IMG/VR virus record: IMGVR_UViG_3300027763_000184
Location: 1-28,848 of that record
Reading direction: 5' to 3' (one strand)
Length of the DNA stretch: 28,848 bases
Origin: a virus
Below, in pieces: positions 1 to 28,848 of this stretch. The position numbers and the translations under genes are program-made. Within the stretch, counting starts at the first letter, position 1. The number at the start of each line of letters is the position of its first letter. The notes under the pieces were generated by a model. That model was not told the origin of the DNA. It ran no database searches and worked only from the letters and a program-made list of their open reading frames with translations.

Positions 1-118
1 TGTCCAACGAGCCGGTATCAACGACGATGATTTCGTCAATGAAGGATTTCACCCCTTCTAGGGTCTGACCAATGATGGCTTCGTTGTCACGGGCGATAAT
101 CGCTAAGGACCACTTCAT
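1..118 (-). CDS. Family 2 glycosyltransferase, N-terminal fragment
   Basis: Only the first 39 codons are in the window; the gene runs off the left edge. The visible N-terminus (MKWSLAIIARDNEAIIGQ, then FIDEIIVVDTGSLD) matches the first beta strand and the nucleotide-sugar-binding DTGS(T)D loop of GT-A fold, family 2 glycosyltransferases. Such enzymes transfer a sugar from a nucleotide donor to an acceptor; the acceptor cannot be inferred here. The ATG overlaps the TGA of the upstream methyltransferase gene as ATGA, so the two are probably translationally coupled. In phages such enzymes can decorate DNA, virion proteins or host envelope. The family call is fairly safe for so short a piece; the role is open. 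Confidence 0.75.
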   Translation of the reverse strand, partial: MKWSLAIIARDNEAIIGQTLEGVKSFIDEIIVVDTGSLD

Positions 119-1851
119 AGTTGTTCTCCAAACAGGGTAGGTTGAGTTGCTTCAGAGGTTTGTGCGGTGCGTTCTTTTTCAGCCCACGCCACTCGCGCTT
201 CGATAATCGGCCAATAGTCCTCGGTGAGTTCGCAGCCCACCCACTCAAAGCCTTCCAAAACAGCAGCCACGGCGGTAGTTCCCGAACCGAGGAACGGGTC
301 TAACACAACGCCGTTTGGGGGGCATACGAGGCGAACGAGGTGGCGCATTAGAGCCAGAGGCTTGACGGTGGGGTGAAGGTTTGCGACATCTGTTCCAGCG
401 TTGCGTTCTTTCTTGCCCGCCTTCGCCTGATAGAAAAAGTCGGGGAAGTCGGGTTCGTCATAGGCGGTTTGTGAAAAGAAACGTGCTGCGGAGTGGATTT
501 TGCTGTCAGCCACGCCAACTTGCTTACAACCGAGTGAGTGGGTAATCATTGTGTTCGCAGGCCAACGACCTTCTCGTTCAGCACCGCCGTTATCGTTCGT
601 GCCACCCTCAAATGAGCCGTTGAACCCCTTGCCGTTCGTGGTGATGACGGTTTCTGTTCCGACCCGTGAGCCGTCAATGTTCAGACCGCCCGTGCCGTAT
701 TTCAGCACATTGTCTACAACCGTGCCTTCCAAAGGCTTTCGTGCGACAACCACAGGGTCGTGTGAGGGAACTTGATAGTCGGCTTCGCTGTATGCCGTTT
801 GGGTGAAAAATCGTGCCGCCGAGCCGCTGTCGTTGAACCCACAAAGCGTGTCAAACTCGCCATCACCCGAACCGTAAATATTGCTATCCGTGTAGCCCAC
901 ACCCCTCATCGAAGCCTTGCTCGACCCTGTAATCGGGAAGTTCATCACGGGGCAACCTTCTACACACTCCCATACCGCATTGGTGATTTCCTTACCTGCG
1001 AAGCCATCGCCTTCATAGCCGTTGACGAAGCCAGAACTTGCCTTCGCCCCACCGCCGATGATTTCACTAGCGCCTGCCTTTTGGATACAACCCGCAGCGT
1101 GTGTGATGACCGTGTTGGCAGGCCAGCGACCAGTTGTGGTTCCACCTTCATTTGAGGCAATGTCTGACATTGAGTTGCTAACTCCAGTGCTACGACCAAC
1201 TCTGCCACTTTCAACGATTTCGGTTCCCACCCTTGACCCGTCAATGTTGAGCGCACCCGTTCCATAGGTCAGGACATTTTGAGCCACAGTTCCCTCTACG
1301 GGCTTTCTAGCAACGACGATGGGTTCGTGGCTCGGCTTCAGGGCCGTTCCCCAACCTTCCCACTTCTTTGCTTCGTCTGTGGCTGGTGCGGTGAACTCGA
1401 AAGTATCTTGCTTCTCGGTTTCGCCAGCACCCGTTCCGTCGGGTTGGTGAAATCCTGAACGCATCGTCTTGCCGTTTCCCGTGAGTGGGCGTGAGCCAAC
1501 GACTTCGCGCTTCGCCCCAGCCTTCTTGTCAATGGCTTTGCTGATGTTGTGCGACTTTGGAAAACCAGAGCCGTAGAGCCACATAATCTGGTCACGTATC
1601 TCAAATCCTGCATCCTCAACAGCAGAGGCGAGGCGGTGGTAGGTGCGTGAGCCGCCAAAGGCGAGCAAGTGTCCACCCGGTTTCAGCACACGAAGGCACT
1701 CACCCCAGAGTTCTTGACTGTAAGCGATACCGCTTGCATCCCAACTCTTGCCCATAAAGCCAAGTTCGTATGGCGGGTCAGACACAACGCAGTCAATAGA
1801 GTTGTCTGGCAGGGTCTTTAGGGTTTCTAAACAGTTTCCACGTAGCAGCAC
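115..1851 (-). CDS. Beta-class DNA (N6-adenine or N4-cytosine) methyltransferase with duplicated central region
   Basis: A 578-residue site-specific DNA methyltransferase using S-adenosylmethionine. Motif IV (SDPPYE) is at residues 24-29 and the SAM-binding motif (DPFLGSGTT) at 518-526, preceded by HPTVKP at 493-498. The order catalytic motif, target-recognition region, SAM motif defines the beta group. Between them the protein carries two diverged copies of one module: residues 174-254 and 363-442 both run from SH(E/D)P(I/V)VVARKP through LNIDGSRVGTE to GRWPANT(V/M)ITH, and each is followed by SAARFF(T/S)QTAY. Relatives I know carry this once, so the protein is unusually long. The start is GTG 1851: an in-frame stop lies just upstream, motif IV is only 24 residues in, and a TAGTAT box ends six bases before the GTG. 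No partner restriction enzyme is visible. It could protect the genome from host restriction. Confidence 0.93.
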   Translation of the reverse strand: MLLRGNCLETLKTLPDNSIDCVVSDPPYELGFMGKSWDASGIAYSQELWGECLRVLKPGGHLLAFGGSRTYHRLASAVEDAGFEIRDQIMWLYGSGFPKSHNISKAIDKKAGAKREVVGSRPLTGNGKTMRSGFHQPDGTGAGETEKQDTFEFTAPATDEAKKWEGWGTALKPSHEPIVVARKPVEGTVAQNVLTYGTGALNIDGSRVGTEIVESGRVGRSTGVSNSMSDIASNEGGTTTGRWPANTVITHAAGCIQKAGASEIIGGGAKASSGFVNGYEGDGFAGKEITNAVWECVEGCPVMNFPITGSSKASMRGVGYTDSNIYGSGDGEFDTLCGFNDSGSAARFFTQTAYSEADYQVPSHDPVVVARKPLEGTVVDNVLKYGTGGLNIDGSRVGTETVITTNGKGFNGSFEGGTNDNGGAEREGRWPANTMITHSLGCKQVGVADSKIHSAARFFSQTAYDEPDFPDFFYQAKAGKKERNAGTDVANLHPTVKPLALMRHLVRLVCPPNGVVLDPFLGSGTTAVAAVLEGFEWVGCELTEDYWPIIEARVAWAEKERTAQTSEATQPTLFGEQL

Positions 1852-1899
1852 GAAGTCATACTAGTGAAATAAACAACCCCAATAAGGTATTCTTTCTCT
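1852..1899. promoter_or_regulatory. Divergent promoter region for two apparently leaderless genes
   Basis: This 48-bp gap separates the methyltransferase gene (minus) from the phosphoesterase gene (plus). On the minus strand TAGTAT (1858-1863) ends six bases before the GTG at 1851. On the plus strand TATTCT (1888-1893) ends six bases before the ATG at 1900. Both fit the actinobacterial -10 pattern TANNNT placed so that transcription would start at the first base of the start codon. Neither gene has a Shine-Dalgarno sequence, and no good -35 box is seen. Confidence 0.55.
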
Positions 1900-2634
1900 A
1901 TGACACGACCATCGGTAATGCTTCTTGGCGATACTCACGGAAACCCAGATGCTCTGCTGAAAGCCTTTGACCGCGCTCACAGCCAGAAGGTTGAGGCGAT
2001 TATCCAACTTGGTGATTACGGCTTCGGATGGCGAGTTGGCGAGGATGGGATTTGCGATTATTCGTATCTGACCGCTGCGATGGTGGAAAAGACGGGTATT
2101 CCCTTCTATTGGCTTGACGGAAACCACGAAAACTTTGACCGTTTGTATGAGTTGCCGCTAAACGAGGCTGGACACCGCCCGATTTTGGAAGGCGTGACCC
2201 ATTTGCCGCGTGGTTCAGTCATAACTTTTGGTGAAACTACATTTATGGCGTTCGGCGGGGCGTACTCGGTGGACAAACCGAGCCGCAAAGAGGGCAAGTC
2301 GTGGTGGAAACAAGAAACCGCCAACCAAGAGGACATTGACCGAGCCTTATCTGCTGGAAAAGCCGACATTTTGCTCACTCACGATGCTCCGTGGGGAACG
2401 CAGACCGAAGCCGACTTCGCTTGGCTGGAAAATGCCTTCGGACACGACGCCGTAGTTTTCTCGCAGGCCAACCAACGGGTTGTAACTGCTGTTTTGGAAA
2501 GTTGCGGGGCAAAAGAGGTCTATCACGGCCACCTGCACAGCCACTACACACGGGTCGTTGCTGGAACTCGTATCCCCGTGACCTGTGTGAACAAGGAAAC
2601 CGAGGAAGGCAGCCACATTATCCTCGCCGTGTAA
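1900..2634 (+). CDS. Calcineurin-like metallophosphoesterase
   Basis: A 244-residue protein with the full set of dimetal phosphoesterase motifs: GDTHG at 10-14 (metal ligands D11 and H13), LGDYG at 37-41, GNHE at 74-77, a histidine in LLTHDAPWG at 158-166, and GHLH at 210-213. These enzymes hydrolyse phosphomonoesters or diesters, with Mn, Fe or Ni in the active site. The family is common in phages, where substrates include nucleic-acid ends, cyclic nucleotides and protein phosphates; the sequence does not say which applies. The ATG at 1900 has no Shine-Dalgarno and probably heads a leaderless transcript. It is the first gene of a five-gene plus-strand cluster. Confidence 0.92.
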   Translation: MTRPSVMLLGDTHGNPDALLKAFDRAHSQKVEAIIQLGDYGFGWRVGEDGICDYSYLTAAMVEKTGIPFYWLDGNHENFDRLYELPLNEAGHRPILEGVTHLPRGSVITFGETTFMAFGGAYSVDKPSRKEGKSWWKQETANQEDIDRALSAGKADILLTHDAPWGTQTEADFAWLENAFGHDAVVFSQANQRVVTAVLESCGAKEVYHGHLHSHYTRVVAGTRIPVTCVNKETEEGSHIILAV

Positions 2635-2635
2635 T

Positions 2636-2666
2636 CCCAACATTTCACTAGTTGGGTTGGTAGAGT
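2636..2666 (+). promoter_or_regulatory. Promoter with an inverted repeat upstream of the -10 box
   Basis: CCCAAC (2636-2641) and GTTGGG (2651-2656) form a perfect 6-bp inverted repeat with a 9-base loop, just after the phosphoesterase stop codon. TAGAGT (2661-2666) follows and ends seven bases before the ATG at 2674, which has no Shine-Dalgarno. The repeat could be an operator or a weak terminator for the gene upstream. Seen in sequence; the function is inferred. Confidence 0.4.
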
Positions 2667-2673
2667 GTCGTTT

Positions 2674-2826
2674 ATGACTACACCGCGCCAGCAAGTTGAT
2701 AGCGAGTTTTGGGTTTTGCGTTCCTTGCTGCGTGACCGTGGTGTTATGGAGATTGAGTTGGACAAGCACCTAGAGAGGGTGCAACTTCTTATTCAGTCGT
2801 TGCTGAAAAAGAACGATGTCGCTTAG
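2674..2826 (+). CDS. Small hypothetical protein (50 aa)
   Basis: An open frame of 50 codons starting MTTPRQQVDSEFWVLRSLLR and ending in LIQSLLKKNDVA. It is rich in Leu, Arg, Glu and Gln with heptad-like spacing, so it is probably mostly helical. It fills the gap between the phosphoesterase and the next gene, which its 3' end overlaps by 11 bases; this and a TANNNT box seven bases before the ATG support it as a real gene. I recognise no family. Confidence 0.6.
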   Translation: MTTPRQQVDSEFWVLRSLLRDRGVMEIELDKHLERVQLLIQSLLKKNDVA

Positions 2827-3082
2827 TCGCTACTGCGTAACTCGTATTGACCGAGAGACAGGCGAGCCGAAAGACCTGCCCCTAGTCACGGTTTTCACCG
2901 CCAGCGAGGTTTTAGAGGTTATGAAGGGTATGTTCATTGGCTTTGTCTTTGAGACAGACAACGGGCCGCTAGAGGGGCAAGTGCTTTCACCTAACTTCGG
3001 CGTTGGTGGCACGATGCTCACGATGTCCAGCCCGCACGACCCATCGTTTTTGGATTACTTCTTAGTGGAAAAGAGAGGCTAG
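2816..3082 (+). CDS. Hypothetical protein (88 aa)
   Basis: Starts at an ATG inside the end of the preceding gene, so it is probably translationally coupled. It opens MSLSRYCVTRIDRETGEPKD and alternates beta-prone segments (VTVFTASEV, FIGFVFETD) with Gly/Pro turns, suggesting a small soluble alpha/beta protein. There are no Cys clusters or membrane segments. The next gene begins two bases after its stop. Family unknown. Confidence 0.65.
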   Translation: MSLSRYCVTRIDRETGEPKDLPLVTVFTASEVLEVMKGMFIGFVFETDNGPLEGQVLSPNFGVGGTMLTMSSPHDPSFLDYFLVEKRG

Positions 3083-3084
3083 TT

Positions 3085-3282
3085 ATGGTTGTCATCAAGG
3101 GGTTCTTTGCCCTCATCGCCCTTATCGTTATCGGCGCAATAATCGCTGCGGGAACTATCGGCCCAGCCGTTGCCTACTTTGTGTGGGGCTGGAAAGTTGC
3201 CCTCGGCTGGTTCTTTGTGAACACGGGTCTAAGCGGCTTAGTCCAAGTAGTCAAGGTGTTCGCAGCCCAGAACAATGACTGA
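3085..3282 (+). CDS. Small membrane protein (65 aa)
   Basis: Two hydrophobic helices are visible: residues about 5-32 (GFFALIALIVIGAIIAAG onward) and about 36-58 (GWKVALGWFFVNTGLSGLV). Only a few polar residues flank them, and no signal-cleavage site is obvious. It has a good ribosome site (AGAGG, 8 bases upstream). Its stop overlaps the start of the deaminase gene by 8 bases. It probably sits in the host inner membrane; the role (superinfection exclusion, holin-like or other) cannot be told from sequence. Confidence 0.65.
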   Translation: MVVIKGFFALIALIVIGAIIAAGTIGPAVAYFVWGWKVALGWFFVNTGLSGLVQVVKVFAAQNND

Positions 3283-3889
3283 CTTTTGGAACGAAGTTAG
3301 CAAATGTGCTAACTGCCACCCAGAAATGCCTTGCGAGTTTCACCTCGGTGAGTTCGCTCGTCAGTTCAAGAACATCGGGGAAACGCCTGAAACGCTAATG
3401 AGTATGGCATTAGGTATGGCTAGTGAAAGCCGTGACCCCTCAACCCAGAACGCTGCGTTCCTTGCGATGCCCAACGGCATACCGATTTTGGAAACGGCTG
3501 CGGTCAACTCATTTCCAAAAGGCGTAGCGCAAACCCAAGACCGTTGGAAGCGACCAGTCAAGTACGACTTCGTAGAACACGCCGAGCGCAACTCCATCTA
3601 CTCGGCGGCGCGGTTAGGTATCAGCACAGAAGGTATGACCCTCGTAGCGGTTTGGGCGGCTTGCTCTGACTGCGCTAGGGCGATTATCCAAAGCGGTATC
3701 TCACGAGTTATCCGCTATCACCACGCAGACGAACCGAGCCATTGGCACGACAAGATTATGAACGCCCAAGTGATGTTGGTAGAGGCGGGCATTGAGGTGA
3801 TTACGCTAGAGAGCGAGCATCCAAACGCCCCGACCTTGCGACACAACGGTGAGGCGTGGCGACCTAATCAGTCATCACCTATCCCGTAG
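3275..3889 (+). CDS. dCMP/cytidine deaminase-family protein with extra N-terminal zinc motif
   Basis: A 204-residue protein with the zinc deaminase signature: HAERN at 102-106 (zinc ligand H102, proton shuttle E104) and CSDC at 130-133 as the second and third ligands. The usual PCxxC is ACSDC here, so the conserved proline is replaced. In phages such enzymes make dUMP from dCMP to feed thymidylate synthesis, or act on modified nucleotides. The N-terminus adds C11-x2-C14-x5-C20-x2-H23, which could bind a second zinc, as some dCMP deaminases do for structure. A thymidylate synthase is not in the window. The last 22 bases overlap the end of a minus-strand gene, so the two clusters converge. Confidence 0.85.
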   Translation: MTDFWNEVSKCANCHPEMPCEFHLGEFARQFKNIGETPETLMSMALGMASESRDPSTQNAAFLAMPNGIPILETAAVNSFPKGVAQTQDRWKRPVKYDFVEHAERNSIYSAARLGISTEGMTLVAVWAACSDCARAIIQSGISRVIRYHHADEPSHWHDKIMNAQVMLVEAGIEVITLESEHPNAPTLRHNGEAWRPNQSSPIP

Positions 3890-3975
3890 TATCCAGCCCA
3901 GAAGTCAAGCCAGTCGTTCTCTGTCCACTCGTCAATGTCTTTAGTCTCGTCAGGGTCTTTATTCTCGTTGGGCAT
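3868..3975 (-). CDS. Very small acidic protein (35 aa)
   Basis: A 35-codon frame beginning MPNENKDPDETKDIDEWTEN and ending in WLDFWAGYYGIGDD. It is strongly acidic, with a Trp/Tyr-rich tail. Its ATG follows the TAA of the upstream gene directly (TAAATG), the spacing typical of coupled genes in this minus-strand cluster, which is the main support. It overlaps the end of the plus-strand deaminase gene. Acidic peptides like this can mimic DNA or bind basic partners, but nothing proves that here. Confidence 0.5.
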   Translation of the reverse strand: MPNENKDPDETKDIDEWTENDWLDFWAGYYGIGDD

Positions 3976-4407
3976 TTACCACCAACTGTCGTAGTAGATT
4001 TCCATATCCTGCGATATGGCTTTCAGGGCATCCTCAATGAACTTCACCGTTTGCTCTTTGTGGTAGTCATCGCTCTGACCGAAAAAGAACCCTGTCGTTT
4101 CGGGTAGGGCATCACCATTGACCGCATCACGCAGGGCTAACAAGTCCTGATACGACAGGCGTATGGGGATGCAGTTGAAGTTCACCTGACCGGCGAACCA
4201 CGACCCCTCTGAACCCACCTGTGGCTCTACGCCCTGTTCCTCGCACTTACGCAGGTACAAGGCTTCCATCCACCCCTGTAAGTCGCTGTGCTTACGCCAT
4301 TGGGCAATGTCGGTCACCTTGCCGGTGTCCTCGTTTGTCCAAGCGAAATGGAAGTCCGTGTTCTCCTTGTGTGGCATCACCACAAAGGCGTATTGGTCAA
4401 GACCCAT
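3976..4407 (-). CDS. Conserved phage protein of the MGLD(M/Q)Y family (143 aa)
   Basis: It begins MGLDQYAF and later has QWRKHSDLQGWMEALY, a SYQDLLALRDAV helix and GFFFGQSDDY. This pattern (MGLD-x-Y start, W-R-K near an H/QGW helix, GFFFG followed by acidic/Tyr residues) is, from memory, a widespread uncharacterised phage family usually annotated as hypothetical. The family's function is not known to me. The gene overlaps its upstream neighbour by one base (TAATG), and the 35-aa gene follows directly. It is soluble, with no membrane segments. Confidence 0.75.
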   Translation of the reverse strand: MGLDQYAFVVMPHKENTDFHFAWTNEDTGKVTDIAQWRKHSDLQGWMEALYLRKCEEQGVEPQVGSEGSWFAGQVNFNCIPIRLSYQDLLALRDAVNGDALPETTGFFFGQSDDYHKEQTVKFIEDALKAISQDMEIYYDSWW

Positions 4408-4667
4408 TAGTTGTCTCCTTTTTGCTGATACCGGCTTTGTAGGCTACGCCATAAGTGGCGAACTTGGTCAATGGTGTAGTCCTCTTGGTCGTTGCTAAGC
4501 AACTCAAAAGTCTCCGTAATGCTTTGGTCTGGCGCGTGGGTGGCTCTGCCGTAGGCGTTTAGGGCATCTTGGATAATGCACAACTCCGTCTGCGTGATGG
4601 TGACTTGGTACTCACAATCATTCCGCTTGTTTTCCTCATTACGCTTTCGTGCTTCGCTTGTGGTCAT
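4407..4667 (-). CDS. Hypothetical helical protein (86 aa)
   Basis: A charged N-terminus (MTTSEARKRNEENKRND) is followed by YQVTITQTELCIIQDALNA and a C-terminal helix (QVRHLWRSLQSRYQQKGDN). It is probably a small soluble helical protein. It overlaps the upstream exonuclease gene by one base and the downstream gene by one base (TAATG junctions), so it is part of a tightly coupled operon. I recognise no family. Confidence 0.65.
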   Translation of the reverse strand: MTTSEARKRNEENKRNDCEYQVTITQTELCIIQDALNAYGRATHAPDQSITETFELLSNDQEDYTIDQVRHLWRSLQSRYQQKGDN

Positions 4668-5200
4668 CAGCCCACCATCCCCTGCTTCTTGTAGAACTTC
4701 ATTTGTCGGATACTGCTCTCAATGTCAGCCATCGCTCGGTGGGCAACCTTGCCCTTCTTGGCGTAGAGGGTGTCGTAGGCGGTGGTGTTCCAACGCTTCA
4801 CACAAAGCCCCACGCTCGTCACATCAAGGGTTTGGTGGCTGAACCGCTTCATCAGCGTAGGCATAAAGCGGTTGAGGAACCGGACATCAAAGTGGATGCT
4901 GTTTCCTGCGATAATCGCTCGGCTCGTCAAGTCGTGCTTGTCCAATAGAGCGATGATTTCCTGCTCAACCTGCTTCATTGACTTGTCGGCTTCAGTAAGT
5001 TCGTCAAGCAAACCCGATGCGGCGTGTGTGGTCTGACACCACTCATCCATTTCACGCACCGCTTTCTTAGAGGTCTTGATGACCGAGTTGTAGCGGTCAA
5101 CGACCTTCAGGTTGTCGGTGGTGATTATGACTGCGACTTCCAACAACTTGTCGTTGTCGAAGTCCAGTCCTGTCGTTTCGGTGTCTATCCATACCAGCAT
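4667..5200 (-). CDS. orn: Oligoribonuclease-like DEDDh 3'-5' exonuclease
   Basis: A 177-residue protein starting MLVWIDTETTGLDFDNDKLL, the Exo I motif (D6, E8) of DEDD exonucleases in the form seen in oligoribonucleases. Exo II lies in GNSIHFDVRFLNRFMP and Exo III in HRAMADIESSIRQMKFY, with the histidine five residues before the aspartate that marks the DEDDh subclass. Length is that of bacterial Orn, which degrades di- to pentaribonucleotides with Mg or Mn. Phage versions may recycle nanoRNA during host RNA turnover. The start chosen is ATG 5200, preceded by GGGGAGA; a longer reading from 5260 would run back into the upstream gene and lacks a ribosome site. The symbol reflects family resemblance only. 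Confidence 0.85.
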   Translation of the reverse strand: MLVWIDTETTGLDFDNDKLLEVAVIITTDNLKVVDRYNSVIKTSKKAVREMDEWCQTTHAASGLLDELTEADKSMKQVEQEIIALLDKHDLTSRAIIAGNSIHFDVRFLNRFMPTLMKRFSHQTLDVTSVGLCVKRWNTTAYDTLYAKKGKVAHRAMADIESSIRQMKFYKKQGMVG

Positions 5201-5213
5201 TTTTGCTCTCCCC

Positions 5214-5504
5214 TTAGATGTGGGCGTGACCGATAACTTCGTAGGCGGTGTGCTTGCCATCGGCGTTCAGTTCACCCACAGGCTTCAGTTCGACCCAATA
5301 GCCCTCATCTACGACGTTGCCTTCGTAGTCAACACCGCCTCCTGCACACATAACGAGGTTGCCGTTGTCCTCAACGCCGTTCAGCACTACATCGTCGTAA
5401 TACGCCTCGCCTTCGTATTCCGAGATAATCGGGGCAACGAGAGCGTGGGCGGCTTGGAAGTTGAGGGCTTGCTCAACTGCTTTTTTGTTGATGGTGATTT
5501 CCAT
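5214..5504 (-). CDS. Hypothetical acidic protein (96 aa)
   Basis: It begins MEITINKKAVEQALNFQAAH and has an acidic, Gly-rich middle (EYEGEAYYDDVVLNGVEDNG) likely to form beta hairpins. There are no membrane segments. The ATG follows an excellent ribosome site in a leader (CCGACTAAGGAG) shared word for word with three other genes in the window, suggesting strong expression. The oligoribonuclease gene starts 13 bases after its stop. Family unknown. Confidence 0.7.
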   Translation of the reverse strand: MEITINKKAVEQALNFQAAHALVAPIISEYEGEAYYDDVVLNGVEDNGNLVMCAGGGVDYEGNVVDEGYWVELKPVGELNADGKHTAYEVIGHAHI

Positions 5505-5511
5505 TTTGGTT

Positions 5512-5523
5512 CTCCTTAGTCGG
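5512..5523 (-). promoter_or_regulatory. Shared ribosome-binding leader CCGACTAAGGAG
   Basis: The 12 bases CCGACTAAGGAG stand seven bases before the ATG at 5504. The same 12 bases precede the starts at 5771, 10735 and 14769. GGAG is the Shine-Dalgarno core; the conserved CCGACTAA before it is more than ribosome binding needs. Confidence 0.7.
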
Positions 5524-5534
5524 TTGTGGTTAGG

Positions 5535-5771
5535 TTACTTAGAGGGTGTGACATCGGCGGTGAATAGCCAGCCAGCACCGTTGCCTTCTTGGTCAGCAGA
5601 AGGGATAAGGGCAGAGCCGTCAGTAAAGACGATTACGAAGGCATCGTCATAGCCAACTTCCCAGCCCAAGCCACGAACTTCCTTGTCGGTCATTGGGCGG
5701 ATACTTGCGATGGTCTTGCCTACATACTCACCAAACTCGTTGGTGACTGCTGCTTGGGTCAAACGGTTCAT
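5535..5771 (-). CDS. Hypothetical protein (78 aa), first gene of minus operon
   Basis: It begins MNRLTQAAVTNEFGEYVGKT and contains IRPMTDKEVRGLGWEVGYDD followed by AFVIVFTDGSALIPSADQEG. The pattern suggests a small alpha/beta fold. The phrase DKEVRGLGW...VI.FTDG.AL resembles short phage proteins I have seen before but cannot name. It is the promoter-proximal gene of the 5771-3868 operon, with a 38-base leader that ends in the shared CCGACTAAGGAG ribosome site. Confidence 0.7.
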   Translation of the reverse strand: MNRLTQAAVTNEFGEYVGKTIASIRPMTDKEVRGLGWEVGYDDAFVIVFTDGSALIPSADQEGNGAGWLFTADVTPSK

Positions 5772-5777
5772 ACGATG

Positions 5778-5843
5778 CTCCTTAGTCGGTATGACCCTTG
5801 TGGGCCATACTTAGAGTGTAGCAGGGTTTAGCGACATAACAAA
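5778..5843 (-). promoter_or_regulatory. Promoter and leader of the 5771-3868 operon
   Basis: On the minus strand TTTGTT (5838-5843) and TACACT (5815-5820) are 17 bases apart; TTGTTA with 16 bases is an alternative. The span 5818-5839 is identical over 22 bases, on the opposite strand, to 14705-14726 in front of the gene at 14769, including the core CTAAACCCTGCTAC. The leader then carries CCGACTAAGGAG at 5778-5789, six bases before the ATG. Two genes on opposite strands therefore share both promoter and ribosome site. Confidence 0.75.
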
Positions 5844-5859
5844 ACACCATAATAAAGTG

Positions 5860-5872
5860 CCTGATGAGAGGG
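5860..5872. repeat. Intergenic 13-mer CCTGATGAGAGGG, copy 1
   Basis: Identical to 14663-14675. Both copies lie upstream of the shared AACCCTGCTAC promoters but in opposite orientation relative to them. The element is weakly dyadic (GCC...GGC here, ACCCT...AGGGT in copy 2). It also resembles the ACCCTGATAGGGT palindrome at 11987-11999. Candidate operator. Confidence 0.4.
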
Positions 5873-5904
5873 CATTTCCCCTTGCGGATACCCCCTAACC
5901 CTAG

Positions 5905-5910
5905 TAAGGT
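5905..5910 (+). promoter_or_regulatory. Leaderless-type -10 box
   Basis: TAAGGT ends eight bases before the GTG at 5919. There is no Shine-Dalgarno. It heads the plus-strand cluster 5919-8202. No convincing -35 box. Confidence 0.4.
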
Positions 5911-5918
5911 ATCCCCTT

Positions 5919-6269
5919 GTGAGTAGCAAAACCATCGAGCGACAAGAGTGGGTGTTGAGTGAGAGTGGTCACCTCACACAAGTCATTGTGTCTCGTGTGA
6001 TAACGGTCAAGCCATTAGAGCCGAAGCCACCGAAGCAACGGCACAAGAGGGGTCGCACACACGGGCTGGCCGCCACCTACAACTGTGGCAAGTGCCGGTG
6101 CGAGTTGTGTGCTGAAGCGATTAGAGCGTATGACCGCAGTAGGCGTGAGCGCAAGAACGAACTTCGTAGGGGTGTTCCTCGCAAGCCACCGACACCCAAA
6201 CAGCGTGAGCGCAGGAACGCTCAACTTCGAGCCAAGAGAGCGAAGGGTCAAGTCAATGGAGAGCGATAA
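5919..6269 (+). CDS. Basic protein with HG...CxCxxC zinc-type motif (116 aa)
   Basis: The centre reads THGLAATYNCGKCRCELC followed by AEAIRAYDRSRRE, an HG-x(5)-Y-x-C-x2-C-x-C-x2-C pattern next to a basic helix. The rest is Arg/Lys-rich, with Pro-rich linkers (KPLEPKPPKQRHKRG, RKPPTPKQRERR). I know the same short HG..Y...CRC..C..A..AY.R unit from many actinophage proteins. It probably binds zinc and perhaps nucleic acid, but its function is not established. Related units occur at 8787-9245 (twice) and at the end of the WhiB at 12558. Start GTG 5919 lies eight bases after a TANNNT box. The next gene begins inside its 3' end. Confidence 0.7.
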   Translation: MSSKTIERQEWVLSESGHLTQVIVSRVITVKPLEPKPPKQRHKRGRTHGLAATYNCGKCRCELCAEAIRAYDRSRRERKNELRRGVPRKPPTPKQRERRNAQLRAKRAKGQVNGER

Positions 6270-6480
6270 AGAGTTCCAAGACAACTTCACCACCGAGGAA
6301 ATCCGTTTTGGAATAGACCAGTACGCCCAAGTCAAGTTGGGTATGAGTGGTGATGAGTTCATCACAAAGGTTCGCAACGGGGGTAGAGTGGAACACCTGC
6401 ATCACGCAGCAAGCGAAGTAGCCGACTTAGTGCGGTTGCTAGATAGAAGGGAAAAAAGCAATGCCGACAATGAACGATAA
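6256..6480 (+). CDS. Hypothetical protein (74 aa)
   Basis: Start taken at ATG 6256 (MESDKEFQDNFTTEEIRFGI), which overlaps the previous gene by 14 bases and has GAAGGG about nine bases upstream. A longer frame begins at 6085, but its first 57 residues merely read the preceding gene out of frame. The body (YAQVKLGMSGDEFITKVRNG, then HHAASEVADLVRLLDRR) looks like two helices joined by a Gly turn. Short phage proteins with an LGMS..EF....R.G core are common; I know no function. Confidence 0.65.
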   Translation: MESDKEFQDNFTTEEIRFGIDQYAQVKLGMSGDEFITKVRNGGRVEHLHHAASEVADLVRLLDRREKSNADNER

Positions 6481-6742
6481 ACAGCAACGCCAATACGAGA
6501 AGCAACAATGGCGTGAAATCAGACGAGCGCGCTGGGCTAAGAAATCTCTAGGCGAGAAGTTGGCGAACATCTGGCTCATTGGTTTATTCAGCACGATGGC
6601 TCTCGCCGTGACCGGGGCTTTATTTGGTGCGATTATCTACGCCGAGATAGACCTCGGCTTCCGCACCTGTGTGCCTCTGAACATCGGTATTGCCGTAGTG
6701 CTGATTACTTGGTTTGCCCTATGGAAAAGTGGGGAACTGTGA
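6461..6742 (+). CDS. Membrane protein with basic N-terminus (93 aa)
   Basis: A strongly charged N-terminal helix (residues 1-32, many Gln, Arg and Lys) precedes two membrane helices, roughly 36-58 (IWLIGLFSTMALAVTGALFG) and 70-88 (PLNIGIAVVLITWFALW). This predicts a two-pass inner-membrane protein with a cytoplasmic basic domain. It starts within the end of the preceding gene, with an AAGGGA ribosome site. The arrangement resembles small phage membrane proteins generally; no family recognised. Confidence 0.65.
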   Translation: MPTMNDKQQRQYEKQQWREIRRARWAKKSLGEKLANIWLIGLFSTMALAVTGALFGAIIYAEIDLGFRTCVPLNIGIAVVLITWFALWKSGEL

Positions 6743-6909
6743 GCGACAAAGGCACGGACATCAGCATTGACTTTTCGGGTGAGGAACTAATCCAAATCGG
6801 GCTTGCCTGTATTGCCGAGAAACTGACCTTTACCGAGTTCATAGATAAAGCCATTAGAGACTTGGTGGAGAAAATCCAAAAGGAAAATACAAATGAAAAT
6901 CCTTTTTGA
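6739..6909 (+). CDS. Small helical protein, possibly ribbon-helix-helix-like (56 aa)
   Basis: Start chosen at GTG 6739, which overlaps the previous stop as GTGA; an in-frame ATG at 6721 would add six residues. The sequence TDISIDFSGEELIQIGLACI followed by AEKLTFTEFIDKAIRDLVEK is a short strand plus two helices, as in Arc/MetJ-type proteins and in phage proteins of the ...LT..EFI..AI.. type. It could be a small DNA-binding or antitoxin-like protein, but no basic DNA-contact strand is clear. The next gene overlaps its end by 17 bases. Confidence 0.55.
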   Translation: MSDKGTDISIDFSGEELIQIGLACIAEKLTFTEFIDKAIRDLVEKIQKENTNENPF

Positions 6910-7489
6910 AGTCTTTGCCGTCATTGCGGTGCTGGACTTCGTGGTGATAGCCGGTCTTTTTGTGGGCCACGCCTATCACGAACGCAAGTATCAACACTCC
7001 AAATCAGCACAGCCCGACCTAGACCAAATCCTGACCGAGATGCTGGCAGAAGCCGAGCCGGAGTTGTCAGGCGAACCTGACACGGGTTTCAGCACCTACC
7101 TGCTATCCATTGAGAACAACGAAGCCTTTGTTATCCGACTTGATGGCGAAGCCAATGTGACCGGCCAGACCTCTTTGGGCGATGCTGAAACGACAGAGCA
7201 AGCCGATGCGCTGGCTGGCGCAGCAGGCTGGCGAGCCGCTGGTGACTGGTCGTTCGAGGGCGGTGAGCCGATGGTTGGGCTTGTTCCAAAACTTCTCGTT
7301 GCCGCCTTCGTGAGTTCTAGTGAAATAGACCCTTACGAGGCAGTTGAGATGGCGCGCAAGGCTGGGCTACCCGAAGTGCAAGCAGTCGTGAAGCAGGAGA
7401 TAAGTGCCGATGAAGGCAAGGTTCGTGTTTACTTCACGGCTCGTAAGCCGCGAGGTTGGGTTGATAGTGAAATCGCTGTGTGGGCGTAG
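6893..7489 (+). CDS. Single-pass membrane-anchored protein (198 aa)
   Basis: Residues 3-26 (ILFEVFAVIAVLDFVVIAGL) form a membrane anchor, followed by a short basic stretch (HERKYQHSK), an acidic linker and two small soluble segments. About residues 65-125 (FSTYLLSIENNEAFVIRLDG onward, ending WSFEGGEP) look beta-rich. Residues about 128-198 (KLLVAAFVSSSEIDPYEAVE ... VRVYFTARKPRGW) look like a helical hairpin plus strand. No motif is recognised. It closes the coupled group 5919-7489. Confidence 0.65.
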   Translation: MKILFEVFAVIAVLDFVVIAGLFVGHAYHERKYQHSKSAQPDLDQILTEMLAEAEPELSGEPDTGFSTYLLSIENNEAFVIRLDGEANVTGQTSLGDAETTEQADALAGAAGWRAAGDWSFEGGEPMVGLVPKLLVAAFVSSSEIDPYEAVEMARKAGLPEVQAVVKQEISADEGKVRVYFTARKPRGWVDSEIAVWA

Positions 7490-7496
7490 CGCGGTG

Positions 7497-7502
7497 TAGT
7501 CT
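7497..7502 (+). promoter_or_regulatory. Leaderless-type -10 box TAGTCT
   Basis: TAGTCT ends exactly six bases before the GTG at 7509, in the context GCGGTGTAGTCT. This spacing decides the start of the next gene in favour of 7509 over the GTG at 7503 that abuts the box. Confidence 0.45.
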
Positions 7503-7508
7503 GTGGGC

Positions 7509-7862
7509 GTGATAACGCCAACCACCCTGCTGCAACGCCTCGGTGCGTGGCTTCGTGAGCCTGATTTCACTACCCACTCGCCAGCGGCGGGCAGCGATGA
7601 TTTGGAATGGGCCACGACCCAACTTGATGTGGCGAAAGATGCGGCGATAGAAGCATCCATAGACATAATCAAGTGGCAGTGGGATGCGTGGCAGGACTTG
7701 GTGGCAGCCGTAAACGATGTCGGTATTGCTGTTCACCTAAACCAAGAGGCAAGTGGCGAACTTGACGAGATGATAGCCAGACTAAAGGCATCTATCACCG
7801 TCGCAAGAGAAGTATTAGACATTGACGAGAGCAAACTGAAAGGCGTTACCAATGACCGATGA
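7509..7862 (+). CDS. Hypothetical helical protein (117 aa)
   Basis: Starts at GTG 7509 (read as MITPTTLLQRLGAWLREPDF), six bases after a TAGTCT box. The rest is helical: WATTQLDVAKDAAIEASIDI, then IKWQWDAWQDLVAAVNDVG, then a Glu/Lys-rich helix to the end. It ends within the first codons of the next gene (11-base overlap). Trp-rich amphipathic helices suggest a protein-interaction role, but no family is recognised. Confidence 0.6.
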   Translation: MITPTTLLQRLGAWLREPDFTTHSPAAGSDDLEWATTQLDVAKDAAIEASIDIIKWQWDAWQDLVAAVNDVGIAVHLNQEASGELDEMIARLKASITVAREVLDIDESKLKGVTNDR

Positions 7863-8202
7863 ACAGCAGGCCCCTGAAGCCGATGGCGTTCCAAATCCTT
7901 TTGACGAAGGCGTTGTCGAAGCGGCGGCAGTCCAAGAGGGCATTGAGGCGATAAAGAAAATCCACGCCATTGAGCGTGAGTTGCTAGCCCGTGCTGTTCA
8001 GGTCATCTGCGAACTGACGAACAAAGGCCCACAGGATGTCATCACCAACCTCTCAAAGGGCTTGGATGGCGAATACGACAAGGCGGTAGATACCGCTACG
8101 GCATCAGCAAAGGTGGCGAAGTTGTTTGTTCCAAACCTAGGGCCTGACGGCAAGCCCCACCTGAAAATCGTGAAGCAAGTCCGAGGTCTGACGGACAACT
8201 AA
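7852..8202 (+). CDS. Hypothetical protein (116 aa), distant relative of the protein at 15981
   Basis: An acidic N-terminus (MTDEQQAPEADGVPNPFDEG) precedes helices LLARAVQVICELTNKGPQDV and VDTATASAKVAKLF. The central part lines up with the 82-aa protein at 15981 as L-x3-AV-x2-IC-x-LT-x5-DV-x3-L...G, so the two are probably diverged paralogs. It is the last gene of the plus cluster and converges with the minus cluster ending at 8258. Function unknown. Confidence 0.6.
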   Translation: MTDEQQAPEADGVPNPFDEGVVEAAAVQEGIEAIKKIHAIERELLARAVQVICELTNKGPQDVITNLSKGLDGEYDKAVDTATASAKVAKLFVPNLGPDGKPHLKIVKQVRGLTDN

Positions 8203-8210
8203 TCACCACA

Positions 8211-8246
8211 GCAGGGCTACCCCAAAGGGAGTAAGGGCAACCCTGC
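8211..8246. other. Inverted repeat between convergent genes
   Basis: GCAGGG (8211-8216) and CCCTGC (8241-8246) are complementary and flank a G/C-rich interior with CCCC...GGG pairing possibilities. It lies between convergent stop codons at 8202 and 8258, where a bidirectional terminator would be expected, but there is no T-run on either side. Weak call. Confidence 0.25.
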
Positions 8247-8257
8247 CGTAGTGCGAC

Positions 8258-8413
8258 TTAGTTGGCTAGGACTTCCTCACGCTGAACGAAGTGTGAGCAG
8301 TCACAAGCCCCTGTGGATGGGATGCAAGCACCACCAGCCGTGTCGTGAACCCATCCGGCGTGGCGGCATACGCACTTGCCAAAGAGGATTTGCTGGCGTG
8401 TAGGGCGAGCCAT
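8258..8413 (-). CDS. Small Cys-rich protein, likely zinc-binding (51 aa)
   Basis: A 51-codon frame beginning MARPTRQQILFGKCVCRHAG and continuing with CIPSTGACDCSHF. Five Cys (two CxC pairs plus one) and several His suggest a single zinc site, as in small knuckle proteins. The ATG overlaps the TAA of the upstream gene by one base (TAATG), so it is translationally coupled and shares the strong promoter at 8818-8846. I recognise no family. Confidence 0.65.
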   Translation of the reverse strand: MARPTRQQILFGKCVCRHAGWVHDTAGGACIPSTGACDCSHFVQREEVLAN

Positions 8414-8790
8414 TACTTCACCTCGCTTTTGGGGAAAATGGTGAGGCGGTCTAACTGCTTTTTGACATCGCCAAAGATGACATTGAGCAAGTCATCGCTG
8501 ATTTCCTCGGTGTCCTCGTCATCCTCAATGCCAACGAAGTGAACGCACTTCTCATCGTGGAAGTAGGGGGCGAAGGTCGTGGGGAAGCGGTCATCAGCAT
8601 CCTCGGTGACCCACTCCACATAACTCTCGCAACAGGCTTCGTAGGCTTCAGCAACGCTGGTAGATACGTGATAGCCACCAGCACTCAACAGAGCGTTGTA
8701 GTTCCAACGGTCAGGGGTGTGAAGGCTAACGCCATCAACGGTTTCGTTGAGGTCTAACTCAACTTCTAGGGTGATTACATACTTGGTCAT
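8413..8790 (-). CDS. Hypothetical acidic protein (125 aa)
   Basis: It begins MTKYVITLEVELDLNETVDG and has a helical Ala/Tyr segment (TSVAEAYEACCESYVEWVTE) and a very acidic stretch (GIEDDEDTEEISDDLL) before a basic C-terminal helix. The opening strand pattern suggests a beta-sheet-first fold. It overlaps the end of the upstream gene as ATGA but also has its own promoter inside that gene, with an AAAGGA ribosome site. Function unknown. Confidence 0.7.
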   Translation of the reverse strand: MTKYVITLEVELDLNETVDGVSLHTPDRWNYNALLSAGGYHVSTSVAEAYEACCESYVEWVTEDADDRFPTTFAPYFHDEKCVHFVGIEDDEDTEEISDDLLNVIFGDVKKQLDRLTIFPKSEVK

Positions 8791-9245
8791 ACTTCTGTCC
8801 TTTCGCTTGACACACCCATCATAGGGGGGTTTAGTGGTGAAGTCAAGTCATTATGTCCAAACGGGGAAACCCCTGCTATTTTGGGCATTTTGCTGACATT
8901 GACCGCCTTTATCCACGCTCGGCGTTGTTGCTGATACTCACGCATACCGGCTCGGCAGGTCGCACACCGGCACTTGTGGCGGAAGTAGCAGGACAGCCCG
9001 TGAACGACTTCTCGGCGTGTCTTGCGAGAGCAGGTCGGGTTGCCGCATCCACATTGCTGAACAGCAGGTTGGCGATACCTCTGCCGATACAGGCGGTAGG
9101 CATCTCGGCAGAGGGAGCAACGGCAGTTATGGTTCGTGTAGAACGAATAATGTCCGTGACCCACTCGCAGGGTTATTGACGCTTGTGTGCAAGTGGTGTT
9201 TCCACAGGCACAGGGGCGGTTGGATGTAATGGTGTCGGTATTCAT
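8787..9245 (-). CDS. Protein with two tandem HG...CRCxxC zinc-type modules (152 aa)
   Basis: Two copies of one unit are visible. Copy 1: CACGNTTC, then VGHGHYSFYTNHNCRCSLCR and an AYRLYRQRYR helix. Copy 2: CGCGNPTC, then VVHGLSCYFRHKCRCATCR and a MREYQQQRR helix. Each carries C-x-CGN-x-TC, HG, Y, CRC-x2-CR and a basic helix, so each likely binds one zinc or forms a treble-clef-like fold; nucleic-acid binding is plausible. The single unit at 5919 and the tail of the WhiB at 12558 are related. The last 30 or so residues lack the motif and overlie the promoter of the next gene. Ribosome site GGAAAG lies eight bases upstream. Confidence 0.75.
   Translation of the reverse strand: MNTDTITSNRPCACGNTTCTQASITLRVGHGHYSFYTNHNCRCSLCRDAYRLYRQRYRQPAVQQCGCGNPTCSRKTRREVVHGLSCYFRHKCRCATCRAGMREYQQQRRAWIKAVNVSKMPKIAGVSPFGHNDLTSPLNPPMMGVSSERTEV
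8818..8846 (-). promoter_or_regulatory. Strong sigma70-type promoter for 8790-8258
   Basis: On the minus strand TTGACT (8841-8846) and TATGAT (8818-8823) are separated by exactly 17 bases, the best consensus match in the window. It lies within the 3' end of the upstream gene. The first 13 bases, TTGACTTCACCAC, recur at 10674-10686 before the gene at 10735. Confidence 0.75.
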
Positions 9246-9256
9246 TGTCTCTTTCC

Positions 9257-9694
9257 TTACTGGACTAACTCAAAGTGATGAGTGATTTTGCTCGCCACCG
9301 TCTTACGGCTAAAGCGTGATGGTGACGAGTATTGGGATGGGCGTGGCGTGGGCCGCATTTGCGACACCTTGCTCACACCCTTCGGGGCTGGTGCTGAAGC
9401 GATGGCTGGCTCGTTGAGTTGCCGTTCGAGAACATAGTTCAGGTCAAACAGACCTTGCACAGGGTTGTCCTCATCGTAGAAATCATCACCTTCGTTTAGG
9501 TCAACTAGGTACTCGTCAAAGTCCTCCTCGTCAAACAAGTAGAAGGGCAACTCATCCTCACCACAGCCGAGTAGGTCTAGCCAGTCGGCATCGTTCAGAC
9601 CACGAATAAAGTCAACGCTGAAGCCGTAGCGTTCGGCAAGAAAGCCGATGTCAACTTCGTCTAGTTGCGATGCGTAGTGTCGGTTGTCGCTCAT
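9257..9694 (-). CDS. Hypothetical acidic protein (145 aa)
   Basis: Start at 9694 (MSDNRHYASQLDEVDIGFLA), which overlaps the upstream stop by one base; a longer frame to 9787 only reads through the upstream gene. The middle is strikingly acidic and aromatic (ELPFYLFDEEDFDEYLVDLN, then EGDDFYDEDNP). The C-terminal third is basic, Ser/Pro-rich and probably disordered, ending KITHHFELVQ. The charge split suggests a DNA-mimic-like or partner-binding protein, but this is inference. The tail resembles the end (KVTHYFVEVA) of the divergently transcribed gene at 10174. Confidence 0.65.
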   Translation of the reverse strand: MSDNRHYASQLDEVDIGFLAERYGFSVDFIRGLNDADWLDLLGCGEDELPFYLFDEEDFDEYLVDLNEGDDFYDEDNPVQGLFDLNYVLERQLNEPAIASAPAPKGVSKVSQMRPTPRPSQYSSPSRFSRKTVASKITHHFELVQ

Positions 9695-10128
9695 TATGAC
9701 CACCACTCGGTTCGCTCTGATGAACACCAGTCGTTGTTCGGGATAGGTTCGCCAATGATGTAGGTGTTTGACTTGTCCAATACGCAAGCCAAGACCATTA
9801 CAGGTTCACCATCGACCTCTGCCTCGGCTTCGACAATGGAGTAGCCAGCATTGACTTCCATCTGAAGCATTTCCAAGACCTGCTCGCTTAGGGGCAACTC
9901 GTAGATTTCCCCAACTGCTTTGTCGCTTGGGTTATTAGTCATCACCAAGTATGGGAACTGCTTGTGGCTGCGAGAGTAAAACAGTCGTGCTGATGGCATC
10001 TCTGCCACGCCCACGCTCTCTATGATTTCGCCTTCTATCCAACTGTGAAGTCGCTCGCCCTGACGGAGTGTTCCGTAGGCAAAGAACAGCACAGTCTTTA
10101 TGTCTGTGTTTTCGCTTGTTGTTGTCAT
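9694..10128 (-). CDS. Gamma-glutamylcyclotransferase-like (AIG2/GGCT fold) protein
   Basis: A 144-residue protein with the family signature FAYGTLRQGERLHSW at residues 16-30, where YGTL forms the phosphate/glutamyl-binding loop. Later come YLVMTNNPSDKAVGEIYELP and a strand-rich C-terminus, giving the length and order of GGCT-fold proteins. Members cyclise gamma-glutamyl amines to 5-oxoproline; a conserved Glu acts as base, and the acidic run VEAEAEVDGE may supply it. In phages the substrate is unknown. The ATG is six bases after a TACACT box, with no Shine-Dalgarno. First gene of the 10128-8258 operon. Confidence 0.82.
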   Translation of the reverse strand: MTTTSENTDIKTVLFFAYGTLRQGERLHSWIEGEIIESVGVAEMPSARLFYSRSHKQFPYLVMTNNPSDKAVGEIYELPLSEQVLEMLQMEVNAGYSIVEAEAEVDGEPVMVLACVLDKSNTYIIGEPIPNNDWCSSERTEWWS

Positions 10129-10131
10129 ACC

Positions 10132-10173
10132 AATAGTGTAGCAGGGTTGAGTAGAGGGTGCTACACTATTGCT
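10132..10173. promoter_or_regulatory. Mirror-image divergent promoters in a 12-bp inverted repeat
   Basis: AATAGTGTAGCA (10132-10143) and TGCTACACTATT (10159-10170) are perfect reverse complements with a 15-base spacer. Each arm holds an extended -10 box, TGCTACACT, ending six bases before a start codon: ATG 10128 on the minus strand and ATG 10174 on the plus strand. The minus arm also has the AACCCTGCTACACT context seen at 5815. Both genes look leaderless. One regulator dimer could control both directions. Confidence 0.7.
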
Positions 10174-10677
10174 ATGACCAAATCACCGACTAAGACAAAT
10201 CAAACCCCTGTCATCATTGACGAGCAGGGTCGACCCAACCTAATCAAGGGCGATACCGTATGCCACCCCAAGTTCGGGCGTGGTGTTGTTCGTGAGATAA
10301 GCCACGACAGCCGCCGAGCCTTTATCAACTTCGATGACCGTGGCGAAAGACAAATCGTTATTGCCATCGCCAACCTCACTCGTTCGTTGCGGCCAAAGGG
10401 CAAGAACATCACCAAGCCAAAAGCGCAAAAGCGCGACAAGGTAGAGGTGTCGTTTGTCTATCGTGGTCGGCAGGTTGAGACACGAGTGTGTGACCGCCCA
10501 TTGGCAGAGAAGTTGGGCAAGCAGTTGGTTCAGCAGTACAAGGGGATGTTTGACGGTCACTACCAAATCCGGGAACTCCCTCTCGTCACCAGCACAACCA
10601 AGCCCTACACGATGCCTAAGCCCAAGAAGGTGAAGCCAAAAATCAAGGTCACTCATTACTTCGTTGAAGTGGCTTGA
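10174..10677 (+). CDS. SH3/Tudor-like (UvrD C-terminal type) domain protein (167 aa)
   Basis: Start at ATG 10174, six bases after a TACACT box; an upstream in-frame ATG (10045) lies inside the divergent gene. Residues about 25-65 (KGDTVCHPKFGRGVVREISH, then RRAFINFDDRGERQIVIAIA) match the small beta-barrel found at the C-terminus of UvrD/PcrA helicases, which reads GD.V.H..FG.GVV and contacts RNA polymerase. The rest is basic with a helix (AEKLGKQLVQQYKGMF) and a Lys/Pro tail. It may bind host RNA polymerase or nucleic acid, which is inference from the domain. Confidence 0.7.
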   Translation: MTKSPTKTNQTPVIIDEQGRPNLIKGDTVCHPKFGRGVVREISHDSRRAFINFDDRGERQIVIAIANLTRSLRPKGKNITKPKAQKRDKVEVSFVYRGRQVETRVCDRPLAEKLGKQLVQQYKGMFDGHYQIRELPLVTSTTKPYTMPKPKKVKPKIKVTHYFVEVA

Positions 10678-10727
10678 CTTCACCACCGAAACCTGTTTAG
10701 ATAGATACCGTAATACCGACTAAGGAG
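10674..10727 (+). promoter_or_regulatory. Promoter and leader of the 302-aa gene
   Basis: TTGACT (10674-10679) overlaps the upstream stop codon. TTAGAT (10697-10702, 17-base spacer) or TAGATA (18 bases) is the -10 box. The first 13 bases equal those of the promoter at 8818-8846. CCGACTAAGGAG (10716-10727) stands seven bases before the ATG at 10735. Confidence 0.65.
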
Positions 10728-10734
10728 AAATGAA

Positions 10735-11643
10735 ATGAAACAACTGTCCTACAACAAGGAAGCCGTTCTCGCAGCGATGCGTGAGCAGGGCAACGCCGAC
10801 TTCAGCGAAGCATCGAGCGTGAGGGTCACTATCGGGGCAACAGCAGGTTGGCTTATCGGTGACCTCTTTGACCTAGAGGTGCGAGAGGCAGGTAACCGCA
10901 AGGTTCGTATCAGCGTTCCTGATGTTGTTGAGATGCGTAGCCTCATCGCAGAGGCTCGCCCCACCGCACCGACAAGTCACAAGCGTTCGCTGACCGCCTT
11001 CCTAAACGAGATGGAAGCACAACTCGTCAATGGCGTTACACAACGCCGGTTGGAAGTACAGAACCGCTACGCCTATCTCTTGATGAACAACTTCAGCAAC
11101 CGCCCTAACGAGGGCGGTGCTGGCTACATTGAGCAGGACTACCCCCTGTGTCCACAGGGTCTTGACGAACTCATCGCCGCCTACAACCGAAACACGGCGA
11201 TACTGATGAGTGGCTACAAGTGGCGTAACGGTCTGCAAAATGGGCGTGATGTGGCTCTCCTGTCTAGCGACCTCTACAACGAGGAAGCCCGACACACTAC
11301 CGAGGCCCACGGCTTCACAGTCAGGGTCAATGCCGTGGCTATGGTTGACGAGCAGGGCGAACTAATCACCAAGCACGAGATGGAAATGGTTCAAGACCAC
11401 TCATCGCAGGTTGGTCAAGCCATTATTTCCTACTGCCGACGCAACGCACCGAAGGTCATCAACTTCAGCACCACCGAAGGCTTGACCATCGCACGAGCGA
11501 TGGCTCAAACCAAGTTGCACCTCATCCTCGCCAAGTCATCTCAAATGCTGCACGATGCCATTACAAAGCGTGAGGCAGAGTTGAAGGCTCTGGGCTTTGA
11601 CATCCAAATCACCTACGCCGAACCCGAAGCACTTGCTTCATAA
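10735..11643 (+). CDS. Hypothetical protein (302 aa), probably well expressed
   Basis: The largest unidentified protein of this block. It begins MKQLSYNKEAVLAAMREQGN. Residues about 25-62 (VRVTIGATAGWLIGDLFDLE) look beta-rich. Residues about 78-150 are helical (TAFLNEMEAQLVNGVTQRRL). The C-terminal third has VINFSTTEGLTIARAMAQTK and a Lys/Glu helix. It has no Cys cluster, membrane segment or known catalytic signature. It has its own promoter and the shared CCGACTAAGGAG ribosome site, so I expect strong early or middle expression. I do not recognise the family. Confidence 0.75.
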   Translation: MKQLSYNKEAVLAAMREQGNADFSEASSVRVTIGATAGWLIGDLFDLEVREAGNRKVRISVPDVVEMRSLIAEARPTAPTSHKRSLTAFLNEMEAQLVNGVTQRRLEVQNRYAYLLMNNFSNRPNEGGAGYIEQDYPLCPQGLDELIAAYNRNTAILMSGYKWRNGLQNGRDVALLSSDLYNEEARHTTEAHGFTVRVNAVAMVDEQGELITKHEMEMVQDHSSQVGQAIISYCRRNAPKVINFSTTEGLTIARAMAQTKLHLILAKSSQMLHDAITKREAELKALGFDIQITYAEPEALAS

Positions 11644-11657
11644 CGAAAGGAAAGACA

Positions 11658-11981
11658 ATGAAGGCAGTCAAAATCACCACCGATGGTGGCAAGGAAGTTG
11701 TGGAGTTGGAGTACGGCGAAGTCCTACGACCTCTACAAGAAGCCGTTGGGGGATACATCGAACTCATCTCACTTCGCCACTTCGTAGCCGATATGTGGGT
11801 CAATGAGGATGGTCGACTACATCACCTCGCACCGAACCCTGTTGCCACACAACTGTGGGCGAGAGAAAATCCAAACGCCGAAAAGTTGTTGGGTGATGTC
11901 ATCGTCACCGGTCCGTCAGACGAACACGGCGAGACACTTGGACTAATGGATGACCAAGTAGCGTTCCTGCTTGCCTTATGA
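11658..11981 (+). CDS. DUF3846-family protein (107 aa)
   Basis: It begins MKAVKITTDGGKEVVELEYG, then LRPLQEAVGGYIELISLRHF, then WVNEDGRLHHLAPNPVATQL and GDVIVTGP. The order G..VE.....L..LQ..VGG.IE, NE.G.L..L..N..A..L, GD..V.GP is the DUF3846 pattern as I know it from phages and plasmids. The fold is presumably a small alpha/beta unit; no activity is known to me. Ribosome site GAAAGGAAAG lies just upstream. It follows the 302-aa gene by 14 bases, probably on the same transcript. Confidence 0.75.
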   Translation: MKAVKITTDGGKEVVELEYGEVLRPLQEAVGGYIELISLRHFVADMWVNEDGRLHHLAPNPVATQLWARENPNAEKLLGDVIVTGPSDEHGETLGLMDDQVAFLLAL

Positions 11982-11999
11982 ACTAGACCCTGATAGGGT
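11971..11999 (+). promoter_or_regulatory. Promoter with palindromic -10 region
   Basis: TTGCCT (11971-11976) and TAGGGT (11994-11999) are 17 bases apart. The -10 box is the right half of the palindrome ACCCTGATAGGGT (11987-11999), related to the CCTGATGAGAGGG elements at 5860 and 14663. A bound repressor would cover the -10 box. Confidence 0.5.
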
Positions 12000-12023
12000 G
12001 TCCGTTCTAAGCGAAGGGAACAT

Positions 12024-12284
12024 ATGCCGTTACAAGCCGCCATCACCATCCCACCACACAAAGAGCCGGGGATTATCCTCATAGGCTCGCCTAATGAGCC
12101 TGTGGAGGAGATGGAAGTCCTAGAGGGGTATCACCTCGAAGTTGAGTATCTAACCCCTGAAATCGCCTCACAGGTTGAGGACATCTTGCTCCAAAGGGGC
12201 TATGTCGTGACTTCACCTTGGGAATACCTTATTGAGTTCTGTGCCGCCGACATTTCCCCTATCGGCGGCAACGATGCCCGATGA
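12024..12284 (+). CDS. Hypothetical acidic protein (86 aa)
   Basis: It begins MPLQAAITIPPHKEPGIILI, then EPVEEMEVLEGYHLEVEYLT and a C-terminal hydrophobic segment (YVVTSPWEYLIEFCAADISP). Ribosome site GAAGGGA lies six bases before the ATG. It is acidic overall and probably soluble. The next gene starts inside its last codons. Family unknown. Confidence 0.65.
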   Translation: MPLQAAITIPPHKEPGIILIGSPNEPVEEMEVLEGYHLEVEYLTPEIASQVEDILLQRGYVVTSPWEYLIEFCAADISPIGGNDAR

Positions 12285-12558
12285 GCAAGTCACTCGAAGG
12301 TATGTCTATCAGTCAGAACATACGAGCGAAATAAACAAGGGCAAACGCTCTGCTTACATCGTTGAGCAACTGACAGGTAGCAATGTTGTTGCCCGCATCA
12401 AGCCACTCGGTCTTGTCAAAGACTTGACCGCCGACCAAGAAATCACCTTGCTACTTCTAAAGCAGGGCATCTCTGTCGTAGGCAAATGGTCTAAGACCAC
12501 CAAAGGAAATCACCGCCGTAGCCGAGCCGTAGTAGGCACAGATTTTGAGGTTGAGTAA
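12274..12558 (+). CDS. Hypothetical protein (94 aa)
   Basis: Start at ATG 12274 (MPDEQVTRRYVYQSEHTSEI), overlapping the previous gene by 11 bases. An earlier in-frame start at 12232 would overlap much more and adds only out-of-frame readings of that gene. The end is basic (GKWSKTTKGNHRRSRAVVG), which might contact nucleic acid. It is coupled to the WhiB gene by a TAATG junction. Confidence 0.6.
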   Translation: MPDEQVTRRYVYQSEHTSEINKGKRSAYIVEQLTGSNVVARIKPLGLVKDLTADQEITLLLLKQGISVVGKWSKTTKGNHRRSRAVVGTDFEVE

Positions 12559-13019
12559 TGCCAGAGCCAGTCGCTAGTACCCGTGACGAGTGGATTGGAG
12601 AAGCCGCCTGTAAGGGTATGGACCCGAACCTATTCTTTCCCGAATACATAAGTGTGCGAGTAAGGGTGAAAGTAGATGAGGCGGCGAGAAAAGCCTGCGC
12701 TGACTGCCCTGTTTTGGAACAATGCGCCGATTGGGCCGTAAAGCACGAGCCTCACGGGTTTCAGGGTGGCTTGACCGAACAGCAACGAGCGCAACTTCGT
12801 CGCAAACTGAACCTCTATCTTTGGGAACCCCAACGCAACATCACCACCGGCAAGCAAACCAAACGACTGCTACCAACGGAAATCTCACACGGAACTGCAA
12901 GGGGCTACAAGCAAGAAGCCAAGCGCGGTATCGGTCATTGCCAGCCCTGCACAACAGCCCACACCCAAGCCTCAAAAGAGGCAAAGGCGAGGATGCGAGA
13001 ACGGCAACAGAACGCCTGA
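12558..13019 (+). CDS. WhiB-like iron-sulfur transcription regulator with C-terminal Cys module
   Basis: The four WhiB cysteines are present: C18 (EAACKGMDPNLFFP), C47 and C50 (ACADC), and C56 (EQCADWA). They are followed by GFQGGLTEQQR at 67-77, the equivalent of the G(V/I)WGG turn. WhiB proteins bind a 4Fe-4S cluster and usually act with the primary sigma factor; they are restricted to Actinobacteria and their phages. After the turn a basic segment leads to SHGTARGYKQEAKRGIGHCQ and PCTTAH, an HG...GY...C..C unit resembling those at 5919 and 8787, which is not a normal WhiB part. It sits directly before the lysis genes, so control of late expression is a reasonable guess. Confidence 0.9.
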   Translation: MPEPVASTRDEWIGEAACKGMDPNLFFPEYISVRVRVKVDEAARKACADCPVLEQCADWAVKHEPHGFQGGLTEQQRAQLRRKLNLYLWEPQRNITTGKQTKRLLPTEISHGTARGYKQEAKRGIGHCQPCTTAHTQASKEAKARMRERQQNA

Positions 13020-13020
13020 T

Positions 13021-13041
13021 TTCCAAAACGAGGTCTAACCT
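13021..13041 (+). promoter_or_regulatory. Late-type promoter element, endolysin copy
   Basis: TTCCAAAACGAGGTC followed by TAACCT (13036-13041) fits the 21-bp pattern TTnnAAAnnnnGGnnTAnnnT without gaps. The -10 box ends six bases before the ATG at 13048, so the endolysin mRNA should be leaderless. Other copies: 19162, 22858, 25328, variants at 15932 and 26861. Confidence 0.6.
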
Positions 13042-13047
13042 TGTGGT

Positions 13048-14142
13048 ATGAAATCCCTTTTGGTCAAAACATACCGACGCATTATGCTCACCGCGCTCAC
13101 TAGCGTGATGGCGGGCGTTTTCACTACCATTTTGCCTGTGGTTGAGGCAGAAGCGGCACAGTCTCCCTGCCCCACTTGGCTGCGTGTCATAGACATTTCC
13201 AGCAATAACATCCACCCTATTGACTGGGTAAAGGTCGTCAAGGGCGGTATTGCGGGCGCTTACATCAAGAACACAGAAGCCACGAACTATGTCAACCCGT
13301 TTTTCACTAAAGATAGCGCCAATGCTTCCAAAGCCGGTATCCCGTGGGGTGTCTACCACTTCGCCCAACCCGGTAGGGCAGACCCCGTTGCATCAGCAAA
13401 GTTCTTTGTTGCCAACGGTGGCGGCCGTGGGCAGTTGCCTCCCGCTTTGGATTTGGAAGTCACAAAACTCAACGCTGAGAAAACAGCACAATGGTCATTG
13501 ACTTGGCTTCAGACTGTTCAGCAGTTGACTGGTCGTAGGCCTATTATCTATGTCGGCTACTACTTCGCCGCCTCGCAGTACGGCTACCTCGCCCCTTATG
13601 ACCTATGGCTGCCCGCCTACTCCAATGGCTACAAGCCCGTCACCAATGTCTGCACCATCGCTCGCCCTAAAGTGCCTAACCCGTGGGTCAAGAACGGCGC
13701 AGGATGGAAAATGTGGCAGTTCACCTCGGTGGCTACTCCTAGTGGCTTACACGGACGCGTAGACCTCTCTGTTGCCGAAAGCACGTGGCTCTCCAAGTGG
13801 ACAGGTGCCGGTTATCAGCCCAACCCAAATCCCGGCAAGCCTGCTCTGCCTCTTTACTCCACGGGGTCACACGGAACAAAGGTTTTGGAAATCCAGCGCT
13901 TGCTAATCAGCAAGGGTTTGCTGCCGAAGGGGTCTGACGATGGCGTGTTCGGCGTTCAGACTAAGCGTGCTTTGGAACAATGGCAGGTGAAGGTCGGCGT
14001 AAAGGGCGATGGCATATGGTCCGTTGATACCCAGACCGCTAGCGACTTCTATCTGAAGCACGGCTTCACCTTGACCCAAGACAAAACAATGAAGGCTATG
14101 GGGGCCGCTATGAAGGCTAAGGAAGCGACTGTCAAGATATGA
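13048..14142 (+). CDS. Endolysin: secreted GH25 muramidase with C-terminal peptidoglycan-binding domain
   Basis: 364 residues. Residues 1-37 are a signal peptide (basic start, hydrophobic core MLTALTSVMAGVFTTILPVV, AEA-A cleavage region), so export could be holin-independent. Residues about 45-250 are a GH25 lysozyme: VIDISSNN near 48-54, GIAGAYIKNTEATNYVNPFF, GVYHFAQPGRADP, and the catalytic DxE pair D135/E137 in PPALDLEV, ending with WQF and a VDLS motif. It cleaves the MurNAc-GlcNAc beta-1,4 bond. Residues about 270-335 form a PG_binding_1 domain (GSHGTKVLEIQRLLISKGLL, then DDGVFGVQTKRALEQWQ). The holin candidate overlaps its stop as ATGA. A late-type promoter lies directly upstream. Confidence 0.95.
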   Translation: MKSLLVKTYRRIMLTALTSVMAGVFTTILPVVEAEAAQSPCPTWLRVIDISSNNIHPIDWVKVVKGGIAGAYIKNTEATNYVNPFFTKDSANASKAGIPWGVYHFAQPGRADPVASAKFFVANGGGRGQLPPALDLEVTKLNAEKTAQWSLTWLQTVQQLTGRRPIIYVGYYFAASQYGYLAPYDLWLPAYSNGYKPVTNVCTIARPKVPNPWVKNGAGWKMWQFTSVATPSGLHGRVDLSVAESTWLSKWTGAGYQPNPNPGKPALPLYSTGSHGTKVLEIQRLLISKGLLPKGSDDGVFGVQTKRALEQWQVKVGVKGDGIWSVDTQTASDFYLKHGFTLTQDKTMKAMGAAMKAKEATVKI

Positions 14143-14462
14143 GCGCGGTAGTAGTCAGCCAGAACGCCACGAACTTGTGGCACACTCTCGCGGCAATGGT
14201 TTCCGTGTTCGGGGCTATGGCGGCTGGCTTCGGCTGGCTAAACCGCAAAATCGCCAAGAAGTCTGACATCGAAAAGTTGGTTGAGGAACTTGCCGATTAC
14301 AAAGACGGAAACACCAAAGAGAACACTCGCATTATCGCCCTCATTGAGGAACAGAAGTCAGACACCAAGCGCACCGAAAATCGTTTAGAGCGACACATTG
14401 ACCTTGGAACCCACGCTCGTGCTGTTCGCCGCCACCCCCTAGACGGTCAGGGTGACGAGTAG
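14139..14462 (+). CDS. Putative holin or lysis membrane protein (107 aa)
   Basis: One membrane helix at residues about 12-34 (NLWHTLAAMVSVFGAMAAGF) is followed by a basic turn (NRKIAKKSD) and a long charged coiled coil to about residue 92 (IEKLVEELADYKDGNTKENT). A single N-terminal membrane helix plus coiled coil is common among phage holins and spanin-like helpers. Its position directly after, and overlapping, the endolysin gene supports a lysis role. With a signal-bearing endolysin it might act as a pinholin or membrane depolariser. Family not identified. Confidence 0.6.
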   Translation: MSAVVVSQNATNLWHTLAAMVSVFGAMAAGFGWLNRKIAKKSDIEKLVEELADYKDGNTKENTRIIALIEEQKSDTKRTENRLERHIDLGTHARAVRRHPLDGQGDE

Positions 14463-14465
14463 GCA

Positions 14466-14600
14466 TCAAGTTTGGTCTGCCTCTTTGCGGTGATGATACG
14501 CAACTCGCTGTAAGACGGGTACGGGTACAACGGAGTAGTCGGGGTAGCCAAACTGGAAAATACTCCACGCCCACTCTTGTTCTTGATTGGTTAGTTCCAT
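14466..14600 (-). CDS. Small minus-strand hypothetical protein (44 aa)
   Basis: A 44-codon frame, MELTNQEQEWAWSIFQFGYP followed by DYSVVPVPVL and a basic end. The protein-like composition (Trp, Tyr and Phe spread over an acidic N-terminus) and its fit into the only gap between the plus-strand genes support it. AGTAGGT just before the ATG is a poor ribosome site. It lies convergent to the holin gene. Moderate to low confidence; the alternative is an untranslated region. Confidence 0.4.
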   Translation of the reverse strand: MELTNQEQEWAWSIFQFGYPDYSVVPVPVLQRVAYHHRKEADQT

Positions 14601-14632
14601 ACCTACTAAGACGGGGCTTCAGCCCAGAAATG

Positions 14633-14652
14633 TCCAAAGTTTTCCAAAGTTT
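14633..14652. repeat. Perfect tandem decamer TCCAAAGTTT x2
   Basis: TCCAAAGTTT occurs twice back to back, followed by a partial third unit (TTCC). It is about 50 bases upstream of the promoter at 14701 and 30 bases upstream of the minus-strand start at 14600. The spacing of one helical turn suggests binding by a protein on one DNA face. Confidence 0.5.
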
Positions 14653-14662
14653 TTCCATAAAC

Positions 14663-14675
14663 CCTGATGAGAGGG
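14663..14675. repeat. Intergenic 13-mer CCTGATGAGAGGG, copy 2
   Basis: Identical to 5860-5872; here it sits within ACCCTGATGAGAGGGT, an imperfect dyad. It lies 25 bases upstream of the -35 box at 14701. See copy 1 for the comparison. Confidence 0.4.
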
Positions 14676-14700
14676 TCTAGAAAATAATCCCCAAAATGAC

Positions 14701-14762
14701 TTGCTTATGTCGCTAAACCCTGCTACTGTTCTGTATGTGGGAATACCACACCGACTAAGGAG
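14701..14762 (+). promoter_or_regulatory. Promoter and leader of the gene at 14769
   Basis: TTGCTT (14701-14706) and TACTGT (14724-14729) are 17 bases apart. The stretch 14705-14726 is identical over 22 bases to the promoter of the minus-strand operon starting at 5771. The leader ends in CCGACTAAGGAG (14751-14762), six bases before the ATG. Confidence 0.75.
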
Positions 14763-14768
14763 CATCAA

Positions 14769-15386
14769 ATGAACACTTTCCAAGAAGCCACCGAAAAGCA
14801 GGTTGCCTTTATCAGCGACCTTCTCGCCAAGCGCGTCGTGCCAGCCGATGTCCTCGCCACCATTGAGGATGAAATCCTGTCCAAGGCTGATGCCTCACAC
14901 TTCATTGACCTTCTGAAGGCAATGCCCTACAAGCGGAACACCAACACCGCACCTGCCTCATCGCAGTTCATCGCTCACCCTGCACAGGCTCGTGAGTTGG
15001 GCAAGGGCTTCTACACGGTTGCTGACGGTCAGGGCGGTTGGGTCACCTTCCGTATCCGTATCGGCACCCCGAAGTTTGCTGAAGGCAAGACCATCATCGG
15101 CGTTCTCACCGGCTCTGACAACGAGCGTTGCTACGATGACTTCGCTTTCGTGACCGAAGGCGGTATCCGCAAGTGGGGTCGCTCAACGGTCAGCGAGCGA
15201 GTAATCGCTTCAGCACAGTTCTTGCTCACCGGCAACATTGACGAGGCTCGTAGCGAGTTCCTGAACCAGTCAGAAGCCAACGCTATGACCTCGAACACCT
15301 GCCTGTGCTGTCTAAAGACCTTGACCGTTCCTGCGAGCGTATCTCGTGGGCTTGGTCCGGTCTGTGCGAAGCAGATGGGGCTGTAA
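14769..15386 (+). CDS. DUF6011-like zinc-motif protein (205 aa)
   Basis: The N-terminus ATEKQVAFISDLLAKRVVPA to about residue 55 is a helical segment seen before such domains in actinophages (T.KQ..FI..L). The middle (residues 65-150) is strand-rich (KGFYTVADGQGGWVTFRIRI, TIIGVLTGSDNERCYDDFAF) and looks like a small DNA- or ligand-binding beta domain. The C-terminus, TCLCCLKTLTVPASVSRGLG then PVCAKQMGL, is the C-x2-C-x-x-LT-x-P-x-S...GxGPxC unit I know as DUF6011, a probable zinc site. It has its own promoter, the shared ribosome site and a strong terminator after it, so it is a single-gene transcript, likely abundant. Its exact function is unknown. Confidence 0.75.
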   Translation: MNTFQEATEKQVAFISDLLAKRVVPADVLATIEDEILSKADASHFIDLLKAMPYKRNTNTAPASSQFIAHPAQARELGKGFYTVADGQGGWVTFRIRIGTPKFAEGKTIIGVLTGSDNERCYDDFAFVTEGGIRKWGRSTVSERVIASAQFLLTGNIDEARSEFLNQSEANAMTSNTCLCCLKTLTVPASVSRGLGPVCAKQMGL

Positions 15387-15404
15387 GTCACCTCACCGCC
15401 TTAG

Positions 15405-15444
15405 CCCCCCGATAGAGCCACCTCTTGCTCTGTCGGGGGGTTTT
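15405..15444 (+). terminator. Rho-independent terminator
   Basis: CCCCCCGATAGAGC (15405-15418) pairs with GCTCTGTCGGGGGG (15427-15440) over 14 positions, with one T-G wobble and an 8-base loop, followed by TTTT. It ends the gene at 14769. This is the only strong intrinsic terminator seen in the window. Confidence 0.92.
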
Positions 15445-15459
15445 GTCGTGCGGATGAAC

Positions 15460-15488
15460 TTGCCCTGCGTGGCATAAACGACTAAGAT
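15460..15488 (+). promoter_or_regulatory. Promoter upstream of 15542
   Basis: TTGCCC (15460-15465) and TAAGAT (15483-15488) have a 17-base spacer. The leader of about 45 bases ends in GGAAAGAGACACCA before the ATG, a ribosome site also used, in variants, at 9245 and 11658. Confidence 0.55.
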
Positions 15489-15541
15489 AAATCACCTACA
15501 CCACCCTTTAGCGTTGCTCATAAGCACGGAAAGAGACACCA

Positions 15542-15892
15542 ATGAACCAGTATGAAATCCAGCAAGCCATCGAAGTCGAACTAGAGCGTATGGAGGAACT
15601 AGTAGATACCCTGCGAGGGGCTGGCATTGACCAAAGCCGAGCCGAGGTTGACTACAAGGTGAACTACGCCAAGGAACGACTTCGTGCGAGAGCCGCCGGA
15701 AGCGTAGATGGCGTTCGGGTCACACAAGACCACGCTGATGACCTTGCGACTGTTGCCACCGAGGATGACTTCCACGCTCGTCTGCTCACCACCAACAACC
15801 TGATGACACTCAAAGAGGCTCTGCACGCTTCTAAGACACACCTAGAGGCTCTACGCACTCTCGCCGCTTCATACCGCAACGCCACGCCGTAA
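15542..15892 (+). CDS. Helical protein encoded near SSB (116 aa)
   Basis: Almost wholly helical: MNQYEIQQAIEVELERMEEL, AEVDYKVNYAKERLRARAAG and a C-terminal helix (KTHLEALRTLAASYRN). The middle has a DDLATVATEDDFHARLL segment. From memory, proteins with an A.(V/A)(D/E)YK..YA..RLRA start and an LEALRTLAA.YR end are common in tailed phages close to SSB or recombination genes; their function is not known to me. No catalytic motif. SSB lies two genes downstream, consistent with a replication or recombination accessory role. Confidence 0.7.
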   Translation: MNQYEIQQAIEVELERMEELVDTLRGAGIDQSRAEVDYKVNYAKERLRARAAGSVDGVRVTQDHADDLATVATEDDFHARLLTTNNLMTLKEALHASKTHLEALRTLAASYRNATP

Positions 15893-15931
15893 TCACCACC
15901 ACCCTTACTCACCCCTAGTAATCCGAGTGAG

Positions 15932-15952
15932 TTTTGGAAGTCGGTGTAGGGT
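15932..15952 (+). promoter_or_regulatory. Variant late-type promoter element
   Basis: TTTTGGAAGTCGGTG followed by TAGGGT (15947-15952) matches TTnnAAAnnnnGGnnTAnnnT except for the AAA block (GGA). It lies 28 bases before the ATG at 15981. Confidence 0.35.
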
Positions 15953-15980
15953 TAGTTCAAGAACGCATTGGACTGACCCT

Positions 15981-16229
15981 ATGGACAACTCACCTATCAG
16001 CACAGAGCAAGTACGGGTCATAGCCCTAGAGGAAGGTCTGCGTTCTGCCGTACTTCTTGACAGCCTTCGGCTAAAGATGCTGAACCACGCCGTAGAGTGG
16101 ATTTGTGACTTGACCGAGATGGATGTTATGGATGTTCGCCGCGAACTTGCTCGCTACAAGAGTGGACAAGTGGCTAAGAACCTTGCTACAATAAACGCTG
16201 TTCGTCACCTCTTACGAAGCGACGAATAA
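15981..16229 (+). CDS. Hypothetical protein (82 aa), paralog-like to 7852
   Basis: Start at ATG 15981 (MDNSPISTEQVRVIALEEGL); a longer reading from 15927 has no ribosome site and begins in the intergenic promoter. It continues MLNHAVEWICDLTEMDVMDV and NLATINAVRHLLRSDE, two helices that line up with the protein at 7852. There is no clear Shine-Dalgarno. Function unknown; SSB follows after 47 bases. Confidence 0.6.
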   Translation: MDNSPISTEQVRVIALEEGLRSAVLLDSLRLKMLNHAVEWICDLTEMDVMDVRRELARYKSGQVAKNLATINAVRHLLRSDE

Positions 16230-16276
16230 TCCAATAACAAGTCCTCATAAGGGCTTCCAAACAGAAAGACATCCTA

Positions 16277-16720
16277 ATGTCAGCAAGTATCACCGTAGTA
16301 GGAAACATTGCTTCAGACCCCGAAATCAAGTTCTTTGATAGCGGAACCGCCTTCGTCAACTTCGCTGTTGCTGTCGGTTCACGCAAGAAGGACGACAACG
16401 GCAACTGGGTTGATGGAGACACGTCTTGGTTTGACTGCACCGTATTCGATGCACAAGCCGAGAACTTTGCGAACTCCCTGAACAAGGGAACTCGTGTCGT
16501 AGTGACGGGAACACAGACCCGTAGCAAGTACATCGACAAGGAAGGCAACGAGCGCACGGCTTACAACATCCGTGTCGATGAAGTTGCTGTTTCTCTGAAG
16601 TGGGCAACCGCCGAAGTCACTCGCAACCCTAAGAAGGAAGGCGGAAGCGACAACGCTCCACGCCAGACTTCCGCACCCAAGAAGGCAAACGAAGCCTTTT
16701 TCGGTGACGAGCCGTTCTAA
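16277..16720 (+). CDS. ssb: Single-stranded DNA-binding protein
   Basis: 147 residues. The OB fold spans about residues 3-105: SITVVGNIASDPEIKFFDSG, VNFAVAVGSRKKD, TSWFDCTVFDAQAENFANSL, KGTRVVVTGTQTRSKYIDKE and GNERTAYNIRVDEVAVSLKW, all in the usual SSB order. A disordered Lys/Ser/Pro-rich linker (110-140) leads to the acidic tip FFGDEPF, close to the DDIPF tip that recruits replication and repair partners. It should coat single-stranded DNA as a tetramer. Start ATG 16277 has GAAAGA upstream. Confidence 0.96.
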   Translation: MSASITVVGNIASDPEIKFFDSGTAFVNFAVAVGSRKKDDNGNWVDGDTSWFDCTVFDAQAENFANSLNKGTRVVVTGTQTRSKYIDKEGNERTAYNIRVDEVAVSLKWATAEVTRNPKKEGGSDNAPRQTSAPKKANEAFFGDEPF

Positions 16721-16803
16721 GCGAACGGTGCTGAACCCGTAAGGGTCGGCAACCAGAGGGTCGTGGCCCGGATGGGGTTTCCTGTTCGGGCTGCGCCTTC
16801 ACC

Positions 16804-16851
16804 ACAACATCTAGCGGTATCCCGCTTCGTCATAACAAGATGTTGTACTAT
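16804..16851 (+). promoter_or_regulatory. Promoter/operator with nested inverted repeats before the late block
   Basis: ACAACATCT (16804-16812) and AGATGTTGT (16838-16846) are perfect 9-bp reverse complements. Between them AGCGG-TATC-CCGCT (16813-16826) forms a hairpin. TACTAT (16846-16851), overlapping the right arm, ends eight bases before the GTG at 16860. The preceding 80 bases (16721-16800) hold short GC-rich dyads (GCCCG...CGGGC) but no gene. A bound regulator or RNA structure could gate the late genes. Confidence 0.5.
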
Positions 16852-16859
16852 CTTTGTTC

Positions 16860-17051
16860 GTGGACATACCTGCGTCAGAACCCGATGAGTTCGATAGTGA
16901 AATCAACGACACTTTCACGGGTGGCAGCCATATGGTCTTGGCGTTTATGGAAATCCGCAGCAGTTTTACTGCCCTTTTGGAAGCCGGTTTCAGCGAAAAC
17001 CAAGCCCTGAAGTTCTTAGCCTTCTGCTCTATCTTTGAGGGCGATTACTAA
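16860..17051 (+). CDS. Hypothetical protein (63 aa)
   Basis: Start taken at GTG 16860 (read MDIPASEPDEFDSEINDTFT), eight bases after a TACTAT box; a TTG six bases earlier is possible. The first 22 residues are acidic, followed by helices (MVLAFMEIRSSFTALLEAGF and NQALKFLAFCSIFEGDY). The next gene's ATG follows the stop directly (TAAATG), so it is coupled with the WhiB gene. Small acidic-plus-helix proteins next to WhiB and portal genes occur in other actinophages; I know no function. Confidence 0.6.
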   Translation: MDIPASEPDEFDSEINDTFTGGSHMVLAFMEIRSSFTALLEAGFSENQALKFLAFCSIFEGDY

Positions 17052-17444
17052 ATGGTCTATCTGAACCCGCACTTCGATGGTGAAAATGAATACTTTCTCC
17101 CAGACGATGTAATCCTCATTGACCACAATCTCTTTGAGGCGATGCAGCCGAAGCCGTGGGCAAAGCAGGGGGCGTGTGCATCACCAACATCCGAACACAT
17201 TGACAAGTTCTATCCCGAAAGCACGAAGCACGGTGGAAATCACCTAAAGCCAGCCAGAGAGTTGTGCCTTCGTTGCCCTGTCCGATACGAGTGTTTGACG
17301 TATGGCATTGACGAGCCGTGGGGCGTTTGGGGCGGTCACTCGCCAAGCCAACGCCGCCGTATCAGTTCTCTAGTGAAAAATGGTAGTAGCCTAGAGGAAG
17401 CAAGCCAAGCAATAGACGCACGGAGTAGGGATGCCAGAGGATAA
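17052..17444 (+). CDS. WhiB-like iron-sulfur transcription regulator
   Basis: A canonical WhiB domain: C42 (KQGACASPTSEHIDKFYPES), C72 and C75 (LCLRC), C81 (YECLTYG), then GVWGG at 91-95 and a basic RRRIS stretch for DNA contact. The four cysteines should hold a 4Fe-4S cluster. Phage WhiB proteins can repress or redirect host sigma-A-dependent transcription. It lies directly ahead of the portal gene, which starts inside its last codons (14-base overlap), so it is made together with head proteins. This is the second WhiB of the window; the first (12558) has a looser turn motif and an extra Cys module. Confidence 0.95.
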   Translation: MVYLNPHFDGENEYFLPDDVILIDHNLFEAMQPKPWAKQGACASPTSEHIDKFYPESTKHGGNHLKPARELCLRCPVRYECLTYGIDEPWGVWGGHSPSQRRRISSLVKNGSSLEEASQAIDARSRDARG

Positions 17445-19047
17445 AGAGCCTTTACCACAGGTAGATAACTTCACCGAACTTGGCGCTACTGGTCTTTGGC
17501 GTACCGGCGGTTTCGTCATTGACGACATCCTGCCCCAACTCCGAGGCAAGCAAGCACAAATCGCTTATCGGGATATGGCTGAAAACGACCCGATTATCGG
17601 CTCTATCCTTTTCGCCATTGAGCGAGTAATCCTCCAAGTGGACTGGCGCGTTGACCCCTACGACGACCTCATTGAGGGAACACCACCCACCGAAGCAGAT
17701 GTGGCCGCCGCCGCTTTTGTCCAGCAGTGCATTGACGATATGAGCCACAGTTGGCACGAACTTATGGTTGCCATCGTTTCGTTCCTGACCTACGGCTGGT
17801 CTTACTTTGAAATCGTCTACAAACAGCGCAAGGGGCCAGACCAGAAAGACCCTGCCAAGCGTTCCAAGTTCAACGACAACAAGGTTGGCTGGCGCAAAAT
17901 CGTTATGCGAGCGCAAGACAGTCTTTGGCAATGGCAGTTTGACGAGAGTGGTGGAATAAAGGCAATGGTCCAGCGTGACCCCACTACGGGTCGCCTGAAT
18001 GTTATTCCCATTGAGAAGTCTTTGCTGTTCCGCACTACCGCCGCAAGAGGCAACCCCGAAGGTCGCTCTATCCTGCGTTCAGCGTTCAAGGCGTGGTACT
18101 ACAAGCGCCGTATTGAGGAGTTTGAGGCAGTCGGAGTTGAGCGTGACCTCGCCGGTCTGCCCGTTGGCTATGTTCCTGCCGAGTGGATGTCCTCTACCGC
18201 TACCGCTGCTGAAAAGGCTTCGTTCTACGCTATGGAGCGCATCGTTCGTGGTGTAAAGCGCAACGAAAACGAAGGCATTATTTTGCCAATGATGTTTGAC
18301 GAAAACGGCAAGCAGATGGTGGACTTCAAGTTGCTGAACTCTGGCGGTAGCCGACAGTTCAACACAGGTAGCATCATTGACCGCTACAACAACCAAATCG
18401 CAATGACCTGCCTTGCTGACTTCATTATGCTCGGTCACGAAAGCGTTGGCTCGTTCGCCCTCGGTGCTTCCAAAGTAGACCTGTTTATGGCTGCGGTGGA
18501 AAGTTGGGTTCGCCTCATTGCCGAGACTTTCAACTCCCACGCCATCCCACGCCTTATCGCGCTGAACGGTATGGACACTTCTCGTTGCCCAAGCCTCACA
18601 TACGGTCAGGTGAACGCCATTGACCTCAACGAGTTGGGTGGCTACATCTCCAGCCTGACTTCATCACAGTTGCTCACCCCAGACAACAACCTAGAGGAAT
18701 ACCTGCGAGAAATCGCTGGCTTGCCCGGTTTCCGAGCCGAAGCCAATGGAACTGCTGAAAACAGTCGCTACGCCGACAGTACCGCCCCCGAACAAATAAT
18801 GACTGATGACAACAAGCCCTTTGTGGCTGATGCTAGTAATGGGAAAGCCGCCGTCAATGGCGATACTCGTGCGCCCGCAGTCGCGGCAACGGGTGGTCCA
18901 AACGACCAAAGTGGCGGTAGTGGAAACCAAAGCGACATTACTTCGGCTGGCTACACAGGCGAAGCGCCCCCATCAGAAAAGGGTCCAACCAAGAACACTA
19001 CGGGCCAGAACGGCCCACTTACCAATAATCAGGGGAGTACAACGTGA
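17431..19047 (+). CDS. Phage portal protein (gp29/DUF935-like)
   Basis: 538 residues. The N-terminal third carries the portal-type segment YRDMAENDPIIGSILFAIER followed by VILQVDWRVDP (about 46-76). The centre has GRSILRSAFKAWYYKRRIEE followed by FEAVGVERDLAGLPVGYVP, and the later clip/stem region includes DFIMLGHESVGSFALGASKV. These match the Mu gp29/DUF935 kind of portal. Twelve copies would form the vertex ring through which DNA is packaged and ejected. The last 100 residues are disordered (Gly, Asn, Thr, Ala). No terminase lies upstream in this window, so the packaging genes are elsewhere. The gene ends in a GTGA overlap with a small basic gene. Confidence 0.88.
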   Translation: MPEDKEPLPQVDNFTELGATGLWRTGGFVIDDILPQLRGKQAQIAYRDMAENDPIIGSILFAIERVILQVDWRVDPYDDLIEGTPPTEADVAAAAFVQQCIDDMSHSWHELMVAIVSFLTYGWSYFEIVYKQRKGPDQKDPAKRSKFNDNKVGWRKIVMRAQDSLWQWQFDESGGIKAMVQRDPTTGRLNVIPIEKSLLFRTTAARGNPEGRSILRSAFKAWYYKRRIEEFEAVGVERDLAGLPVGYVPAEWMSSTATAAEKASFYAMERIVRGVKRNENEGIILPMMFDENGKQMVDFKLLNSGGSRQFNTGSIIDRYNNQIAMTCLADFIMLGHESVGSFALGASKVDLFMAAVESWVRLIAETFNSHAIPRLIALNGMDTSRCPSLTYGQVNAIDLNELGGYISSLTSSQLLTPDNNLEEYLREIAGLPGFRAEANGTAENSRYADSTAPEQIMTDDNKPFVADASNGKAAVNGDTRAPAVAATGGPNDQSGGSGNQSDITSAGYTGEAPPSEKGPTKNTTGQNGPLTNNQGSTT

Positions 19048-19148
19048 CCCTTCGTATTCGCAAAGCGAAAGCATCTAAGGGAAAGGGCAAGCCCGTGTTC
19101 AGGGCTAGCACCGGAGTTCCAGCACCAGCACCGAAGCGCAGCAAATAA
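19044..19148 (+). CDS. Very small basic protein (34 aa)
   Basis: GTG start overlapping the portal stop as GTGA. The sequence MTLRIRKAKASKGKGKPVFR and APAPAPKRSK-like tail carry about ten Lys/Arg and almost no acidic residues. It could be a DNA- or RNA-binding peptide or a small virion component. The coupled junction and the AGGGGAG ribosome site support translation. No family recognised. Confidence 0.55.
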   Translation: MTLRIRKAKASKGKGKPVFRASTGVPAPAPKRSK

Positions 19149-19161
19149 CTAAACAAGAGTT

Positions 19162-19182
19162 TTGGAAAGTCTGGGGTAGCAT
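19162..19182 (+). promoter_or_regulatory. Late-type promoter element, protease copy
   Basis: TTGGAAAGTCTGGGG followed by TAGCAT (19177-19182), a gapless match to TTnnAAAnnnnGGnnTAnnnT. It precedes the protease gene by 26 bases. Confidence 0.6.
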
Positions 19183-19208
19183 AAGTGGCAAAGCACGGGG
19201 AGTATGCA

Positions 19209-20882
19209 ATGGAACAGATGAACGTCATTTCTGCGGTCACCGACGTAGAACTCGGTGATGTCGTGATGAACAAGTCACTATCGCTCGAAATCCGTGAAAC
19301 TGCCACCGAGTTGCTGGAAAAGGGTTACCGCACTGCCGACCTTTTGGCTATTGCCGATGAAACAGGCAGCACTTCGCTCGTCATCGTTCCAAACGACATA
19401 GCAAAGTCCGTAGATAGTGAAATCCTTTCCCCCGATGCCGAACGCCGCTTGATTTCGCGCAACATCGCTAAGGGTTTTGCCGACGAAACCCACCCTTTCA
19501 CCAAGAGCCTCAACGACTTCGGCGGAGTACACCCTTGCACCGTTTGTGGTTCTGTGGTGGAAAAAGCCGAGTGTGAGCCTTTGGACAAGACCGTTGGCTT
19601 CCCCTTCACCTTCGCTATGTCTCCCGTTTCCCCTGACGAGAACGACATTGAGGATGAGAGTTCCGAGGACAGCACGACTGACGGTGCGGTTCAGGTGAAA
19701 CTTGACCCCTCAACCGTTGCCGCTATTTTGGCTGCCGTTCAGGAAGTGAACAGAGAGGACGACAGTTCCTCGTCAAGTTCCAGCAGTTCATCCTCGTCAA
19801 GTTCGTCATCGTCAAGCAGCAGTAGTTCATCCTCATCAAGTAGTTTGAGTTCGTCAAGCAGTTCCTCTGCCGATGACACCGAAATCTTGGGCGATAACTG
19901 GAAGGATGGTCTAGACCCTTGGCAGGTTCAACTTGCTGAAAGCCTTGACCAAATGGTTGAGGATATGGGTCGTATCCCGACTACCGATGCCGCCTACACC
20001 GATGTTTCACCATACGCAGGACAGAACTGTGGCACTTGTATCGCTATGGGCGATGCCGGTTGCGACTGGGTTGCTGTTTCTTGTGCGCCTGAAGGCTGGT
20101 GCAAGTTCAACATTACGCCCGTTCTTATCCGTGCCGCTGGTGAAAACGAGCAGTATTACAAGGCTCGCAAGGCCGTTGATGATGCCCCACAGCCCGCCGC
20201 ACCTGAAGTTGCCCCCGAACAGGATGACAGTTCATCCGAGGACACGAGCGATGAAAGCACGTCGTCAGGCGGTCAGGACTTGGTTGCTAGTGAAATCGCT
20301 AAGGACAGCCCAACCGTTGAGGCAGTTCACGTAGATGCCGTAATGGGCGCAGTTGGCGTTCTACCTAAGTTTGTTCCCGTGGAGTTGGACATCATTGAGG
20401 AACAAGAGCCAGAAGTTCTTGTTGCCGCCAAGTCTGCTGAAATCCCCGGCACTATCCAAAAGAACGCCGAGCAGCGTTACACCCTCGGCCCTTGGTATGT
20501 TCCAAACCAGAAGGATGCTCACGGCGAGTGGACTGACCCAGAGGAACTTCAGAAGGCTCTTTGGGGCTATGTAGAAAACGGTGACCGAGACATCCGACTT
20601 CAGCACAATGTAAAAATCGTTGCTGGCAAGTGGGTTGAGGCAATGATGTGGCCTCACGCTGTCGAAGTTCCAATGCTGAAAGCCGACACAAACGAAATCG
20701 TCAAGACCCTGTTCCCTGCTGGAACTGCCTTCTTGGGTGTTCAGTGGGAGCCGTGGGCTTGGGAACTCGTCAAGAAGGGCGAAATCCGTGGTTTCAGCAT
20801 CGGCGGCACAGGCTCACCCATTGAGGTTGACCTGCCTACCGAGTTTGATGACCCGAACCACTTCTCTGCATCTGGCAAGTAG
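19209..20882 (+). CDS. XkdF-like (S78_2) prohead serine protease with Cys-rich and poly-Ser regions
   Basis: 557 residues from ATG 19209, which has GGGGAG seven bases upstream; GTG 19185 would add eight residues. The C-terminal domain (about 415-550) is the protease: YTLGPWYVPNQKDAHGEWTD, PEELQKALWGYVENGDRDIR, LQHNVKIVAGKWVEA (likely catalytic H466) and GEIRGFSIGGTGSPIEV (likely nucleophile S530). This is the S78_2 pattern of Bacillus XkdF. Such enzymes cleave scaffold and capsid proteins during head maturation. The N-terminal half is unusual: HPCTVCGSVVEKAEC (three Cys near 110-122), a 35-residue tract of 34 Ser and one Leu (186-220), and NCGTCIAMGDAGCDWVAVSC then APEGWC (five Cys, 274-298), the latter spaced like a HiPIP-type or zinc site. 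It heads the run of tagged proteins. Confidence 0.88.
   Translation: MEQMNVISAVTDVELGDVVMNKSLSLEIRETATELLEKGYRTADLLAIADETGSTSLVIVPNDIAKSVDSEILSPDAERRLISRNIAKGFADETHPFTKSLNDFGGVHPCTVCGSVVEKAECEPLDKTVGFPFTFAMSPVSPDENDIEDESSEDSTTDGAVQVKLDPSTVAAILAAVQEVNREDDSSSSSSSSSSSSSSSSSSSSSSSSSSSLSSSSSSSADDTEILGDNWKDGLDPWQVQLAESLDQMVEDMGRIPTTDAAYTDVSPYAGQNCGTCIAMGDAGCDWVAVSCAPEGWCKFNITPVLIRAAGENEQYYKARKAVDDAPQPAAPEVAPEQDDSSSEDTSDESTSSGGQDLVASEIAKDSPTVEAVHVDAVMGAVGVLPKFVPVELDIIEEQEPEVLVAAKSAEIPGTIQKNAEQRYTLGPWYVPNQKDAHGEWTDPEELQKALWGYVENGDRDIRLQHNVKIVAGKWVEAMMWPHAVEVPMLKADTNEIVKTLFPAGTAFLGVQWEPWAWELVKKGEIRGFSIGGTGSPIEVDLPTEFDDPNHFSASGK
19764..19868 (+). repeat. Poly-serine tract in the protease
   Basis: Thirty-five codons encode 27 Ser, one Leu and 7 Ser. 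All six Ser codons are used in mixed order, though short words such as TCCTCGTCAAGTTC recur. The mixture argues for selection on the peptide rather than simple replication slippage. It probably forms a long flexible linker between the N-terminal part and the Cys-rich and protease domains. Confidence 0.95.
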
Positions 20883-20888
20883 GACACA

Positions 20889-21383
20889 ATGAGCGGGCAA
20901 GATTTCACCACCGAAGGGTTGCTCAAAGCGAGTGGCGGTTTCCAAATGCCCAAAATGGCTGCTGAAATGCGTATCGTAGATAGACAGCCAGCCAATGTGA
21001 CCAATGGTGCGTTTTGGGAACACACGGGTTCAGCACCACTCGTCGGCGGGGGCAAGATTTCCGTCAAATACACAACCGGCCCCGGAACGCCAGCAGACCC
21101 CGTTTGGACTATTACAAAGCCGAGTGGTGAAAAGACCGTTATTCACGGCCTCGGCATCAAGGACGGCAAGCCCAACGGCGATAAGTTCACGGTAACCACC
21201 ACCAAGCCCAATGGCGAGAAGCAAACCATTCGTCTAGCGGGTGGCAAGACGGTTGGTGGTGGAAAGCACCCGTTCCACGGCAACCAACACACCGCCCACG
21301 GCACAGATGTTCCCGTCAAAGGCGCACAACCCAAAAAGAAGTCACTTGACTTCACAACCGACACACTCCTGAAAGGCTTCTAA
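20889..21383 (+). CDS. Virion-associated candidate with DFTT motifs at both ends and a GNQ tag (164 aa)
   Basis: It starts MSGQDFTTEGLLKA and ends KKSLDFTTDTLLKGF, so the same motif DFTTxxLLK bounds the protein at residues 5-13 and 154-162. Between them is a Gly/Lys/Thr-rich, beta-like region with TITKPSGEKTVIHGLGIKDG and a near repeat TVTTTKPNGEKQTIRLAGGK, and the tag KHPFHGNQHT at 126-135. No enzyme motif is seen. It lies just after the protease and is coupled to the next gene (TAATG). I infer a scaffold, internal virion or decoration role; family unknown. Confidence 0.7.
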   Translation: MSGQDFTTEGLLKASGGFQMPKMAAEMRIVDRQPANVTNGAFWEHTGSAPLVGGGKISVKYTTGPGTPADPVWTITKPSGEKTVIHGLGIKDGKPNGDKFTVTTTKPNGEKQTIRLAGGKTVGGGKHPFHGNQHTAHGTDVPVKGAQPKKKSLDFTTDTLLKGF

Positions 21384-22849
21384 TGTCCGACCTCAATGCT
21401 GAAATCGCCCTCTGGCTCTCAAAGGCAATGACCCCCAACCAAGTCTTTGCCCCTAAGCCAATGCCCGTAGACCTCTACGACAACAACGAGGCTGTTCGTG
21501 CTGCCCGACTTTTGGAAGGCAAAGCAGAAGCCCTTGCCGCTATCCACGAAGGTCGTGCTTTTGATGGTCGTGAGCCATTTACCGATGAGGACTACGCCGC
21601 TTTTTCAGCAGCCCACAAGGACTTGGCAGAAGGACACCGTATGCTCGGTGAGGAACTAAAGGCAAACCGCCCAGATGCACTTCAGGCGATTTCCGCACAC
21701 GGCGATGCAATGGCACTCCACAACAGTGCCGCCAGACTTGCTGAAATGCGTTTGCCCTCACAGGAACTTGGCGAGCGCAACTTGATGTGGCCTCATATGG
21801 AGAGCAACCAGTTCCGCTTTGGTCGCAAGGCTCCGTGGGATACCGAGGAAAAGAACTGGCGCAAGGCTCACCAAGCGTTCATCGCCTCACAACTTGCCGC
21901 CCAAAAGACCGCTTTTGACACGGGTGTAGTGGAAAAGGGTGGCCCAAACCCCCCAGAACCCATAGGACATTTGATTGACCCCGGCGGTCATTACAGGGGT
22001 CCACGCACTTTTACCCCCGAAATGCACGAGCGTAATGGTGATAGAGCCGTGGAACTCGCACAGAAAATGCAAGCAGCCGCACAAGAAGCGCGTGACGCTG
22101 GTGATAAAGAAAGGGCTGTCAAGATGCACGACGGTGCCAGCGTGACGATGCAACGCGCAGTGGTGTCATACCGAAATGCTGGCCACGCTGAAAAGGAAGC
22201 ATCGACCAAGGAAGCCCTTGGCGCACACACCGTCGGAGATTTCCCCGGACACCCTTTTCGAGGAAACCAATACACAAAGTCAGTTGATGATGTAGTGGAA
22301 AAGGGTATGGATGAGAGCCTTGCCGACATTCTCCGCCACGATGAGGGCCACGACAGGTGGCACGAGATGAATGGTGATGCCCCCTGTACTTCAGAAGCCG
22401 ACTGTGCCGCCAAGCGCGCCAAGTACGCCGAGGTGAAAGCCGAGGAAGCAGACAAGGTTCAGAAGGGCGATGTTCCCGGTCACGTATTTCACGGCAACCA
22501 GTACGTAGATGGCACATCCTCTATCCCTGATAATGTCGGCCACCGAGACTTTGACCCAAACACCACCCTGTCGCAAATCGGCAAGATGAACATTCTGGCG
22601 GTAAGTGGTGGAAAAGTGAACGCTATTCACAACATTGACGGGGCGGCTGTTGGCGTGGAACTCCCCGTTTCCAGCGGCTACAAGGTTCGAGTGTTCCTGC
22701 GAGATGACGATACCTACACCGTTCAGCGTGTCAACAAGGACAGCGTGAAGGGCGAGGAGACAGGCGTGTTTGCCGACCAAGTTGGTGAAAGCGTGTATCA
22801 AGCCGGTATGTACAAGTCAAACCCCTTCGGTGGACACACACCCCGATAA
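21383..22849 (+). CDS. Large helical virion-associated candidate with two GNQ tags (488 aa)
   Basis: It begins with the shared module MSDLNAEIALWLSKAM. Residues 35-180 are helical, Ala/Glu-rich and bear HEGRAF, AHKDLAEGHRMLGEELKA and similar His-containing heptads. A degenerate tag (EKGGPNPPEPIGH ... GHYRG, 185-206) is followed by a second helical block (QKMQAAAQEARDAGDKERAV). Full tags are GHPFRGNQYT at 289-298 and GHVFHGNQYV at 366-375. Residues 395-460 are beta-rich (MNILAVSGGKVNAIHNIDGA, YKVRVFLRDDDTYTVQRVN). The tags separate the blocks like linkers, so the protein looks assembled from modules, or is a polyprotein for the protease. No known enzyme signature. Confidence 0.7.
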   Translation: MSDLNAEIALWLSKAMTPNQVFAPKPMPVDLYDNNEAVRAARLLEGKAEALAAIHEGRAFDGREPFTDEDYAAFSAAHKDLAEGHRMLGEELKANRPDALQAISAHGDAMALHNSAARLAEMRLPSQELGERNLMWPHMESNQFRFGRKAPWDTEEKNWRKAHQAFIASQLAAQKTAFDTGVVEKGGPNPPEPIGHLIDPGGHYRGPRTFTPEMHERNGDRAVELAQKMQAAAQEARDAGDKERAVKMHDGASVTMQRAVVSYRNAGHAEKEASTKEALGAHTVGDFPGHPFRGNQYTKSVDDVVEKGMDESLADILRHDEGHDRWHEMNGDAPCTSEADCAAKRAKYAEVKAEEADKVQKGDVPGHVFHGNQYVDGTSSIPDNVGHRDFDPNTTLSQIGKMNILAVSGGKVNAIHNIDGAAVGVELPVSSGYKVRVFLRDDDTYTVQRVNKDSVKGEETGVFADQVGESVYQAGMYKSNPFGGHTPR

Positions 22850-22857
22850 ACCAAGTT

Positions 22858-22878
22858 TTAGAAATAGTGGGATAGCAT
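22858..22878 (+). promoter_or_regulatory. Late-type promoter element before 22913
   Basis: TTAGAAATAGTGGGA followed by TAGCAT (22873-22878), a gapless match to TTnnAAAnnnnGGnnTAnnnT. A 34-base leader follows, with ribosome site GAAAGG before the ATG at 22913. Confidence 0.6.
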
Positions 22879-22912
22879 TATCCCTGTAAGCCTCTACGAA
22901 AGGTAGAAACCT

Positions 22913-23782
22913 ATGTCAGACATCAACGCAGAAGTGACCGAGTGGGTCGTTTCATTTTGGAAAAAGGCCGAAGTCACGGCTACTGAAATCGCTGACGAGG
23001 AAGTTGTCGCCGAGGATGACAGTTCCGAGGAGGACAGTTCCGAGGAGAAGCCTGTTGTTGATGAGGTAGAGGTTGACGAAGCCGAGGTAGAAAAGGGCGG
23101 TCCCGGTTCGGGAGAACCAGACGGACACCCCTTCCGTGGAAACCGCTTCACAAGTGGCGTTCAGTCTGCTGGTCACCACGACACTCGCGCCGATACGGCT
23201 CATTACGGCCTCAACGAACACTTGACCGCCGCTTCATCGCACATCTCTGCTGGTCGTACCGCTGCCGCACACGGCGAGTTTGGTATGGCTCGTCAGCACT
23301 TCAACGAAGCCGGTTATCACGCTTCACAGGCTTCCAGCCAAGCCGCCAACGGCCCTAGTAGCCGTGAAATGGGTCACCACGCAGAGGCTCTGTATCACGC
23401 CGCACATCACGCTGGCGATGCTGCTGAAAAGGCTTCCTACTTGACCAACAAGCACGACCAAGCCGTTCGTCTGGGTCGTGAGACAACCGTTGTAAGCCGT
23501 GGGCAGTTGCTCAACACCGAGGCTGGTCGCTCCGCAACTTCGACATCCAACTCTGACCGTGGCGGTATGCTCCCCGATGGTCGCCTCGTTCCCGAAGGTC
23601 GTTCATCTGACCGCATTATGACCACCAGTGAACTCGCCGCCGCCGCACAAGGCGCTCGTGACAACGCTTTGGCACAGGCAAACCTTGTTGGTGCTGCCGA
23701 AAGCGCCGTTAGTACGGCTCGTGGCTTGACCGCACCTACCCAAATGGGTACGCCTTTCTCGCCCTACGCCGCCATCATCTAA
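22913..23782 (+). CDS. Tagged helical virion-associated candidate (289 aa)
   Basis: N-terminal module MSDINAEVTEWVVSFWKKAE, then a strongly acidic stretch (residues 29-60, EDDSSEEDSSEEKPVVDEVE) and the tag KGGPGSGEPDGHPFRGNRFT at 61-80. The rest is Ala/His/Ser-rich helix (LNEHLTAASSHISAGRTAAA, EFGMARQHFNEAGYHASQAS, EALYHAAHHAGDAAEKASYL) with His at heptad-like positions, then a Gly/Arg loop and a final helix. It is unlike any family I know. The acidic arm before the tag could be a removable propeptide; the Dps gene follows 12 bases later. Confidence 0.7.
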   Translation: MSDINAEVTEWVVSFWKKAEVTATEIADEEVVAEDDSSEEDSSEEKPVVDEVEVDEAEVEKGGPGSGEPDGHPFRGNRFTSGVQSAGHHDTRADTAHYGLNEHLTAASSHISAGRTAAAHGEFGMARQHFNEAGYHASQASSQAANGPSSREMGHHAEALYHAAHHAGDAAEKASYLTNKHDQAVRLGRETTVVSRGQLLNTEAGRSATSTSNSDRGGMLPDGRLVPEGRSSDRIMTTSELAAAAQGARDNALAQANLVGAAESAVSTARGLTAPTQMGTPFSPYAAII

Positions 23783-23794
23783 AGGATTTCACTA

Positions 23795-24253
23795 ATGACG
23801 ATTTCCAAAGAGACTGCGGGCGCGCTTGCTGGTGCTTTAGGCACCTGCCTTGCGAACGCCACGATTATGTATCACCGTGTTCACGGCTTTCATTGGAATG
23901 TGACCGGCCCCGACTTCCCACAATGGCACGACAAGTTTGCTGAAATCTACGAGGATGTCTATGGCTCGCTTGACCCTTTGGGCGAAAACATCCGTAAACT
24001 CGGCGGCGTAGCCCCTTTCCGCTTGTCGGACTTGGCTGTTCGTGCCACCGTTGCTGATGACAATGTGGGCGATTACTCGCCACAGAGCCTCATCTCTAGC
24101 CTTCTTTCCACCAACGCTGGCGTATTGGACTGCCTCAACCGAGCGTTCCAAATCGCCAATGAAGCAAATCAGCAGGGTATCGCCAACTTCCTCGCAGAGC
24201 GCATTGACGCTCACCAGAAGTGGAACTGGCAACTCTCTGTCTCTAGGGGCTAA
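23795..24253 (+). CDS. dps: Dps/ferritin-like protein
   Basis: 152 residues, close to the usual Dps length. The signature YHRVHGFHWNVTGPDFPQWH followed by DKFAEIYEDVYGSLDPLGEN and IRKLGG (26-70) carries H33, H45, D60 and E64, spaced as the intersubunit ferroxidase ligands H51, H63, D78 and E82 of E. coli Dps. The position equivalent to D67 is Ala (A49), with E50 next to it, so one ligand is altered. The C-terminus DAHQKWNWQLSVSRG fits the last helix. Dps assembles into a 12-mer that stores iron and protects DNA from peroxide. It lies among the tagged proteins but has no tag itself. A role inside the capsid or in oxidative defence is inference. The next gene starts two bases after the stop. 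Confidence 0.9.
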   Translation: MTISKETAGALAGALGTCLANATIMYHRVHGFHWNVTGPDFPQWHDKFAEIYEDVYGSLDPLGENIRKLGGVAPFRLSDLAVRATVADDNVGDYSPQSLISSLLSTNAGVLDCLNRAFQIANEANQQGIANFLAERIDAHQKWNWQLSVSRG

Positions 24254-24255
24254 CA

Positions 24256-25308
24256 ATGGACAGTCTTGATGCTGAAATCGTTGCTTGGATTTCCAAAGCA
24301 CTAGTCGTAAAGGGCGGTCCGGGTTCCGGCGCACAACCCGGTCACGCCTTCAACGGTAACCAATACTCATCGGGTTCTGGTGGTGGCGGTGGTGAAAAGC
24401 CTGCTTCCACAAAGAACTGGGGAGACAAGAACGTCACTCGCGCTTCGCTGAAGGATGTCAGGGTCAACGAAGGGGAAACCAAGACTGCCGCACAGGTTAT
24501 GGAAGCGGTCACTCGCTACGCCGATGCCAACCCCGACACGATGAATGGCTACTCCGACAAGGAAAGTCACATAAAGTTTATTGCTGAACACGAGGATGCT
24601 ATTCCAAAGTGGCTCATAGACAAGGTGACACAGAAGGATGTGGATGTCCTAGAGGACAACAACTACCACACGGCAAACACCGTCATCGCCTCCCAGCGCC
24701 CCGACCTAACGGGTTGGACCAACGAAAAGGCTCTTGCGCAATGGGATACACAAAAGTCGGCTAGTGAAATCGCCAAGGGAGACCTACCCGGTCACCCGTT
24801 TCGGGGTAATCAGTACACCGAAGGCTCGCTCTCGGATACCTCAACGCGCTTGGCTTCGTTTGTGACCAAGGAACGCACCAATATTCCACCTGCTACGGCA
24901 CAGGACATTGCAGACAGCCACGAAGCACACGCCGAAATGCACGACTTTGCCGCCAAGCAACTTCGTGGCCACGTAGATATGATTACCTCGCCAGAGAACC
25001 TTCACCGTGACGGTGAGGCAACCAAGGCACAGGTTCAGGCCACGCTGAAGCAAGCCTCCGAATACACCAAGGCAGCCGAAGCCCACGAAAAGGCAGCGGA
25101 TACACACGGAAAAGCCAGCGACACGGCGCTGAAAGCGCAGGGCGAGTACGGTGGTCGTTTGGGTCTAAACGAAAAGGCCCCTACCGCTTCGCAAGTTTCT
25201 GCTGCTTCTAGTGCCGCCGCCAAAGCCTCTGTTGCTGCTGAAAACATTGTTCCCTTCGCAGATGCCAATGTTCAGTTGCCACTCGGCGCTCCTTACTACG
25301 GCGGATAG
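24256..25308 (+). CDS. Tagged helical virion-associated candidate with two GNQ tags (350 aa)
   Basis: N-terminal module MDSLDAEIVAWISKALVV runs directly into the tag KGGPGSGAQPGHAFNGNQYS (19-38). The first domain (55-165) is mixed and begins KNWGDKNVTRASLKDVRVNE, ending in LTGWTNEKALAQWDTQKSAS. The second tag (GDLPGHPFRGNQYTEG, 175-190) follows. The C-terminal half is a long Ala/His/Lys helix (SHEAHAEMHDFAAKQLRGHV, ASEYTKAAEAHEKAADTHGK) and ends PFADANVQLPLGAPYYGG. It resembles the 289-aa protein in plan and in its C-terminal end (PFSPYAAII versus LPLGAPYYGG, loosely). No catalytic motif. Confidence 0.7.
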   Translation: MDSLDAEIVAWISKALVVKGGPGSGAQPGHAFNGNQYSSGSGGGGGEKPASTKNWGDKNVTRASLKDVRVNEGETKTAAQVMEAVTRYADANPDTMNGYSDKESHIKFIAEHEDAIPKWLIDKVTQKDVDVLEDNNYHTANTVIASQRPDLTGWTNEKALAQWDTQKSASEIAKGDLPGHPFRGNQYTEGSLSDTSTRLASFVTKERTNIPPATAQDIADSHEAHAEMHDFAAKQLRGHVDMITSPENLHRDGEATKAQVQATLKQASEYTKAAEAHEKAADTHGKASDTALKAQGEYGGRLGLNEKAPTASQVSAASSAAAKASVAAENIVPFADANVQLPLGAPYYGG

Positions 25309-25327
25309 CGGTAAGCAGTACAAGTAT

Positions 25328-25348
25328 TTCCAAATAACGGTGTAGCAT
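25328..25348 (+). promoter_or_regulatory. Late-type promoter element before 25377
   Basis: TTCCAAATAACGGTG followed by TAGCAT (25343-25348), a gapless match to TTnnAAAnnnnGGnnTAnnnT. The leader ends in CGAAAGGATTAGCCA before the ATG at 25377. Confidence 0.6.
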
Positions 25349-25376
25349 TTCAGCAGGACCCCGAAAGGATTAGCCA

Positions 25377-26822
25377 ATGATTAGAGTTCCCGGAGACAAC
25401 CCAACGACTGTATCTTTCGTTCAGAAGGGTGTAGAGAAGGCCAATGGTCGCATTGCTTCAGAGCAAGTCGCTAAGGCCGCTTCTGCTGAAGTTATCGCTC
25501 GTACCGAGTTTGAGAACGCCCACTACCGCCTGACGAAGGCTACCGAGGCTCTGTCGGCTACTGAAATCTCCTACCACGAGGCTGTCGCTAAGTCGGCGTG
25601 GAACAAGGAACAGGTTCGCTCCTCTTACAACAACGCCCTCGCCGGTTTCCGTGATGCAGACAAGACTGCTGAAATCGCCGCCGAGAAGTTTGCCTTGGCT
25701 AAGGATGCTCTCGCTGGACTTCGTTTGGTCGCTAAGGCCGAAATCAGCAACGGTGAGGAACTGAAGGCCGCCTGTGCCGCCGCCAAGTCCGATGAGGAAA
25801 AAGTTGCCTGCGTTGCTGCCGCTAAAAAGTTGAAGTTGCCGTTCTTTCTCCCGAAGGGCTGGGCTGCCGAGTACGCACCTAGCGAAAAGGGCGAAGTTGC
25901 TAAGGCTGGTATCAGCAATGGCGACAGCCTGAAGGAAGCCGTCAAGAACGCAAAGACCCCAGAGGACCGCAAGGCTTGTGTCGTTGCTGCTGAAAAGATG
26001 AAGTTGCTCTTTTTGTTGCCGAAGGGCTGGAAGGCAGAAGCCGACAAGATGGAGAAGTCAACCTTCTCACCGCCACTCGAAGTAGTTGGCAAGAGTTTCA
26101 CCACTAACCCCATTATGAAGGAAGTTGTTATGCCCGATGCAAAGATTTTGGTTATCTGCCCAGAGTGCGGTGGTGACGGTCCAATGACCTGTCCTTGCTG
26201 TTCCGGTGAGCGCTTGGTATCCGAGGAAGTACACGACGAGGCTATGGGTTACGGAAACGCCAACTGCTCAATGTGCGGTGGCGGAGATGCCGACTGCCCA
26301 ATGTGCGGTGGTGGAATGATGATGAAGTCGGCTAACCCCTTCTCAACCAAGTCTCTCCTGACCCGTGACTTCCAAAAGTCTGCTGGCTACCAGAACTACA
26401 TTTTCACTAAGGGTGGCCCCGGTTCAGGCGCACAGCCCGGACACGAGTTCCACGGCAATCAGCACACGGGTGGTATGTCATCCGGTGGTCGTCTTATCCA
26501 CGAGCGCGAAGGCCACAAGGTTACGCAGGGTCGGTACGAGCGTACTGCCAAGGAAAACGGAGAAAGGGCTACCGACCTGTGGGCCAAGTCATTTGAACAC
26601 GAACTAAAGGGTGAAACCGCTAAGGCCGCCGAGGCTCTGCGAGAAGCCGAAAAAGCCCACAAGATGGCGGCTGGGGCGCACGAAGGTATCGCTGGTATTC
26701 ACGGCAAGGTTCGAGGTGACGAGGATGCTCGTCGCGCTTCACGTGCTGAAGCCGCAAGTCAGCGCGCCAGAGGCGCTCGCGCTGGCGATGAAGCCGCACG
26801 CTTGGAAGCGATGGCTGCCTAG
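25377..26822 (+). CDS. Tagged protein with tandem helical repeats and DnaJ-like CxxC zinc region (481 aa)
   Basis: Residues 1-118 are a coiled-coil-like Ala/Glu/Lys region. Two copies of a 44-residue repeat follow (119-162 and 175-218): each runs AKA-x-ISNG-x2-LK, a DxxKxAC-VAAxK helix, and ends in LPKGW. Residues 261-313 carry four CxxC pairs (CPECGG, CPCCSG, CSMCGG, CPMCGG), like the zinc region of DnaJ. Then come PFSTKSLLTRDF and the tag KGGPGSGAQPGHEFHGNQHT (345-364). The last 100 residues are a charged Ala-rich helix (GETAKAAEALREAEKAHKMA) ending in an Arg/Ala tail. A variant motif SFTTNPIMK sits at 240-248. I infer an internal virion or assembly protein; the LPxGW repeat reminds me of short units in other phage head proteins. 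Confidence 0.72.
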   Translation: MIRVPGDNPTTVSFVQKGVEKANGRIASEQVAKAASAEVIARTEFENAHYRLTKATEALSATEISYHEAVAKSAWNKEQVRSSYNNALAGFRDADKTAEIAAEKFALAKDALAGLRLVAKAEISNGEELKAACAAAKSDEEKVACVAAAKKLKLPFFLPKGWAAEYAPSEKGEVAKAGISNGDSLKEAVKNAKTPEDRKACVVAAEKMKLLFLLPKGWKAEADKMEKSTFSPPLEVVGKSFTTNPIMKEVVMPDAKILVICPECGGDGPMTCPCCSGERLVSEEVHDEAMGYGNANCSMCGGGDADCPMCGGGMMMKSANPFSTKSLLTRDFQKSAGYQNYIFTKGGPGSGAQPGHEFHGNQHTGGMSSGGRLIHEREGHKVTQGRYERTAKENGERATDLWAKSFEHELKGETAKAAEALREAEKAHKMAAGAHEGIAGIHGKVRGDEDARRASRAEAASQRARGARAGDEAARLEAMAA

Positions 26823-26860
26823 TCAGTTCCCAAACTCATCGCTAGCCGCCGCTACTGAAA

Positions 26861-26881
26861 TCCTGAAGTCTGGGGTAAAGT
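26861..26881 (+). promoter_or_regulatory. Variant late-type promoter element before 26918
   Basis: TCCTGAAGTCTGGGG followed by TAAAGT (26876-26881). It shares the 12 bases AAGTCTGGGGTA with the copy at 19162 but departs from the TTnnAAA block. The downstream gene has ribosome site CCGGAGG. Confidence 0.45.
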
Positions 26882-26917
26882 AGTGGCGGTTAGTCGTATC
26901 TACACACCGGAGGCATT

Positions 26918-27409
26918 ATGCGTAATCCATTTGAGACAGAAGCACTTACGAAGTCGCTAGAAGTCTGGGTTGCGAAAGCCCGTGAAGTAGAAATCCATAA
27001 AGCAGGAAACGCCCAAGGTCTTATTGACTGGTACAACGATGGTGCTGATGGACAAATCCAATGGGGCGAACACGGTGACTTCGATGACTGTGTTGCTATT
27101 GCTGGAAAGTATCTTGACAACCCACAGGGCTTCTGCCAACTGCGCCATATGGATGCCACGGGAGAACCTGCCGGTCAAGCCGCTGGTGAACTAACCAAAG
27201 CCGATGAACAAGCCGATGAACAAGTGGATTACACCGAGGTGTTTTCTAGCAAGAAAGGCAACCCTACCGACCCCGACCTCTACGAGCAGGTCAAGGTAGA
27301 TGCCAAAGCCAAGTTTGATGTCTATCCCTCTGCCGTATCAAACGGTTGGGTTGTTCAGGAATACAAGCGCCGTGGTGGAAAATACCGCAAACCCCCTAAG
27401 AGGAACTAA
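26918..27409 (+). CDS. Phage head-associated two-domain protein (163 aa)
   Basis: The N-terminus MRNPFETEALTKSLEVWVAK combines an F(E)T-x-x-L motif with the W-x-x-K helix seen in its neighbours. Residues 29-86 (AGNAQGLIDWYNDGADGQIQ, WGEHGDFDDC, GKYLDNPQGFCQLRHMDATG) match a domain I recall from phage head-region proteins: I.WG..GDF..C..I..K...NP.GFC..RH..ATG. Residues 108-156 (KKGNPTDPDLYEQVKVDAKA, then YPSAVSNGWVVQEYKRRGGK) resemble the small unit YPSA.AN.W....YK..GG, near DUF5872. Both pieces recur as add-ons in phage structural proteins; their function is unknown to me. It has no GNQ tag. Start supported by CCGGAGG upstream. Confidence 0.72.
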   Translation: MRNPFETEALTKSLEVWVAKAREVEIHKAGNAQGLIDWYNDGADGQIQWGEHGDFDDCVAIAGKYLDNPQGFCQLRHMDATGEPAGQAAGELTKADEQADEQVDYTEVFSSKKGNPTDPDLYEQVKVDAKAKFDVYPSAVSNGWVVQEYKRRGGKYRKPPKRN

Positions 27410-27411
27410 TC

Positions 27412-27612
27412 GTGGATGTTAGCGACTTTTTCAGCGACAACCTCGCCCCTAAGACCGCCAAGACCCTAGAAGCCGAGAAACTGACTAAGGCAGCCAAGGT
27501 TGGCTCGTGGGATTTCACCACTAATGGACTTCTAAAAGTTGCCGTTCCTACTGCCGTAGTCAAGCGTGCGAAAGATTTGGATTTCACCACGACTGCCCTG
27601 CTCTCGGAGTAG
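27412..27612 (+). CDS. Small protein built around two DFTT motifs (66 aa)
   Basis: GTG start at 27412, two bases after the previous stop, with an AGAGG ribosome site. The protein contains DFFSDNLAPKTAKTLEAEKL, then WDFTTNGLLKVAVPTAV, then LDFTTTALLSE at the very end. The two DFTTxxLL motifs (about 34-42 and 57-64) are the same as those at both ends of the protein at 20889. The rest is short Lys/Ala helix. It looks like a carrier of the motif and little else, for example a scaffold or targeting peptide. Confidence 0.65.
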   Translation: MDVSDFFSDNLAPKTAKTLEAEKLTKAAKVGSWDFTTNGLLKVAVPTAVVKRAKDLDFTTTALLSE

Positions 27613-27615
27613 TCA

Positions 27616-28848
27616 GTGTTCCAACCCAACTTCATTACCTTTACCAGCACCGACATTTCAGGGCGAGAGCCTTTAGATGGCAAGTTCAAGGGCAATCAGA
27701 ACGATGGTTTCTCGTTCGTTCAGTTTGCTGATGGCTCTGGTGGTTTGGAAAAGTCAATGAAGGACTGGGTGGGCAACAAGACGGGTCGGCTCTATCGTGC
27801 TGAAATCCTTGCCGCACAGGAGTATTTGGCAGCCCAAGTAGGCAAGGCGATGAACGCGCCTGTCCGAGACTGCTATTTCACCAGCCCTACGACAGTCATT
27901 ATGCCGTTTATCAACGGAACGCCCGCCAACGAACAAAACGAAACCGAACTCCCAACCAACGCACAGGGAACGGCACTACAACTCTTTGACTACCTCGTAG
28001 CAAATGCAGACCGCCGCCCCAAGAACTGGATTATCGCCTCAAACAACCGCATTGTCGGTATTGACCACGCTCTCTGCAACTTCCGCCCACGTACCCCCAA
28101 AGCCGAGTTTGTTGCTGAAATGTGGAACAACGGCCTAACTCTCGAAGGTTTGGAACGACTTCGCCCGCGCCTCGCTGCTTTAGTTTTGGATTTCACCTCA
28201 TTGGGTATGGCCGACAAGCACGACAACCTGATGGCGAACTTTGACCGCCTATTCGCCGCTTTCCAAATCCTCAACCAAGTAGCCGTAGTGGTGAAAGATG
28301 CAACAACCCCACCGAAGGGCGTTCAGGAAGCCGCCCAACGAGCATTGGGCTGGCTGAAGGAAGGCAAGGCTGGTTCTGGCTTCACGCCCGTGGGTCGCAA
28401 GCGTGCCTCTGACCTCGCCAACGCTCACCCCGTTTCGCTGGACACCCTGAAGCGTATGAAGGCTTATTTTGACCGCCATCAGGTTGACCAGAAGGCAGAA
28501 GGATTTCACCAAGACGAGGATGGCTATCCCTCACCGGGTCGTGTGGCTTGGGATGCGTGGGGTGGCGATGCCGGTTGGTCGTGGGCTAAGTCTGTGGTGG
28601 AAAGTAGCGAAGTCAAGAAAGAGGAAGCCGGACACGAGTTCCGAGGTAATCAGCACACAGGCGGTATTGCCGGTGCTGGCGGTAGCAAGGATGAGGGCGG
28701 TGGCAAAAGCGAGGGTGGTAGCAAGGGTGGCGGTGAAGCCCCACGACAGTCGGACCCTAGCCGCAACGCCGTTTCAGCAGACCGTTATCAAGTTTCGTCT
28801 GAAAGCAACTCAACTTCCACCGAAAAGCCAAAGGACGAAGCAGCAAAG
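27616..28848 (+). CDS. PI3K/HipA-like kinase-fold protein with GNQ tag (partial, 411 aa visible)
   Basis: Open to the window end, starting at GTG 27616 with GGAG six bases upstream. Residues 50-215 resemble phosphatidylinositol-kinase-related folds: RAEILAAQEYLAAQVGKAM, VIMPFINGTPA (hinge-like), LFDYLVANADRRPKNWIIAS (catalytic D132, N137) and NRIVGIDHALCNF (metal-binding D150). It may phosphorylate a protein or lipid; an ATP-binding lysine is not pinned down. Residues 232-330 match a unit I recall from many phage and prophage proteins: AL.W...GKAGSGFT..GR.RA..LA, VSL.TL.RM..YF.RH.VD, then PSPGRVAWDAWGGD. The tag GHEFRGNQHTGG is at 339-350, with a degenerate GKFKGNQ near the start (22-28). A Gly/Ser/Lys linker follows. 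I read it as a virion-borne effector. Confidence 0.7.
   Translation, partial: MFQPNFITFTSTDISGREPLDGKFKGNQNDGFSFVQFADGSGGLEKSMKDWVGNKTGRLYRAEILAAQEYLAAQVGKAMNAPVRDCYFTSPTTVIMPFINGTPANEQNETELPTNAQGTALQLFDYLVANADRRPKNWIIASNNRIVGIDHALCNFRPRTPKAEFVAEMWNNGLTLEGLERLRPRLAALVLDFTSLGMADKHDNLMANFDRLFAAFQILNQVAVVVKDATTPPKGVQEAAQRALGWLKEGKAGSGFTPVGRKRASDLANAHPVSLDTLKRMKAYFDRHQVDQKAEGFHQDEDGYPSPGRVAWDAWGGDAGWSWAKSVVESSEVKKEEAGHEFRGNQHTGGIAGAGGSKDEGGGKSEGGSKGGGEAPRQSDPSRNAVSADRYQVSSESNSTSTEKPKDEAAK

Follow-up and report, generated by a model that had tools for sequence, protein, structure and literature searches.

Genomic context of the tagged proteins

The window, by which we mean the whole stretch of 28,848 nucleotides analysed here (G000), is a 28.8-kb fragment from an uncultured tailed phage. 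It carries a portal gene at 17431 (Portal_Mu/phrog_113) and a gene for the head maturation protease (19185-20882, + strand), whose product has a C-terminal Peptidase_S78_2 domain at residues 425-546. Located 3' of the protease gene is a run of genes for proteins with few or no database matches, together with a Dps-like and a kinase-like protein. The mosaic run is situated inside the head gene block, since the major capsid gene of 12 longer related contigs is found about 20-30 kb 3' of the portal gene. In this phage group, the shell gene matched no family in a Pfam scan; it matches the major head protein phrog_1005 with an E value of 5e-96. Because the nearest named portals, with ~50% identity to that of the window, belong to Arthrobacter phages, the sequence indicates that the host is likely an actinobacterium; two WhiB-like cysteine-rich proteins recognized by eye (17052-17444 and 12558-13019) are a further hint in that direction.

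Several neighbouring genes have features of their own. The Dps/ferritin-like protein (23795-24253) is encoded amid the tagged genes described below, contains neither tag nor cassette, and occurs at the equivalent place in some related contigs. The kinase-like protein (27616-28848) shows a PI3/PI4-kinase trace plus a phrog_2859 domain, and in relatives it forms part of proteins of 1,000-2,000 amino acids with several cassettes. The head protease includes a long serine run that varies in length among relatives. The S78_2 protease product of L076, L078 and L077 (Arthrobacter and Microbacterium phages) is annotated as an RNA ligase or a capsid maturation protease; it looks like a fusion protein in which an RNA-ligase-like part precedes the protease.

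A short motif recurs in proteins encoded 3' of the protease

The preliminary description of this DNA had listed eight strings as seven or eight copies of one short motif, and we found all eight strings in the window. Their core, F-[S/T]-T-x-x-L-L, which we term tag A, is real and enriched relative to shuffled sequence, but two of the strings are not members. The pattern F[ST]T..LL occurs 5 times in nine window proteins (2,564 amino acids); 300 shuffles and the reversed sequence contain none. In 11 related contigs, 122 proteins contain 13 occurrences (shuffle mean, 0.07). Between the closest pairs of copies, 78-89% of residues agree, against only 33-44% of third codon positions, and the flanks are unalike. 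The copies are thus similar in protein and not in DNA, and are therefore not recent DNA duplications.

The 164-amino-acid protein encoded at 20889-21383 bears tag A at both ends: DFTTEGLLK begins at residue 5 (20901-20927, +), and DFTTDTLLK begins at residue 154, close to a C-terminus that ends LLK-GF (21348-21374, +). The first copy is kept in the sole distant homologue, that of contig L097 (MPQPPDFTTDGLLNKA). At the position of the second, L097 reads through into the following protein, a fusion that has a W-type tag (see below) instead, such that the products of the two window genes at 20889 and 21383 form a single protein there. The protein encoded from 25377 carries tag A at residues 321-345 (PFSTKSLLTRDFQKSAGYQNYIFTK; 26337-26411, +); this segment opens with PFSTKSLLT (26337-26363) and reaches the lysine of a K-G-G cassette. 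Directly 5' of the kinase-like gene, a 66-amino-acid protein (27412-27612, +) consists largely of three tandem tags, one of them a third, divergent tag (DFFSDNLAPKTAKTLEAEKLTK): DFFSDNLAP..LTK from 27424, DFTTNGLLK (27511-27537, +) and DFTTTALLSE (27580-27609; its DFTTTALL at 27580-27603, +).

Another listed variant, PFETEALTK (26927-26953; residue 4 of 163), joins the phenylalanine cap to another tag type (EVWVAKA); it is part of a composite A+W tag (MRNPFETEALTKSLEVWVAKAR; 26918-26983, +) at the N-terminus of a 163-amino-acid protein.

Two strings were removed from the set. HPFTKSLND, from the protease string HPFTKSLNDF (19491-19517, +), is placed by relatives in a conserved HPFTKSxNxFxGxxPCxxCGS element (HxF..CxxCG), which looks like a metal site. 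SFTTNPIMK (26094-26120, +), a motif-like string in the 25377 protein, falls in a variable stretch of the alignment and is absent from the two closest orthologues. Similarly, GFTTADLLAI in the protease of contig G013 is a chance match within a different conserved stretch, since the window equivalent reads GYRTADLLAI. The 25377 gene also contains a 57-bp imperfect direct repeat (77%) at 25806-26030 that duplicates a KLxxFxLPKGW segment.

Tag A is conserved while its surroundings vary

The preliminary description had staked its proposal on conservation of the motif in related phages. The residues F322, L327 and L328 of the 25377 protein do not vary among its orthologues (21/21), and T324 and K334 hardly do, while the linker around them is variable. 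In three members of this family (L095, L074 and L259), the protein ends at the tag peptide or shortly beyond it; the tag peptide may thus be either terminal or internal. The family is present in many related contigs, and no relatives were found in the cellular genomes searched. The motif also recurs on unrelated proteins of other phages, mostly 3-4 residues past the start methionine.

The 66-amino-acid protein has homologues in two other contigs. Across the three homologues, pN is 0.026, 0.032 and 0.081 in the tags versus 0.30-0.34 in the linkers, with pS at 0.32-0.70 throughout: strong purifying selection acts on the tags but not on the linkers. A small tag A protein is encoded just 5' of the kinase-like gene in 6 of 11 contigs (the window, G008, G010, G012, G013 and G016).

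Tag A is one of several alternative tags that precede a common cassette

What the preliminary description overlooked is that the motif is one among several alternative tags located 5' of a cassette resembling a protease site. This cassette has the consensus [VIL]-x-K-G-[D/G]-...-GHxFxGNQ, in which GHxFxGN is the other repeated motif of the window. Window examples are GHEFHGNQ, which follows tag A in the 25377 protein (26439-26460, +), further GHxFxGN cassettes at 22247, 22478, 23123, 24340 and 24790 (22247-24811, +), and, in the 20889 protein, the variant GKHPFHGNQ (21264-21287, +), assigned from the repeat family and the translation. The head protease of L097 contains a whole inserted cassette-plus-module unit.

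We compiled the segments 5' of GHxFxGN as cassette contexts, 288 of them non-redundant: 151 from related loci and 137 added by a pattern scan of viral contigs, at loci not picked by portal. K-G-[D/G/E] is found in 256 of the 288, and V, I, L, F or M stands two residues ahead of the lysine in 250/255. Tag A lies upstream of the cassette in 37/288 contexts, compared with 0 in reversed sequence and a shuffle mean of 0.20; typical forms are MSGFTTNELLYPLTKGD, MTNPFSTDALLKSVSNYPVAKGD and MTNPFSTDALVPVWKSASEILKYE. It is concentrated at N-proximal cassettes (28/102, versus 8/162 internal ones; p=4.5e-7), with the phenylalanine mostly 3-4 residues after the methionine. The distance from tag A to the K-G site is 10-25 residues, with clusters at 11, 16-17 and 22-23. 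The LLK-A or LLK-G of some copies already has the form of the cassette site, and the last copy in the 66-amino-acid protein, DFTTTALLSE, is not followed by a site.

At least three alternative helix tags precede the cassette, and the tag A motif is the head of one of them. Elsewhere it is replaced by tag W, N-x-E-I-x-x-W-[LIV]-x-x-A-K, or by a rarer third tag, M-D-F-R-x-I-x-x-I-L-K-G-D. In the window, tag W forms the N-terminus of a 488-amino-acid protein (MSDLNAEIALWLSKA; 21383-21427, +), of a 289-amino-acid protein (MSDINAEVTEWVVSFWKKA; 22913-22969, +) and of a 350-amino-acid protein (MDSLDAEIVAWISKAL; 24256-24303, +), where the cassette VVKGGPGSG comes next. Tags A and W never occur together upstream of one cassette (p=1.5e-4, 288 contexts). 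Orthologues of the 26918 protein have the same body with either the composite A+W tag or tag W alone. That short peptides replace each other on conserved bodies, and that one peptide occurs on unrelated ones, has the look of a targeting signal. The same x-K site form is kept at the N-terminus of the scaffold in related contigs, as [ED]GW[VA]VMK-S.

Predicted structure of the tag

The sequence F-[ST]-[TP]-[DE]-x-L corresponds to a classical helix start, in which F at N' and L at N4 form a hydrophobic staple. In an AlphaFold2 model of the 25377 protein, based on an alignment of 21, a helix spans residues 324-328, right after F322-S323; it lies within a linker of low confidence (about 293-376), on either side of which a helical domain is modelled with confidence, and a long helical hairpin is well predicted at 19-121. 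The model of the 26918 protein has a helix at 4-23, which is of low confidence, and is otherwise too weak for use. The helical periodicity of hydrophobicity is 0.346 for tag A versus 0.222 when shuffled, and 0.339 versus 0.233 for tag W, a signal that is partly built in because the tag patterns fix hydrophobic positions. As modelled, tag A is predicted to begin an amphipathic helix, short and embedded in disordered linker sequence.

Distribution beyond the window

In more distant cassette-bearing phage contigs as well, cassettes cluster round the portal and S78_2 protease genes; S78_2 is present in 9/16 of these contigs, a count given for description only. In contrast, the head genes read in the isolated phages Kovu, Ottawa and ValentiniPuff, which have related portals and proteases, contain neither tag nor cassette, and both are likewise absent from the head genes read in the lake isolate DSL-LC01. 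The system is therefore not required by the head type as such. A tblastn search of 50,697 phage records with a tag-cassette peptide and the 20889 protein gave no convincing match, and a literature search for cassette strings returned unrelated matches only, with no description of the cassette.

Pfam and PHROG scans for known cargo domains yielded little: the Pfam scan gave one weak kinase match among eight large proteins, most modules being without a Pfam family. A 2042-amino-acid cassette protein (L113:11319-17444) has a head-morphogenesis domain, C-terminal pentapeptide repeats and a weak match to dinitrogenase-reductase ADP-ribosyltransferase.

Discussion

From the observed tag, its placement and conservation, the interchangeability of tags, the site consensus and the clustering with head genes, we infer docking, cleavage and packaging: on balance, the motif is probably a prohead-targeting tag that is cut off at [VIL]-x-K|G by the S78_2 protease. 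Tag A would act as a helix N-cap, with F at N', S/T as the cap, T or P next, then D/E, and L-L on the buried face, placed at the protein N-terminus or at the start or end of an internal unit. Its helix would bind a prohead component, for which the scaffold, the capsid protein, the portal, the protease and the 25377 hairpin protein are candidates, and this binding would gather unrelated proteins encoded between the protease and major capsid genes into the prohead. There, the S78_2 protease would cut after the lysine of [VIL]-x-K-G-[D/G], removing the tag and dividing multi-cassette proteins into separate modules. Such removable peptides, together with polyprotein processing, are consistent with the gene block and its S78_2 protease, with the strong P3-x-K-G consensus that follows the tag, and with the way in which neighbouring genes split or fuse around these sites. 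The HK97 protease likewise cuts after a lysine. Some observations count against this reading: several copies are internal or C-terminal, while the capsid-targeting sequences (CTSs) of T4 are N-terminal; the neighbouring Dps-like and kinase-like proteins have no obvious tag; DFTTTALLSE is not followed by a site; and tag and cassette are absent from the head genes read in Kovu, Ottawa, ValentiniPuff and DSL-LC01.

The helix could instead be a substrate handle for the head protease, an exosite ligand marking which [VIL]-x-K-G sites are cut, with no role in targeting. The clustered spacing of tag A 10-25 residues ahead of the K-G site (at 11, 16-17 and 22-23) and the copies whose own LLK-A or LLK-G fits the site would suit such a role, but 154/162 internal cassettes lack tag A although cassettes overall have a common site consensus. 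The tag is therefore not needed for marking sites, and the 66-amino-acid protein has tags and hardly any site; we consider a mere handle unlikely. We think it similarly improbable that the tags have a further cargo protein or a hub as their partner, in a complex not necessarily in the head. The 25377 family, widespread in related contigs and with its well-predicted hairpin at 19-121, could be such a hub, and the three-tag protein suggests a multivalent linker; however, the 25377 protein bears a tag itself, and head assembly is favoured by the proximity of the tags to scaffold, portal and protease genes as well as by a cassette that resembles a protease site.

A role after delivery, in which the tags would guide proteins to, for example, a host membrane or host complex and not act in head assembly, is very unlikely. 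Amphipathic helices can bind membranes, and multidomain phage proteins encoded near head genes are often injected effectors (PMC5512222). However, cleavage at the likely site would remove the tags, which lie 5' of it, ahead of delivery, and such short tags, with one F, two L and acidic residues by the cap, are unlike typical membrane anchors. Chance likeness, or functionless leftovers of recent duplication, can practically be set aside: it is true of two of the eight listed copies that they are chance matches or unconserved, but the shuffles, the invariance in 21 orthologues, the purifying selection (pN/pS) and the dissimilar third codon positions contradict both.

Returning to the prohead-targeting tag, the closest parallel is T4, whose CTS is an N-terminal peptide of 10-20 residues that binds the prohead core and is removed by gp21 (PMC7411985); prohead proteases cut at P3-x-P1 sites such as A-X-E (PMC5694885). 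As on IPI-III and Alt of T4, a short N-terminal peptide, about 10-25 residues, is found on otherwise unrelated proteins, most tag A carriers having it 3-4 residues past the methionine. In both systems the phage encodes a prohead protease; the T4 peptide stands directly 5' of a P3-x-P1 protease site, of which the [VIL]-x-K-G-[D/G] consensus is the putative counterpart here. Unlike in T4, the proposed site has K and not E at P1, several tag types are interchangeable, dozens of proteins are carriers, and internal and C-terminal copies occur too. In phage P1, capsid targeting needs no more of DarB than its first 30 residues (PMC9024508). Here too a terminal peptide would send large effector-like proteins into the capsid, with packaging as the inferred step; however, the P1 signal was shown for one protein, and no such cassette is described in P1. 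By analogy, the tags would resemble the T4 CTS and the DarB signal in their way of working, which is no claim of sequence likeness.

The preliminary description had compared the motif with cargo-loading peptides. Its idea of a terminal docking peptide agrees with the placement, conservation, tag exchange and predicted amphipathic helix in a linker, and encapsulin cargo-loading and microcompartment encapsulation peptides are likewise short, terminal, amphipathic motifs on flexible linkers. The encapsulin type does not hold: the shell here is the phrog_1005 major head protein of a tailed phage, so that this is not an encapsulin system, and the tags precede a likely cleavage site. The several alternative tags and the protease-site-like cassette point to a T4-like removable CTS and not to an encapsulin-type peptide.

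Polyvalent proteins, described by Iyer et al. (2017) in phages and conjugative elements, are large, multidomain and thought to be packaged and injected (PMC5512222). The large proteins beside the head genes here may be of a similar nature, but most modules match no Pfam family, and the passages of PMC5512222 searched mention no tag or cassette of this kind. The polyvalent protein concept covers what probably becomes of the cargo and, in those passages, not the tag-cassette code.

A bolder reading, which is possible but which we hold only tentatively, is an address-and-cut code in which interchangeable tags and a universal cassette would load dozens of unrelated polyproteins into one prohead, where they would be cut into effectors, with the tag-only 66-amino-acid protein as a multivalent adaptor. 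To our knowledge, capsid-targeting peptides are established experimentally in few phages (T4, P1). If the code is true, the virion cargo of many uncultured phages could be listed from sequence alone, with predictable cut sites, and the tag and cassette would allow the design of reporter-loading experiments.
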